Part shown: piece by piece, positions 1 to 50,647 of the stretch
Layout of the letters: the number at the start of each line of letters is the position of its first letter
Position numbering within the stretch: position 1 is the stretch's first letter
Assembly (NCBI GenBank): GCA_944325895.1
Contig: CALVCA010000010.1
Span: 1-50,647, forward strand
Reading direction: 5' to 3'
Length of the DNA: 50,647 nucleotides
Origin: Candidatus Gastranaerophilales bacterium
GTDB taxonomy: Bacteria > Cyanobacteriota > Vampirovibrionia > Gastranaerophilales > Gastranaerophilaceae
Position numbers and translations under genes: made by a program
The notes under the pieces: model-generated
The model's database searches: none
What the model saw: the letters and a program-made list of their open reading frames with translations, nothing else
What the model was told of the DNA's origin: nothing

Positions 1-120
1 GCCGAAGGTGCTACGCACGTAGGTACGTTTGACAACAATCATCGTGCCGCTTTCACCCTCGCCGAAGGTGCTACGCACGTAAGTATGTCTAACAACAATC
101 ATCATGCTGCATTCACTTTG
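1..120 (+). repeat. 60-bp tandem duplication over a prepilin start
   Basis: Bases 1-60 and 61-120 are two diverged copies of one 60-bp unit (10 mismatches by eye). Each copy starts with GCCGAAGGTGCTACGCACGTA and ends in codons for AAFTL(A/AE), so the prepilin cleavage signature is encoded twice in one open frame. The first 21 bases match the repeat found inside the prepilin locus at 7.0 kb. The frame is open to the window edge, so the true start of the gene may lie outside. Confidence 0.85.
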
Positions 121-780
121 GCAGAGGTTCTAATTACCCTCGGGATTATTGGTGTCGTTGCGGCTTTGACTATCCCTTCACTTATATATAAATATCAAAC
201 GGCAGTTTTAGAAAGTCAGTTTAAAAAACAATACTCACAGCTTTCGCAGGCACTTATGATGATGTACAGAGATAAGGGTGTGGCTTTGACTCCTAAAAAT
301 TTGCCAAGATACGCATTTTCTGATTATTTTAAATCCTATTTTAATGTTATAAAAGATTGCGGGAATGTCAATATAAACACTAAGGGCTGTATAACTTATT
401 CACCGAGTGAAGATAATGTATATAACATGACTTTATATAAATCTTATACAGGCAGCTCTATAAATTTTGGTTTTATGGATGACGGTGCTTTAATTTTAAA
501 GGATGGAACCACTTTAATGTTTGAACAGGGTTCGCAAGCTGAAGTCGTTGGATATTTTTTAATTGGAATTGATGTGAATGGATTTATGAAAGGTCCAAAT
601 AGATTTGGACATGATGTATTTGTTTTCAAAGTTGATGCTTCCGGTAATTTGATGAGGACAAAAGACACAATGGTCAGAGAAATTTGTGATAAAAATTCAA
701 CTTCAGATCTTAATGGCTATGGTTGTGCAATATATGCCCTAACTCAAAAAGACTATTTTAAAAATCTGCCAAAGACATGA
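85..780 (+). CDS. Type IV prepilin-like / pseudopilin protein
   Basis: This is a 231-aa protein with a short N-terminus, the signature AAFTLAEVLITLGIIG and a hydrophobic helix up to about residue 32. This is the class III signal processed by prepilin peptidase in type IV pilus, type II secretion and competence systems, and the cleaved protein would sit in the inner membrane or a pseudopilus. The C-terminal half carries DVNGFMKGPNRFGHD, a motif shared with the other prepilins of the window and possibly a calcium-binding loop by analogy with GspG. The ATG at 85 is the first in frame, but the frame stays open to base 1 through the 60-bp duplication, so a longer N-terminus is possible. No assembly genes are nearby, so the machine it serves cannot be named. 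Confidence 0.85.
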   Translation: MSNNNHHAAFTLAEVLITLGIIGVVAALTIPSLIYKYQTAVLESQFKKQYSQLSQALMMMYRDKGVALTPKNLPRYAFSDYFKSYFNVIKDCGNVNINTKGCITYSPSEDNVYNMTLYKSYTGSSINFGFMDDGALILKDGTTLMFEQGSQAEVVGYFLIGIDVNGFMKGPNRFGHDVFVFKVDASGNLMRTKDTMVREICDKNSTSDLNGYGCAIYALTQKDYFKNLPKT

Positions 781-814
781 AAATCTAAAACATTTGCAAT
801 GCCGCAAGAATTAT

Positions 815-834
815 CTGTTTTTATACAAAAACAG
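815..834 (+). terminator. Stem-loop after the first prepilin gene
   Basis: CTGTTTTTATACAAAAACAG forms a perfect short hairpin 35 bases after the stop codon. There is no clear U-tract, so termination is only a possibility. Confidence 0.3.
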
Positions 835-945
835 GTAAACATCGCTTCAATTATACCAAAATCACTTAATATTCTCGCCTTCTAAATTTAAAAAAACAAT
901 AACGATTTTTTTATGCTAAAATTTTACTCATAAGGAGTATAAAAA

Positions 946-1911
946 ATGAAAGCTGTAGTATTTGATAAAGAACTAAAATTAGTAAACGATTATAAAAAAC
1001 CCGTACCGCAAAAGGGTGAAGCTTTAATACGGGTGACATTAGCCGGAATTTGCAACACGGATTATGAGATAACAAAAGGTTATATGGGTTATTCAGGAAT
1101 TTTGGGTCATGAAGCAGTAGGAATTGTTGAAGAAATTAACGACCCTGATCAATCTCTTTTAGGCAAACGAGTTGTTTCGGAAATAAGTTACGGCTGCAAA
1201 GATCCAAACTGTCCGTATTGTGCCGAAAAATTATATCGCCATTGTCCCGGACGTCATACATTGGGTATTTGGAGAAAAGACGGCTGTTTTGCCGAGTATT
1301 TCACAATGCCTTTGGAAGTTTTATTTGAAGTTCCAAATAATGTTGATGATAAACAGGCGGTTTTTGTAGAGCCTTTAGCTGCTGCATGCGAAATAACCGA
1401 ACAGCTTCACATAAAACCGTTTGAAAAAACAGTCGTCTTAGGTGACGGCAAACTCGGACTTATTACGGCATTAACTTTAAATGCACAAAATATTGATGTT
1501 ATTTTAGTCGGAAAACACCAAAACAAACTTGATATCGCAAAAGCTCAGGGTGTTGAAACTTCTTTACTTGAAAATTTTGAAATTGAAAAGAAATATGATG
1601 TAGTTGTAGAAGCTACAGGCTCTATATCAGGGTTTGAAACAGCTATGGCTCTGACAAAACCAAGAGGAACTCTTGTTTTAAAAAGTACTGTTGCAGCATC
1701 AAAAGAATTCAACTTAGCCCCGATTGTTATTGATGAAATAACTGTTTTAGGCTCACGCTGCGGACAATTCGGTGCAGCTTTAAGGCTGTTAAAATCCCAT
1801 AAAATTGACTTCACACCGCTAATTTCGGCTGAATATCCGGTTGACAAGGCTATTGAAGCTTTTGAAGCAAATAAACAAAAAGAAACATTAAAAGTTTTGT
1901 TAAAATTCTGA
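946..1911 (+). CDS. Zinc-dependent medium-chain alcohol dehydrogenase family protein
   Basis: This 321-aa protein belongs to the MDR/zinc alcohol dehydrogenase family and would oxidise or reduce an alcohol, polyol or amino alcohol with NAD(P). The catalytic zinc ligands C36 and H55-E56 (GHEAVG) are present, as is a structural zinc lobe with C84, C89, C92 and C100. The Rossmann fingerprint near residue 145 is VLGDGKLGL, a GxGxxG variant. It is slightly short for the family (usually 340-350 aa). The start has a good ribosome site (AAGGAG), and a TGCTAAAAT extended -10 lies at 914-922. The substrate cannot be told from sequence. The next gene, a permease, begins 36 bases downstream with its own promoter. 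Confidence 0.85.
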   Translation: MKAVVFDKELKLVNDYKKPVPQKGEALIRVTLAGICNTDYEITKGYMGYSGILGHEAVGIVEEINDPDQSLLGKRVVSEISYGCKDPNCPYCAEKLYRHCPGRHTLGIWRKDGCFAEYFTMPLEVLFEVPNNVDDKQAVFVEPLAAACEITEQLHIKPFEKTVVLGDGKLGLITALTLNAQNIDVILVGKHQNKLDIAKAQGVETSLLENFEIEKKYDVVVEATGSISGFETAMALTKPRGTLVLKSTVAASKEFNLAPIVIDEITVLGSRCGQFGAALRLLKSHKIDFTPLISAEYPVDKAIEAFEANKQKETLKVLLKF

Positions 1912-1912
1912 T

Positions 1913-1941
1913 TTGCCTAAATTGATTTTTTAGAATAAAAT
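1913..1941 (+). promoter_or_regulatory. Promoter of the LptF/G gene (predicted leaderless)
   Basis: TTGCCT (1913-1918), a 17-bp spacer and TAAAAT (1936-1941) end 6 bases before the ATG at 1948. Transcription would start at or next to the A of the start codon, and no Shine-Dalgarno is present. Confidence 0.6.
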
Positions 1942-1947
1942 AACTAT

Positions 1948-3072
1948 ATGTTGAATAGCTTGGTCAACAAAATAAAAAATATAACTTTACTTGATACATA
2001 TATCCTCAAACAGATTATTGAAATGTTTTTGATGGGAGTATGTGTATTCACATCAATAATTTTTGCATCCGACACATTTATAACACTTATAAAACAGATT
2101 TCACTATTTGGGATACCGTTTAACGTCGCATTGATGATGATAATACTTAATTTACCGTCTGTCGTTGTTATGACTATACCTATGGGAGTTTTACTTTCAA
2201 CTGTAATGACTTTAAACGGATTGAGCCTCAAATCCGAAATTACTGTTATGCGAGCCTGCGGCATTGGTCTAAACCGTATAGCAAAACCTATTTTTATATT
2301 TGCTATATTAATGTCATTATTCAGTTTTTTTATCAACGAAAGTATTGTACCTGTTATGACTAAGCAATCAAAAGATTTGGCTTTATGGGCATTAGGACAA
2401 AAAAATATACCTGACGGAAAACAAAATTTTGTATTTAAAGAACTCGGTGACGGCGGTTTCTTAAAAAGATTATTTTACGTAGGTTACTGCAAAGACAAAG
2501 TTTTGTATAATATAACAGTTTTGGACACCTCAAAAGAAGGTACTATACAAGTTTTACAAGCACGTGAAGGCAAAACATCACCTGAAGGATGGAACTTTGA
2601 AAAGGGTGCTTTATATACGGTTGATAACGAAGGTAAAGTTTTAAACACTACTCTATTTGATGATTCCAAAATCAAATTCGGACTTGATATGACAAAAGAG
2701 TTAAATAAAAATGTTGCCAAAGAAATGAATTTTACAAAACTTTTGAAATATCTTGCAACAACAAATATACAACCTGAACAAAAACGTGTCATAGTAATTG
2801 AACTCTTTGATAAAATTGCACTGCCAATAACAACAATTGCTCTTGTTTTAATCGGTGTACCGTTAGCGATTACACCGCCAAGGGTACGTTATAACCGTGG
2901 GTTTTTATTCAGTATTTTAATCATATTTGTATATTATTTAATAAGAGCTCTTTCCATATCATTTGGCGAAGCCGGAACCCTATCACCATTTTTAGCAGCT
3001 TGGATGCCTAATATTGTTTTAACAATTTGGGGTGCTGCACTTTATTACAAAAAAGTCTTTACTATTGAATAA
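1948..3072 (+). CDS. LptF/LptG family permease (lipopolysaccharide export)
   Basis: This 374-aa membrane protein has the layout of the YjgP/YjgQ (LptF/LptG) family. A transmembrane segment near residues 25-50 and two more between about 60 and 130 are followed by a periplasmic domain of roughly 140 residues, then three C-terminal transmembrane segments. LptF and LptG form the membrane part of the LptB2FG ABC transporter, which lifts LPS out of the inner membrane towards the LptA bridge. The family match is from overall pattern, including SEITVMRACGIG in the coupling region. Only one such gene is seen here and no lptB is nearby. The ATG follows its promoter by 6 bases without a ribosome binding site. 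Confidence 0.85.
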   Translation: MLNSLVNKIKNITLLDTYILKQIIEMFLMGVCVFTSIIFASDTFITLIKQISLFGIPFNVALMMIILNLPSVVVMTIPMGVLLSTVMTLNGLSLKSEITVMRACGIGLNRIAKPIFIFAILMSLFSFFINESIVPVMTKQSKDLALWALGQKNIPDGKQNFVFKELGDGGFLKRLFYVGYCKDKVLYNITVLDTSKEGTIQVLQAREGKTSPEGWNFEKGALYTVDNEGKVLNTTLFDDSKIKFGLDMTKELNKNVAKEMNFTKLLKYLATTNIQPEQKRVIVIELFDKIALPITTIALVLIGVPLAITPPRVRYNRGFLFSILIIFVYYLIRALSISFGEAGTLSPFLAAWMPNIVLTIWGAALYYKKVFTIE

Positions 3073-3112
3073 TTTCCTCTTTTTGAATGTGAAAAATTTC
3101 ATATTTTTATCG

Positions 3113-3118
3113 TACAAT
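3113..3118 (+). promoter_or_regulatory. -10 element of the 3125 gene (predicted leaderless)
   Basis: TACAAT ends 6 bases before the ATG at 3125. The matching -35 region (TGAAAA near 3090) is weak. No Shine-Dalgarno is seen. Confidence 0.4.
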
Positions 3119-3124
3119 TAGGGT

Positions 3125-3754
3125 ATGAATAACAACGAAAACTTTTTCAATGTAAATCCAATACAATCGGTTCAGCAAAATCCTTTTACGGGTTCAAACA
3201 ATCTAACAGAAGAACCCAAATCGACAAATCCTAACCAAAACCGCCTGAACGGATACGATTCGACTATCTTAAACAATAAAACAATGCCTGATCAAAAATT
3301 GTCTTTAGAGTTTAAAATCAATGAAAAACAAAAAGCCCTAACCGATATAAACGGAAAAATAAGAAATGCGGAATTGTACGGTACACAAACGGAAGTTTTA
3401 AGTCTTAGAGTAAAAAAACAGCGTCTTGAACAGGAATTAATTGAATTAAACAGACAAAATGCAACCGGCACAAAAAAGAGCCTGACCGGTGAAATTATTG
3501 AAATTCCGTTGATAAAAAAAGCTCAAACATTTTTTTCAAGAAAAGTTTTGGCGAAAGTATCCAAAAAATTCAACTCTATAGTATTTTTGGGGGATTCGCT
3601 TGCACAGCTTTCTGAAATAAACAAAAGCATTGATGCTTTAATGGAAATGAAAGTACCGTACGGTGAAAAAAATGATAATTATGAAAAATTAACGGAATAT
3701 TTGGCTAAAGCAAACAAACTGCATTCCAAAATCGCCAAAACTTTTGCAAAATAG
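3125..3754 (+). CDS. Hypothetical protein with coiled coil
   Basis: I do not recognise a family for this 209-aa protein. The first 55 residues are rich in Asn, Gln and Pro and look disordered. Residues about 60-115 have a strong heptad-like pattern of charged and Leu/Ile residues (KINEKQKALTDINGKIRNAE onward) and should form a coiled coil. A basic stretch (KKAQTFFSRKVLAKVSKKF) follows, then a helical C-terminus. There is no signal peptide or membrane segment, so it is probably cytoplasmic. It lies between the LptF/G permease and gatA, each with its own promoter, so the context does not suggest a function. Confidence 0.6.
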   Translation: MNNNENFFNVNPIQSVQQNPFTGSNNLTEEPKSTNPNQNRLNGYDSTILNNKTMPDQKLSLEFKINEKQKALTDINGKIRNAELYGTQTEVLSLRVKKQRLEQELIELNRQNATGTKKSLTGEIIEIPLIKKAQTFFSRKVLAKVSKKFNSIVFLGDSLAQLSEINKSIDALMEMKVPYGEKNDNYEKLTEYLAKANKLHSKIAKTFAK

Positions 3755-3926
3755 GCTTAATAGTCCTTTTCAATTATTCATTTATAAGCTTAAAATCCGT
3801 TCCTGACTCATCTTCTAGAAATTTTGAAAATTCCGAAAATTTTAACCCCATTGGAAATAAATTCTATTTACAAGCATATATTTTTATCATACAATTATCG
3901 TATAAGATAGCTTTTAAGGAGAAAAT

Positions 3927-5390
3927 ATGAACGAGCTTTTGAAAAAAACGGCAAAAGAACAATCCCAAGCCTTGATGAATAAAGAAATTTCTGCTGTTGA
4001 ACTTACCAAAGCAGCTTTGGACAGAATAAAAAAAATTGACGAAAAATTAGGTGCATTTAATTCGCTAACAGAAGAAACAGCACTTGAAACAGCAAAAAAA
4101 GTAGATGAAAAAATAGCACATGGCGAAGAATTGCCGCTTTTGGCAGGTATTCCTTTGGCATTAAAAGATAACATGAATTTAATCGGTTCAAGAACAACCG
4201 CCTCAAGCAAAATTTTGGAAAACTTTGTATCGCCTTACAATGCAACAATAACTCAAAAATTACTTGATAATCTTGTTCCTATTCTAGGTAAAGCTAACCT
4301 GGACGAATTTGCAATGGGTTCATCAAACGAAAACTCAGCATTTAAAAAAGTTCACAACCCGTGGGATTTAAATAAAGTTCCCGGAGGATCCTCAGGCGGT
4401 TCCGCTGCAAGCGTTGCAGCGTGCGAAGTCACTTTGTCGCTCGGTTCTGATACAGGCGGTTCAATCCGTTTACCGGCATCATTTTGCGGAATCGTCGGTA
4501 TGAAACCTACTTACGGACGTGTTTCAAGATACGGACTTATCGCCTTTGCATCTTCACTTGATCAAATCGGACCTTTTGCAAGAACGGTTGAAGATGCTGC
4601 AAATCTTTTGGAAGTTATTTCAGGTTATGACCCTAAAGATTCAACATCTCTGAATATACCTAAAGAACAATACTCAAAAAGCCTCAATAACGACATAAAA
4701 GGCTTAAAAGTCGGTGTTATAAAAGAACTTATGTCGGAAGGTTTGTCCGAAGATGTTCAAAAAGCTGTTGAAAATGCCATTGAATGCTACAAAAAATTAG
4801 GGGCTGAAATTGTTGAAATTTCTCTGCCTAATTTAAAACACTCAATCGGAATTTATTACATACTTGCAACGGCAGAATGTTCATCAAATTTGGCACGCTT
4901 TGACGGTGTCAGATACGGTTACAGAACACCTGATGCGAAAAATTTAATGGAAATGTATACCAAAACCCGTGCGGAAGGCTTCGGCCCTGAAGTTAAACGC
5001 CGTATAATGCTCGGAACTTATGCATTAAGCTCAGGTTACTATGATGCTTATTACAAAAAAGCTCAACAAATGAGAGCTCTTGTAACTCGTGACTTTATTG
5101 AAGCATTTAAAAAAGCTGATATATTAATTTCACCAACATGCCCGAATACTGCATTTGAATTGGGTGCAAAATCCAATGATCCTTTGGCAATGTATTTGAC
5201 TGATATTGCGACAATCAGTGCAAACCTTGCAGGTATTCCGGGATTAAGCGTTCCGGCAGGATTTGATAAAGACGGTATGCCAATCGGATTACAAATTCTT
5301 GCCCCGCAAATGCAAGAAGCTAAATTGTTTAATGCAGCTCATAAATTTGAACGTGCTAATGATTATTACACCAAATTAGCAGATATTTAA
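3927..5390 (+). CDS. gatA: Aspartyl/glutamyl-tRNA amidotransferase subunit A
   Basis: This 487-aa amidase-signature protein is the glutaminase subunit of GatCAB, which converts Glu-tRNA(Gln) and Asp-tRNA(Asn) to the correct aminoacyl-tRNAs. The catalytic Ser-cisSer-Lys triad is visible as K80 (LALKDN), S155 in GGSSGGSA and S179 in GSDTGGSIR. Length and motifs match the family throughout. The start is supported by AAGGAG 8-9 bases upstream. gatB and gatC are not in the window, so the subunits are unlinked. A two-gene HEPN/MNT toxin-antitoxin module follows 11 bases later and may be co-transcribed. Confidence 0.97.
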   Translation: MNELLKKTAKEQSQALMNKEISAVELTKAALDRIKKIDEKLGAFNSLTEETALETAKKVDEKIAHGEELPLLAGIPLALKDNMNLIGSRTTASSKILENFVSPYNATITQKLLDNLVPILGKANLDEFAMGSSNENSAFKKVHNPWDLNKVPGGSSGGSAASVAACEVTLSLGSDTGGSIRLPASFCGIVGMKPTYGRVSRYGLIAFASSLDQIGPFARTVEDAANLLEVISGYDPKDSTSLNIPKEQYSKSLNNDIKGLKVGVIKELMSEGLSEDVQKAVENAIECYKKLGAEIVEISLPNLKHSIGIYYILATAECSSNLARFDGVRYGYRTPDAKNLMEMYTKTRAEGFGPEVKRRIMLGTYALSSGYYDAYYKKAQQMRALVTRDFIEAFKKADILISPTCPNTAFELGAKSNDPLAMYLTDIATISANLAGIPGLSVPAGFDKDGMPIGLQILAPQMQEAKLFNAAHKFERANDYYTKLADI

Positions 5391-5401
5391 CGGGGTGCTG
5401 A

Positions 5402-5809
5402 ATGAATACCGAGTATCTTGAAAGATGTATTGAAACTCTTGAAAAATCATACCAAATGATAAAAACGGTTGAAGAAGGCTCTATTGACTATGAAATGTAC
5501 CGTAATTCTTTGGTAAAAAGCTTTGAAATCACATTGGATCAAAGCGGAAAACTTTTAAGAAAATACCTGCTTCCGTTTTTTTCAAGTAAAAAATCCGTTG
5601 ATGCTTTATCTTTTAAAGATTTATTCCGGCAAGCTAATAAACACTCTATCTTAGAAGAAGACGAAGTAATACGCTGGTTTATGTATCGTGATAACCGTAA
5701 TAATACTGCTCACGATTACGGCAGAGCTTTTGCTGAAGAAACCCTAAAATTAATGGAGTCTTTTATAAAAGATGTATATCATCTTAAGGATATTATAAAT
5801 AATGGCTGA
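5402..5809 (+). CDS. HEPN-domain toxin of a HEPN/MNT module (HepT-like)
   Basis: This all-helical 135-aa protein resembles the HI0074/HepT family. The key motif RX4HXY is intact: R99, H104 and Y106 in RNNTAHDY. In characterised HEPN/MNT pairs the R and H form the RNase site, and the Tyr is the residue modified by the partner nucleotidyltransferase to silence the toxin. It lies 11 bases after gatA and overlaps the partner gene by 8 bases, the usual toxin-antitoxin arrangement. Members with this fold have also been named nucleotidyltransferase substrate-binding proteins. The toxin role is inferred from motif and partner. Confidence 0.8.
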   Translation: MNTEYLERCIETLEKSYQMIKTVEEGSIDYEMYRNSLVKSFEITLDQSGKLLRKYLLPFFSSKKSVDALSFKDLFRQANKHSILEEDEVIRWFMYRDNRNNTAHDYGRAFAEETLKLMESFIKDVYHLKDIINNG

Positions 5810-6116
5810 ATTATTTATAAAACCTGAATATTTCAAAATGCTGACAGATATTTTTGACAGCTATTGTCCAAATGCCGAAATTTGGGCTTACGGAAGCAGA
5901 ATAAAGAATGAAGCACATCAAGGCAGTGATTTGGATTTGGTGGTTAAAAATTTCAATGCTAAAGACAAAACTATTTTTGAATTAAAAAATCTCATCTCTG
6001 ACAGTAATATCCCATTTATCGTTGATATACATGAATTTAATCAATTGCCCGAATCTTTCCAAAAAGAAATCGAAAAAAATTATATTGTTATTTATAACTC
6101 TACTTTTTTTAACTGA
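5802..6116 (+). CDS. Minimal nucleotidyltransferase antitoxin (MntA-like)
   Basis: This 104-aa protein has the minimal nucleotidyltransferase motif GSX10DXD (G31, S32, D43, D45), a third acidic residue in IVDIHEF near residue 72, and little else. Such MNT proteins pair with HEPN toxins, and studied examples transfer AMP units from ATP to a tyrosine of the toxin. Its start codon lies within the end of the HEPN gene (8-base overlap), so translation is probably coupled. All catalytic residues needed for activity appear present. Confidence 0.82.
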   Translation: MAELFIKPEYFKMLTDIFDSYCPNAEIWAYGSRIKNEAHQGSDLDLVVKNFNAKDKTIFELKNLISDSNIPFIVDIHEFNQLPESFQKEIEKNYIVIYNSTFFN

Positions 6117-6144
6117 TTGATTTTATATAAAAATTTATTAAAAT
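6117..6144 (+). promoter_or_regulatory. Promoter of the 6151 gene (predicted leaderless)
   Basis: TTGATT (6117-6122), a 16-bp spacer and TAAAAT (6139-6144) end 6 bases before the ATG at 6151. The -35 overlaps the stop codon of the MNT gene. No ribosome binding site is present. Confidence 0.55.
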
Positions 6145-6150
6145 AAAGTT

Positions 6151-6714
6151 ATGAAAAAAATATTAATAACATTATTTTTTATATTTTGTGCAGCGGCGGT
6201 TACGGCAAAAGATGTTGATTATGAACAAGTTTACCGTGATTTGGACGTTCCGACGCATTCATATGTCCACGGCATTGACCCCGGTGAATATTATGATATG
6301 AAAGACACAAGCTGGTCGCCTTATCCGCTGTTTAGACTTACAAGTCCGCTATTTTTCAAAACTATTACGATTCAGCCAGGATATTATCTTCTAACACCAC
6401 GTGAACACGAAGGCAAATGGTATATGTTATTTAAAGAACAGGGAAAAATTAAATATATAATCCCTGTTTATGAAAGAGATGTGACTCCTGAATTTTTCTA
6501 TGACGAAAATTTACCAAAACCAAAACTTACATGGTCGCAAAAAGTACATTTAAAAACTCTTGATTGGGTTGGAAGAACTTTCCCGAAAGCAAAACGAAAA
6601 CCAGCCCCTCAAACATATCTTGAAGCAACTGATTTAGATAACAATTTTTTATCACTTGTTGTCTATTGGGGTGCTCATAAATATTATATGGTTTTCAGAA
6701 CTGTTGAACTTTAA
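6151..6714 (+). CDS. Hypothetical secreted/periplasmic protein
   Basis: This 187-aa protein starts with a typical signal peptide (MKKILITLFFIFCAAAVTAK, cleavage after about residue 19), so it is exported. I recognise no domain in the mature part. It is rich in Tyr, Trp and Pro (for example PGEYYDMKDTSWSPYPLFRL) with alternating hydrophobic residues, suggesting a small beta-rich fold. No lipobox Cys and no further membrane segment are seen. It has its own promoter with no 5' leader and stands alone between the toxin-antitoxin pair and a prepilin locus. Confidence 0.65.
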   Translation: MKKILITLFFIFCAAAVTAKDVDYEQVYRDLDVPTHSYVHGIDPGEYYDMKDTSWSPYPLFRLTSPLFFKTITIQPGYYLLTPREHEGKWYMLFKEQGKIKYIIPVYERDVTPEFFYDENLPKPKLTWSQKVHLKTLDWVGRTFPKAKRKPAPQTYLEATDLDNNFLSLVVYWGAHKYYMVFRTVEL

Positions 6715-6748
6715 GTAAAACTTTTTCAACAATCAGTTTTTTTAAAGC

Positions 6749-6777
6749 TTGACAAATTATAGGAAATAATATTTAAT
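6749..6777 (+). promoter_or_regulatory. Promoter of the poly-C prepilin leader (first copy)
   Basis: TTGACA (6749-6754), a 17-bp spacer and TTTAAT (6772-6777) precede the leader ORF at 6799, which has AAGGAG at 6786-6791. The same promoter and ribosome site recur at 44907-44935. Confidence 0.65.
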
Positions 6778-6798
6778 TAAGGAAAAAGGAGTTAAGAG

Positions 6799-6858
6799 AT
6801 GAAAACTATTGAAATAAAAGCGGATAAGATAGTCGCCCCCCCCCTATGGCACGCTTGA
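6799..6858 (+). CDS. Leader ORF ending in a C9 tract before a prepilin gene
   Basis: The frame encodes MKTIEIKADKIVAPPLWHA and stops. It has a strong ribosome site (AAGGAG, 7-base spacing) and a good promoter. The codons for APP lie in nine consecutive C at 6836-6844. With ten C the frame would not stop but read on through the ATG at 6846 into the prepilin ORF. A nearly identical leader stands before the prepilin at 45 kb. Reasonable readings are a phase-variable N-terminus, a -1 ribosomal or transcriptional slippage site, or a homopolymer sequencing error. Confidence 0.6.
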   Translation: MKTIEIKADKIVAPPLWHA

Positions 6859-7757
6859 CTAGTGCCTTTTTGGCTGTTTTTGGAAGTTTATTCCACACAA
6901 CACGTAACTTTGGACGTAAAAATTATTTTAATAAAGTTACCAGGGCATTATGCCAAAATAAGTTTTTAATGAACTTATTCCACACAACACGTCATCCTGA
7001 GCGGAGCGGTGCTACGCACGTAGACACATTAGGTTTGCCTTCTATACGTCATCCTGAGGCTTTAGCCGAAGGTGCTACGCACGTAAGTATGTTTGACAAA
7101 AATCGTTGTGCCGCTTTCACGTTAGCTGAGGTTCTTATCACCCTCGGGATTATAGGAATTGTTGCCGCTTTGACTATTCCGACGTTAGTTAAAAATTATG
7201 AAAAATTTGTTTTAGAAACTAAATTCAAAAAAGCTAAATCCGTATTATTCCAAACAATAAAATTATGGCAAATTGACGAAAATAATATTTTGACAAATCC
7301 TTATCATTTTAATGATGATATTGTTCTTAGGGATTATTTACTCAAATATCTCAAAGGAAACATCGTACAGACTCCCGCTGAATTAAAACCATATTTCACT
7401 TCTATAAAAAATTCTACTACAGAAATACATTATTGCCCTGTAAGCTGCTGCTTACATCCGTTGTATAACAACAGAATGATTGAAACTTCTGATGGAATTA
7501 TGTATGGAGCTTGTGCTAGAGATAATGTAATACATTTTTATTTTGATTTAAACGGCTATTACAAAGGTCCAAATAAATGGGGTATAGATTTATTTGACTT
7601 TGATTATGATAATGAAAATAAATTGTATATGTTTCAATGTGCGAGCTTTTATTGTACTAATTATTTTGATAGGACACCAACCAACGTTAATGACGGGTTG
7701 GGATGTACAGCCTGTGCATCAAAACATCGTGACTATTTTAAAAAGATAGATTGGTAA
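6846..7757 (+). CDS. Prepilin-like protein with repeat-derived long N-terminus
   Basis: The open frame of 303 aa holds a prepilin signature (CAAFTLAEVLITLGIIGIV) only at about residue 88, against 5-25 for normal prepilins. The 87 residues before it come from the leader cassette (FGRKNYFNKVTRALCQNKF, shared with the 45-kb locus) and from two interspersed repeat units translated as RHPERSGATHV and RHPEALAEGATHV. The ATG at 6846 directly follows the poly-C tract and has no ribosome site. The ATG at 7087 (MFDKN) would give a normal 222-aa prepilin but also lacks a clear site. The C-terminal region has DLNGYYKGPNKWGID, the family motif, and several Cys. The real start is unresolved, and expression may need the upstream leader to be in frame. 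Confidence 0.75.
   Translation: MARLTSAFLAVFGSLFHTTRNFGRKNYFNKVTRALCQNKFLMNLFHTTRHPERSGATHVDTLGLPSIRHPEALAEGATHVSMFDKNRCAAFTLAEVLITLGIIGIVAALTIPTLVKNYEKFVLETKFKKAKSVLFQTIKLWQIDENNILTNPYHFNDDIVLRDYLLKYLKGNIVQTPAELKPYFTSIKNSTTEIHYCPVSCCLHPLYNNRMIETSDGIMYGACARDNVIHFYFDLNGYYKGPNKWGIDLFDFDYDNENKLYMFQCASFYCTNYFDRTPTNVNDGLGCTACASKHRDYFKKIDW
6888..6992 (+). repeat. 18-bp direct repeats flanking three hairpins
   Basis: TTATTCCACACAACACGT occurs at 6888-6905 and 6975-6992. Between them are three inverted repeats: TAACTTT/AAAGTTA (6905-6911 with 6933-6939), GGCATTATGCC (6944-6954), and TAAGTT/AACTTA (6959-6964 with 6972-6977). The copy of this cassette at 45 kb keeps the second and partly the third, and lacks the direct repeat. 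Confidence 0.7.
6990..7085 (+). repeat. Two REP-like interspersed repeat units
   Basis: Unit 1 (6990-7022) and unit 2 (7047-7085) share CGTCATCCTGAG at the left and GGTGCTACGCACGTA at the right. Unit 2 has an internal palindrome GGCTTTAGCC, and GTGCTACGCAC forms a small hairpin. The right part recurs at 1-21 and 61-81, and as a decayed copy (CCGAAGGTGCTGCTTAAGTATG on the minus strand) near 40928-40949. All copies lie immediately before prepilin signatures. Confidence 0.75.
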
Positions 7758-7876
7758 TTGCAACAATATATTAACATTTTCCAAAAAAAATTCGGGATTA
7801 AAAATGTTTCTGCTATGATAGTAACAGGTTGGTTTTTATTAGCCGAATGTGAGTTAAACCCCGAAAGGAAACATTT

Positions 7877-9403
7877 ATGAAAAAAATTTTACTTGTACTT
7901 TTTACACTATTATTCAACATCCAATATGCACACGCTGTGAATGTTGATGCAATGATGGACAAATATGTTGCTCCTGTTTGTGACAGGATAGCAGATGTTG
8001 TATTTTTTCCGATTACAATTGCCGGAGCAAATGTTCCTTTAATAATCTTTTGGATATTATTTGCAGGATTTTTCTTTACAATATATTTCAAAGGGGTTTC
8101 CTTATGGGGATTAAAACATGCTGTTGAAAATGTAGCAAAACCGGCAGATGAACATTCTGATTCAAACGGAGAAGTTTCATCTTTTCAAGCTTTAGCAACT
8201 GCTCTTTCAGGTACAATCGGTATAGGAAGTGTTGCAGGAGTTGCAATTTCAATATCAATAGGCGGTCCCGGTGCTGCTTTTTGGATATTCGTGGGTGCTA
8301 TTTTAGGCATGTCAATAAAATTCGTAGAAGCAACTTTGGCGGTAAAATACAGAAGATTTAACCTTGACGGAACAGTTTCCGGCGGGCCTATGCACTATAT
8401 TGCACACGGTCTTACAAGAAAAAAATTACGCTGGCTCGGACAGCCTCTATCTGCAATATTTGCTGTACTTTGTATCGGCGGGGCTATATCAGGCGGAAAC
8501 ATGATTCAAATTAACCAATCTGCTCACCAGCTTGTTCATATCACAGGTGGTACAAATAGTATTATGCACGGCTATACTTGGATTTTCGGACTTATTATCG
8601 CAATACTTGTTTGGATGAGCGTTGTTGGCGGCATCAAAAGTATTTCTAAAATTACAACTATTTTAGTGCCGACTATGTGCTTTTTATATATAGGAGCATC
8701 ATTAGTTGTTATCTTAGCTAACTATGCAGCAATTCCTCACGGCTTAATGGTTATTTTAAAAGAAGCTTTTTGTCCGCATGCTGTAGCCGGCGGTGTATTC
8801 GGCACCATAATTATCGGTTTAAGACGTTCAGTCCAATGTAATGAAGCCGGTACCGGAGCTGCAGCTATTGCTTATGCAACAGTCAAAACTAATGAACCAG
8901 TTTCTCAAGGTTTTGTTGCACTTATCGAAACTTTCTTGACCGGTATCTTATGTCTTTTAACTTCATTTGCAATATTATTCTCAGGAACTTTTGTTATGGG
9001 AGCACAAGGAATTTCCGGTATTGAACTTGCATCTACGGCATTCCAATCAGTTATTTCATTCTTCCCGTATATATTATCAATTGTTGTTATAATGTTTGCA
9101 TTATCAACTTTAATCTCCTGGTCTTATTACGGATTGAAAGCTTGGAATTTCTTGCTTGGTGAAGGCAAAAAACGTAATTTAACTTTCAACATTATTTATT
9201 GCATATTTATAGTTATAGGTTCAGCTATGAATGTAGGCTCCGTAATTTATATCACAGACGCTATGATGATTGCAATGTGTGTACCTAATATTATTGCTTT
9301 ATACATCATGGCTCCTGAAATTAAACGTGATTTTAAAGTTTACTGCCAAAAACATCACGTAGGCAAACTAGTCAACGGCAAATGGTTTAAAGAGGCTGTT
9401 TAA
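7877..9403 (+). CDS. Alanine/glycine:cation symporter family protein (AGCS)
   Basis: This 508-aa polytopic membrane protein matches the AGCS (AlsT/DagA) family, which imports alanine or glycine with Na+ or H+. Landmarks are ALSGTIGIGSVAGVAISISIGGPGAAFW, a second motif VSGGPMHYI, and RRSVQCNEAGTGAAAIAYA in the middle. About eleven hydrophobic segments are visible. The first 20 residues look like a cleavable signal peptide (ending YAHA), seen in some family members. The start has AAGGA 8 bases upstream. The preceding 60 bases contain TGCTATGAT (a possible extended -10) and a short untranslated leader. An ACT-domain gene starts at its stop codon (one-base overlap). Confidence 0.92.
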   Translation: MKKILLVLFTLLFNIQYAHAVNVDAMMDKYVAPVCDRIADVVFFPITIAGANVPLIIFWILFAGFFFTIYFKGVSLWGLKHAVENVAKPADEHSDSNGEVSSFQALATALSGTIGIGSVAGVAISISIGGPGAAFWIFVGAILGMSIKFVEATLAVKYRRFNLDGTVSGGPMHYIAHGLTRKKLRWLGQPLSAIFAVLCIGGAISGGNMIQINQSAHQLVHITGGTNSIMHGYTWIFGLIIAILVWMSVVGGIKSISKITTILVPTMCFLYIGASLVVILANYAAIPHGLMVILKEAFCPHAVAGGVFGTIIIGLRRSVQCNEAGTGAAAIAYATVKTNEPVSQGFVALIETFLTGILCLLTSFAILFSGTFVMGAQGISGIELASTAFQSVISFFPYILSIVVIMFALSTLISWSYYGLKAWNFLLGEGKKRNLTFNIIYCIFIVIGSAMNVGSVIYITDAMMIAMCVPNIIALYIMAPEIKRDFKVYCQKHHVGKLVNGKWFKEAV

Positions 9404-9675
9404 TGTCAGAAATAATTATTACGGTATCAGGTGTCGATAAAGTAGGAATCGTTGCAAAAGTTGCAACGGCTCTTGCTTTATTAGAGGTTAATATTGAAGA
9501 TATAAAACAAACTATTATGCAAGGACATTTTGTTATGTTTATGCTCGGTAATATCTCTAATTCTAAATTTACATTCAAAGAAATTAAAGATAATTTAACG
9601 CAAATAGGCGAAGAATTAAATATGGAAGTTTGGGTGCAGAGAAAAGATATCTTTGATAAAATGCATAATATTTAA
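9403..9675 (+). CDS. ACT-domain protein
   Basis: This 90-aa protein is a single ACT domain: IIITVSGVDKVGIVAKVATALALLEVNIEDIKQTIM has the usual first strand, Gly turn and helix. It resembles the UPF0237/GcvR-like group of stand-alone ACT proteins that bind amino acids and regulate metabolism. The ATG shares its A with the last base of the symporter stop codon, so the two are co-expressed and translationally coupled. A role in sensing the transported amino acid is inference from that linkage. Confidence 0.88.
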   Translation: MSEIIITVSGVDKVGIVAKVATALALLEVNIEDIKQTIMQGHFVMFMLGNISNSKFTFKEIKDNLTQIGEELNMEVWVQRKDIFDKMHNI

Positions 9676-10001
9676 TCAATTTGCCATTTTTTCGGATCAA
9701 ATTTTAAATCTTTAACATTCATTTTCAAAGATTTAAGATATGGCTGCAGTTTTGATAAAATTTGAGTTTTTTGCAGCATAAGCTCCTGTGCAACTATTGC
9801 ATTTTCACACGCAATAACCATGATCCCGCCACCCATCATCGAATAAGGCCTTGATTTTTGTGCAAATTTTTCGCTTACGGTCTTTGACCAAAATTTATAT
9901 AAATTATTACGGGTTATTGCTTTTTTTATATCTTTATTTTCCATCAATTCAAGAAGAATTTCTTCCGTAGAAACAAAGTCTGTATATAATACTCTTTTCA
10001 T
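9672..10001 (-). CDS. DUF721 / DciA-like protein
   Basis: This 109-aa protein has the DUF721 pattern: a helix with FWSKTVSEKFAQKSRPYSM, then GGGIMVIACENAIVAQEL (the strand-helix hallmark) and a C-terminal helix. DciA proteins load or regulate the replicative helicase DnaB in bacteria lacking DnaC/DnaI loaders. It is at the short end of the family. It is convergent with the ACT gene (4-base overlap) and divergent from nrnA, with only 39 bases between starts. The helicase-loading role is by family, not shown here. Confidence 0.7.
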   Translation of the reverse strand: MKRVLYTDFVSTEEILLELMENKDIKKAITRNNLYKFWSKTVSEKFAQKSRPYSMMGGGIMVIACENAIVAQELMLQKTQILSKLQPYLKSLKMNVKDLKFDPKKWQID

Positions 10002-10005
10002 ATTA

Positions 10006-10034
10006 TTGAACCCTGCCTATTTTTATGATAAAAT
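10006..10034 (+). promoter_or_regulatory. Promoter of nrnA (predicted leaderless)
   Basis: TTGAAC (10006-10011), a 17-bp spacer and TAAAAT (10029-10034) end 6 bases before the ATG at 10041. The -10 is preceded by TG (TGATAAAAT). There is no Shine-Dalgarno in the 6-base gap. Confidence 0.6.
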
Positions 10035-10040
10035 TAAAGA

Positions 10041-11006
10041 ATGGAAGTTGAACAATTAAATGATAGCATAAAATCTTCTAAAAATATATTGATAGTTTCT
10101 CACATAAACCCTGATGGTGATACTTTAGGTTCAATGTGCGGAATGTATTCTCTAATAAAATTAAATTTCAAAAAAAAATGTGATATGCTTACCGTATCAA
10201 AAGTTCCTGACAAATACAAATTTATCCCTAATATAAAATATGCAAAACATATTGACAAATTTGATAAATCCCGTGAATATGATTTAGTAATAAGTGTTGA
10301 TGTAGCAGCTTTAGACAGAATTTGCGATGCTAAAATACTTTTTGATAAAGCAAAATACAGAGTCAATATTGATCACCATAAAACAAATATAAGTTATGGA
10401 GATTTAAATTTTGTTGAAGGCGATGCAAGCTCTGCCTCTGAAGTTATTTATTCTATAGCAAAACAACTTAATTGGGAAATTAATTTAGAATCTGCGACTT
10501 GCTTATATGTCGGTATATTAACTGACACAGGCTCTTTCAGATTTAACAATACCACACCCAGGGCATTAAAATTCGCATCCGAAATGTTAGAACTGGGCAT
10601 ATGTCCTAATGATATGTTTAAACACTGCTATGAAACATATACAAAAGGAATGGCATTATGTCAGGCATATTGTGTTGAAAAAGCTACATTCTTAGAAAAT
10701 GACAAAATTGTGTATACAACTGTCTACAAAAAAGATATGGAAAAATACAACACTGACGAAGAATTTGCTGAAGGTTTAACCGAAAGATTAAGGGCAATTA
10801 CATCAACTGAAGTTGCTTTTGTGGCAAAAGAAATGAAAAACGGCGGGTGCAAAATATCTATGCGAAGCAAAAAAATTGATGTAGCTGAAATATGCAAAAA
10901 ATTTGGCGGAGGCGGGCATAAATTTGCAGCCGGTTGCACTATGAAATACAATGTTGAAGAATCGGTTAAAAAACTTCTTCACGAAATTAGGAAATACGAA
11001 TTGTGA
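10041..11006 (+). CDS. nrnA: DHH-family phosphoesterase, NrnA-like oligoribonuclease/pAp phosphatase
   Basis: This 321-aa protein has the DHH family motifs: SHINPDGDTLGS (motif I), VISVDVA (motif II), the DHH triplet in VNIDHHKTN, and a C-terminal DHHA1 domain with FGGGGHKFAAG. NrnA enzymes degrade nanoRNAs and dephosphorylate 3'-phosphoadenosine 5'-phosphate using Mn2+. Length matches the family. The start is 6 bases after a promoter -10 and has no ribosome site. The downstream YihY-family gene overlaps it by 4 bases, so the two form an operon. Confidence 0.92.
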   Translation: MEVEQLNDSIKSSKNILIVSHINPDGDTLGSMCGMYSLIKLNFKKKCDMLTVSKVPDKYKFIPNIKYAKHIDKFDKSREYDLVISVDVAALDRICDAKILFDKAKYRVNIDHHKTNISYGDLNFVEGDASSASEVIYSIAKQLNWEINLESATCLYVGILTDTGSFRFNNTTPRALKFASEMLELGICPNDMFKHCYETYTKGMALCQAYCVEKATFLENDKIVYTTVYKKDMEKYNTDEEFAEGLTERLRAITSTEVAFVAKEMKNGGCKISMRSKKIDVAEICKKFGGGGHKFAAGCTMKYNVEESVKKLLHEIRKYEL

Positions 11007-11899
11007 AACACAACGGCTTTATAAGAGCATTAAAACGTTTAGTAATTTCTGTTATAAAAAACGATTTTTACGGAATGGCCGCAGAAATGGGTTTTATGAT
11101 GGTAATAGGGATTTTCCCGTTTATGTTGTTTTTGATGGCAGTATTTGGCTGGATGGGAAATAAATCTTACATGGATCCTATATTGCTTGCACTGTCAAAT
11201 ATTATGCCTGAGCAGGCTATGAATTTAATTTTAACCGTATTATCCGAAGTTATGATATTCCAAAAAGGTGATTTAATGGCTTTTATAGGTATTATTGTAA
11301 CGCTTGTTCTTTCAACCAACGGTGTCGCCGTTGTTTTAAAAGGATTAAACAGAGCCTATAAAGTAGAAGAAACTAGAAATTTTATCTATACAAGAATTTT
11401 ATCTTTTATAATGGTTATAGTAAATACCCTTGTTTTGTTTTTAAGCATAAACCTGATAGTTTTCGGTAAAGTTATTATTAATTTTGCAGTTGAACATTTT
11501 CATATGTCAACAGGTATTGCCGTAACACTTTTGACGCTAAGATGGCCAATTGCGTTTTTAGCTTTGTATTTAATGGCATTTTTAAGTTATTATATATTAC
11601 CGGATTTACGTGGTAATGAAGCTTTCAAACGTGCGAGTGCTTTACCCGGAAGTTTATTTTTCTGTTCTTTTTGGCTGGTAGGTTCCTGGGGTTTTTCTAT
11701 ATATGTAAACAACCTAAAAACTTACAACTTTGTTTACGGGATTATCGGAGCCTTTATTGTATTAATGGTTTGGCTTTACTATACTTCAATATTGCTTTTA
11801 ATAGGAGGAGAGATAAATTCGCAAGTATATAACCAGCTTGAACGTAAAGCAAATGAAATAAAAGAAGATTTTGCTAAATTAAAAAAACCCGGCAATTAA
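11003..11899 (+). CDS. YihY/BrkB family inner-membrane protein
   Basis: This 298-aa membrane protein has six hydrophobic segments and the family landmarks AAEMGFMMVIGIFPFMLFL at the first helix and YYILPDLR near residue 196. The family was once misnamed ribonuclease BN, and its molecular function is unknown. The start overlaps the nrnA stop by 4 bases. The 3' end overlaps the convergent rseP gene by 4 bases. Confidence 0.9.
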   Translation: MKHNGFIRALKRLVISVIKNDFYGMAAEMGFMMVIGIFPFMLFLMAVFGWMGNKSYMDPILLALSNIMPEQAMNLILTVLSEVMIFQKGDLMAFIGIIVTLVLSTNGVAVVLKGLNRAYKVEETRNFIYTRILSFIMVIVNTLVLFLSINLIVFGKVIINFAVEHFHMSTGIAVTLLTLRWPIAFLALYLMAFLSYYILPDLRGNEAFKRASALPGSLFFCSFWLVGSWGFSIYVNNLKTYNFVYGIIGAFIVLMVWLYYTSILLLIGGEINSQVYNQLERKANEIKEDFAKLKKPGN

Positions 11900-13263
11900 A
11901 TCTGTTTGGTAATTAATGCGAATATATCATTAAAAATAACAAAAACCATCAGTAAAATTAAAAACAGAAATCCTGCAGTACCAATTTTATCTATTATTTC
12001 TTCTTCTAACGGTTTCCCTCTTAATTTTTCTATGATTAAAAATAAAACATGACCGCCGTCTAATGCAGGTATTGGCAAAAAGTTAACAATTGCAAGATCT
12101 AATGAAATTATTGCAGTTAAAAGCAATCCTGAAAACAAACCGTTTGTATCAATTATATCACCGCCTACTTTGGTGATGGCAATAATACCGTGCAAATCCT
12201 TCAAAGGAATTTTGCCGGAAAAAATTTGGTATAAACCGGTCAATAACATTGCCGTTTGATCGTATAAATATTTGCTGCTGGCTATCACAGCTGATTTTAA
12301 ACCTTTTGTTGGAACCAAAACTTCTCTAACATTCATTTGAATACCTATTTGACCGTTTTCATTAGGGTATATCGGTTTCAAAGTAATTATTTTTTGATTT
12401 CGTTCAACTGTTAAGGTAACAGGTCTTTCTCCGTCTGATATAGCATAAGCCAAATCATTCAATGTAATTTTACCGTCAGATATTATATAACTTTTATCGT
12501 TAATACTATCTCTCAACAATTTTTGATTATCACTTAATAAAAGTCTGTTATCTTCAAATTTCTGTATTCCTTTTAAAACATTTTCGGGAACTAATATGGC
12601 CTTTTCATATTTTTTTTCAAAAAGTCTGACAATTGCTCCTTTTGCAATTATTTCATCACGTGTATAAGCAGGATTTAATTTTTTTAATTGTTCATAATTT
12701 TCTTCAACAGTTTCCTTATCAACCTTCCCGTCATTTTTTTTACTTAATTGTACATATGTCAATAATCCGTAACTGGAATTAATGTCCGAACCGTTAATTC
12801 TTATAATTTTATCGCCTTTCTCAAGACCCGACAACCAAACAGATTGATTCTTTTCTGCAACAATTTGATTTACCAAAATATCATATTTACCTGAGGGCAT
12901 ATGTCCCCAAATTAAAGCACATAAAAATACAAGTACAAATGCACAAACAACATTTGCTAATACACCTGCCGAAACTACTATTAATCTTTGATAGATAGGA
13001 CGATTTAAAAATCTGTCAGGTGAATCTTGAGGTAAATTTAATTCTTTATCATCATCAGGGAATGATACATAACCGCCTAATAAAAAAGCATGAACCAAAA
13101 CTTTTACATCACCTATCTGTTTTTCCCACAAAGTAGGCCCTATCGGCAAGCCAAACCCGAATTTTGACACTTTCATTTTAAATGCTTTAGCAGCCAAAAA
13201 ATGACCGGCTTCATGAACCAAAATAAGTACACTTAACAAAAGTATCATTATAATTATAGACAT
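11896..13263 (-). CDS. rseP: Site-2 intramembrane zinc protease RseP/RasP
   Basis: This 455-aa protein belongs to the M50 site-2 protease family. The zinc motif HEAGH (H17, E18, H21) lies in the first transmembrane helix. GFGLPIGPTLWE follows, then the membrane-associated region with GGYVSF. A periplasmic part holds PDZ-like sequence (LEKGDKIIRINGSDI near residue 148), and the distal NFLPIPALDGGH motif near 405 supplies the third zinc ligand. Such proteases cut anti-sigma factors and remnant signal peptides. The insert around residues 160-230 is unusually long and Lys/Glu-rich. The start has a GGGGA ribosome site. It is transcribed alone. Confidence 0.93.
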   Translation of the reverse strand: MSIIIMILLLSVLILVHEAGHFLAAKAFKMKVSKFGFGLPIGPTLWEKQIGDVKVLVHAFLLGGYVSFPDDDKELNLPQDSPDRFLNRPIYQRLIVVSAGVLANVVCAFVLVFLCALIWGHMPSGKYDILVNQIVAEKNQSVWLSGLEKGDKIIRINGSDINSSYGLLTYVQLSKKNDGKVDKETVEENYEQLKKLNPAYTRDEIIAKGAIVRLFEKKYEKAILVPENVLKGIQKFEDNRLLLSDNQKLLRDSINDKSYIISDGKITLNDLAYAISDGERPVTLTVERNQKIITLKPIYPNENGQIGIQMNVREVLVPTKGLKSAVIASSKYLYDQTAMLLTGLYQIFSGKIPLKDLHGIIAITKVGGDIIDTNGLFSGLLLTAIISLDLAIVNFLPIPALDGGHVLFLIIEKLRGKPLEEEIIDKIGTAGFLFLILLMVFVIFNDIFALITKQI

Positions 13264-13397
13264 AAAATTCCCCTGATTAAATCTCTCTAAAAAAGTATAT
13301 CATAAATATAAAATTTTCTAAAGATTTCGAATTGTTAACTTCTAAAACCTTTATTTTATAAGACATATAACACATTATATCATTTTTGATAAAAAAA

Positions 13398-13406
13398 TGT
13401 TATAAT
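13398..13406 (+). promoter_or_regulatory. Extended -10 promoter of the GH57 gene
   Basis: TGTTATAAT fits an extended -10 (TGnTATAAT). The start codon is 20 bases further on, with a weak AGGGA ribosome site, so this gene has a short normal leader. Confidence 0.5.
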
Positions 13407-13425
13407 AAAAACAGGGAAAAATATT

Positions 13426-15660
13426 ATGATGAGTCAGACAAAAAAATTATCAATTGCCTTTTATTGGCATATGCACCAGCCGGTGTATCAACTGACTCCT
13501 GACGGTGATTATCTGATGCCCTGGATAAGGCTGCATGCCATTAAAGATTATTTGGATATGGCAGATTTCTTATCAGACTTTAAAAAACTTAAACTTAACT
13601 TTAATATTGTACCTGTCCTTGTAGATTCCATAATTGATTACACGGAAAACGGAATGCACGATATCCACTCAAGACTTACGGTAACACCTATTAAAGAACT
13701 TACTGATGACGGGAAATTATTTATATTAAATAATTTTTTTGACGCAAATTTTCAGTCAATGATTTTGCCATATGAAGAATATAACAGACTTTATCACAAG
13801 GTTCAAAGCAATCCTAATGCCGATATTAATATATTAACAGATCAGGAATATTCCGATTTGATGGCATTATTTAATTTAGCCTGGTTTGACCCAACCTATA
13901 AAGAAAAATATCCGAAATTAAAACAATTATATAAAAAAGGTAAAAACTATACCGATTCAGACAGAATAAAAATAATTGAAATACAAAGGGATATAATGAG
14001 CAAATTAATCCCCACTTATAAAAAATATCTGTCTGAAAACCGTATTGAAATAACAACAAGCCCATATTATCATCCGATACTTCCTATTCTTTTAGACTAT
14101 AAAAATATCAAAAAAACTACAGAAGGAGCCCCGCAAAATCTCAAAACCTATTTGGACGGAAAACTTCAAACCAAAATGGCTCTTGATAGAATGGAAGAAA
14201 TTTTTGGCAAAAGACCAAAAGGTATATGGCCGTCTGAACAATGTATAAATTCCAAAACACTTGAAATGCTTTCCTCTCTTGATGTTGAATGGACAATTTC
14301 TGATGAAAGTGTTTTATCTGATTCAATTAATTTTGAATTTATAAGAGATTTTAAAGGTTATTTAGAAGATCCGTATCATCTTCTAAAACCATATATATAT
14401 AAAACAAAAAACAAAGATATAAAATTAATCTTCCGTGACAGCAGTATTCCCAATCTTATAAGCTTTGAATATCCAAATCATAATCCTGTAGCTGCGGCAA
14501 ATGATTTATACGACAGAATAAAAGTTATTCAAAGTAAATTACTATCTTCTCCCGACAAAAACCATCTCCTCACAATTGCAATGGATGGTGAAAATTGCTG
14601 GGAAAACTATATGGAAGACGGTCTGTCATTTTTAAAAACCATCTATAATTTAATAGAAGAAGATAACTCATTAGAAACTGTATTAATCAGTGATTATTTA
14701 GAAAAAGAAAAAAATTACAAGTCATTACCAAAAATAACATCCGGATCATGGATAAACAAAAATTTTAAACTTTGGATAGATGAACCGGTGAAAAATCTTG
14801 CATGGACATACTTAAAACAAGTACGTGATGATTTTTCAGCGTATGTTAAGAAAAATCCGCTTAATCCGAACATAGAATTTGCCAAAAAAGAACTATTTAT
14901 TTGTGAAGGCAGTGACTGGTTTTGGTGGTACGGAGAGCCAAATGATTCAGGTCGTGATAATATTTTTGATTATCTTTTTAGAGAACATTTAAAAAATATA
15001 TACCTGTACTTAGGTATTAAAATACCTGATTTCCTTGATATACCTTTAATATCGGCATTTACAAAACCATCAAGATATCCAAAAGGCGAATTCACCCCGG
15101 CTATTGACGGGAACAAAGATGATGATGCATGGCTGAATGCCGGTTGTATCGACATACCTGACGGACCGGTGTTAAAAGATTCAAAATTATTTAACAGAAT
15201 TTGTTATGGTTATGATAAAGAAAATTTTTATCTTAGATTTTATTTAAATAATTTTATTTTAGAGGATGAAGAACTAAAAAAACGGACATATCAGATGTAT
15301 GTTTATATGAGAAACGCTGACAAACAACAAACTTTATCACCCATAAGATTAATTAACAAAACTGAAAATGTCTTACCAATTTTAAAAGAAAAATTCCATA
15401 ATGAATTACAAATCTCTATACAGGATGATGAATTGAAGTTGATAAGATTGATTAAATCTATTCCTGACAACATATGGGCATTACAATCCTCTAAAGAAAT
15501 TCAATCTATATATGGCAAAGTTGTTGACATAAGCATACCATTTGACTTATTAGAAATTTCCGAGTCTGACACGCTGGAATTTATGTTCATTACGGCAAAT
15601 ATTGGAATTAAAGAATTTTGCATACCTTATGACATGCTTTTAACCGTATCTAGAATGTAA
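13426..15660 (+). CDS. Glycoside hydrolase family 57 (alpha-amylase/glucanotransferase type)
   Basis: This 744-aa protein has the GH57 motifs: FYWHMHQPVY near the N-terminus (motif 1), GIWPSEQ with catalytic Glu at 271, and AMDGENCWENY with the acid Asp at 387. GH57 enzymes cut or transfer alpha-glucan chains, so this one probably acts on glycogen. The last 200 residues (from about 545, AFTKPSRYPKGEFTPAIDGN) look like a CBM9-like or DOMON-type beta domain often fused to these enzymes. There is no signal peptide, so it is cytoplasmic. A small 58-aa gene follows 72 bases downstream. Confidence 0.9.
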   Translation: MMSQTKKLSIAFYWHMHQPVYQLTPDGDYLMPWIRLHAIKDYLDMADFLSDFKKLKLNFNIVPVLVDSIIDYTENGMHDIHSRLTVTPIKELTDDGKLFILNNFFDANFQSMILPYEEYNRLYHKVQSNPNADINILTDQEYSDLMALFNLAWFDPTYKEKYPKLKQLYKKGKNYTDSDRIKIIEIQRDIMSKLIPTYKKYLSENRIEITTSPYYHPILPILLDYKNIKKTTEGAPQNLKTYLDGKLQTKMALDRMEEIFGKRPKGIWPSEQCINSKTLEMLSSLDVEWTISDESVLSDSINFEFIRDFKGYLEDPYHLLKPYIYKTKNKDIKLIFRDSSIPNLISFEYPNHNPVAAANDLYDRIKVIQSKLLSSPDKNHLLTIAMDGENCWENYMEDGLSFLKTIYNLIEEDNSLETVLISDYLEKEKNYKSLPKITSGSWINKNFKLWIDEPVKNLAWTYLKQVRDDFSAYVKKNPLNPNIEFAKKELFICEGSDWFWWYGEPNDSGRDNIFDYLFREHLKNIYLYLGIKIPDFLDIPLISAFTKPSRYPKGEFTPAIDGNKDDDAWLNAGCIDIPDGPVLKDSKLFNRICYGYDKENFYLRFYLNNFILEDEELKKRTYQMYVYMRNADKQQTLSPIRLINKTENVLPILKEKFHNELQISIQDDELKLIRLIKSIPDNIWALQSSKEIQSIYGKVVDISIPFDLLEISESDTLEFMFITANIGIKEFCIPYDMLLTVSRM

Positions 15661-15732
15661 ACAGTTGTAAATTTTTTCAAAAATTGATAAAGTTTTAGCA
15701 GCAGTAATTCGTTAATACATACAGAGGAAACA

Positions 15733-15909
15733 ATGGTTGATTTTTCAGACAATATTCCAAATAATTTGCCAAAACTCCCAGATAATTACTGGGAAACTCA
15801 ACGAACTGAAAAAAAACAAGAGCCGATATTTTATAACAGCTTTAATATAAAAGCCAGCCTTGATGACATAACAAATGAAATTTCAATATTTAAAACTACT
15901 TTCCGGTAG
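15733..15909 (+). CDS. Small hypothetical protein (58 aa)
   Basis: This short frame starts with ATG at 15733, has AGAGGA 6-10 bases upstream, and encodes an acidic-to-neutral soluble peptide beginning MVDFSDNIPNNLPKLPDNYW. No family is recognised. Its last 14 bases overlap the 3' end of dut on the other strand. The ribosome site and amphipathic composition support a real gene, but it could be spurious. Confidence 0.45.
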   Translation: MVDFSDNIPNNLPKLPDNYWETQRTEKKQEPIFYNSFNIKASLDDITNEISIFKTTFR

Positions 15910-16333
15910 AACCGAAGCCGCCGGTACCTCTTACCGTTTCAGTTAATTCCGTTACCACTTCTATTTCTGCCTGCTCTACACGGGAGATTATCATTTGAGC
16001 AATTCTTTCATCAGGCTGTATTGTATAAACTTCATTTGATAAATTTACAACCGGAACACAAACTTCCCCTCTGTAATCTTCATCAATAGTACCAACGCAA
16101 TTAATTAATGTAATACCGTGTTTTATGGATAAACCGGAGCGTGGTCTTATTTGTGCTTCAAAACCATGTTCCAATTCTATTTTTAAACCTGTCGGGACAA
16201 GCACTCTGTCAAGCGGTCTTAATATAATCGGTTCTGAAATAGCAGCTGATAAATCCATGCCGGCTGAACCTTCTGTTTGATAATTAGGAACACTTTTGTT
16301 ATGCGGCAAACGCTTAATTTTTAATACTGTCAT
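15896..16333 (-). CDS. dut: dUTP diphosphatase
   Basis: This 145-aa trimeric dUTPase hydrolyses dUTP to dUMP and keeps uracil out of DNA. All five motifs are present: AGMDLSA, PRSGLSIKHG, NCVGTIDEDYRGE, ERIAQMII, and the C-terminal GTGGFGSTGK that closes over the active site. The start has GGGAAGA upstream. It lies 18 bases downstream of the M16 protease gene on the same strand. Confidence 0.97.
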   Translation of the reverse strand: MTVLKIKRLPHNKSVPNYQTEGSAGMDLSAAISEPIILRPLDRVLVPTGLKIELEHGFEAQIRPRSGLSIKHGITLINCVGTIDEDYRGEVCVPVVNLSNEVYTIQPDERIAQMIISRVEQAEIEVVTELTETVRGTGGFGSTGK

Positions 16334-16351
16334 ATCTTCCCTTTCTTAAAA

Positions 16352-18916
16352 TCAATTAGTTACTATAGAAAGTGTATAATTATTATTAAAATATTTATTG
16401 GCAACTTCAATAATATCACTTTCCGTTATACTATTAACAAGTTTATCATAGTCAAAATCATAACCTCTGCCGGAGGCTTCAAACCAGCCTATTGTAGAAG
16501 CTTTTTCAAGGTTGGTTTCTTGCGATATCACAAATTGTCCCAAAAGTTTTTCTTTAGCATCCTGCAATTCTTTTGTTCCAACGTATTCCGTTTTTAATTT
16601 TTTTATTTCTTCAAAAAGTTTTGTTTTAGCATGTTCCAAATTTTTGGGATTTGTACCGATAAATAAAACCAAATTGCCTTTTTTCATACTTGGACTATAA
16701 TTTGAACCAAGCTGATAAGCCAAACCTTCCTGTTCTCTTAAATTTTTAAAAAGCCTTGAACTCATACCATTACCAAGCATTGTATCAATAATCTGCAATG
16801 CAGCATAGTCTTTCCTGTTTTGTATACCGTCAGTCTGCCAGCCTAAAAATATCCACGCTGTTTCTGTATTTTTATCTTTCAAATTAGAAACTCTAGGGCT
16901 TAAAGCAGCAGGTATTGTATAACAGTTATAATCAAATAATTCCGTTGGTTTTTGTTTAAAAATTTTTGTAAAAGCCTTTATAATTTCATCCTTATTCACA
17001 TTGCCATTTACGGATATTACAAGATTTTTAGGATTAAATATAGTATTATAATATTCAATAAGGTCATTATACTGAATTGTAGGGAAAGTTTTTTCAAGAA
17101 TTTTTGTAGAATTTGAATACACACTGTCTTTATATATCAACGTATTATATTCTTCTATGGCTTTTTGCAATGGGATATCACGATTTTTTTTGATTGAATT
17201 TATTTTTTCTGTAACAGCTTTATTTATTTCATATTCATCAAAAAGTGCATTATTGACAATCTCATCTAAAATTTCCAAAGTTTTTGCCAATTCTGACTTA
17301 GTTGTTAAAACATTAATAGAAAAAGCATCAGCTTTAGAATTCGGAATTATTTTTATACCATTATTTTCCATAAACTCAGAAAGCTCAGCTGAAGAATAAT
17401 TTTTCGTACCTTTTAACATAACTGATGCCATCAGTTTGCCGGTACCCGGAATTTTTTCAATAAATTCACCGCCTTTTGCATAAATATTTATTGCCGATAT
17501 ATCATTTGCCGTGTTAGGAGTAAAGAGTAATACAGCACCATTTGAAAGTATATATTTTTCTGTTTGATTATTTTTACTTATCAATTTCGCAGTTGTATCA
17601 AAAGGCTTTATATTTGATATTTTTACTTCTTTATAATCCTCCGGAAGGATAACAGATACGGCACTTTTATTTATATCTAAATATTTATTTGCAACACGTT
17701 TAACATCTGATTCTGTTACTTTTTTTATATTTTGCAAATAGTTCTCGTAATATTTAATATCGTCAGTTGTAACCATAGTATATCCTATTTCTTGAGCGAT
17801 ATTAGAAATAGATTCACGAGCATAATATGTATCTTTTTCTATTAAATTTTTTGCCAATTCAAGTTGTTCCTGACTTACTCCGTTTATTTGTATTTCTTTT
17901 ATCTCAGAAAATATGCTGTTCTCCAATTTTTTACAATTTTCAGGAATAAAATTAGCTGAAACGTAAAAAATACCGTCATCTTTCATTGTTGAATTTGAAG
18001 CTGAAATATTAAATGCAAGCTGTTTTTTATCTTTAATATTTTGATAGAATACAGAAGATTTTCCCTCACCTAAAATTGCAGCCAAAACATCAAGTGCGTA
18101 TGAATCTTTATCAATGGTTTTTACTGTTCTAAATCCAATAAACATATAACCCGATTCAATTGGAGCATAATCAATCTTTTTTAGTTGTTTTGTTAACTGT
18201 TTTTCGTTTAAATACTTATTTTGAGGAATTTTTTTATATTCTTTACTAAAATATTTTTGAACTCCTTTTAATGCAATTTGCGAATCCACATCACCGGCTA
18301 TTACCGTTACCATATTTGAAGGAGCATAATACTTATTAAAATAAGAAAGAATTTCTTCACGTGTAATGTTTTCTATAATACTGCTTTCACCAATAACCTT
18401 ACGTTTATAGGGATGATCTGTATACATCATACTTATCAAATTATTATAAACTTTTGTAGTTGGAGAATTTATATCTTTAGAAATTTCCTCCAAAACGACT
18501 TTTCGCTCTTTTTCCATCTCTTTACCGGGTACTAAAGGATTTTGAAGCATATCAGCATGCATTTTTAATGCTAAATCAAAATATTTTGAAGGAATTGTTA
18601 TGTAATAATGTGTAAAATCCTTACTTGTAGCCGCATTATTAACAGCCCCTTTTGACTCAAGTATTTTGTCAAATTCTCCCGGAGCATATGTCGTTGTTCC
18701 TTTAAAAAACAAATGTTCCAAAAAATGCGACACCCCGTTATTTTTTTCATTTTCATTAATTGAACCTGTTTTAACCCAGGTATCAATCGTTACAATCGGA
18801 TTTGTGTGTATTTCCTTAATTATAACAGTTTGACCGTTATCAAGCTTATAAATATTTTGAGCAAATACTAAATTGCCTAACAAAAATATGCTTAAAAATA
18901 TTATTATTTTTTTCAT
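16352..18916 (-). CDS. M16 family zinc metallopeptidase, two-domain, secreted
   Basis: This 854-aa protein begins with a signal peptide (MKKIIIFLSIFLLGNLVFA) and holds two fused M16 units. The first has the inverse zinc motif HFLEH (H64, E67, H68) with a downstream Glu in RKVVLEEI, so it is catalytic. The second half (from about residue 440) lacks HxxEH but keeps the substrate-binding region GMSSRLFKNLREQEGLAYQ, as in pitrilysin-type non-catalytic units. It would act in the periplasm on peptides. AAGGGAG upstream supports the start. dut follows 18 bases later. Confidence 0.92.
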   Translation of the reverse strand: MKKIIIFLSIFLLGNLVFAQNIYKLDNGQTVIIKEIHTNPIVTIDTWVKTGSINENEKNNGVSHFLEHLFFKGTTTYAPGEFDKILESKGAVNNAATSKDFTHYYITIPSKYFDLALKMHADMLQNPLVPGKEMEKERKVVLEEISKDINSPTTKVYNNLISMMYTDHPYKRKVIGESSIIENITREEILSYFNKYYAPSNMVTVIAGDVDSQIALKGVQKYFSKEYKKIPQNKYLNEKQLTKQLKKIDYAPIESGYMFIGFRTVKTIDKDSYALDVLAAILGEGKSSVFYQNIKDKKQLAFNISASNSTMKDDGIFYVSANFIPENCKKLENSIFSEIKEIQINGVSQEQLELAKNLIEKDTYYARESISNIAQEIGYTMVTTDDIKYYENYLQNIKKVTESDVKRVANKYLDINKSAVSVILPEDYKEVKISNIKPFDTTAKLISKNNQTEKYILSNGAVLLFTPNTANDISAINIYAKGGEFIEKIPGTGKLMASVMLKGTKNYSSAELSEFMENNGIKIIPNSKADAFSINVLTTKSELAKTLEILDEIVNNALFDEYEINKAVTEKINSIKKNRDIPLQKAIEEYNTLIYKDSVYSNSTKILEKTFPTIQYNDLIEYYNTIFNPKNLVISVNGNVNKDEIIKAFTKIFKQKPTELFDYNCYTIPAALSPRVSNLKDKNTETAWIFLGWQTDGIQNRKDYAALQIIDTMLGNGMSSRLFKNLREQEGLAYQLGSNYSPSMKKGNLVLFIGTNPKNLEHAKTKLFEEIKKLKTEYVGTKELQDAKEKLLGQFVISQETNLEKASTIGWFEASGRGYDFDYDKLVNSITESDIIEVANKYFNNNYTLSIVTN

Positions 18917-18944
18917 AAACGCTCCCTTTTCTTATATTATAAAA

Positions 18945-19220
18945 CTAAAATCGTTTCTTTACAATTTTGTACAAAATAAAAAGTACACCGGTACCTAACG
19001 CACACAAAACAGCCTTTGGAGTTTTTTTACGGTCAATAGGTTTGGATTTTTCTTTTTGTACATATATATCCTCATTTAATTGTTTAAATTGTTGTGTTGC
19101 TTCATAATCCGAATATAAAACCGGCTTAAAATGATCATCCGGCACAGGTAAAACCCCTGCAACATAAGGAGCATTATACATATGGGCATTTGCCGGATTA
19201 CTTTTTACTACCACTTCCAT
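18945..19220 (-). CDS. Hypothetical protein with C-terminal membrane anchor
   Basis: I choose the ATG at 19220 (MEVVVKSNPANAHMYNAPYV), giving 91 aa. The longer frame to 19283 would need a TTG start, and a TATAAT lies inside that extension, 15 bases before the ATG. The protein has a Pro-rich N-terminal half, a basic charged linker (EKSKPIDRKKTPK) and one hydrophobic segment (AVLCALGTGVLFILYKIV) ending KKRF, so it is probably tail-anchored in the inner membrane. No family is recognised. It is divergent from perR. Confidence 0.55.
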   Translation of the reverse strand: MEVVVKSNPANAHMYNAPYVAGVLPVPDDHFKPVLYSDYEATQQFKQLNEDIYVQKEKSKPIDRKKTPKAVLCALGTGVLFILYKIVKKRF

Positions 19221-19291
19221 ATTATTATTAAAACAGAAATTATACAAAAATTGCCCATTTGTTGTATTTATATTAAGATACAAATAGCTTA

Positions 19292-19334
19292 TTGACTTTA
19301 TAGTAAGAATGATTTAAAATGAGAATTATTATCA
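19292..19334 (+). promoter_or_regulatory. perR promoter with Fur/PerR-type operator
   Basis: TTGACT (19292-19297), a 17-bp spacer and TAAAAT (19315-19320) are followed at once by TGAGAATTATTATCA (19320-19334). That is a 7-1-7 inverted repeat matching the Fur-family consensus TGATAATnATTATCA with one mismatch. It covers the transcription start, so a bound PerR would block its own operon. Confidence 0.75.
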
Positions 19335-19348
19335 AGTTGAGGTAAAAG

Positions 19349-19729
19349 ATGAATTATTCTAGACAAAGAGAAGTTGTATTAAAAACTTTAAAACAAAATG
19401 TAATTCATCCAACGGCAGAGACTTTGTATTCAATAATCCAAACCGAATATCCAAATGTAAGCAAAGCAACTTTATATCGAAATTTAAGCCAGCTTGCCGA
19501 TGCAGGAATAATAAAAAAAATAGAAGGATTAGAACCTTCTGCACATTTTGATCATAACACACATTCACATTACCATTTCATATGCACAAAATGCGGAAAA
19601 GTTTTCGATGTAAGTGATAATATAGCAAAAGATGTGGTAAAAAAAGCAGAAAAAGAAACCGGATTTAGAATTACAAATCACGAGATAGTATTTCAAGGTT
19701 TATGCAAAGATTGCAGAAAAGGAGAGTAA
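19349..19729 (+). CDS. perR: Fur-family peroxide regulator PerR
   Basis: This 126-aa Fur-family repressor has a winged-helix with NVSKATLYRNLSQLADAGII. The structural zinc cysteines are C79/C82 and C119/C122. The regulatory metal ligands aligned to B. subtilis PerR are H20, D68, H74, H76 and D87. Asp at the D87 position (IVDF/VFDV) is typical of PerR, whereas Fur has Glu. It heads an operon with rubredoxin, rubrerythrin and a flavodiiron protein, the usual PerR targets in anaerobes, and a Fur-type box lies on its promoter. Confidence 0.9.
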   Translation: MNYSRQREVVLKTLKQNVIHPTAETLYSIIQTEYPNVSKATLYRNLSQLADAGIIKKIEGLEPSAHFDHNTHSHYHFICTKCGKVFDVSDNIAKDVVKKAEKETGFRITNHEIVFQGLCKDCRKGE

Positions 19730-19732
19730 AAT

Positions 19733-19870
19733 ATGGAAAAATATGTTTGCACAGTATGCGGTTATGTTTATGACCCGATAGAAAATGATAATGTAGCCTT
19801 TGAAGATTTACCTGAAGATTGGGTATGTCCTCTTTGTGCTGTTGGAAAAGATATGTTTGAAAAGGAATAA
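19733..19870 (+). CDS. Rubredoxin
   Basis: This 45-aa protein starts at the ATG at 19733, three bases after the perR stop codon, with GGAGAG upstream. It has the two iron-binding knuckles CTVCGY and CPLCAVG, plus YVYDP and DLPEDWVCP typical of rubredoxin. It is a few residues shorter than most (52-54 aa). It would carry electrons to rubrerythrin and the flavodiiron protein in the same operon. Confidence 0.95.
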
Positions 19871-19874
19871 AATT

Positions 19875-20414
19875 ATGGAATTAAAAGGGACAAAAACTGA
19901 AAAAAATTTAATGACCGCTTTTGCAGGGGAATCAGAAGCAAGAAACAAATATACCTATTACGCTTCACAGGCGAAGAAAGAGGGATTTGTTCAAATAAGC
20001 AAAATTTTTGAGGAAACTGCAAACAATGAAAAAGAACATGCCAAAATTTGGTTTAAATATCTTCATGACGGTAAAATACCTGAAACTTTAGCAGCATTAG
20101 AAGATGCGGCAAACGGCGAAAACTATGAATGGACTGAAATGTATGCCCAATTTGCAAAAGAAGCTAAAGAAGAAGGATTTGAACAATTAGCTGCATTATT
20201 TGAAGCTGTTGCAAAAATCGAAAAAGAACATGAAGAAAGATACCGAAAGCTTTTAGAAAATATAAAAGCAGACAAGGTATTTAAGAAAGACAGGGTTGTT
20301 GTATGGGAATGCGGCAATTGCGGACATGTTTTTGAGGGAGAGAATGCCCCTGAATTATGTCCCGTATGTAAACACCCTAAAGCTTATTTCTTTGTTAAAG
20401 CACAAAATTACTAA
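19875..20414 (+). CDS. rbr: Rubrerythrin
   Basis: This 179-aa peroxide reductase starts at the ATG at 19875 ([12 protein letters not shown]), with AAGGA upstream; an upstream in-frame TTG inside the rubredoxin gene is not plausible. The N-terminal diiron four-helix domain has GESEARNKY and [13 protein letters not shown] (first ligand set) and [13 protein letters not shown] (second). The C-terminal rubredoxin-like domain has CGNCGHVF and [11 protein letters not shown]. It reduces H2O2 in the cytoplasm of anaerobes with electrons from rubredoxin. Confidence 0.97.
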
Positions 20415-20425
20415 CAGGAGCACTG

Positions 20426-21604
20426 ATGAAATATAAAGAGATAAAAAACAATGTATATTACTGCGGCTTAAATGACTGCGAAAGAAAGATATTTGATGAA
20501 TTAATTCCTTTGGAACAGGGAACGAGTTACAATTCATATTTAGTAAAAGGTTCATTAAAAACCGCATTAATAGACACAATGTACCCGCCAAAATCCGATG
20601 AATACATAAAAAATTTAGACGAAAACGGTATAGAAAAGGTGGATTATATTATTGCAAACCATGGTGAACAAGACCATACCGGAGCATTGCCGAAGTTACT
20701 TGACAAGTATCCTGATGCAATGGTTGTAACAAATCAATTTTGCAAAAATAATATAATGGAAATGCTTTTGATACCTGAAAACAAAATTCAGGTAATAAAA
20801 AACGGGGATGAATTATCTTTAGGAGATAAAACTCTTAAATTTTATATGGCACCCGGAGTTCACTGGCCTGATACAATGTTTACACATATAAAAGAAGATA
20901 ATCTACTTTGTACATGCGACTTTTTAGGAGCACATTATACATTTGAGGATATATTCGCAAATGACAGCAAAGAGCTTGAGCATGCCGCTAAACGTTATTA
21001 TGCGGAAATTATGATGCCTTTTAGAAAAATGTGCCAAAAATATACAAAACAATTACAAGAGCTTAGTCCTGAAATGATTTTACCAAGTCACGGTCCTATT
21101 TATAAAAATCCCAAATTTATATTAGACTTATATGCGGATTGGTCATCTGACGAAGCTAAAAATTTGGTTGTCATGCCGTATGTTTCTATGTACGGGAGTG
21201 TAGAAGAAATGATTAATTATTTGTCAGACAAACTCAATGCTGCGGGAATAACAACAATAAAACATGATATTGTTTCAGACGACTTAGGAGATTTGGCAAT
21301 GGCATTAGTGGATGCGAAAACACTTGTATTAGGAGCATCAATGGTTTTGGCATCACCGCACCCGGCAGCTGCGAATGCGGCCTATTTGGTTAATTTACTT
21401 AACCCAAAACTTAAATATGCTTCAATTATAGGTTCTTATGGCTGGGGCGGCGACTTAATCAACAAATTAACAGGAATGCTGTGTAATCTTAAGATAGAAT
21501 TGATAGAGCCGCTTCTTATAAAAGGAAAGGCAAAAGAAGAAACTTTCAAACAACTTGATAAAATGGCTGAAGAGATTATTCAAAAACATTCCGTAAATTC
21601 ATAA
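20426..21604 (+). CDS. Flavodiiron protein (FprA-type A flavoprotein)
   Basis: This 392-aa protein reduces O2 (or NO) to water (or N2O). The N-terminal metallo-beta-lactamase-like domain holds the diiron ligands in ANHGEQDHTG (H, E, D, H), TCDFLGAHY and LPSHGPIY. The C-terminal flavodoxin domain (from about residue 250, VVMPYVSMYGSVEEM) binds FMN. It starts 11 bases after rbr with CAGGAG upstream, so it is the fourth gene of the perR operon. Confidence 0.95.
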   Translation: MKYKEIKNNVYYCGLNDCERKIFDELIPLEQGTSYNSYLVKGSLKTALIDTMYPPKSDEYIKNLDENGIEKVDYIIANHGEQDHTGALPKLLDKYPDAMVVTNQFCKNNIMEMLLIPENKIQVIKNGDELSLGDKTLKFYMAPGVHWPDTMFTHIKEDNLLCTCDFLGAHYTFEDIFANDSKELEHAAKRYYAEIMMPFRKMCQKYTKQLQELSPEMILPSHGPIYKNPKFILDLYADWSSDEAKNLVVMPYVSMYGSVEEMINYLSDKLNAAGITTIKHDIVSDDLGDLAMALVDAKTLVLGASMVLASPHPAAANAAYLVNLLNPKLKYASIIGSYGWGGDLINKLTGMLCNLKIELIEPLLIKGKAKEETFKQLDKMAEEIIQKHSVNS

Positions 21605-21610
21605 ACTTCA

Positions 21611-21619
21611 TGCTATAAT
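21611..21619 (+). promoter_or_regulatory. Extended -10 promoter of smpB (predicted leaderless)
   Basis: TGCTATAAT (21611-21619) is a perfect extended -10 ending 6 bases before the ATG at 21626. No clear -35 is seen and none is needed with an extended -10. No Shine-Dalgarno precedes the ATG. Confidence 0.6.
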
Positions 21620-21625
21620 CATTTT

Positions 21626-22075
21626 ATGGAAAGAAAAGTCGTAACAAGTAACAGAAAAGCATTTCATGACTACACAATTTTTGAGAAATATATTGCAGGA
21701 ATTGTGTTAACCGGTACTGAAATAAAATCAGTACGTAAAAATGCAATCAACTTAAAAGACAGTTTCTGCAAAATTGAAAACAACGAAGTTTTTTTATATA
21801 ACTGCCACATATCTCCATACGAACAAGGAAACAGATACAATCATCAAGCTGAAAGAATAAGAAAACTTTTATTAACCAAAAAAGAAATTTTGAAGCTTCA
21901 AAGCAAAGTAAAAAAAGAGAATTATACCATTGTACCATTAGAGGTATTTTTTCAAGGCAGCCTTGCAAAAATGGAGATAGGACTTGCAAAGGGTAAAAAA
22001 CTTCACGATAAAAGGAACGACCTTGCCAAAAAAGATCAAAAACGGGAAATAGAACGTGCAACAAAAAAATATTAA
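21626..22075 (+). CDS. smpB: SsrA-binding protein SmpB
   Basis: This 149-aa protein is the tmRNA partner that rescues stalled ribosomes. Family motifs are NRKAFHDYTIFEKYIAGIVL, GTEIKSVR, LYNCHISPYEQGN and the basic tail GKKLHDKRNDLAKKDQKRE. The start codon lies directly behind an extended -10 promoter. Its last 20 bases overlap the GTG start of the next gene. The tmRNA gene itself is not in the window. Confidence 0.97.
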   Translation: MERKVVTSNRKAFHDYTIFEKYIAGIVLTGTEIKSVRKNAINLKDSFCKIENNEVFLYNCHISPYEQGNRYNHQAERIRKLLLTKKEILKLQSKVKKENYTIVPLEVFFQGSLAKMEIGLAKGKKLHDKRNDLAKKDQKREIERATKKY

Positions 22076-23021
22076 CAAAGTTGTTATTTTAGGACAAAAC
22101 GGAATGCTGGCAAACCTTATTCAAGGAGTTTTAGACTCGGGATTTGAAATTGCCGGTGTTTTCAGATATGAAAGAACAATATATTCAAAATTAAAACTTT
22201 TTATAAATGATTTTTTCAAAAGTGCACCGGAATATACACTTATAAAAGAAAACAAATTAAAAGAAATAAAATGCAAAAGTGCGAATTCAAAAGAGTTTAA
22301 AGATGAGATGTTAAGGCTGAATCCTGATATCATCTTTGTCGGAACATGGAAAGAGAAACTAGAGAAAGAAATAATTGACCTGCCGAAAATTGCTACAATA
22401 AATGTTCATCCGTCGCTATTACCGAAATACAGAGGTCCAAACCCTTATATTCAAACAATTTTGCATGGTGAAAAAATTTCCGGAGTAACATTTCATCTAA
22501 TGACAACAGAAATTGATAAAGGACCGATACTTGCACAACAAAAAATAGATATACTACCGATGGACACATCAAAAGAGTTAAAAGAAAAGACAGTATTTGC
22601 GGCAAGAATTATGGTTTGTGAAATTCTAAAAAAATTAAATGCCGGAATAATACAGGAAATGCCGCAAAATGAAGCCGAAGCAAGCTATTATCCGAATATT
22701 ACTGGTGACGAAAAAATGCTCGACTTTAAAAATCAAACTTCAGACGAAATTTTAAATACCATAAGGGCACTTCACCCGTATTTACCTTCATATGTAACTT
22801 ATAAGAATTTCTTTTTTACTGTAAATCCTTATAAATCACGATTGACTAATAAAATCGGAGCTCCCGGGCAAATAATAAAAAAATGTGCCAAAACCCGTTC
22901 TTTAACTATTGCGTGCAAAGACGGCAAAGCGATAAAGTTAAGCGGCTTGAAACTTTATCATTATGCTTTTCTCACATATTGGTTTATCAAATTTTTTATC
23001 ACCACGGATAATCATCTTTAA
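22056..23021 (+). CDS. Formyltransferase of the Fmt family
   Basis: This 321-aa protein carries the formyl-THF transferase catalytic core: the N, H and D residues are in INVHPSLLPKYRGPNP and TEIDKGPIL, and a C-terminal OB-like domain begins near residue 265 (GAPGQIIKKC). Length fits methionyl-tRNA formyltransferase, but the N-terminal half differs from typical Fmt, so a sugar- or other formyltransferase is possible. The start is GTG at 22056 inside smpB, implying coupling. No other Fmt candidate lies in the window. Confidence 0.75.
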   Translation: MQQKNINKVVILGQNGMLANLIQGVLDSGFEIAGVFRYERTIYSKLKLFINDFFKSAPEYTLIKENKLKEIKCKSANSKEFKDEMLRLNPDIIFVGTWKEKLEKEIIDLPKIATINVHPSLLPKYRGPNPYIQTILHGEKISGVTFHLMTTEIDKGPILAQQKIDILPMDTSKELKEKTVFAARIMVCEILKKLNAGIIQEMPQNEAEASYYPNITGDEKMLDFKNQTSDEILNTIRALHPYLPSYVTYKNFFFTVNPYKSRLTNKIGAPGQIIKKCAKTRSLTIACKDGKAIKLSGLKLYHYAFLTYWFIKFFITTDNHL

Positions 23022-23093
23022 TCTCCCAACCGTCATGGAAAGAATTGGAAAAAGATTTACCAAAAGATTTTTCGGTTAATGAAGAATAAACAT

Positions 23094-25703
23094 TTAAGAA
23101 TTTGTCATTTTAATATCGGCATCGACTTTTGCCAAAATTTCATCAAGTTTTGAAGCGTCTTTTACACCGCCTTGAGCGAAATTCGGTCGACCGCCGCCGT
23201 TTGCACCTGTAGCACGGGCAATTTCACCGACAAATTTACCGGCATTTATACCGTTTTTAACAAATCCGTCCGAAACCTTTGCAACAACCATTTTAGAGTT
23301 AGCCAAAATAATAATACTTTCACCAAACCTGTTAGCGAGCATATCAATACCGGCTTTAACGGCATCAAAATCAAAGTTTTCAATTTTAGATATAAACAAT
23401 TTACCGCCGTTAATATCCTCAGCACGGGAAATAAATGTTGCAAATTTACTTCTTGCATTTTCTTCTTTAGTCTTTGTTAATTCTTTTTGTAACTCTTTAT
23501 TTTCATCAAGAAGTTTTTCAACACGTTCTAAAATTTCGTTATAATGCGTTTTAAACAATACAGAAAGTTTGTCCATTTCTTTAACTTTTGCATTCATAAA
23601 TTCAAATGCCGCACGAGAAACGACAAGCTCAATACGTCTTGTACCTGCGGAAATTGCACCTTCCGAAACTATTTTAATAAGCCTCAAATCACGGGTATTT
23701 CTTGCATGAGTACCGGCACAAAATTCTTTTGAAATACAGGTTTCATTCCCGATAGAAACTACTCTGACTTCATCATCATATTTTTCACCGAATAATGCTG
23801 TTGCACCGGTTAATTTAGCTTTTTCAATATCCATAACCTCGGTTGTAACATTTAGACCTTTTGCGACCCAATTATTTAAAATTTCTTCAGTTTTAGCGAG
23901 TTCATCAATAGTCATGGCACGGGAGAAGGTAAAATCAAAACGCATACGATTTTCTTCTACCTGAGAACCTGCTTGGTGAACTTCATCACCCAAAACCTTA
24001 ATTAATGCAGCCTGAAGCAAATGGGCAGAGGTATGGTGAAGTCTTATTTCTTCACGACGGGAAACATCTATTAATGCTTTGACCTTTTCGCCTATGGTAA
24101 TTTCGCCGTTAATCAATTTTGAACGGTGAACAAAAAGTTTGTTTACTTTAAATGTAGTTAAGACTTCAGCTTTCATATTTTCATTTTCGATATAACCGCT
24201 GTCGCCGACCTGACCGCCGCATTCAGCATAGAAAGGTGTTCTGTCGAGAATAATATCAACATATCCGTCACCTTCGACGGTATCGAGAATTTTTGCCTCG
24301 CATTCATTTTGTTCATAACCGACAAAATCAGTAGACCCAACTTTTTCTTCAATTTTTGCATATTTAATATCGCCGGTTACGCTTAATTTTTGTGTAGCGG
24401 CTTTTGCACGATCTTTTTGTTCCTGCATTGCAGTTTTAAAACCGTCTTCATCGACATTAAGCCCGTTTTCCTGTGCAATTTCTTTTGTTAATTCAAACGG
24501 AAAACCGAAAGTATCATAAAGCTTAAATGCACTTTCGCCATCTATATCTTTTTTATCCGAAATAAATTCATCAAGTAATTTATAGCCTCTATCAAGAGTT
24601 TTGGCAAATCTTTCTTCTTCCTTTTTAATCGTATCAATAACTTTAGCTTTATTTTTCACTAATTCAGGATAAGCTTTACCGTAGTTTTCGACAACGACAT
24701 CGACGAGCTTATATAAGAAAGGTAAGTTAAGCCCGAGCATTTTGCCATGTCGTAAAGCACGACGCAAAATCATTCTTAAGACATAATTTCTGCCTTCATT
24801 TCCCGGGATTACACCATCAGATATCAAAAACGTAACACATCTTGCATGATCCGTGATAATCCGGAGTGAAATATCTGTTTTTTCAGATTTTTTATAAGGC
24901 ACACCTGACATTTTTGAAACTTCATCCATAATGGGTTTTAAAAGATCTGTTTCAAAGGTTGAGGCAACACCCTGACAAACCATGGTAATACGTTCAAGCC
25001 CCATGCCGGTATCAACGTTTTTGCTGTCTAAGGGTGATTGATTTCCTTCTTCATCCTGATACAATTCAGTAAACACGAGGTTCCAAATTTCGACCCATCT
25101 GTCGCATTCGCAGGTATCAATACCGCAGCCTCTGGGGTCATTGCATTTATATTGTTCACCCAAGTCATAATGGATTTCAGAACAAGGACCGCAAGAACCC
25201 GAAGCACCGGGAGGTCCCCAAAAATTATCTTTTTTACCTTTACGTTTAATTCTGTCTGCAGGAACACCGACGCTACGCCAAATTTCATAAGCTTCATCGT
25301 CTGTTTCGAAAATTGTAATCCAAAGCCTGTTTTTATCCAGTTTTAAGACTTCAGTAACAAATTCCCATGCCCAGGGAATAATTTCTTTTTTATAATAATC
25401 ACCGAACGAAAAATTGCCGAGCATTTCAAAAAACGTATGATGGCGTGGAGTACGTCCGACATTTTCGATATCGCTGTCTTTGCCGCCCGCACGTGCACAT
25501 TTTTGGCAGGAAACGGCTCTTGGCGGGCTATAAGGAGATTTGACAATCCCTAAAAATATCGGCAAAAATTGCAGCATACCGGCGGTTGTTAATAATACTG
25601 TCGGGTTATCCGGTACAAGGCTGGAGCTTTCAACTATTGTGTGCTGATGTTTATTTTTAAAATAATCTAAATATAATTGTCTTATCTCATTTCCGGTTAG
25701 CAT
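23094..25703 (-). CDS. alaS: Alanine-tRNA ligase
   Basis: This 869-aa class II synthetase has GNEIRQLYLDYFKNKHQH at the start. Class II motif regions include NVGRTPRHHTFFEMLGNFSFGDY. The editing domain holds HHTSAH and CAGTHARNT (zinc site), and a C-terminal DHHA1 domain has GGGGRPNFAQGG-like sequence (GANGGGRPNFAQGG). I start it at the ATG at 25703 because GAAGGAA lies 8 bases before it; the GTG five codons upstream sits on that ribosome site. Length matches the family. Confidence 0.97.
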   Translation of the reverse strand: MLTGNEIRQLYLDYFKNKHQHTIVESSSLVPDNPTVLLTTAGMLQFLPIFLGIVKSPYSPPRAVSCQKCARAGGKDSDIENVGRTPRHHTFFEMLGNFSFGDYYKKEIIPWAWEFVTEVLKLDKNRLWITIFETDDEAYEIWRSVGVPADRIKRKGKKDNFWGPPGASGSCGPCSEIHYDLGEQYKCNDPRGCGIDTCECDRWVEIWNLVFTELYQDEEGNQSPLDSKNVDTGMGLERITMVCQGVASTFETDLLKPIMDEVSKMSGVPYKKSEKTDISLRIITDHARCVTFLISDGVIPGNEGRNYVLRMILRRALRHGKMLGLNLPFLYKLVDVVVENYGKAYPELVKNKAKVIDTIKKEEERFAKTLDRGYKLLDEFISDKKDIDGESAFKLYDTFGFPFELTKEIAQENGLNVDEDGFKTAMQEQKDRAKAATQKLSVTGDIKYAKIEEKVGSTDFVGYEQNECEAKILDTVEGDGYVDIILDRTPFYAECGGQVGDSGYIENENMKAEVLTTFKVNKLFVHRSKLINGEITIGEKVKALIDVSRREEIRLHHTSAHLLQAALIKVLGDEVHQAGSQVEENRMRFDFTFSRAMTIDELAKTEEILNNWVAKGLNVTTEVMDIEKAKLTGATALFGEKYDDEVRVVSIGNETCISKEFCAGTHARNTRDLRLIKIVSEGAISAGTRRIELVVSRAAFEFMNAKVKEMDKLSVLFKTHYNEILERVEKLLDENKELQKELTKTKEENARSKFATFISRAEDINGGKLFISKIENFDFDAVKAGIDMLANRFGESIIILANSKMVVAKVSDGFVKNGINAGKFVGEIARATGANGGGRPNFAQGGVKDASKLDEILAKVDADIKMTNS

Positions 25704-25785
25704 AATCTGTTCCTTCACAATGATTATACTATAAAAAAATAATAAAACAATTAATTCTTAAACTAAAAATGCCATTTTTGATATT

Positions 25786-26124
25786 TTAGCCTAACGGCAA
25801 AGATTTTTCTTTTTTGGAAGATACATCAAAAATGCTTTTGTTCATCGACATTTTTGAATTATTGTTAGAATTAGTTTCTTTTAAGCCGGCGGCTTGTGAA
25901 ATTTTTACTTTTTGACTATCGTCCAAAAGCCTTGTATAAGATTCTCCTTCATTTTTTGCAGCCCAAATTGAAATATCATTAGCAGATGTCCCGTTGTAAC
26001 CGGCTATTCGTGAAAGCGAAATGGTATCAGATTTTTTAAAATCATTCCTGCCGGTAATTTTTACAATATCGTCATGCTGAAGATTTCCAAATGCAGACCA
26101 AAGTGCTTTAACAGTAATTGACAT
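25786..26124 (-). CDS. Hypothetical protein (112 aa)
   Basis: This small soluble protein starts at an ATG with AAAGGA upstream. It begins MSITVKALWSAFGNLQHDDI, has a mixed alpha/beta-looking middle (KITGRNDFKKSDTISLSRIAGYNG) and ends in a Ser/Asn/Lys-rich low-complexity tail. There is no signal peptide or membrane segment. No family is recognised. It lies alone between alaS and a prepilin gene, on the same strand as both. Confidence 0.6.
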   Translation of the reverse strand: MSITVKALWSAFGNLQHDDIVKITGRNDFKKSDTISLSRIAGYNGTSANDISIWAAKNEGESYTRLLDDSQKVKISQAAGLKETNSNNNSKMSMNKSIFDVSSKKEKSLPLG

Positions 26125-26292
26125 AAATTTTCCTTTCTAATATTAAGAAAAAATTTTTGCCGCAATTATTGCTACAGACACACTTGTAACATAACATACA
26201 GCATTATACCTGCATTTCAGCCATATTAAAACTCATATTTACATTTTGTTACATATGACTTATAAATCAACTTTTTTATCGAAAAATGTCAC

Positions 26293-26320
26293 AAAAAAAG
26301 GCAGCTTTCGCTGCCTTTTT
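26293..26320 (-). terminator. Rho-independent terminator of the 26-kb prepilin
   Basis: On the minus strand AAAGGCAGC GAAA GCTGCC is followed by TTTTTT, a strong hairpin with a GNRA loop, about 20 bases after the prepilin stop codon. Confidence 0.9.
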
Positions 26321-26340
26321 GATGAATATTTAAATGTAAA

Positions 26341-27144
26341 TTACTTACCAAACAATACTGCTCTAGCTGCATCAGAAGCAGGTTCAACAGTTTGTCCGTA
26401 AAATACTACAGGATAAATATCTTTTACATTAGAAGAAGATACATCGCAGGCCACAAAATCATCGCCGGTACCGGTGTTGGTACCTTCATCACAAGAGATG
26501 ACCGTATTTGGACCTGTTTCACCATTAACGTCAATAAAGCCATAACACAAATTAGCAACTGCATCTTCTTCTGTACAAGCGTGTGCTCCTGTAGCACCAC
26601 TCATATAAATAAACGTTGTTCCATCTGCCAAGTTAAATACTTTTGAATTAGTTGCAGTTGGAGCAGTCATAGCTATTGTTACTTCAGCTTTACCACCCTG
26701 ACAATTACCTACAGTAGCACCCTGAACAGTAGGTTTTGTATTTTTGTCAGCTCCTGTACAATTTGCACTATATGTTAATTTTGGTGTTGTTGCACTCTCA
26801 CCCGTTCCTTCTTTAAACCCATTTGTATTTGCTGCAAAATAAGTTGATGTTGCCTCAGTTGCGGATTGCAACCGTTCTTGTAAAAGAGCTCCTAATGAAT
26901 TGGCAGTAGGTGCAACACCAGTAGCAGCAACATCTGCTACTAATGTTGAAAAATCCGTATCTTCCATTGCAACATTCATCAATACAGCTTGATTTAATGT
27001 TGAAAGAGCTTTTTTGTAAGCTGATTTAAATTGTGCTCCGTTTGTGTTTGAAATCAATGTCGGGATTGTCATTGCGGCAACTACACCGATGATACCAAGT
27101 GTAATCAACACTTCCGCCAACGTAAAACCAAATCTCTTTGTCAT
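26341..27144 (-). CDS. Type IV prepilin-like protein
   Basis: This 267-aa protein starts MTKRFGFTLAEVLITLGIIG, so it has a normal 6-residue class III leader followed by the pilin helix. The start at 27144 has AGGAAG upstream. The mature part is unusually rich in Ala, Thr and Gly with few charged residues, holds several Cys, and ends with a variant of the shared motif (DVNGETGPNTV). A strong terminator and a well-formed promoter suggest high expression. A 280-nt leader with a small ORF, a G9 tract and a cloverleaf-like inverted repeat precedes it. No pilus assembly genes are adjacent. Confidence 0.88.
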   Translation of the reverse strand: MTKRFGFTLAEVLITLGIIGVVAAMTIPTLISNTNGAQFKSAYKKALSTLNQAVLMNVAMEDTDFSTLVADVAATGVAPTANSLGALLQERLQSATEATSTYFAANTNGFKEGTGESATTPKLTYSANCTGADKNTKPTVQGATVGNCQGGKAEVTIAMTAPTATNSKVFNLADGTTFIYMSGATGAHACTEEDAVANLCYGFIDVNGETGPNTVISCDEGTNTGTGDDFVACDVSSSNVKDIYPVVFYGQTVEPASDAARAVLFGK

Positions 27145-27188
27145 AATTTTTTCTTCCTTTCTTTTTTTGTACAACTGAGCTATGCTCC

Positions 27189-27320
27189 ATAATTTACAAA
27201 TCCCCATTGCAGCCGACGACTACTGAAAGGTGAAGTCAATAGTCGTTTTTGACAAAAAAGATTCGTGATATATTGTTTGTTCATAGCAATATATGACTGC
27301 AACAGGGGTTTGTAAATTAT
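27189..27320 (-). ncRNA. Cloverleaf-like inverted-repeat element in the prepilin 5' leader
   Basis: Two 24-base arms (27189-27212 and 27297-27320) pair almost fully, sharing ATAATTTACAAA, a C4 block and TTGCAG. Inside are two further perfect stems: ACGACTA/TAGTCGT (27216-27222 with 27240-27246) and ATATATTG/CAATATAT (27268-27275 with 27287-27294). The result is a three-way junction 45 bases before the prepilin start. It could be a cis-acting RNA or a small transposon-like element (MITE). The whole intergenic stretch 27145-27515 holds this element, the leader ORF and two promoters. Confidence 0.65.
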
Positions 27321-27330
27321 AAACGGAAAA

Positions 27331-27426
27331 CTAAGCCTGAAGGAAGTATACCCCCCCCCTACAGCTGCTTGCTGCAAGGGTTTCGGTCACTTCTGCTAAA
27401 AATTTTTCCGCTTTGTTTTTCTTCAT
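27331..27426 (-). CDS. Leader ORF with a G9 tract upstream of a prepilin
   Basis: The frame encodes 31 aa beginning MKKNKAEKFLAEVTETLAAS and ends after a run of nine G (27351-27359) in codons for RGGV. Its ATG is exactly 6 bases after a consensus promoter. With eight G the frame would instead continue as an 80-codon ORF that ends just inside the cloverleaf element. It resembles the two poly-C leaders in position and tract length but not in sequence, except for the shared bases C9TACAG on the plus strand. Confidence 0.5.
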   Translation of the reverse strand: MKKNKAEKFLAEVTETLAASSCRGGVYFLQA

Positions 27427-27432
27427 GCCCTT

Positions 27433-27461
27433 ATTTTATTAATTTTTCACAATTTTGTCAA
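27433..27461 (-). promoter_or_regulatory. Consensus promoter of the G9 leader and prepilin
   Basis: On the minus strand TTGACA (27461-27456), a 17-bp spacer and TAAAAT (27438-27433) end 6 bases before the leader ATG at 27426. This is one of the two strongest promoters of the window. Confidence 0.75.
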
Positions 27462-27515
27462 GGGGTGTAATGATGAGAAAAATTTTTGTGATAAAATTAT
27501 AAAACGGAGAAAAAA

Positions 27516-28847
27516 ATGATTGAACATACAATACAGCCAATGATTATATCCGGAGCAATACTTTTAATTTCATATGTATTTATTGCGACCGAAAAAATTC
27601 AAAAATCGACAGTAGCACTTATTGGTGCCGCATTAACATTATTATTGGGATTGCTGCCATTTCACGGTCATTATGACAGCAGTTCAGGCATTTATATTAA
27701 ATCCGTATTTGAATATATAGCATTTGATGTAATATTTTTGCTTGTCGGCATGATGATTTTGGTAAACATTGCAAGCAAAAGCGGAATTTTTAAATGGATG
27801 GCATTACAGCTTTTAAAAATGACAAAAGGTCATCCAAAAATGGTATTGTTCACGCTCGCTGCCTTCACAGCTATCGCCTCCGCTTTTTTGGATAATGTTA
27901 CAACAGTTGTTTTAATGCTGCCCATAACATTTGTAATCGCAAAAGAACTTGACGTTGATCCTATACCGTTTTTAATAACGGAAATTCTAGCTTCCAACAT
28001 TGGCGGAACAGCAACTTTAATCGGCGACCCGCCGAATATCATTATAGGTGCAAGGGCAGGTTTGAGTTTTACCGACTTTTTATACGAATTGACAGATATT
28101 GTCACAGTAATATTTCTAGTTTCCACTGCTGTCTTAATATTTATGTTCAGAAAAAGCCTTAAAACTACCCCCGAAAAAATGGCTCATGTTGCGAACCTAG
28201 ACAATTCAAAAACAATAACCGACAAAGCCCTGATGATACGTTCAATTATCACGCTTATTCTTGTCATTCTCGGATTTGTGACGCATGATATAACAGGAAT
28301 TCCTGCCTATGTTTTTGCTCTTGCCGGAGCGGCTTTTTTATTAATATTTGAAAGTCCAAAAGAAATCTATGAAGATGTTGAATGGCTGACTATTTTCTTT
28401 TTTGTAGGTTTATTCATAATTATAGGCGGGTTTGAGGCAAACGGCGGTATCAGTTTTTTGGCTGATAAATTGATAGAACTTACAAACGGAAGCCTTACTG
28501 CCGCTACAATGTTTATCTTATGGGGGTCGGGTATTTTATCGGGAATAGTGGATAATATACCTTATACAGCAACTATGGCTCCTCTGATTGCCGAAGTCCA
28601 ACATACATTACCGTTTGTTTCAAGTATTCACGAACACCATCCGCTTTGGTGGGCTTTGTCATTAGGTGCATGTTTAGGCGGTAACCTCACAATTATCGGA
28701 GCTGCCGCTAATGTTTTGGTAAGTGAAACCGCTGCGTCAAAAGGACATCCGATTTCATTTTTGAGGTTTATGAAATACGGAGCTTTAATTACGTTTATAT
28801 CTCTGTCTTTGAGTTCCTTTTATCTGTATTTTAAATATTTACGATAA
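27516..28847 (+). CDS. ArsB/NhaD family ion transporter
   Basis: This 443-aa membrane protein has about eleven hydrophobic segments. The ion-transporter superfamily motifs are FLDNVTTVVLMLPITFV and IGGTATLIGDPPNIIIG in the first half, and IVDNIPYTATMAPLI with GGNLTIIGAAANVLV in the second, an inverted repeat. The family includes Na+/H+ antiporters (NhaD), arsenite pumps and the P protein. Substrate cannot be read from sequence, and no ars genes are near. The start has CGGAG upstream, and TGATAAAAT at about 27485-27493 may be its -10. It converges with the GT39 gene 6 bases away. Confidence 0.88.
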   Translation: MIEHTIQPMIISGAILLISYVFIATEKIQKSTVALIGAALTLLLGLLPFHGHYDSSSGIYIKSVFEYIAFDVIFLLVGMMILVNIASKSGIFKWMALQLLKMTKGHPKMVLFTLAAFTAIASAFLDNVTTVVLMLPITFVIAKELDVDPIPFLITEILASNIGGTATLIGDPPNIIIGARAGLSFTDFLYELTDIVTVIFLVSTAVLIFMFRKSLKTTPEKMAHVANLDNSKTITDKALMIRSIITLILVILGFVTHDITGIPAYVFALAGAAFLLIFESPKEIYEDVEWLTIFFFVGLFIIIGGFEANGGISFLADKLIELTNGSLTAATMFILWGSGILSGIVDNIPYTATMAPLIAEVQHTLPFVSSIHEHHPLWWALSLGACLGGNLTIIGAAANVLVSETAASKGHPISFLRFMKYGALITFISLSLSSFYLYFKYLR

Positions 28848-28853
28848 AGTTGC

Positions 28854-30488
28854 TTATTTACTTTTTATAAGATAATAACGCCGGCCTGTTTTTAAAATCT
28901 CATAACTGCCCTCAACGTTTTTAAGACTCTTTTTCAAAATAACAATAACTTCATTCTTATTCTTTAACATGTCTTTGACATTGTCCCTGTAATCAACGTT
29001 TTTACCGCTGTAATAAAGCAGGGAATATTTACGTCCCAAATGAACCGCCCCTATGTCATAATTGTTTTCTTTTGCATATTTTGCAAATTCTATCAAATCA
29101 TTTTGACCAAAAGCATAATCTATCTCAAAAAATTCCTCTGTCGCAAATGCCGATACAACAAGAATAAACCCTGCTAATACCGTAAAAAGTAAATAAGGCT
29201 TGTTTTTTCTGGTAAAATATAATGTCAAAACACCAACTACAAGCAAAACAACTATACAAAACCATTTTATTGTCAAAATATCCTGATATAACTGTTCCGG
29301 CAAATATAATGGTGTACATAAACCGGCAACAAAAGCAAAAAGAACAATTCCGCCCAATATATATGCAGCTATATCAAGATGTTTTTTAAAATCATAATAA
29401 TGATTCCAAATATACCCCGTAATAAATGCCGCAGGTACATATATAGGAAGCAGGTATGTTATTAATTTTGTGCTGGAAATTGAAAAAAACACCATTACCC
29501 ATAAAAATGTTATTACGTTTAAATAAAGAAATTTTTGTTCATTCGTCAGTTTTTCATAATCATATATTTTTATCACCTTGAATTTTGCAACGATTGCCGC
29601 AATAAATGAAAAAATCCACGGGAAAAATCCCCAAAGCAATGTTATAACAAAAAAATAAAACGGCTGTTCCCGACCTATATAATCGGAAGTGAAAAATCTC
29701 TCTATATGATGTTTGATAATATATTCATTGAAAAACAACGGATCATGAATTTTAAACATCAAAGCATGCCAGGGTACTACAATCAATAAGAATAAAATGC
29801 TCCCGGGAATTAAATATATTGGCCTGAAAAGTTCCTTAAATCTTTTTGCGGCTATTGCAGTAAAAAACATTGTCCCAAAAGGAACAACAAACCCGGGAAT
29901 ACCTTTTGCCATAACAGCAAGCCCCGAAAATATATAAAACATCCACCAAAAATATTTTTTGTGACTTTCTCTGCAAAAATATGTCAAAAGCCCGAAACAC
30001 ACGGCAAAACCGGTACATGCCGCAAGTACAATATCAAGTATTGCAAACTTTGCTAAAATAACAAATTCCAAACTCGTTGCAAGAATTAACGATGATAATA
30101 CCCCAAACCTTCTTGAAACAATTCTTTTCCCCGTAAAATACACCAAAAAACAGGTCAATGTCCCGTATAATGCGACAGGAAATCTCGCCGTAAACTCATT
30201 TATCTTGCCAAATAATGCAAAAAATAAACATTCACCCCAAAAATACAAAGGCGGCTTTTCAAAAAAATATTCACCGTCTAAATATAAGGTCATAAAATCT
30301 TTTGACAAAAACATATCCCTTGCCATTGATACGTATCTTGTTTCATCAACATCCATCAATGCATATGTCCCTATATCATTAAAAAATATATAATAAAATG
30401 CAACAAGCAAACCTATTATTGTAAATATTTCAGGATGAAGCGATATAAACTTCCATATTTTGCTGTTCTTTAAATATTCCAAATTCAT
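28854..30488 (-). CDS. GT39/ArnT-like membrane glycosyltransferase
   Basis: This 544-aa protein has about twelve transmembrane segments and the family signature MDVDETRYVSMARDM near residue 41 (the catalytic DE pair in the first periplasmic loop) followed by GEYFFEKPPLYFW. ArnT/PMT-type enzymes move a sugar from an undecaprenyl-phosphate donor to lipid A or protein on the periplasmic side. The acceptor is unknown. The last 80 residues form a soluble C-terminal domain. Its start lies 5 bases from a TTGCAA-N17-TATAAT promoter with no ribosome site. Confidence 0.88.
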   Translation of the reverse strand: MNLEYLKNSKIWKFISLHPEIFTIIGLLVAFYYIFFNDIGTYALMDVDETRYVSMARDMFLSKDFMTLYLDGEYFFEKPPLYFWGECLFFALFGKINEFTARFPVALYGTLTCFLVYFTGKRIVSRRFGVLSSLILATSLEFVILAKFAILDIVLAACTGFAVCFGLLTYFCRESHKKYFWWMFYIFSGLAVMAKGIPGFVVPFGTMFFTAIAAKRFKELFRPIYLIPGSILFLLIVVPWHALMFKIHDPLFFNEYIIKHHIERFFTSDYIGREQPFYFFVITLLWGFFPWIFSFIAAIVAKFKVIKIYDYEKLTNEQKFLYLNVITFLWVMVFFSISSTKLITYLLPIYVPAAFITGYIWNHYYDFKKHLDIAAYILGGIVLFAFVAGLCTPLYLPEQLYQDILTIKWFCIVVLLVVGVLTLYFTRKNKPYLLFTVLAGFILVVSAFATEEFFEIDYAFGQNDLIEFAKYAKENNYDIGAVHLGRKYSLLYYSGKNVDYRDNVKDMLKNKNEVIVILKKSLKNVEGSYEILKTGRRYYLIKSK

Positions 30489-30493
30489 ACCCG

Positions 30494-30522
30494 ATTATAT
30501 TATGGTCATTTCACAGTTGCAA
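30494..30522 (-). promoter_or_regulatory. Promoter of the GT39 gene (predicted leaderless)
   Basis: On the minus strand TTGCAA (30522-30517), a 17-bp spacer and TATAAT (30499-30494) end 5 bases before the ATG at 30488. TTGCAA is its own reverse complement and could also serve the divergent carbonic anhydrase gene. Confidence 0.6.
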
Positions 30523-30552
30523 TATATTAATAAGTATTATAAAATAAAATTT

Positions 30553-31128
30553 ATGGACAATGCTCACAAAGAATTACAAAAACTTTTAAAAGGTAATGAA
30601 AACTTTGTAAACGGCACCCCTACCGCCAAAAACATGTGTTTGGAAACTTTAAAAAAATATGCATATCATCAAAATCCTTATGCATGTGTTTTAACCTGTT
30701 CTGATTCAAGAGTAGTGCCGGAAATAATTTTTGACTGCGGCATAGGCGAACTGTTTGTTGTGCGTGTTGCAGGTATGACAACCGGACCTAACGTTATTGA
30801 AAGTATTGAATACGCAGTTAAAAAACTTGAAGTTCCGCTTCTAATCCTTCTCGGACACGATGACTGCGGAGTTATGAAATATGCAAAAGAGCATTACCCT
30901 GAGCCAATGAGCAATTTTTCATCAATATTAAAATGTGTTTATCCGGTATTAGACAAAAAAGAAGACATAACCTGCCACAACTTTTTTGCTCAAGAACACA
31001 CAAAATGGGTGGAAGATTATTTAATGAAGCATTCTGTTATTATTAATGATGCCGTTAAAAATAATAAATTATACATAGCAAAATGCCATTTTAATCACGA
31101 TACAGGCTTGGTGGAAGTTTTAAAATAA
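30553..31128 (+). CDS. Beta-type carbonic anhydrase
   Basis: This 191-aa protein interconverts CO2 and bicarbonate. The zinc ligands are C49, H102 and C105, with the D51-R53 dyad in CSDSRVVPE and the motif LLGHDDCGVM. I start at the ATG at 30553 (MDNAHKELQKLLKGNENFVNG), which is where the family begins; the longer frame runs back into the divergent GT39 gene. The ribosome site is weak. A bidirectional terminator follows the stop. Anaerobes use such enzymes to hold bicarbonate for carboxylation. Confidence 0.92.
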   Translation: MDNAHKELQKLLKGNENFVNGTPTAKNMCLETLKKYAYHQNPYACVLTCSDSRVVPEIIFDCGIGELFVVRVAGMTTGPNVIESIEYAVKKLEVPLLILLGHDDCGVMKYAKEHYPEPMSNFSSILKCVYPVLDKKEDITCHNFFAQEHTKWVEDYLMKHSVIINDAVKNNKLYIAKCHFNHDTGLVEVLK

Positions 31129-31140
31129 CAAATATACTGA

Positions 31141-31165
31141 AAAAGGCTCCATTTGGAGCCTTTTA
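31141..31165 (+). terminator. Bidirectional terminator
   Basis: AAAAGGCTCC ATTT GGAGCCTTTT is a perfect hairpin flanked by A and T runs. It ends the carbonic anhydrase transcript on the plus strand and overlaps the stop of the small membrane peptide gene on the minus strand. Confidence 0.88.
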
Positions 31166-31270
31166 TTCAATAGGACATTCAGTCTTTTTTTGCTTTATAA
31201 AATTAAACAAACCTATAGAACCTGCAATAATTACACCTGTTCCCAAACTGATAAATAAAAATTTTTTCAT
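31163..31270 (-). CDS. Small single-span membrane peptide (35 aa)
   Basis: The ATG at 31270 shares its A with the TAA of the ferritin-like gene, and GAGGAGG, the best ribosome site in the window, lies 7 bases before it. The peptide has one hydrophobic helix (FLFISLGTGVIIAGSIGLF) and a short KQKKTECPIE tail, with N-terminal MKK. No family is recognised. The stop lies in the terminator hairpin. Strong ribosome site and coupling make this a real gene despite its size. Confidence 0.7.
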   Translation of the reverse strand: MKKFLFISLGTGVIIAGSIGLFNFIKQKKTECPIE

Positions 31271-32580
31271 TAAATTTCCTCCTCAAAATCATAAATTTCC
31301 ACATTATCCATACGTTCATAATCGGCAACAGAAACAGTATTTGGAGCTTGAGCTTTTCTTTCCAAACCCTTTTCCAATAATCCTGATTGTTTTTTAACAA
31401 GCTTTTTATCAGCACAAACAATATCTCTGCCTAATGTTGCTATAGATAATTGAACAGCTTTTTCGCTCGGAGCACCTTTATCGGCAACTGCTTCTTGAAC
31501 ATCATAACTTGCCCAATCGTCTTTTAGCTTATCGATCGTTGTGTAATCCATATTTTCGTCAAGACGTTTACCGACTTCGTTTTCCAAAATATTAGTTACA
31601 TATTCTTTTTGACTTTCAAAGTGACAAGGCAAAACAATTTCTGTACCGATAATTTCTTCAGGATCCCGCTTTTCATGTTTTTTAATTAAATCAGCTGCAA
31701 TATGCAAATGTTCAATTTCCATGGACAAAAGCTCTTCCCAAATAAGTTTTAACCTTTTATCAACTTCATCCGTATAACAGTTATAATAATTGCATACTTC
31801 CGTAAATTCATGGATCAACCATTTTTCCAATGCTGTTTCAGAAGGATCTATCAAAGATTCATACATTGTAACGTGTTCTTCTTCAACGTCACAAATTTCA
31901 GCATAAGTCTTTTTCAAATCATCATTACCGTACATAAACCCGTGTTCTGCGTAATAGTTATGAGTTTGCTGCTCGCCCGATACAAGGGTTAAAATATTAA
32001 CCTTTGTCTGTGCTGATGCGGTATTTTTATCGTAATGCTTTCTTAATCTTATAACATTGTCATTATGATGATTTTGAGTAGGTCTGCCTATCACAACATC
32101 CGTCATCCCCTGTAAAATATCATCAGGGTTTGTACCTTCATATAAATATGCCCACTGGCTGTATCTGTATAAATGATCAAAATCCTCTAAAAGCCCAAAA
32201 TCAAAAGTTTCTTTTACGTATTCATCAGGTTCGTTCTGTGCTAGCCAGGCAGTTAAATCAATAGCAACCTGCTCATACCCTAACGTTGTATCAAGTACCG
32301 TCTGATTTACCGGCGAAAGCCAATTGACTGTCGTTTGCTGCATATCTTCTATACGTCTTATTTTTGCTAGAATTGATTTCAATTCGTTATCTTCGCATTT
32401 TCGTGCAAAACAATGTTTAAACCCCCAGGCTTCCGTTTCAATCCCGTTCATCAAAATTTGTCTTGTTCTTGTATAACAATCTACATCCATCCTTTTATAA
32501 GGTCTTTTAACTATGTCATGCCAGGATTTAATCTGTTTTTCCAATGGCATTCCTTTTTCTTTCAATGCATTAAATGTCAT
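31270..32580 (-). CDS. Double ferritin-like (putative diiron) protein
   Basis: I do not know a named family for this 436-aa protein. Two tandem four-helix units can be seen. Unit 1 (about residues 40-150) has IETEAWGFKH, IEDMQQTTVNW, YEQVAIDLTAWL and LEDFDHLYRY. Unit 2 (about 200-295) has GEQQTHNYYAEH, VEEEHVTMYESL, EFTEVCNYYNC and MEIEHLHIAADL. The repeated ExxH pairs in unit 2 fit a ferritin-like diiron centre; unit 1 keeps fewer ligands. There is no signal peptide. It lies 11 bases after a GH13-like gene and is coupled to a 35-aa membrane peptide. The oxidase or storage role is inference. Confidence 0.65.
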   Translation of the reverse strand: MTFNALKEKGMPLEKQIKSWHDIVKRPYKRMDVDCYTRTRQILMNGIETEAWGFKHCFARKCEDNELKSILAKIRRIEDMQQTTVNWLSPVNQTVLDTTLGYEQVAIDLTAWLAQNEPDEYVKETFDFGLLEDFDHLYRYSQWAYLYEGTNPDDILQGMTDVVIGRPTQNHHNDNVIRLRKHYDKNTASAQTKVNILTLVSGEQQTHNYYAEHGFMYGNDDLKKTYAEICDVEEEHVTMYESLIDPSETALEKWLIHEFTEVCNYYNCYTDEVDKRLKLIWEELLSMEIEHLHIAADLIKKHEKRDPEEIIGTEIVLPCHFESQKEYVTNILENEVGKRLDENMDYTTIDKLKDDWASYDVQEAVADKGAPSEKAVQLSIATLGRDIVCADKKLVKKQSGLLEKGLERKAQAPNTVSVADYERMDNVEIYDFEEEI

Positions 32581-32591
32581 AATTCTCCTTT

Positions 32592-33911
32592 CTATAAGCC
32601 TAGTGCATGAGCAAAAAGCTCACCTGTTTTATGGTTATAATATCGTCCGTCATCCTTTGCAAACAAATTTTCCCAATGACTTTCGGGAGTACCGTTTTCA
32701 GAATACGATGGATTTGTCATCATTATATGATGAGTATTTGTGTCATACCTTAAAGGGAAAATGTCGCCTGTCTGCATAAAACTCGGTAATTTATCACTTG
32801 CAAGATAAAACCCGAAAAGTGCCGAATTTATTCTGTTAAGCCTTTGTTCATAAGATAAACCGCCTTCGTTGTTATCATTTTCAACTTCAACTCCCGGGGC
32901 ATAATCCCGCATATACTTACACCTTTCAGACAACTCTCTGACCGCAAAAAAATCATCACCTGTTATATAATCAGTTCCGGCTGTAAGCCCCATATTTCTA
33001 TATCGTTCAAAGTCATCAGAACTCTTTTCCCCTACAAAACTTATATTTGTTTTGCCGGAACGACTGCGAATTTCATTTAAAATATACTGAATTTGCGGAT
33101 ATTCAGGCAATGCCCCGACACCTGTATAATTTTCCATATCATATCCGCCTATATGTTTGGCAGAATCTATAAACATAGCTTCAAATCCTAAATTCATAAG
33201 TTTTACGCATTCGTTTATATATATTTCAACGTGTTCAGGGTTTTGCCAATCAAAAGTTACGTCCGCATTTTCTGAATGAGCAACCTTCATTTGATCTGCA
33301 GAAATTACCATTCTGAATCCTGATTTTATACCTCTGAAATGTGCTAAATCATTAAATGCCTTTATCTGCTCTTCCGGTGAAATTTTATCTGCAATATCAT
33401 AATTAATTATATTATTACTATACCCGCCGTTCAGCTTTAAACCGTATATTGAATTTTCTTCAAAAGGTCCTTTGTTATAACCGTCACCGTATATATTAGG
33501 GAAAATTTGCGAAATAATTATACAATTTGCCCAACTTTTTGCAGAAGGCGGGATTGCAGGCAAAATTTTTATCATACTCAAAATCCCGCAGCAATCAAAT
33601 TCGTTATGCATTTCTGATATTGCACGGTTATTAATTTCTATATAATTTGCCAACCTGCCCCATTTATCACCGTAATTAGGCGTTTCTATTAAATCCGGAA
33701 ACTTTTCAAAAAATATATCGCCTTCCGAAAGAGTTACAATCGATTCAACCGCATTCTTTACGCTACGACTCAACAATTCAACAGGTGTTATATTCGCTAC
33801 CCATTTTTTTGTTGTATTTATTGCATAATACGCATGCTCTTCACTCCATTTATCTTTTTTTAATTTTGTATTATGATGTAATGCTTTTAATAGTTTATTG
33901 ACTGAATTCAT
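32592..33911 (-). CDS. Putative alpha-amylase-like TIM-barrel protein
   Basis: This 439-aa protein has weak but ordered GH13-like landmarks: an early loop region with Asn/Gly-rich sequence, LGFEAMFIDSAKHIGGYD (resembling conserved region II, with Asp as nucleophile followed by KH), TNISFVGEKS (region III, with Glu as acid) and AGTDYITGDDF further on. The usual region IV NHD is not obvious. Residues 1-130 are helical and unrecognised. There is no signal peptide. It is the first gene of an operon with a ferritin-like protein and a small membrane peptide, a combination I have not met. Confidence 0.5.
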   Translation of the reverse strand: MNSVNKLLKALHHNTKLKKDKWSEEHAYYAINTTKKWVANITPVELLSRSVKNAVESIVTLSEGDIFFEKFPDLIETPNYGDKWGRLANYIEINNRAISEMHNEFDCCGILSMIKILPAIPPSAKSWANCIIISQIFPNIYGDGYNKGPFEENSIYGLKLNGGYSNNIINYDIADKISPEEQIKAFNDLAHFRGIKSGFRMVISADQMKVAHSENADVTFDWQNPEHVEIYINECVKLMNLGFEAMFIDSAKHIGGYDMENYTGVGALPEYPQIQYILNEIRSRSGKTNISFVGEKSSDDFERYRNMGLTAGTDYITGDDFFAVRELSERCKYMRDYAPGVEVENDNNEGGLSYEQRLNRINSALFGFYLASDKLPSFMQTGDIFPLRYDTNTHHIMMTNPSYSENGTPESHWENLFAKDDGRYYNHKTGELFAHALGL

Positions 33912-33971
33912 AATACTTTAGGTATAAAAAAGACAAATATTTTTTTCATTCCCCTATATATTAATATCCCG

Positions 33972-34838
33972 TTATCTTTTAACAGAACATGATAAAAAAG
34001 GTATAAACCCGAATAATCTGAAATATGCAATGCGGGGATAATAATAAATCTTTAATACAGTAAAACCAAATAATTTAAAATAAACTTTTCTATTCCATAT
34101 GCGTTCTTTAGGTAAAACAATATTCTTCTCTTTTGCAAAATCCTTGAGTTCCTTCATTGCTATCTCATTATCTTTAAGATATTTTAAAGAATTATTTTTT
34201 ACAGTTGATAAACAATGCTCACGGTAGTAATAATATGTATTTGGAACGGTTACCAAATCACCCGTATAATACAAAATTTTTATTAAAATTGCTATATCTT
34301 CATAAACACGACCTTCAGGGAATTTTATTCCGGCATTTAACCAACTTTCTCTTTTATAAATTTTATTCCAAATATAATTATGCCTCGGGATATTGTCAGC
34401 TTTAACTTTAGAATTAATATCTTGGTAAACCTCATATTTTTTATATTTTTTCTTAACAGGTTTTACAAATTTTTTGCATTTTTTATATCCGGCACAGGCA
34501 ATATCACAATCATATTTTTTTGCAGCATTATATAGCTTTTCAAAATAATCTAAATCCACCCAGTCATCAGAATCAACAAAACCCAAATATTCACCGGAAG
34601 CTTGTTCAATTGCAATATTTCTTGCAACAGATTGACCTTCATTTTTTTTATCAATGATTTTTATTCTTGAATCTTTTTGTGCAAAACTTTTTAAAATATC
34701 TAAAGAACCATCATTAGAGCCATCATTAACACAAATAATTTCCATATCTTTTAGGGTTTGATTAAGTAAACTGTTCAAACATTTCTTTAAATATAATTCT
34801 GAATTATATACCGGAACTATTATTGTTAACTTTTGCAT
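33972..34838 (-). CDS. Family 2 glycosyltransferase
   Basis: This 288-aa GT-A enzyme starts LTIIVPVYNSELYLKKCLNS, has the nucleotide-binding ICVNDGSNDGS and the metal-binding FVDSDDWVD (DxD) motif near residue 97. The last 40 residues repeat KLFGFTVLKI/RLFGFIPFL, a tail common in capsule or LPS glycosyltransferases. It would transfer a sugar to an envelope glycan at the cytoplasmic membrane face. AAGGAG supports the start. The GH13-like gene follows on the same strand after 60 bases. Confidence 0.9.
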   Translation of the reverse strand: MQKLTIIVPVYNSELYLKKCLNSLLNQTLKDMEIICVNDGSNDGSLDILKSFAQKDSRIKIIDKKNEGQSVARNIAIEQASGEYLGFVDSDDWVDLDYFEKLYNAAKKYDCDIACAGYKKCKKFVKPVKKKYKKYEVYQDINSKVKADNIPRHNYIWNKIYKRESWLNAGIKFPEGRVYEDIAILIKILYYTGDLVTVPNTYYYYREHCLSTVKNNSLKYLKDNEIAMKELKDFAKEKNIVLPKERIWNRKVYFKLFGFTVLKIYYYPRIAYFRLFGFIPFLSCSVKR

Positions 34839-34963
34839 AGATTAAAACTCCTTATTAAATAATATTTTATTAAGATTAAATTTAATGTCATAAATATTTA
34901 TAATTACTATAATATATCCTATAAAATACTATCCCATAGTTTTTATTTTGTCAACTATTATTT

Positions 34964-34969
34964 TAAAAT
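34964..34969 (+). promoter_or_regulatory. -10 element of the XRE gene at 34976 (predicted leaderless)
   Basis: TAAAAT ends 6 bases before the ATG at 34976. No convincing -35 lies 16-18 bases upstream in this very AT-rich stretch, so support is weaker than for the other cases. Confidence 0.35.
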
Positions 34970-34975
34970 TTTTAA

Positions 34976-35209
34976 ATGGGCAGAAAAACATTTAAATATG
35001 ACAAAATATTAGCCAAAAAATTTGGAAGCAAAATAGCATATTTAAGAAAAGACAAAAATCTAACTCAAGATGAACTTTCATTTATGGCTAAAATTTCACC
35101 GAGTTATTTAAGCTCAATTGAACGAGGAATTACGGATACAACCATTTCAACAGCCAAAAAACTTGCAAAGGCACTTCAAACAGATTTACCTAATCTTTTT
35201 AAATATTAA
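34976..35209 (+). CDS. XRE-family helix-turn-helix regulator
   Basis: This 77-aa protein is a single Cro/C1-type HTH: IAYLRKDKNLTQDELSFMAKISPSYLSSIERGITDTTISTAKKLAKAL. It has no sensor domain. It lies 48 bases upstream of ferritin, on the same strand, and is divergent from the GT2 gene. It could regulate either, but no operator repeat is visible. Confidence 0.85.
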   Translation: MGRKTFKYDKILAKKFGSKIAYLRKDKNLTQDELSFMAKISPSYLSSIERGITDTTISTAKKLAKALQTDLPNLFKY

Positions 35210-35257
35210 CCAAACAATTCTTTATGTGTTAAAATTTGAATAGAAAAGGAGAGAAAA

Positions 35258-35767
35258 ATGATAACTGAAAAAATGGAAAAGGCTTTTAACGAACAGATAA
35301 ACAAAGAATTATATTCTGAATATCTGTATTTATCAATGCAGGCATATTTTGAGAGAATGAATTTAACAGGGTTTACCAATTGGATGACGGTACAGGTTCA
35401 AGAAGAACATGCACACGCAATGGGAATGTTTAATTATTTGAATGAAAGAGGTGGTAAGATTGAACTATTAGCAATAGATAAACCTCAAACAGATTGGAAA
35501 TCTCCATTAGATGTGTTCAAACACGTATTGGAACACGAACAATATGTAACATCATTAATCAATAATTTAATGGATGTAGCAGAACAAGAAAAAGACCGTG
35601 CCGCATTATCATTTTTAGATTGGTATTTAAAAGAACAAGTAGAAGAAGAAAACAATGTAGGCGGAGTGCTTGCAAAATTGGAACTTATAGGAGATGACAG
35701 ACACGCATTGTTGTTACTGGATAAAGATTTGGAAGCAAGAACATTTGTTGCTCCGGTTATAGGATAA
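35258..35767 (+). CDS. ftnA: Ferritin
   Basis: This 169-aa four-helix iron-storage protein has ferroxidase ligands in LYSEYLYLSMQAYFE (Glu on helix A), VQEEHAHAMGMF (ExxH on helix B), and Glu/Gln in LKEQVEEENNV. It assembles into 24-mer cages that oxidise and store iron and limit Fenton damage. The start has AAAGGAGAG upstream. A short AGGGGA-TTT-TCCCCT hairpin follows the stop at 35769-35783. No Fur-type box is seen before this gene. Confidence 0.96.
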   Translation: MITEKMEKAFNEQINKELYSEYLYLSMQAYFERMNLTGFTNWMTVQVQEEHAHAMGMFNYLNERGGKIELLAIDKPQTDWKSPLDVFKHVLEHEQYVTSLINNLMDVAEQEKDRAALSFLDWYLKEQVEEENNVGGVLAKLELIGDDRHALLLLDKDLEARTFVAPVIG

Positions 35768-35805
35768 TAGGGGATTTTCCCCTGTTATTAATAAATTTTC
35801 ATAAA

Positions 35806-35834
35806 TTGAAATATATAAGTTATTTTGATATAAT
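35806..35834 (+). promoter_or_regulatory. Promoter of the DNA methyltransferase (predicted leaderless)
   Basis: TTGAAA (35806-35811), a 17-bp spacer and TATAAT (35829-35834) end 7 bases before the ATG at 35842. The frame is open back to a TTG at 35806, but that TTG is the -35 itself, so the ATG at 35842 is the start. Confidence 0.7.
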
Positions 35835-35841
35835 AAGTCAA

Positions 35842-37044
35842 ATGCTTAATTTAATATTAGAAAAAGATATTGAAAATTCAACTGACTGGCGAGATAAAAG
35901 TTTTTCTAATCCGCAAAAAACTATAAATCTCGCCACGCTTTTCAGCGGAATTGGATCAATAGAATATGCATTTAAAAGGTTAAAACTAAAACATAACATT
36001 ATTTTTGCAGGAGACATTGACCCTTTTGTTAAACAAAGTTATTTTGCAAATTATAATATTAAAGAAAAAGATTGGCACGATGATATTACTCAATTTTCAG
36101 CTTTAAAATATCGTGATAAAGTTGATTTACTGGTAGGCGGCAGCCCGTGTCAGGCTTTTTCAATGGTAGGAAAAAGAAAAGGGCTTAACGACACACGTGG
36201 AACACTTTTTTATGATTTTGCAAGAATTGTTGACGAAACACAGCCAAAAGTATTTATTTATGAAAATGTTAAAGGTTTAATAAATCACGATAATGGTAAA
36301 ACTTGGAATGTTGTCCAATCTGTTTTTAAATCATTAGGGTACAAACTTTTTTCAAAAGTTTTAAACAGCAAAGATTACGGCATACCACAAAATAGAGAAA
36401 GAATTATTATTATTGGATTTAAAGACAAGAATACTGATTTTACATTCCCTGAAGCAATTCCTTTAACAAGAACCATGCAAGATTTTCTTGAAGATTATAC
36501 TGATTCAAAATACTATTTAAAAGAAAAAGGTATAAAATTTGTAACAAGTACCAAAAACAAGTTAAAACGATACACTCAAATTAACGGTGATATTGCACTA
36601 TGTCAAAAAGCAAATCAACAATTTAATTGGCATGGTGATTTTGTATTTGAACAGGATTTTTCAAACAATTTCGATGAATTTATTTTTGATGTATCTAAAG
36701 TTGAAGAAAAATATTATTTATCAGATAAAGTAAAACAGTACGTTTTATCAAGCGGGACAAAAAATTTCAAAACAAGTACAGAAACAGATTTAAAAATAGC
36801 AAGACCGCTTCTACAGACAATGCATAAAATGCACAGAGCCGGTGTTGATAATTATGTAACGCACAATAAAGGAAGAATTAGAAAATTAACTCCAAGAGAA
36901 TGTTTAAGATTAATGGGTTTTGGAGATGATTTTAAAATAGTTGTAAGTGACACACAAATGTATAGACAAGCCGGAAACAGCATTGTTTCTGACGTTTTAA
37001 TAGCAATTCTAAAACAAATGGATATTACAAAGTATGGACGATAA
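35842..37044 (+). CDS. DNA (cytosine-5-)-methyltransferase (type II R-M)
   Basis: This 400-aa enzyme has the C5-methyltransferase motifs in order: TLFSGIGSIEYAF (motif I), GGSPCQAFSMVGKRKG with catalytic C103 (motif IV), YENVKGL (motif VI), DYGIPQNRERIIIIG (motif VIII) and RQAGNSIVSDVL (motif X). A target-recognition domain lies between about residues 210 and 340. It modifies the recognition site of the partner HNH nuclease, whose gene overlaps its last 11 bases. The specificity cannot be read. The start is discussed under its promoter. Confidence 0.93.
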   Translation: MLNLILEKDIENSTDWRDKSFSNPQKTINLATLFSGIGSIEYAFKRLKLKHNIIFAGDIDPFVKQSYFANYNIKEKDWHDDITQFSALKYRDKVDLLVGGSPCQAFSMVGKRKGLNDTRGTLFYDFARIVDETQPKVFIYENVKGLINHDNGKTWNVVQSVFKSLGYKLFSKVLNSKDYGIPQNRERIIIIGFKDKNTDFTFPEAIPLTRTMQDFLEDYTDSKYYLKEKGIKFVTSTKNKLKRYTQINGDIALCQKANQQFNWHGDFVFEQDFSNNFDEFIFDVSKVEEKYYLSDKVKQYVLSSGTKNFKTSTETDLKIARPLLQTMHKMHRAGVDNYVTHNKGRIRKLTPRECLRLMGFGDDFKIVVSDTQMYRQAGNSIVSDVLIAILKQMDITKYGR

Positions 37045-38014
37045 ATTAAAAATAAATAATCAACAATATAAAATTATTGATACAAAAGAAAAAATGACCG
37101 TTCCTGATTGTTTTGTTTTAAACTCAAACAAAATAGGCAAAGGTAATGGGGAAGCAAAATTCTATGTTGGAAATGATAACAATGAAACAAGAAATTTTTT
37201 TGGAGAAAGAGGTTTTAATATAAACTGTTTTCTTTTAAAAAAGGATTTGATTAAATATTTAGATGATTGCAAAGACGAATACTTACATCCTGAACAACCT
37301 TATCAACAAAAAGATAAAATGCCTTTTCTATGGGAAGAAAGATATAAACAAATTCAAAACTTACCTGAATTTTTACCTTTTACATTAGATGAGCAGACAC
37401 AACTTATAGGTCCACGGGTTTATGTAAAATCAAAAGATGATATATACAAACTAATCCGTGAAATTTCTCTACCCAATATAACTTATTTAGCTGCAATTAA
37501 ATTAGAAGATAATGATAACAATATTATTTACTATTTCAGATTGTTTGTAGATTATTTTGGCAGCATAGAGAATAAAAAAATTATTGAACAAGAAATTCAA
37601 AACATTGAAGATTCAAAGTCTTCAGAAAACCAAAAGCTACAACTTACAAAAGCACGAATAGGACAAGGGAAATATCGTGAAAAATTATTGGAGCTATGCC
37701 CGTTTTGTCCAATAACAATGGTTTCTGATGATAGATTATTAATAGCCAGCCATATAAAACCTTGGGCAAAATCTAATCAAAAGGAAAAACTGGATCCTTA
37801 TAATGGTTTTATGCTTACACCAAATATGGATTTATTATTTGATAAGGGATTTATCACTTTTACGGATGATAAAAAAATGTTAATTTCTCCTTGGTTATCA
37901 AGAATGACCTGTTCAAAACTAAATCTTGTACCGAATAAAAAGTATGACAAACTACCTGTTGAAGGTCGTGAAAAATATTTGAAATACCACAGAGAGGAAA
38001 TATTTAAATCATAA
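37034..38014 (+). CDS. HNH restriction endonuclease (R-M partner)
   Basis: This 326-aa protein ends in an HNH_2-type nuclease domain: CPFCPITMVSDDRLLIASHIKPW, then NGFMLTPNMDLLFDKGFITF. The His in SHIKPW and the Asn of NGFML are the expected catalytic and metal residues. The N-terminal 200 residues should hold the recognition domain and are not recognised. The gene overlaps the cytosine methyltransferase by 11 bases, which marks it as the restriction partner. It converges on rarA with a 3-base gap. Confidence 0.82.
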   Translation: MDDKLKINNQQYKIIDTKEKMTVPDCFVLNSNKIGKGNGEAKFYVGNDNNETRNFFGERGFNINCFLLKKDLIKYLDDCKDEYLHPEQPYQQKDKMPFLWEERYKQIQNLPEFLPFTLDEQTQLIGPRVYVKSKDDIYKLIREISLPNITYLAAIKLEDNDNNIIYYFRLFVDYFGSIENKKIIEQEIQNIEDSKSSENQKLQLTKARIGQGKYREKLLELCPFCPITMVSDDRLLIASHIKPWAKSNQKEKLDPYNGFMLTPNMDLLFDKGFITFTDDKKMLISPWLSRMTCSKLNLVPNKKYDKLPVEGREKYLKYHREEIFKS

Positions 38015-38017
38015 AAG

Positions 38018-39334
38018 TTAATGTGACTTTTTCCAATTTTTAATTTGTTCTAATTTAGCTTTATATTTAACTTCAAGCCCTTGTTCTGTCGGATGATAGT
38101 ATTCTTTACCCAATAAAGAATCAGGCAGACATTGCATATTTGTAAGCTTATCTTCCGTATCGTGGGCATATTGATAGCCCTTACCGTAATTTAATTCTTT
38201 CATCAATTTAGTCGGAGCATTCCGTATAACAAGCGGAACAGGTTCTGCAAGCTCTTTTATTGCATCACGCTTTGCATTTTCATAAGCCATATATAAAGCG
38301 TTCGACTTCGGTGCAAGTGACATATAAATAACCGCTTCGGTCAAATGAACAGAACATTCCGGCATTCCTATAAAATGACATGCCTGATACACTGCAACGG
38401 CAATTTCCAAAGCATGGGGATCAGCAAGTCCTATATCTTCACTGGCAAATCTTGTAACTCGTCTTGCGACATACAAAGGATCTTCACCTGCTTCCAACAT
38501 CCTCGCAAGCCAATAAACAGCTGCATCAGGGTCGGAATTTCTCATTGATTTATGTAAAGCCGAAATTATATTGTAATGTTCTTCGCCGTTTTTATCATAT
38601 AAAAGCGATTTTTTTGAAATACACTGTTCCAATGTTTCATCTGTTACTGTTATATCGCCGTTTTTTGAAACATCACCGTTTAACACGACCATTTCCAGCG
38701 TAGCAAGGGCATTTCTAGCATCACCGTTTGCAAATTTTGCAACAATTTCCAGCTGTTCATCAGTAATATTAACTTTTTGTCCGCCAAACCCTCTTTCATC
38801 AGTTATTGCACGTTTTAAAAGTGTAACTAAATCTTCTGTTTTCAAAGCCTGTAATACAAAAACTTTGCACCTGGAAAGCAATGCACCGTTAACCTCAAAT
38901 GACGGATTTTCAGTAGTTGCACCGATTAAGATAATACTGCCTTTTTCAACAAAAGGCAAAAATGCATCCTGCTGTGCTTTGTTAAACCTATGAATTTCAT
39001 CAACAAAAACAATTGTTTTTTCGCCCATTTTACGAGCCTGCTCAGCCTGCGTCATAACGGTTTTTATTTCCTTAATTCCGCTGGTTACGGCTGAAAAATC
39101 GATAAAGACCGAATGAGTTTTATTGGCAATAATACTTGCTAAAGTAGTTTTACCGACACCCGGAGGACCCCAAAAAATCATAGACGAAATTTTGTCTTCT
39201 TCTATCAATTTACGTAAAATTTTACCATCTCCGATAAGATGAGTCTGCCCGACAAATTCATCTAAATTTCTCGGTCTTAAACGTGATGCCAAAGGCTGAT
39301 TAACTTCATTCTCAAAAAGAGTTTTTTGTTCCAT
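38018..39334 (-). CDS. rarA: Replication-associated recombination protein A
   Basis: This 438-aa AAA+ ATPase has the Walker A GPPGVGKTTLA, Walker B IVFVDEIHRFNKAQQD, sensor GATTENPSFEVN and the C-terminal MgsA tetramerisation region (KYKAKLEQIKNWK end). RarA/MgsA acts at stalled replication forks with SSB and RecQ-type enzymes. The N-terminus RLRPRNLDEFVGQTHL is typical. It overlaps the upstream MmcQ/YjbR gene by 23 bases. Confidence 0.96.
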   Translation of the reverse strand: MEQKTLFENEVNQPLASRLRPRNLDEFVGQTHLIGDGKILRKLIEEDKISSMIFWGPPGVGKTTLASIIANKTHSVFIDFSAVTSGIKEIKTVMTQAEQARKMGEKTIVFVDEIHRFNKAQQDAFLPFVEKGSIILIGATTENPSFEVNGALLSRCKVFVLQALKTEDLVTLLKRAITDERGFGGQKVNITDEQLEIVAKFANGDARNALATLEMVVLNGDVSKNGDITVTDETLEQCISKKSLLYDKNGEEHYNIISALHKSMRNSDPDAAVYWLARMLEAGEDPLYVARRVTRFASEDIGLADPHALEIAVAVYQACHFIGMPECSVHLTEAVIYMSLAPKSNALYMAYENAKRDAIKELAEPVPLVIRNAPTKLMKELNYGKGYQYAHDTEDKLTNMQCLPDSLLGKEYYHPTEQGLEVKYKAKLEQIKNWKKSH

Positions 39335-39992
39335 TTATCCCTTTACTTTTTTCAATTAAACACATTATTACTTCATCTGATATTGTATCATCAAGTAAAA
39401 TAGTTATCCAGTTTTTCTTATTCATGTGATAAGCGGGATAAAAGCCCCTTGTTTTCAATAACTCTGTAATTTCATCTTTATCCAGCTTAACATTCAAAAC
39501 CTCAACATCACCTTTAGATTTAACATCAATTTTGGATTTATCAATCCGAAGAATAATAGCATACCACTTTCTCGTTTCCTTATTTCTAAAAACACCATGC
39601 CCTGGGAATTTTTCCCACAAAAATTCAGGTAAATCACCGTATTTCATTTTAATTAAACTGTTAATTCTATTTGATTGAGGAAAAATAAAAGGTGTTTCCG
39701 TGCAACATTTATCAGCAATTAAATTTAAAACATTTTCATACTCTTCTCGTATCTGACCGACAAAAGTTCCCGAAGCATCTTTAAAAAGATGTAAAGTATA
39801 CAAATCATTAGATGACAAATCAATAAGCCTGGTTTTTATATCTTTGGAAATTGTAACCGTTAATTCAAACTGTCCGTCCAATATTTTTTGAGAAAAAACA
39901 AATTCTTTGCCTATTTTTTTAAAGCCGAATTCGGATAATTTTTTATTATTGAACATTTTATTTTTAAAAATATTATTTATAAAACTGTCCAT
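39312..39992 (-). CDS. MmcQ/YjbR family protein
   Basis: This 226-aa protein has the MmcQ/YjbR (CyaY-like fold) pattern in its C-terminal half: FPGHGVFRNKETRKWYAIIL, then VEVLNVKLD and GFYPAYHMNKKNWITILLDD. Family members are short alpha/beta proteins of unclear, possibly DNA-binding, function. The N-terminal 110 residues are an extra domain with FTVTISKDIKT-like strands. It overlaps rarA by 23 bases, so they are expressed together. TGCTATAAA lies 8 bases before its ATG and may be its -10. Confidence 0.75.
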   Translation of the reverse strand: MDSFINNIFKNKMFNNKKLSEFGFKKIGKEFVFSQKILDGQFELTVTISKDIKTRLIDLSSNDLYTLHLFKDASGTFVGQIREEYENVLNLIADKCCTETPFIFPQSNRINSLIKMKYGDLPEFLWEKFPGHGVFRNKETRKWYAIILRIDKSKIDVKSKGDVEVLNVKLDKDEITELLKTRGFYPAYHMNKKNWITILLDDTISDEVIMCLIEKSKGINGTKNSF

Positions 39993-40119
39993 TATAAATA
40001 TTTATAGCATGAAAACAGTCAATGTAAACTTTTATAAAGAATTATAGCAAATTTTTCAATTATTAAATATTTAACAGCAATAAAAAAATGTTTTGTCGTT
40101 AACTGGACGCAAAATGTGA

Positions 40120-41031
40120 TTATTTTAAATACTTATAGCCGCAGCCGGCACCCGAGGCTTCAATAAGATATGTTGCATCTGCCGAGCCTATATCTTTTGA
40201 ACACCCTCTTACACCATAACCTTCCGACGGCTCAGGATATGTACATATAGCATCCTCGTCAACGCAGCGTGAACCTTTTGCCCCGTATGGTCTAAAACTT
40301 AAACTTTCTATAAATTGCTCTTTATAATATTGAAGACCTTCACTGCAAATACTAATAGCATAAACATCTTTACCTAAAACATTCGGTCCGCCGTTATAAT
40401 TATTAACATCCACGACTATTGTATGTCCGCTGTGTAATCCGCCAAAATAAATTGCAGCACCGTTTTTTAATAAAGCAGCTTTATTCCCAAAATCATATCC
40501 GCTATGTACCTCTCCTCCGGCTAAAGTCTTATATTTCCGGCCTAACACCGACCATCTGTATTTGATACGTTTTTTCCAATAATCATTATTTTCATAATGT
40601 TCATAATTATCACACATGTTTTCCGCATATCCTTCTCTGCCTCCGCAGGTATCAACAACTTGTAAATGCGACAGCATTGCATCTACAAATTCTCTTTTTA
40701 AGTAGTAATTTTCTACATCTTTAACGTTCATTCCGGGGTTTTCGGCAACTGTCATTTTAAAAGCGTTATTCAAAATAGCATAACATTCTTTCCACTTGGC
40801 ATGGAAATACATTTCCTGCATATTACTGATTAATGTCGGAATTGTCAAAGCTGCAACAATACCTATAATCCCGAGGGTGATTAGAACCTCTGATAATGTA
40901 AAAGCGGCATAACAATTAGTGCCAAACATACTTAAGCAGCACCTTCGGTTGAAAACAAATTTGTACATTAAAATTTTTATATACGCCATACGTGTGAATT
41001 GTTCTTTATTAATATGATTTATATTTATCAT
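40120..41031 (-). CDS. Prepilin-like protein, 41-kb locus
   Basis: The signature YAAFTLSEVLITLGIIGIV places this in the same family, with Ser for Ala before the conserved Glu. The frame from 41031 gives 303 aa with a 42-residue leader; the ATG at 40929 (MFGTNCY) gives a normal 269-aa prepilin. I keep the 41031 start because a consensus promoter ends 6 bases before it and no ribosome site precedes 40929. The C-terminal part has DVNNYNGGPNVLGKD, the shared motif, and many Cys. A decayed copy of the GGTGCTACGCACGTA repeat lies just upstream of 40929. It is divergent from an XRE gene 53 bases away. Confidence 0.78.
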   Translation of the reverse strand: MININHINKEQFTRMAYIKILMYKFVFNRRCCLSMFGTNCYAAFTLSEVLITLGIIGIVAALTIPTLISNMQEMYFHAKWKECYAILNNAFKMTVAENPGMNVKDVENYYLKREFVDAMLSHLQVVDTCGGREGYAENMCDNYEHYENNDYWKKRIKYRWSVLGRKYKTLAGGEVHSGYDFGNKAALLKNGAAIYFGGLHSGHTIVVDVNNYNGGPNVLGKDVYAISICSEGLQYYKEQFIESLSFRPYGAKGSRCVDEDAICTYPEPSEGYGVRGCSKDIGSADATYLIEASGAGCGYKYLK

Positions 41032-41037
41032 ATGATA

Positions 41038-41066
41038 ATTTTAAAGCATAGAGTATATTTTGTCAA
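41038..41066 (-). promoter_or_regulatory. Consensus promoter of the 41-kb prepilin (predicted leaderless)
   Basis: On the minus strand TTGACA (41066-41061), a 17-bp spacer and TAAAAT (41043-41038) end 6 bases before the ATG at 41031. The -35 is only 18 bases from the divergent XRE start, so an XRE protein bound here could control both. Confidence 0.75.
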
Positions 41067-41071
41067 TACAT

Positions 41072-41077
41072 TAGAAT
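41072..41077 (+). promoter_or_regulatory. -10 element of the XRE gene at 41085 (predicted leaderless)
   Basis: TAGAAT ends 7 bases before the ATG at 41085. It lies immediately beyond the -35 of the divergent prepilin promoter. No clear -35 is seen. Confidence 0.35.
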
Positions 41078-41084
41078 AAACAGT

Positions 41085-41303
41085 ATGAAAGACGAAAGAT
41101 TACTCATTTTAGGACAAAGAATCCGGTTTGAGCGTTTAAAACGCAGGATGTCGCAAGAGGAGTTAGCCGAAAAAACAGAGCTTTCACGCAGAGCAATAAG
41201 CTGCATTGAATGCGGTGTAAATGATGCTAAATATACTACTCTTTTAAAAATAGCAGATGCATTAGATATAGATATTTCGATATTATTTTTAAAATCCTTA
41301 TAA
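41085..41303 (+). CDS. XRE-family helix-turn-helix regulator
   Basis: This 72-aa single-domain Cro/C1-type HTH has LGQRIRFERLKRRMSQEELAEKTELSRRAISCIECGVNDAKYTTLLKIADAL. It has two Cys in the recognition helix region (SCIECG), which is unusual for the family. It is divergent from a prepilin gene with overlapping control regions and lies upstream of the SLH gene, so it is a likely local regulator. Confidence 0.85.
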   Translation: MKDERLLILGQRIRFERLKRRMSQEELAEKTELSRRAISCIECGVNDAKYTTLLKIADALDIDISILFLKSL

Positions 41304-41414
41304 CAAAAAGTTTTGCAAAAAACCAAATAGCCTGAGTGAATAACCGCTTTTGGCAATGTTTCTGATGTTGGATGAAGTACATAATTTGGTATAAGTTTGT
41401 TTTTTTAATAAAAC

Positions 41415-41441
41415 TTTTTGGGGTTTACAAAAACCCAAAAA
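41415..41441 (+). promoter_or_regulatory. Stem-loop in the SLH gene 5' leader
   Basis: TTTTTGGGGTTT pairs with AAAACCCAAAAA around ACA, with one bulged G, and ends 5 bases before the AAGGAGG ribosome site. It may stabilise the mRNA or affect translation. Confidence 0.5.
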
Positions 41442-41456
41442 CACAAGGAGGTAAAA

Positions 41457-43502
41457 ATGACTATTAAAAAACTTACTGTGGCAGCTGCAATTGCCGTTGG
41501 AATAGCAACGTGTTCCTTGAATCAAGCAATGGCGGCTTGTCCGTGCGAAAAGCCGACAGTAACAGGTCCTGCATGTCCTATTGAAGAGCAGATGCCTGTT
41601 GTAACAGGCGGAGCATGTCCGTGTGAAAAACCTGCTCCAAAATGTAACACATGTAAAAAAGCGTTGCCAGATTGCGAATGCAAAAAACCTGCACCTTGCG
41701 ATCCATGCCAAAAAGAAGAAAAAAAATCAGACTGCGGTTGTCCTGATGAAATAAGCTGTGATGAACCCGCAGTACCGGCATGTGCATTGTGTCCTCAAAC
41801 AGGAAAGCCTGATAGATCTCAAATGAAACAGGTTTACGGTTATCCGCAAGCAATTTACGGGACTAACAATTATGTTGGTGAACCGGCAAATTCAATCTTT
41901 ACGACAGACACAGCGATGAAAGGAAATTCATCAAACATGCTATCATCAAACATTAACGGTGTTACGGTAGCAACAGACGGTCAAATTACGGGTGCTGCTG
42001 CACAAATGCCATGTTTAAACGAATTACCGTCAATAAATAACGGTGTTTCAGTAAACAGAAACGAAGCGACTATGGATGGTAACAATTGTCCGATAGATTT
42101 CCAATCATCAAATTCGCTTGAAGCAATAAAAAAGTCTTTCGTCCCTTTTGATTTGAAACCGTTTGCAAATCAAACAACAGGGGCAGCAGCCGGTGTAGCA
42201 GGCGGATGTGTGTTCCCGGATGTTCCAAACAGCCACTGGGCATCATGCGACATCGACAAATTAGCAATGAATGATGTTGTTGTAGGTTATCCTGACGGGA
42301 TGTTTAAACCTAACAAAAATATTTCACGTGCTGAATTTGCCACTATGTTAGTAAAAGGTTTCAATCTTGATGCATGCGGTATGGAACGTGAAGGAATGTT
42401 TAGTGATGTTCCACGAGGAAACTGGGCTAACGCAGCCATTGCGAAAGCTGTCGATGAAAACTTGTTAAAAGGTTATCCTAACGGTCAATTCAAACCTAAT
42501 AACAACGTTAAAAGGGTTGAAGCACTGACATCAATTGCCAAAGGCATGACTTGCGACATAGACCAATGCAAAGCTGACGAAATCTTGAGCAAATATTCTG
42601 ACGGGGCATCCGTACCCGGATGGGCAAGAATTCCGGTTGCTAAATCATTGGAAAACGGTGCGTTGAAAGATTCACCTAATCCTAATATGATTATGCCGAA
42701 CAAAGACGCTTCCCGTGCTGACGTTGCTTCTATGATGCAAACTGTTCGTGTAGCTTTGGGATACGATACAAATCCAAAAACAGCTAACAACATTTGTCCT
42801 GCATGTCCTGTAGACAAAAATGCATTTGTTCAGGAAGAAGAAATCGTTAAAATCCCAACCTTACAAATTGAAATGATTGACCAATTAACAGCAAAATCAT
42901 CTCACGTAGGTCAATACTTTAGAGCTAATACCCTTGAAGATGTAACTATCAACGGTGTAACTTATCCTTGCGGTTCTACAGTTACAGGTCAGGTAGTTGA
43001 AGTTATCAGACCTTCAGGATGTGACAAAGGTGCTTTAAAATTAGCATTCACCGATATCAAAAACGGCGATTGCAAAACTAAGTTACCGAAACAAATCTTA
43101 AGTGCACAAATTAATAAATCTAAAAATGTAAACCCTGTTGCAAGACTTGTTGAAATGCCGTTTACATGGGCAGGTTCATTAGTCGGTGTTGCCGGCAGAA
43201 CTGTCGGAGGTGTTGTTTCTAACTTAGGTAACGCAGTAGAAAATGTATCTAATGACGCAGGTTATATGTTAGGTCACGTATTCCAGGGTAAATTCGGTGC
43301 TGCTGCACGTAACCTTGGTGACGGATTATGGGAAACTGTTAAAGCCCCTGTTGACGTAACTAGAACAGCTTTATCAGGTACAATGGGCTTATTCCAAACT
43401 ACAGGCGACGAATTTGCTTACCTTGTTGACCCTCGCGGATATAAAATATCTGCCGTAAATCCAAGAGAACACGTTACTATTGCTTTCGGTTGTAATGAAT
43501 AA
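41457..43502 (+). CDS. SLH-domain envelope protein with Cys-rich N-terminal region
   Basis: I start at the ATG at 41457, 5 bases after AAGGAGGT, giving 681 aa with a signal peptide ending near LNQAMA (residue 26). Residues about 27-115 hold many CPC/CxxC clusters (CPCEKP, CNTCKKALPDCECKKP, CDPCQK). Three SLH domains follow at about 249, 311 and 374 (VFPDVPNSHWA, MFSDVPRGNWA, and a weaker VPGWARIPVAKSLE), each with a GYPDG/GYPNG-type FKPN turn except the third. The C-terminal 200 residues form an unknown beta/helical domain. It lacks the OprB porin domain of cyanobacterial SLH proteins. It probably links the outer membrane to the cell wall. A strong terminator follows. Confidence 0.85.
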   Translation: MTIKKLTVAAAIAVGIATCSLNQAMAACPCEKPTVTGPACPIEEQMPVVTGGACPCEKPAPKCNTCKKALPDCECKKPAPCDPCQKEEKKSDCGCPDEISCDEPAVPACALCPQTGKPDRSQMKQVYGYPQAIYGTNNYVGEPANSIFTTDTAMKGNSSNMLSSNINGVTVATDGQITGAAAQMPCLNELPSINNGVSVNRNEATMDGNNCPIDFQSSNSLEAIKKSFVPFDLKPFANQTTGAAAGVAGGCVFPDVPNSHWASCDIDKLAMNDVVVGYPDGMFKPNKNISRAEFATMLVKGFNLDACGMEREGMFSDVPRGNWANAAIAKAVDENLLKGYPNGQFKPNNNVKRVEALTSIAKGMTCDIDQCKADEILSKYSDGASVPGWARIPVAKSLENGALKDSPNPNMIMPNKDASRADVASMMQTVRVALGYDTNPKTANNICPACPVDKNAFVQEEEIVKIPTLQIEMIDQLTAKSSHVGQYFRANTLEDVTINGVTYPCGSTVTGQVVEVIRPSGCDKGALKLAFTDIKNGDCKTKLPKQILSAQINKSKNVNPVARLVEMPFTWAGSLVGVAGRTVGGVVSNLGNAVENVSNDAGYMLGHVFQGKFGAAARNLGDGLWETVKAPVDVTRTALSGTMGLFQTTGDEFAYLVDPRGYKISAVNPREHVTIAFGCNE

Positions 43503-43530
43503 CAACCCAGTAGTTTAGTTCGTATGCCTG

Positions 43531-43560
43531 GCGTAGCCCTTAACGGGCTACGCTTTTTTT
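43531..43560 (+). terminator. Rho-independent terminator of the SLH gene
   Basis: GCGTAGCCC TTAAC GGGCTACGC is followed by TTTTTTT. It is the strongest terminator in the window and fits a highly expressed gene. Confidence 0.95.
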
Positions 43561-43710
43561 AAACGGATAATTATCAGGAATTTTCCACCCGCTACGGGCT
43601 ATAAAAGCCGTACAATACATGAGGCTGGTTTTCATTTTAAATCAGCTTAAAAATGTTATTACATTTATCAGAGATCTTTAAAACAACCCCAAAAGTATTT
43701 TTTGATAAAT

Positions 43711-43743
43711 AAAAGCCCTAAAAAAAATTTTTTTAGGGCTTTT
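43711..43743 (-). terminator. Bidirectional terminator after rpsR
   Basis: AAAAGCCCTAAAAAAA pairs with TTTTTTTAGGGCTTTT, a palindrome that reads the same on both strands, 11 bases after the rpsR stop codon. Confidence 0.85.
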
Positions 43744-43753
43744 ATCTCTCATA

Positions 43754-43987
43754 TTAATCAAATACATAAGGTATAACAGAAGCTTCACGTGCTCTTTTTA
43801 CAGCTTTTGCAATCATTCTTTGATGAGCTGCACAATTGCCGGTAATACGGCGGGGAATAATTTTCCCGGCTTCTGTCAAATATCTTTTTAATTTTGAAGC
43901 GTCTTTGTAGTCAATTTCAGTAACTTTATCAGCACAAAGACTGCAATTTTTACGCTTTTTTTCTTTTGTAATATCTTGTTTAGCCAT
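43754..43987 (-). CDS. rpsR: 30S ribosomal protein S18
   Basis: This 77-aa protein has the S18 core [48 protein letters not shown]15, C18 and C50 (CSLC and NCAAHQR) suggest a zinc-binding form. It binds the platform of the small subunit beside S6. It is the third gene of the conserved rpsF-ssb-rpsR operon. Confidence 0.97.
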
Positions 43988-44037
43988 TATAATTACCTTT
44001 CTATTTTGTGTACTATGACACTCGACCTGAATATTTT

Positions 44038-44433
44038 TTAAAACGGTATTTCATCTTCACCGATAAGCTCGTTTGACAAATCATCGGATTCAAACTTGAC
44101 TATTTCTTCCGTACCGAATTTTGAAGAACTTGATGTATCACTGCCCATTTTTTCAATAGTATTAGCATCAATTTCGTAAATTCTTTTTTCGGAACCGTCG
44201 TCCATTTTTACTGCAGCAGTTTGAAGTCTGCCTTCAACAAGAACTTTTTCGCCTTTAGAAATAGTTTCAACTATTTCTTCGAGATTTTGACGTTTTGATA
44301 TGACTCTGATAAGAACTTCCTCTCTTTCACCTATATTAAGAATAAAAGATGAAACAGCAACATTATTTTGAGTATAACGTTTTTCCGGTGCTCTATAGAC
44401 AATTCCTGTTACAACTGATTTTGCAATTGACAT
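44038..44433 (-). CDS. ssb: Single-stranded DNA-binding protein
   Basis: This 131-aa protein has an OB fold ([26 protein letters not shown], then [12 protein letters not shown]) and an acidic tail ending GEDEIPF, the tip that docks replication and repair partners. It is shorter than E. coli SSB because the linker is reduced. It lies between rpsF and rpsR, the usual order. Confidence 0.95.
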
Positions 44434-44441
44434 TTTTACCT

Positions 44442-44741
44442 CTATACACTTGCTTTTTTAGAAACTTCTAAAAACATTGTTCTTAAAATATTATCATTTA
44501 AACGTAATTGTCTTTTAAATTCAGCAACTTTGTCAGCAGGTAATTCCATAACAATAGATGTAAAATATCCGTCTCTGAAATTTTGAACATCATAAGCTAA
44601 TTTTTTTCTGCCTATTTTATCAACAGATTCTGTTTTTCCGCCAAACTCAGTAATGTTATCGCTTATTTTAGAAACAAGTTTATCAGTTTCTTCCACATCT
44701 AAATTTGGTTTAAAAATTGCAAGCAATTCGTATGTTTTCAT
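44442..44741 (-). CDS. rpsF: 30S ribosomal protein S6
   Basis: This 99-aa protein has the S6 core: YELLAIFKPNLD, then GRKKLAYDVQNFRDGYFTSIVMELP and LRLNDNILRTMFL. It is first in the rpsF-ssb-rpsR operon, starts after AAAGGAGAAG, and ends 8 bases before ssb. Confidence 0.97.
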   Translation of the reverse strand: MKTYELLAIFKPNLDVEETDKLVSKISDNITEFGGKTESVDKIGRKKLAYDVQNFRDGYFTSIVMELPADKVAEFKRQLRLNDNILRTMFLEVSKKASV

Positions 44742-44906
44742 TTACTTCTCCTTTAAATTTTAATGTATGGTTAAATCTTAGCATAAAAATAAAAATTATT
44801 ACAACATGTAATTTAACAACCCGCATAAAAAATGAATAAATGTTAAGAGACATAGTATTTTTGACAAAATAATTCCTATCTTACAGTTGCTAAAAAAGTT
44901 AAATGC

Positions 44907-44935
44907 TTGACAAAATATTGAGAATAATATTTAAT
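44907..44935 (+). promoter_or_regulatory. Promoter of the poly-C prepilin leader (second copy)
   Basis: TTGACA (44907-44912), a 17-bp spacer and TTTAAT (44930-44935) match the 6749 promoter. The following 20 bases, including AAAAAGGAG, are nearly identical in both copies. Confidence 0.65.
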
Positions 44936-44956
44936 TAAGGAAAAAGGAGTTAAAAG

Positions 44957-45016
44957 ATGAAAACTATTGAAAAATTAGCGGATAAGATAGTCGCCCCCCC
45001 CCTACAGTGTGTTTGA
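44957..45016 (+). CDS. Leader ORF ending in a C9 tract, second copy
   Basis: The frame encodes MKTIEKLADKIVAPPLQCV and stops. It has a strong ribosome site and the C9 tract at 44994-45002. As at 6.8 kb, ten C would carry it into the downstream prepilin frame, giving ...APPPTVCLIKAF. Here no in-frame ATG exists between tract and prepilin signature, so the leader ATG is the only well-supported start for the prepilin. Confidence 0.65.
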   Translation: MKTIEKLADKIVAPPLQCV

Positions 45017-45813
45017 TTAAAGCCTTTCGGGCTGTTTTTGGAGTTCTATTCCACTCTATTCTGCATTTTGGGCGAAAAAATTATTTTAATAAAGTTACTA
45101 GAGCATTATGCCAAAATAACTTTTTAACGAACTTATTCCCTTCTAGAAAGAAAGCCGCATTCACTTTGGCAGAGATATTAATAACTCTTGGGATAATAGG
45201 AATAATTGCGGCTTTAACAATACCGAATTTGATATATGAATATCGTAAAAAGAGTTTGGAAACAGGTTTGGTAAAATTTTACAGCACAATTAATCAGGCA
45301 TTTAAATTATCAGCCGCTGAAAATGGGGATGAAAGACAATGGACAGATTTTGGTCAAGATTCTTGCAATTTTTATAAAAAATATCTTGCCCCGTATTTAA
45401 AGGCTGAATATGAATGCGGGTATTATGAGAGTGTAGAAGGGCAAAAACCCAATAAAAAGAATGACGTCAGGTTTGTGGGGATATATTTTCCTTCCGGTGA
45501 TATGGCAGTGCTTTCTTACGGATGGACTTTTACATATACAAATCAAAAAAAATATTACAAAGCATATCCTGCATTTATATCCGGTAATGAATCCGATAAA
45601 CCGGAGCTTTATGGAAAGGAAGTTTTCTTATTTGAAAGATCCAAACATAGATTTCCTAATGGTGAAACAGGCGGCATGACAGCATATGATAGTTTAAAAT
45701 CATATACCGAAAATGAATTATTAGAAAGATGTAAAAGTCAAGGCAAAAGTTGTACGACACTTATATCAAATAACGGGTGGAAAATTCCTGATAATTATCC
45801 GTTTAAAATTTAA
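45007..45813 (+). CDS. Prepilin-like protein probably started in the poly-C leader
   Basis: The open frame (268 aa from a GTG) has the signature KKAAFTLAEILITLGIIGII at about residue 50. The region before it (FGRKNYFNKVTRALCQNNFL) is shared with the 6.8-kb locus. The GTG at 45007 lies inside the leader ORF without a ribosome site, and no ATG follows before the signature, so expression as drawn needs a start at 44957 plus one extra base, or a -1 slip, in the C9 tract. The mature part is Tyr- and Lys-rich. The shared DxNG-GPN motif is replaced by SGNESDKPELYGKEVF. A tRNA-Ser gene follows 170 bases later. Confidence 0.72.
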   Translation: MCLIKAFRAVFGVLFHSILHFGRKNYFNKVTRALCQNNFLTNLFPSRKKAAFTLAEILITLGIIGIIAALTIPNLIYEYRKKSLETGLVKFYSTINQAFKLSAAENGDERQWTDFGQDSCNFYKKYLAPYLKAEYECGYYESVEGQKPNKKNDVRFVGIYFPSGDMAVLSYGWTFTYTNQKKYYKAYPAFISGNESDKPELYGKEVFLFERSKHRFPNGETGGMTAYDSLKSYTENELLERCKSQGKSCTTLISNNGWKIPDNYPFKI

Positions 45814-45930
45814 TTTTATACTAAAATTTGCACATAAATATTGCCCGATAGTTGCGTCAAATTCCGAAACAAAAATAATAATATGCTGCTAAGAGCATTT
45901 TATCCGAACGAACATATAGAGCCTTAGGAC

Positions 45931-45958
45931 TTGACAAAAAGTTTTGTGCAAGTAGAAT
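45931..45958 (+). promoter_or_regulatory. Promoter of tRNA-Ser
   Basis: TTGACA (45931-45936), a 16-bp spacer and TAGAAT (45953-45958) lie 23 bases before the mature tRNA end. Confidence 0.65.
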
Positions 45959-45981
45959 AGATAATATCCGAAAAACTGTTT

Positions 45982-46071
45982 GGAGGAGTGCCAGAGCGGT
46001 TGATTGGAGCAGTCTTGAAAACTGTCGAACGTTCACGCGTTCCGTGGGTTCGAATCCCACCTCCTCCTCCA
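45982..46071 (+). tRNA. tRNA-Ser (anticodon UGA)
   Basis: A 90-nt cloverleaf can be drawn. The acceptor GGAGGAG pairs with CTCCTCC; the D-arm is CCA/TGG; the anticodon arm GCAGT-CTTGAAA-ACTGT carries TGA; a long variable arm has GAACG/CGTTC; and the T-arm is GTGGG-TTCGAAT-CCCAC. CCA is encoded. In this register the discriminator base is U, where tRNA-Ser normally has G. The CTCCTCCTCC run at the 3' end would allow other registers. Confidence 0.95.
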
Positions 46072-46075
46072 TTTT

Positions 46076-46101
46076 AAAAGAGCCTGAAAAGGCTCTTTTT
46101 T
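46076..46101 (+). terminator. Terminator of tRNA-Ser
   Basis: AAAAGAGCC TGAAAA GGCTC is followed by TTTTTT, 5 bases after the tRNA. Confidence 0.9.
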
Positions 46102-46436
46102 AATGCGTTTGCACCCTGTATTAAATGTATTAAACCAAACATTTCAATCGTGTACGGTTAAAATGATGTAGTTTTTTGTCCAAATTGATTTGTACGGATA
46201 GATAGATTATTTTGGTAAAGTTGGCTTTGTGTTTAGGTTTCAACCTGCCGGAAGTGTCCGAAAAATAATCAAAGATTTTTGGAAAAAGTAGTCAAACAAG
46301 TTCACAGCCTGCACTGAATTTATTTCAGGGATTGTAAAGAAACAGGACAGTACAGAAAAGTGGAACCTGCCTTAAAGTCGCTGTTGGTAAATAATTTTAA
46401 ATAAATTTAGGGTTTCAGAAAAGTCCAAAATGTCTG

Positions 46437-46530
46437 ATTACTGTCCTTTATATGTCTAAAAATACCGAAAAAATTTAATAGACATGCCCCAAAGGGTTAT
46501 TTCCGTAAGAGAAAAGATAAGGACAGTGAT
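46437..46530 (+). other. Nested inverted repeats in the intergenic stretch
   Basis: The outer pair ATTACTGTCCTT (46437-46448) and AAGGACAGTGAT (46519-46530) match with one wobble. Inside them ATGTCTA (46452-46458) pairs with TAGACAT (46479-46485). The stretch 46104-46648 has no gene. Besides these it holds CAGAAAAAAATTTTTCTG (46565-46582) and the CGGAAC array. It may be a structured RNA, a recombination site near the tRNA, or decayed DNA. Confidence 0.5.
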
Positions 46531-46590
46531 AAGACATTCATTGTCAAAAATTTAACAGAAGTTCCAGAAAAAAATTTTTCTGTTCATAAA

Positions 46591-46629
46591 CGGAACCTTA
46601 ACGGAACTTTATTCGGAACCAAACGGAAC
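46591..46629 (+). promoter_or_regulatory. Four CGGAAC direct repeats upstream of the DUF262 pair
   Basis: CGGAAC occurs at 46591, 46602, 46614 and 46624, with start-to-start steps of 11, 12 and 10 bases, about one helical turn each. The last copy abuts the place of the -35 for the TATAAT at 46652. This looks like an operator array on one face of the DNA. Confidence 0.65.
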
Positions 46630-46651
46630 ATTAGTTTTAGTATGTTTAATG

Positions 46652-46657
46652 TATAAT
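46652..46657 (+). promoter_or_regulatory. -10 element of the DUF262 operon
   Basis: TATAAT lies inside the first codons of the longest frame (ATG at 46649), which argues for the ATG at 46682 as the start, with AAAGGA 11 bases before it. The -35 position (ACATTA) is poor, so an activator may be needed. Confidence 0.55.
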
Positions 46658-46681
46658 GAAGTTCAAAGGAAAATAAAGCTG

Positions 46682-48406
46682 ATGAATAATGAAATAATAC
46701 TTGATACAAAGCTTATTGGTGATATAAAAGGAAACTTCTTTGTTCCTTCTTATCAAAGAGGTTATCGTTGGGGAAAGTCAGAAGTTACACGTCTTTTAGA
46801 AGATTTATGTTCTACCGATGGGAAAAGAAATTACTGTCTTCAACCTATTGTTGTAAGAGCAAATGGTGATAAATATGAACTGATAGATGGCCAACAAAGA
46901 TTAACTACAATATATTTAATTTATAGGTACATGAACGAAGTAAGTTTTGGATTTATTGATGAACCACGTTTTACACTTTCTTATAAAACTAGAGAAAAAT
47001 CAGAAAAATTTCTAAAAACAATAGATGAATCGTGCAAGGATGACAATATTGACTTTTGGCATATTTGTTCTGCCTATCAAAGTATTAAAGAATGGTTTGA
47101 CAAAAAGGATAAAAAATCAACTATAACAAATATAAATAAATATTTTGATGAAATCGTCAAAGTTATATGGTATGAAGTCAGTGAGTCAGAAGATGCTATA
47201 AATTTATTCACAAGGCTTAATATTGGTAAAATCCCGCTTACTAGTGCTGAGCTCGTAAAAGCAATGTTTTTAAGTAGGAGTAAAGAAACAAATCTTGGAA
47301 AGAAAAAACAAGAAGAAATTTCTTTGCAATGGGATTATATCGAAAAAGAACTTCACAATGATCATTTATGGTATTTTTTAACAAACAAAACAAAAATAAA
47401 ATATCAGACAAGAATAGATCTAATTCTTGATCTCATCTCTGCAAAACCTATTGATAATCGTGAAAAATACTACACTTTTTTTAAATTTGATGAAATGAGC
47501 AAAATCGACTCATTGGATAGTATATGGGAGAATATTCAACAAACATTTCTTATATTAAAAGATTGGTACGAAAACCATGAATTATACCATAAGATAGGCT
47601 ATTTAATTGCATCAGAGACACTAACATTGGGAGAAATTTTTGATATTTCAAAAAATAAAACAAAAAATAAATTTAGGGAAGTTATTGATGAAAAAATAAA
47701 AAATAGTATAAAAATCAATGAAAATTATTCCGAATTAAGTTACGAAAAAGAAACAGATAGAAATAGAATATCTACCTTATTGTTACTTTTTAATATTGAA
47801 TCCGTTCGTCAAAATGGTGAAGAAACTCAATGGTTTCCTTTTGATAAATACAAATATAGTAAGGCTGAAAAAGTTTTATGGAGTCTTGAACATATTCATG
47901 CACAACATTCTGAGGGGATGAAAACTCAAGAAACTTGGAAAACATGGCTTACACTTCATCTTTCTTCTATCCAAGTCGTTAAAAAAGAGTCAAACGAACT
48001 TATAGATAAGATAAAATCTGCAATAAAAAAAGAAAAATTAGAAAGAACAGAATTTGAAGCAATTCAAAAAGATATCATTAATATACTTTCAGTAGAAGGA
48101 AATATTGAATATCTACATTCAATATCTAACTTAGCAATACTTAATTGTGGTGATAATGCAGCATTGAACAATTCAACTTTTGATGTTAAAAGAAATGCAA
48201 TTATAGAGATGGATAAAGGAGGAAAATATATACCATTTTGTACTAAAATGGTCTTTTTAAAATATTACACACCTTCGTCAGATAATCAATTACATTTTTG
48301 GGGACATTCTGACAGAGTGGCATACATCAAAGCAATAAATGAGATTTTATACTATAAATCTCATTATCTTGATGAACCTATATACCTTGAAGGGGAGGAA
48401 AATTAA
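46682..48406 (+). CDS. DUF262-DUF1524 protein (GmrSD-like nuclease)
   Basis: This 574-aa protein has the ParB-like DUF262 motifs QRGYRW (25-30) and DGQQRLTT (69-76), and a C-terminal DUF1524-type HNH region: LEHIHAQ near residue 402, then SNLAILNCGDNAALNNSTF and a Lys about 80-100 residues later. GmrSD-type enzymes hydrolyse NTP through the DUF262 part and cut modified phage DNA through the HNH part. Whether this one needs modified DNA is unknown. Start choice is given under the promoter. The second DUF262 gene begins at its stop codon. Confidence 0.85.
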   Translation: MNNEIILDTKLIGDIKGNFFVPSYQRGYRWGKSEVTRLLEDLCSTDGKRNYCLQPIVVRANGDKYELIDGQQRLTTIYLIYRYMNEVSFGFIDEPRFTLSYKTREKSEKFLKTIDESCKDDNIDFWHICSAYQSIKEWFDKKDKKSTITNINKYFDEIVKVIWYEVSESEDAINLFTRLNIGKIPLTSAELVKAMFLSRSKETNLGKKKQEEISLQWDYIEKELHNDHLWYFLTNKTKIKYQTRIDLILDLISAKPIDNREKYYTFFKFDEMSKIDSLDSIWENIQQTFLILKDWYENHELYHKIGYLIASETLTLGEIFDISKNKTKNKFREVIDEKIKNSIKINENYSELSYEKETDRNRISTLLLLFNIESVRQNGEETQWFPFDKYKYSKAEKVLWSLEHIHAQHSEGMKTQETWKTWLTLHLSSIQVVKKESNELIDKIKSAIKKEKLERTEFEAIQKDIINILSVEGNIEYLHSISNLAILNCGDNAALNNSTFDVKRNAIIEMDKGGKYIPFCTKMVFLKYYTPSSDNQLHFWGHSDRVAYIKAINEILYYKSHYLDEPIYLEGEEN

Positions 48407-50593
48407 GTGGAAGCTAAACTTTATTCTTTTATTGACATTTTCAATAGTGAATTTAATACCGATCAAGAAATTGTAAGACTTGAGCAAATTACAATACCAA
48501 TCATACAAAGAGATTACGCCCAAGGAAGAAATGACCCAAGCATAGAACGTATAAGAGATCGTTTTCTTAATTCTTTGTATGCTGCTGTTACCAAAAAGCC
48601 TATAATTCTTGATTTTATATATGGTGATATTGATAAGTTTGGTAATATGACACCGTTAGATGGTCAACAACGACTTACAACCTTATTTTTACTTTATTGG
48701 TATGCTGCAAAAAAAGAAAATATTTCAGAAAACGAATATAGTTTTCTGAATAAATTCAGTTATGATACAAGATATAGTGCTCGAACTTTTTGTAAATATC
48801 TTGTAAAATTTTGTCCATCTTTTGAGGACGCTCTTTCTAATGAAATTATCGATCAGGAATGGTTCCCACTGGATTGGAAAAAAGACTCTACAATTAGTTC
48901 AATGCTTGTAATGCTTGATGCTATAGATGAAAAATTTAAAGATGTAGAAAAACTGTGGCAAAAATTAAAAAATAAATCTATTATGTTTTATTTTTTGCCA
49001 ATCAAAGATATGGGACTTACAGATGAACTTTATATAAAAATGAATTCTCGTGGCAAACCTCTAACTATCTTTGAGCATTTTAAAGCCGAATTAGAACGTA
49101 ATATTAGTATAATAGATGAGAACCTTGCAGACAATATAATTTATAAAATTGACCAAGATTGGACTAATTTATTGTGGCGATATAGAAATAGTCATATTGG
49201 CTCTGAAGACGATAATATCATTGATGATGAATTTCTTCGTTATTTTAAATTTATATGTGATATAATCTGTTATAAAAATAAGGAAAATCCAAAAGAAAAT
49301 AAAGATGAATTTGATTTACTACAGAAATATTTTTCTCCCGACAATCCAGATGTATTAAAAAATCTTTCTACAATGGAAGCATTTTTTGATTGTTGGTGTA
49401 ATCTTTCAGGATATAATACTCCTTTTGATTTTTTTAAATCGTTTATGTCATATAAACATGAATTTAATAAAATTATAGTAGAATCTCGTTTTAACATTGA
49501 TATCCTTGGAGATTGTCTTCATACATATTCTGATAGAAATGGTCGTATAAGATTATTTCCATTGAATAGAATGGTGTTATTATATGCAATCATATTTTAT
49601 CTTAACAATCATGATAGAATAACAGAAAATGATTTCAAACGAAGGATTAGAATAATTAATAACTTAATTCAGAATTCGGAAGATGAAATAAGTGATAGAG
49701 CGGATAAAAATCGTATTCCCGCTATTTTGGATGAAGTAGATTACATTCTCATGACAGGAGAGATCAACGATAATATCAGTAGCAACTTTAATATTAATCA
49801 ATTAGAAGAAGAAAAAGAAAAAATTGCTTTTCTAAAGGAAAAACCACATTTAATAGAGACATTATTTAGACTTGAAGATCACAGTATGTTATTTGGACAA
49901 ATTAGCATTTTAGGGTTAGATAATTTAACATATGCTGAGAGATTTGAATCATTATTCAAGTGTAATTGGGATAAAATAGATTGTGCTCTGATGGCAATAG
50001 GTGATTATGGGCAAATGGAACAAAATAGGTGGCGCTATCAATATGCTTCTAGCGCTATTAAACAAGCTTGGATAAAGCTTTTTCATAAAAGTTCCAATTT
50101 TGGCTTTGATAAAACTAGAAATATTCTTGTCAAATTGTTGTCTATGCACAAAGAATTTAATGATGAAATCTTAGATAAAATAGCTAAAAATTACACGGAT
50201 GAATGTTTACGTAACAAAATTTTTCCATTTAGATACTATTATATATGTTATCCCGAATATCGTCCTGGTTCTTATGGAAAATTAAGTAATGGTTCTGCTA
50301 AGGATGAACCTTATATGTATGCGGTACTACAAACAAAGGCACAATGGTCGAAAAATGCTTATATTCCTTTTTTAAAGGCTGCTGATGCTGAAAATCTTTC
50401 TGCCGATTATATGGGACAACGTCTTATATATGATAATGAGCAAATTATTTGTAAAAACGATTCATATATATGCCTAAAGAATAATAATATAGTTTACACA
50501 ATAAAAATCAATCAAAATGAAAATGGTTTTGATATTGAAGATCGCATCTTAAAATTGAAAGAATATATTAGGACTCTTCCTAAATGTAATTAA
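48407..50593 (+). CDS. Second DUF262-family protein
   Basis: This 728-aa protein starts at GTG (48407), directly after the first gene's TAA, with GGGGAGGA upstream. It has DUF262 motifs QRDYAQGR (34-41) and DGQQRLTT (85-92), and LYIKMNSRGKPLTIFEHFKAELER further on, typical of the family. I see no LEHIxPQ-type HNH signature, so it probably lacks its own DUF1524 nuclease. The C-terminal 250 residues (for example FPFRYYYICYPEYRPGSYG) form an unrecognised domain. The two genes are surely co-translated and probably act as one system. Confidence 0.82.
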   Translation: MEAKLYSFIDIFNSEFNTDQEIVRLEQITIPIIQRDYAQGRNDPSIERIRDRFLNSLYAAVTKKPIILDFIYGDIDKFGNMTPLDGQQRLTTLFLLYWYAAKKENISENEYSFLNKFSYDTRYSARTFCKYLVKFCPSFEDALSNEIIDQEWFPLDWKKDSTISSMLVMLDAIDEKFKDVEKLWQKLKNKSIMFYFLPIKDMGLTDELYIKMNSRGKPLTIFEHFKAELERNISIIDENLADNIIYKIDQDWTNLLWRYRNSHIGSEDDNIIDDEFLRYFKFICDIICYKNKENPKENKDEFDLLQKYFSPDNPDVLKNLSTMEAFFDCWCNLSGYNTPFDFFKSFMSYKHEFNKIIVESRFNIDILGDCLHTYSDRNGRIRLFPLNRMVLLYAIIFYLNNHDRITENDFKRRIRIINNLIQNSEDEISDRADKNRIPAILDEVDYILMTGEINDNISSNFNINQLEEEKEKIAFLKEKPHLIETLFRLEDHSMLFGQISILGLDNLTYAERFESLFKCNWDKIDCALMAIGDYGQMEQNRWRYQYASSAIKQAWIKLFHKSSNFGFDKTRNILVKLLSMHKEFNDEILDKIAKNYTDECLRNKIFPFRYYYICYPEYRPGSYGKLSNGSAKDEPYMYAVLQTKAQWSKNAYIPFLKAADAENLSADYMGQRLIYDNEQIICKNDSYICLKNNNIVYTIKINQNENGFDIEDRILKLKEYIRTLPKCN

Positions 50594-50614
50594 CATAAAA
50601 GATATATTATATTT

Positions 50615-50647
50615 TTATTTTTCACCCTCAACAAATTCTTTAATAAC
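50615..50647 (-). CDS. Possible 3' end of a gene running in from the window edge
   Basis: On the minus strand the frame ends ...VIKEFVEGEK followed by TAA at 50617-50615 and is open to the window edge. Ten codons are too few to judge. Confidence 0.25.
   Translation of the reverse strand, partial: VIKEFVEGEK

Follow-up and report, generated by a model that had tools for sequence, protein, structure and literature searches.

A candidate antisense leader, gated by a phase-variable upstream reading frame, in the prepilin genes of a Gastranaerophilales genus

In Streptococcus gallolyticus, it has been demonstrated for pil1 that repeat number within a leader peptide determines whether a hairpin further downstream is disrupted by ribosomes (PMC3894217). 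The repeats of pil1 and pil3 are pentamers (GCAGA), the hairpin terminates transcription and acts in cis, and the product is a sortase pilus. We analyzed a 50,647-nucleotide stretch of DNA from Candidatus Gastranaerophilales bacterium (hereafter, the window), in which the leader of a prepilin gene shares two traits with that system: A slippery repeat in the leader open reading frame (ORF) shifts the frame (here G8-G10, with both states found), and the long version of the leader ORF overlaps a downstream RNA structure (here in 22/22 cases of the through-frame). The two differ in their parts, as the Gastranaerophilales leader carries a G homopolymer, a three-way junction that is not a terminator, and a type IV-type prepilin. 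They differ also in where the structure points, since, in contrast to the cis effect in S. gallolyticus, the loops here are antisense to the mRNA of another gene.

Trans-acting leaders and loop-loop antisense RNAs offer further comparisons. The Listeria riboswitch leader RNA SreA acts in trans on prfA mRNA, and the leader studied here would similarly take on a second role in the antisense control of a different mRNA, but no riboswitch ligand domain was found in it, and its gating would instead come from translation of a phase-variable upstream ORF (uORF). RNAI/RNAII and CopA/CopT are loop-loop antisense RNAs that serve plasmid copy control. As in those pairs, a structured hairpin loop would face the complementary hairpin loop of its target, followed by occlusion of the Shine-Dalgarno (SD) sequence; unlike them, the RNA is encoded in trans in the leader of a paralogous gene, has three contact points, and has no part in plasmid copy control. 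In Neisseria-type phase variation of pilus genes, slippage of a homopolymeric poly-G/C tract changes the reading frame. The same kind of slippage shifts the frame here, except that the tract lies in a regulatory uORF and not in a structural gene; elsewhere in this genome, tracts within the coding frame do occur in ORFs associated with prepilins. A search of the literature (open-licence papers) found no report of phase variation of Melainabacteria pili or of phase variation in Gastranaerophilales. While leader-ORF phase variation and trans antisense control are each known, their combination would be new.

A conserved structured RNA ahead of prepilin genes

The original prediction described an inverted repeat at 27189-27320, which we found to be real and correctly placed, with a closing helix (P1) around two inner hairpins (P2 and P3). 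The element and the gene behind it are as follows.

27189..27320, minus strand: three-way-junction RNA, identified by fold, z-score and covariation (covariance-model match, 27188-27321)
27320-27311 with 27198-27189, and 27307-27293 with 27216-27202, minus strand: closing helix P1, from fold and covariation
26341..27144, minus strand: window prepilin, 267 aa, with a class III signal; it shares 59% identity with the prepilin of class B

Overall, P1 spans 27320-27293 paired with 27216-27189 on the minus strand, i.e., in the sense of the prepilin, and the P2 loop inside it falls at 27286-27276. The 321-nt leader folded with an energy of -96.3 kcal/mol (z = -7.0), which none of 100 shuffles equalled or bettered, and a 191-nt piece gave z = -4.6 even when its plus strand was folded. 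In an alignment of 18 homologues, evaluated with RNAalifold and by direct counting, standard pairs filled 94.6% of the cells and 17 of the 37 pairs had changed on both sides, yielding a covariation score of 0.410; shuffles scored 0.202, and slid controls no more than 0.113. Within the lower half of P1, pairing was kept over a sequence that was almost unconserved. As judged from the letters of the genome, the RNA is shown to be the prepilin-sense (minus) strand, because G-U pairs occur on that strand and the bit scores of the R1 covariance model are far higher there (141 bits, versus 49 bits on the opposite strand, for the copies on contig C4). The covariation and the fold thus indicate that the hairpin-rich pilin leader is a real, conserved RNA.

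The conserved region is longer than the repeat itself, as an alignment of the three copies in this genome (G000) delimited a leader of ~330 nt (27144-27470). Both further copies in the genome lie on contig C4, upstream of prepilin paralogues. Their leaders (C4:6554-6891 and C4:19455-19792), ~13 kb apart, are mutually identical over the aligned stretch, which suggests a recent duplication or gene conversion. A covariance search, which the original prediction had named among its checks, returned 27 copies, spread over 13 of the genus's 16 genomes; genomes sampled from the family's other genera contained none. Ahead of paralogous prepilin genes, 25/27 copies keep the promoter, the uORF and the SD in a conserved arrangement, and the other two are cut by contig ends.

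Two side observations concern the prepilins. Prepilins of the VRIMTKFKGFT class in related genera (L029, L031, L032 and similar) have a long conserved leader of their own, GAAATATTTGTACATAGTTGG...CGTGAAGC, which may be a different structured RNA. The prepilins of L023/L143, L146 and L215 start with MTKRFG and then have an insert, either VPQARQDRSNALTA or VPEAxQDMGNSSSAA, ahead of FTLAEV rather than GFTLAEV.

The uORF and its G tract

Between the promoter and the prepilin gene, the leader holds a short uORF with a homopolymeric G tract, laid out as follows.

27433..27461, minus strand: sigma-70-like promoter, TTGACA-17-TAAAAT, 11/12 matches
27331..27426, minus strand: uORF in its present frame, MKKNKAEKFLAEVTETLAASSCRGGVYFLQA, which stops soon after the G tract
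27351..27359, minus strand: G9 tract, for which a length of G8 or G11 would bring the uORF in frame through the whole structure
27180..27350, minus strand: alternative frame, open from the G tract across the whole structured element to a TAG

The uORF opens with an ATG a few bases downstream of the promoter, and the homologues used have similar TTGACA-TATAAT-like boxes just upstream of it. Tracts of G8-G10 occurred in 25/27 homologues, and it is the length of the tract that decides whether the uORF stops early or runs on through the entire structure. In a uniform test of all frames, the through-frame was open across the region tested in all 22 tract-bearing homologues, versus none of the 22 for each of the other five frames; over the structure itself it was open in 27/27 copies. 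By tract lengths as read from assemblies, not from reads, 4 copies are at present in frame and 23 are out, the latter in two different frames that lead to an early stop.

The in-frame copies form a continuous ORF of 73-96 aa across the RNA, with G9 in L124/L026 and L143/L023, with G10 in L146, and without a tract in L142/L016. Both states occur on one shared uORF within a single genome (G003), where L146 has G10 and is in frame, whereas L150 has G9 and is out; similar uORFs of G010 and G012 likewise form a G9/G10 pair. The uORF of L148 is out of frame. One copy, L145 (G011:C33:7065-7209), is decayed, in that its G tract is interrupted (GGGAGGGG), its P2 loop is altered and its frame is fixed as out.

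Similar tracts are common elsewhere in this genome. About 35-40 tracts of G9-G11 were counted, most of them inside the starts of ORFs just after the SD (for example at C2:73367, C2:86063, C1:11388 and C3:99551, and at 6836-6844 and 44994-45002 in the window). Several would, if in frame, lead into prepilin-like proteins (L230, MNKGLKQLF..GGGRLAQS..FTLAEVLITLGIIG; L223), and other tract ORFs, on the other strand, have the motif ADKIVAPP in common; taken together, the tracts seem to mark a set of phase-variable genes, related to pilins, that spans the genome. They are strongly co-oriented along contigs (80 of 86 overlapping matches on the minus strand here, and also on the long contigs of G010), with the ORFs that hold them running in both directions, perhaps as a result of replication-strand bias.

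Complementarity to the class B prepilin mRNA

The two loops of the element and the strand that joins them are complementary to the translation-start region of a second prepilin mRNA, which we refer to as class B. This prepilin lies downstream of a malQ-like gene, and its first 60 residues are nearly identical to those of the window prepilin. The matching segments, and the SD of the leader's own gene, are listed below.

27276..27287, minus strand: P2 hairpin loop, whose 11-mer GCTATGAACAA (27287-27277) is the exact reverse complement of the class B 5′-UTR loop TTGTTCATAGC
27250..27265, minus strand: junction strand joining P2 to P3, CGAATCTTTTTTGTCA, which with one bulge is antisense to ATGACAAAAAGATTCG (start codon and codons 2-6 of class B)
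About 27225..27235, minus strand: P3 loop, whose sequence CTTCACCTTTC is exactly reverse-complementary to GAAAGGTGAAG, the class B SD
27156..27161, minus strand: own SD, GAAAGG(AAG), which is no longer fully complementary to the P3 loop

In this genome, the target of the P2 loop lies at C5:16348-16358, just upstream of the class B SD. Three perfect complements of 11 nt fall within 85 nt of class B, whereas three matches of at least 10 nt were found in none of 13,290 control windows (136 kb of the same genome). Exact copies of GCTATGAACAA in the genome are those in the three leaders and in two coding regions, plus the reverse complement at class B.

The complementarity also holds across the genus. 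All 13 element-bearing genomes have a class B target, and the complement of the P2 loop is present in all 13 (as the exact 11-mer, with 10 for one decayed copy). Neither element nor target occurs in G005, and G004 and G014 have the target with the element undetected (assemblies 85% and 89% complete). The exact target was not found in three malQ-linked class B relatives from other genera.

We compared how well each segment pairs with class B and with its own mRNA. Between the P3 loop and the class B SD, the match extends over 9-11 nt in 26/27 copies, as opposed to usually only 0-7 nt between the loop and its own SD, and class B is favored in 22/25 (mean of -15.3 versus -9.9 kcal/mol, for bare duplexes with folding and topology ignored). 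For the P2 duplex, calculated in the same way with folding and topology ignored, the values were -16.0 kcal/mol with class B and -2.5 kcal/mol with its own leader. The junction discriminates little (-13.3 versus -12.2 kcal/mol for its own start region, again as bare duplexes); the class B start codon is its best site in most copies, and the match is absent from three diverged copies in G003. The match of P3 to the class B SD is partly expected of any anti-SD loop. From these comparisons, the leader's own SD looks to have diverged from its own antisense, and this divergence, with the match kept at the class B SD, argues for a target in trans. Of the original idea of a cis-regulatory RNA, the structured regulatory leader is supported by its conservation across the genus, its strong covariation and the lack of a matching Rfam family. 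The uORF switched by the G tract and the complementarity to class B, neither of which was part of that prediction, point to a trans role rather than to one in cis only.

Within the genus, loop and target are both invariant and no covariation between them was seen, so covariation cannot prove their pairing. G025 has a variant class B loop, for which a cross-genus search for a partner found the class B site alone. Within the class B mRNA, TTGTTCATAGC is also able to form a bulged pairing with the start codon, and such cis pairing might account for its conservation instead. Other exact occurrences of TTGTTCATAGC in the genus lie nearly all on the antisense strand of coding regions, the exceptions being the leader of a second prepilin resembling class B, in G003, and a few sites in non-prepilin contexts. 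In the genus, the class B site would form the loop of a putative hairpin in the UTR, which matching arms support but covariation does not.

A proposed pilin switch and its alternatives

Given the conserved RNA, the frame logic and the complementarity that we observed, the best reading, to which we lean with slightly better than even confidence, is that the leader acts as an antisense RNA to control the sister class B pilin, with a phase-variable uORF as its gate. Within the leader of the prepilin mRNA, the element would serve as the antisense domain. Once transcribed and folded, it would expose two loops and the junction strand, which would pair in trans with the 5′-UTR hairpin loop, the SD and the start codon of the malQ-linked class B prepilin mRNA, thereby blocking initiation and repressing translation. 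With the tract out of frame, ribosomes translating the uORF would leave before the element, allowing it to fold and the antisense to be active; with the tract in frame, they would translate through the element and melt it, such that the antisense would be inactive and class B spared. Slippage of the tract in living populations would then act as a heritable, reversible switch that sets whether or not the mRNA of the variant pilin silences the constant pilin. The sign of this effect, repression, is likewise a prediction.

A first alternative is a regulator that acts in cis only. Here, translation of the long uORF would melt the structure and thereby raise translation or transcription of the downstream prepilin as a phase-variable attenuator, and the complementarity to class B would be a by-product of the start sequence that the prepilins share. 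Such a device would work in the manner of S. gallolyticus pil1; in its favor, P3 has a loop of anti-SD character, and pairing is possible between the junction and the leader's own start codon. However, the own SD has lost its complementarity to P3 in 22/25 copies where class B keeps it, the P2 loop matches class B and not its own leader, and no intrinsic terminator or terminator-like site was found in the leader. We regard this explanation as possible, yet distinctly doubtful.

The conserved loops might instead be binding sites of a ligand- or protein-binding leader, either riboswitch-like or an autoregulatory element of the pilin mRNA. That they sit inside covarying stems would suit this idea, but we consider it improbable, as the exact complementarity to a second mRNA explains the conservation of the loops and an open frame through an aptamer would be unusual. 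Nor did Rfam provide a match: At the gathering threshold it reported only tRNA in the window, with weak, unconvincing sub-threshold matches at the locus, which bears out the earlier impression that no known riboswitch class obviously fits.

Still less probable is a phase-variable gene for a small protein, in which the product would matter and the RNA structure would be secondary. The frame is open in all homologues and the peptide is partly conserved (IAMNKQYxTN...SPFDN), but Pfam, NCBIfam and PHROG contained no family for the through-frame peptide. Moreover, the C-terminal residues are read in different frames among copies, yet the frame stays open, and compensation in the stems alters residues of the uORF (Q to R in P2). 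For these two reasons, the passage of ribosomes seems to matter more than the peptide.

A miniature transposable element (MITE), which the original prediction had offered as an alternative, or a DNA-level recombination site for the exchange of pilin genes, is very unlikely despite several near-identical copies per genome (as in the two C4 leaders) and a weak R1 match on the other strand, as with any inverted repeat, since the stems have G-U pairs on one strand and, in place of dispersed unlinked copies, 25/27 copies directly precede a prepilin and the remaining 2 are cut by contig ends.

Returning to the antisense leader, the locus would be a contingency locus in which slippage toggles a leader between being translated and acting as antisense, providing an uncultured gut lineage with a heritable switch of pilin choice by way of RNA; we hold this broader view tentatively, at a little under even confidence. 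The RNA is absent from Rfam, and the complementarity gives explicit tests by compensatory mutation. If true, the arrangement would join in one leader slippage-based phase variation and antisense RNA, which usually occur apart, and it would supply a testable rule for which pilin is displayed by a cell of the Gastranaerophilales, a group of gut bacteria.

Follow-up and report, generated by a model that had tools for sequence, protein, structure and literature searches.

Poly-C and poly-G tracts in the leaders of many Gastranaerophilales prepilin genes point to probable phase variation with a mostly OFF state

A prepilin gene separated from its putative start codon by nine cytosines

The DNA analysed here (the window, 50,647 nt) is contig C10 of the 47 contigs that make up the 1.69 Mb genome of a gut-dwelling member of the Gastranaerophilales, non-photosynthetic relatives of cyanobacteria. 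Its forward strand carries, at 44907-45813, a prepilin coding region and, ahead of it, the start signals of another frame. The region opens with a promoter-like element (44907-44935) composed of TTGACA (44907-44912), a 17-nt spacer and TTTAAT (44930-44935) within a conserved AATAATATTTAATTAAG block, followed by the ribosome-binding site AAGGAG (44944-44949), which lies 7 nt 5' of an ATG at 44957 and is conserved in the cassette described below. Of the 26 class A leaders in the genome, most have TTGACA and the AATAATATTTAATTAAG block on their 5' side. A sequence-only reading of this DNA had proposed a strong promoter and ribosome site here; AAGGAG and TTGACA with its conserved block are indeed present, but a consensus scanner reported no sigma-70 site at 44907-44935, so that the proposal is weakened for the promoter.

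From ATG 44957 a short ORF (44957-45016; 19 amino acids, MKTIEKLADKIVAPPLQCV) runs through nine consecutive C (44994-45002, as read from the sequence), the proposed switch, and ends at TGA 45014-45016, exactly as the earlier reading described; this peptide would be the product of the OFF state. The prepilin frame lies one base away from this ORF and is shut upstream by a TAA (44983-44985) located 8 nt 5' of the tract. Past the tract it contains neither a stop nor an ATG throughout its leader (45003-45159, 52 codons), and the open stretch ahead of the prepilin signature amounts to 58 codons. The earliest candidate starts for the prepilin are GTG 45007 and TTG 45013, both 3' of the C run and both without a ribosome site. 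Direct reading thus confirmed the offset and the lack of any ATG before the signature FTLAEILIT at 45160. One additional base in the tract would fuse the two frames and place a leader of 68 residues, close to the approximately 70 first estimated, ahead of the F of FTLAE, with a junction that would contain ...IVAPPPTVCLIK... in the fused product. A possible attenuator, in the form of a terminator-like stem at 45021-45033, was rejected because the stem is weak and its conservation not established.

The mature-type prepilin (45160-45813, FTLAEILITLGIIGIIAALTIPNLI..., 217 amino acids, stop included) matched the Pfam families N_methyl (22.4 bits, cut-off 21.2) and DUF6613 (45.2 bits, cut-off 24.3), as well as TIGR02532 (18.7 bits, cut-off 16.3). 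Its class III signal, FTLAEILITLGIIGIIAALTIP at 45160, has the form F-T-L-x-E followed by a hydrophobic helix, with Glu at +5. AlphaFold2 modelled a long N-terminal helix (residues 3-55) plus strands with a pLDDT of 85.9. Foldseek retrieved no match to this model in the PDB at E 0.001, and PAK pilin superposed on it from residue 1 with Z 4.7 and an rmsd of 3.2 over 109 residues, a Z that unrelated chains also reach; on the basis of the model a pilin fold is plausible. The predicted 68-residue leader is unusually long compared with the short, positively charged leader of prepilins. The genome encodes one Peptidase_A24 gene (a PilD-type prepilin peptidase) and T2SSE ATPases.

One leader cassette precedes divergent pilins across the genome

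Long C and G tracts are concentrated at prepilin loci in this genome. It has 63 loci with a prepilin signature and 36 C or G tracts of at least 9 bases, 34 of which lie at prepilin loci; these 36 tracts provide 49 C9 positions, when about 1 would be expected from composition. In the window, C7 positions number 9, compared with 0.75 in shuffled sequence. The tracts fall into class A (20), class B, with a G tract on the gene strand (10, and one at a contig edge that resembles this class), class C, with the tract in a short ORF 5' of a prepilin that has its own start (3), and two unrelated cases. About 30 pilin loci of this genome carry such a tract, and nearly all of them are OFF in the consensus.

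The 20 class A tracts share the cassette TTGACA...AATAATATTTAATTAAG...AAGGAGTTAAGAG-ATG-AAAACTATTGAA...GCGGATAAGATAGTCG-C9, as found at the 44957 locus. Leaders are much more alike (median identity 85% in DNA) than the pilins that follow them (median 28% in amino acids). A second copy of the cassette lies in the window at 6799-7757 (+), with ATG 6799, C9 at 6836-6844 and a prepilin signature at 7116, again one base out of frame. At a third site, of class C, a G9 tract (27351-27359, -) sits in a short ORF 5' of a prepilin with its own ATG (MTKRFGFTLAE), a related layout without fusion. At this site and at the class C loci L020 and L021 the short ORF, MKKNRAEKFLAEVTKTLTASTCRGG..., is broken by G9 and its continuation is likewise out of frame.

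Nearly all readable pilins of class A are displaced in the same sense: 18 of 19 need exactly one additional base (17 with C9, plus L025, where a T-to-C change produced C10), and the remaining one, L019, is fused in frame by an extra T after its C9 and encodes 436 amino acids. The tract of L073 is C8. Class B is more mixed, with two loci in frame (L009 with G10 and L012 with G9), six G10 and one G11 that need the loss of a base, and one G11 that needs a gain.

Several further features accompany these loci. Some class A leaders (L018, L027, L029 and L032 among them) contain interspersed in-frame repeats, RHSERSEESLNEILRLKPQGATHVG..., between tract and signature, which sometimes duplicate FTLAE and always leave the prepilin frame free of stops. 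A prepilin at 40120-41031 (-) is kin to the tract-led pilins of L031 and L073 and itself has no tract, so this subfamily occurs with and without the switch. C tracts show a strand bias of 46 to 3 in this genome, which is absent from the sister genomes compared. Some contigs start or end at a tract or within a few bases of one (for example G000:C11:1-9 and the ends of G062:C7 and G014:C96), an outcome to be expected of repeated leaders or of tracts mixed in length.

Tract length and frame vary among relatives

The leader motif with its C tract (GCGGTTCAGATAGTCGC-C9 and variants) was found in eleven other genomes of the genus. In these, 34 C9 loci need one additional base, and loci in frame have C10 (L081, L095), C7 (L084, L094, L105) or C9 with a changed flank (L045, L087). 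Tracts of C9 or longer are present in 16/16 genomes of the genus and in 52/60 sampled genomes of the family. G014, of the same genus, has pilins with G9 or G10, all OFF. In G060, from another genus, pilins with closely similar leaders are OFF at G10 and mostly ON at G11, with 4/11 in frame. Other genera have G9-G15, with 15/17 loci out of frame and both OFF directions represented. The family total reaches 111 tract-led prepilin loci (94 OFF and 17 ON); these lengths come from consensus assemblies, one genome per species, where minority lengths are invisible.

The same pilin subfamily can be found in opposite states in different species (L047, C9 and OFF; L095, C10 and ON), and also behind tracts of different base (L017, G11 and OFF; L084, C7 and ON). 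No significant link was found between the ON state and a particular pilin subfamily. Some copies, in our genome and in relatives, have interrupted tracts and are still out of frame (L059, L069, L070, L071 and L072; for example CCCTCCCCC), and a long pilin ORF is present wherever the pilin is in reach. Such copies, as assembled, could not switch by slippage.

Tract runs of up to about 18 also occur in a sister genus: in G088, L212, L214 and L216 have C12-C14 at the start of proteins with an SFGS-like motif and no prepilin signature, another family of tract-led genes.

The interval behind the tract is kept open and OFF pilins are under purifying selection

Stop codons were then compared among the three frames of the interval between tract and signature. 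In the relatives, 1,729 codons of the prepilin frame are free of stops, whereas 138 and 203 stops occur in the other two frames. In our genome the prepilin frame has 4 stops in 3,502 codons, compared with 251 and 425 in the other two, and all 4 are at class C loci, where the pilin has its own start. Every fused-type locus has its pilin frame uninterrupted from the tract on. This avoidance of stops indicates that the sequence 3' of the tract is maintained in a form that can be translated from there on. Moreover, this interval contains neither ATG nor GTG nor TTG at 20 OFF loci, where standard start codons cannot yield a prepilin unless the frames are joined at the tract. Judging by the sequences, the fused frame is real, given the stop-free interval, these 20 start-less OFF loci and the naturally fused versions. 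Amino-acid conservation gave no support over the first 63 nt past the tract (12 nonsynonymous and 0 synonymous changes in the prepilin frame, for 9.5 and 2.3 expected); codon-level selection is not shown there, so the evidence for translation of this part is stop avoidance and not conservation.

Among related pilins of our genome, pairwise dN/dS beyond the first 30 residues was 0.19-0.42 for OFF pilins, and 0.27 for a pair that includes the interrupted-tract copy L072. Purifying selection on OFF pilins implies that some condition leads to their expression, or did so until recently.

Phase variation and the alternatives to it

We consider it likely that these pilins vary in phase through slipped-strand mispairing and that the commonest tract length is adjusted to give the OFF state. 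At our locus, the coding sequence would begin at ATG 44957, and C9 would throw the gene body one base out, so that in the assembled, OFF state the sole product would be the 19-residue peptide. Slipped-strand mispairing during replication would occasionally yield a compatible tract (C10 or C7) and join the frames, the ON product being a prepilin with a 68-residue cytoplasmic leader that the prepilin peptidase would remove at the FTLAE signature. Each cell would then display a small and changing subset of its pilins. That slippage takes place, that the ON product is made and cleaved, and what it does biologically are inferences from the arrangement described.

Several results agree with this proposal. 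The tract lies in the 5' coding region after a supported start, a layout common to all 111 loci; its length decides the frame, and homologues are in frame at C7/C10, G9, G10 and G11; and length ranges from 7 to 15 between loci and species, although it is nearly fixed at C9 for this cassette in the genus. The stop-free interval, the start-less OFF loci, the purifying selection on OFF pilins and the encoded prepilin peptidase and T2SSE ATPases speak for it as well. As far as sequence comparison can tell, switching by mutation accounts for tracts of either base, for displacement in both directions, for lengths that differ between loci and for homologues that are ON in one species and OFF in another. 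The ON fraction, 17/111 in the family and 10/74 in the genus set, is below the one third expected under neutral drift (p = 3e-5 for the family, an optimistic value because the loci are related), which suggests flanks arranged such that a tract of ordinary length leaves the gene OFF, whether through selection or because a consensus captures the majority state.

Several observations count against switching. The genome encodes MutS, the pure C tracts of the genus (51 C9 OFF, two C10 ON and one C8) are more uniform than free switching would give, the ON fraction falls short of the neutral third, and the copies with interrupted tracts could not slip, yet retain a long pilin ORF where it is in reach. 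The initial claim that the pilin is phase-variable is accordingly favoured by the comparative lengths and frames and by subfamily members in both states, and opposed by the near-invariance of C9 in the genus. A modal length of 9 is not odd in itself, since the poly-G/C tracts that switch genes in Campylobacter peak there (9 in 53% and 10 in 26%; PMC6321876).

This same uniformity is what favours programmed recoding, in which C9 would be fixed and either RNA polymerase slippage (+1 C) or -1 ribosomal frameshifting on C CCC CCC would provide a constant small amount of full-length prepilin. Across 12 genomes of the genus, C9 and its frame hardly vary at about 50 loci, out-of-frame pilins are still under purifying selection, and conserved frame transitions in homopolymers of at least 8 bases are a known pattern of recoding (PMC3711429). 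A fixed slippery site with an offset in one direction is indeed seen for the C9 of class A in the genus, but the G-tract classes differ: the shift is +1 for C9 and -1 for the G10 of our genome and the G9 of G014, so no single slip direction fits. Lengths that are in frame, C10 and G11, exist in homologues, and slippage in bacteria has been described mostly on runs of A or T (PMC3711429). Stable RNA structure 3' of the tract was absent at the four loci folded (z -0.94, -1.48, +0.29 and +0.07), and a stimulator of ribosomal -1 frameshifting 3' of our C9 was discarded because the sequence folded no better than shuffles. We therefore regard recoding as possible but unlikely, and as slightly more doubtful still the broader claim that, across the genus, about 50 pilin genes use slippage on a fixed C9, and not mutation, to meter low amounts of many pilins. 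The uniform C9 permits a clean test between mutation-based switching and recoding.

Translational coupling, with the short ORF as a leader peptide and ribosomes restarting at GTG 45007 or TTG 45013, finds some basis in the overlap of TTG 45013 with the stop TGA 45014 and in the frequency of TTGA among type 1 copies. It is nevertheless very improbable in view of the 20 OFF loci that lack a standard start codon in the interval, the in-frame fused versions and the prepilin frame open all the way back to the tract; in addition, only 19/94 OFF loci have a start codon within 15 nt of the short-ORF stop, and start-codon density is 3.6%.

We assign a similarly low likelihood to most tract-led pilins being silent copies, that is, unexpressed donors that recombine into one expressed locus and whose frame is incidental. 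Leader DNA far more alike than the pilins, some interrupted tracts and the single in-frame fusion at L019 would agree with this, but most copies have retained a promoter-like block, a ribosome site and an ATG of their own, and an interval open in the prepilin frame would be needless in a silent donor.

That the true tract is C10 and the gene intact is hardly credible, even though homopolymers are error-prone on some platforms, as C9 recurs in 12 genomes of the genus, at more than 50 loci, and in assemblies of different naming styles (k127/k141, NODE and idba, typical of MEGAHIT, SPAdes and IDBA), C7, C8, C10, G10 and G11 were recovered in the same or sister genomes, and a uniform undercount would put L019 out of frame too. 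The sequence-only reading had named such a fixed C10, or an intact ATG just before the signature in related genomes, as findings that would speak against switching; as to the latter, none of the out-of-frame class A loci has an ATG with a ribosome site between tract and signature.

Comparison with known systems

Phase variation by homopolymeric tracts, which we favour, is a mechanism already known from gonococcal pilE and from Campylobacter. In Neisseria gonorrhoeae, the major pilin gene pilE is switched when its poly-C run gains or loses a base and the frame shifts (PMC5610331); our case resembles it in the poly-C run, placed within a type IV pilin gene, whose length sets the frame. The gonococcal system, however, has one expressed gene that is usually ON and silent pilS donors (PMC5610331), whereas here there are dozens of complete pilin genes, the tract precedes the cleavage site within the leader, and most loci are OFF in the consensus. 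Neisserial pilC and similar genes undergo translational phase variation by poly-G (PMC5320596), but pilC is not a pilin subunit and has no leader cassette common to dozens of paralogues. The Campylobacter phasome also has tens of G/C tracts per genome with lengths mostly of 9-10, but coding-strand C is found in just 5% of its tracts, which are spread over many gene families (PMC6321876), whereas in our set coding-strand C is common and one family, the prepilins, dominates. The frame transitions attributed to transcriptional slippage resemble ours in the conserved homopolymer that separates two frames, but are mainly on A/T runs of fixed length with one slip direction (PMC3711429).

Literature searches on phase variation or homopolymeric tracts in Gastranaerophilales or Melainabacteria returned nothing relevant. 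Within the reach of the searches, four features appear to be new: the taxon, how many pilin genes share a single cassette, the placement of the tract within a long leader that precedes the cleavage site, and an OFF state by default. If the proposal is correct, common gut bacteria with small genomes would have dozens of genes given over to a repertoire of pilins under the control of tract length, on a scale like that of the contingency loci of Campylobacter and Neisseria but in one protein family and set OFF. Gene callers would then truncate, mis-start or split many pilins in Gastranaerophilales genomes.

Neighbouring genes

Upstream of the C9 locus, the window encodes an SLH-domain protein (41418-43502, +) with two SLH stretches (Pfam E 5e-29). 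Downstream, two adjacent large ORFs with DGQQRLTT motifs occupy 46649-50593 (+); they are putatively DUF262-like, and a tRNA-Ser-like sequence (~45982-46072) adjoins them.
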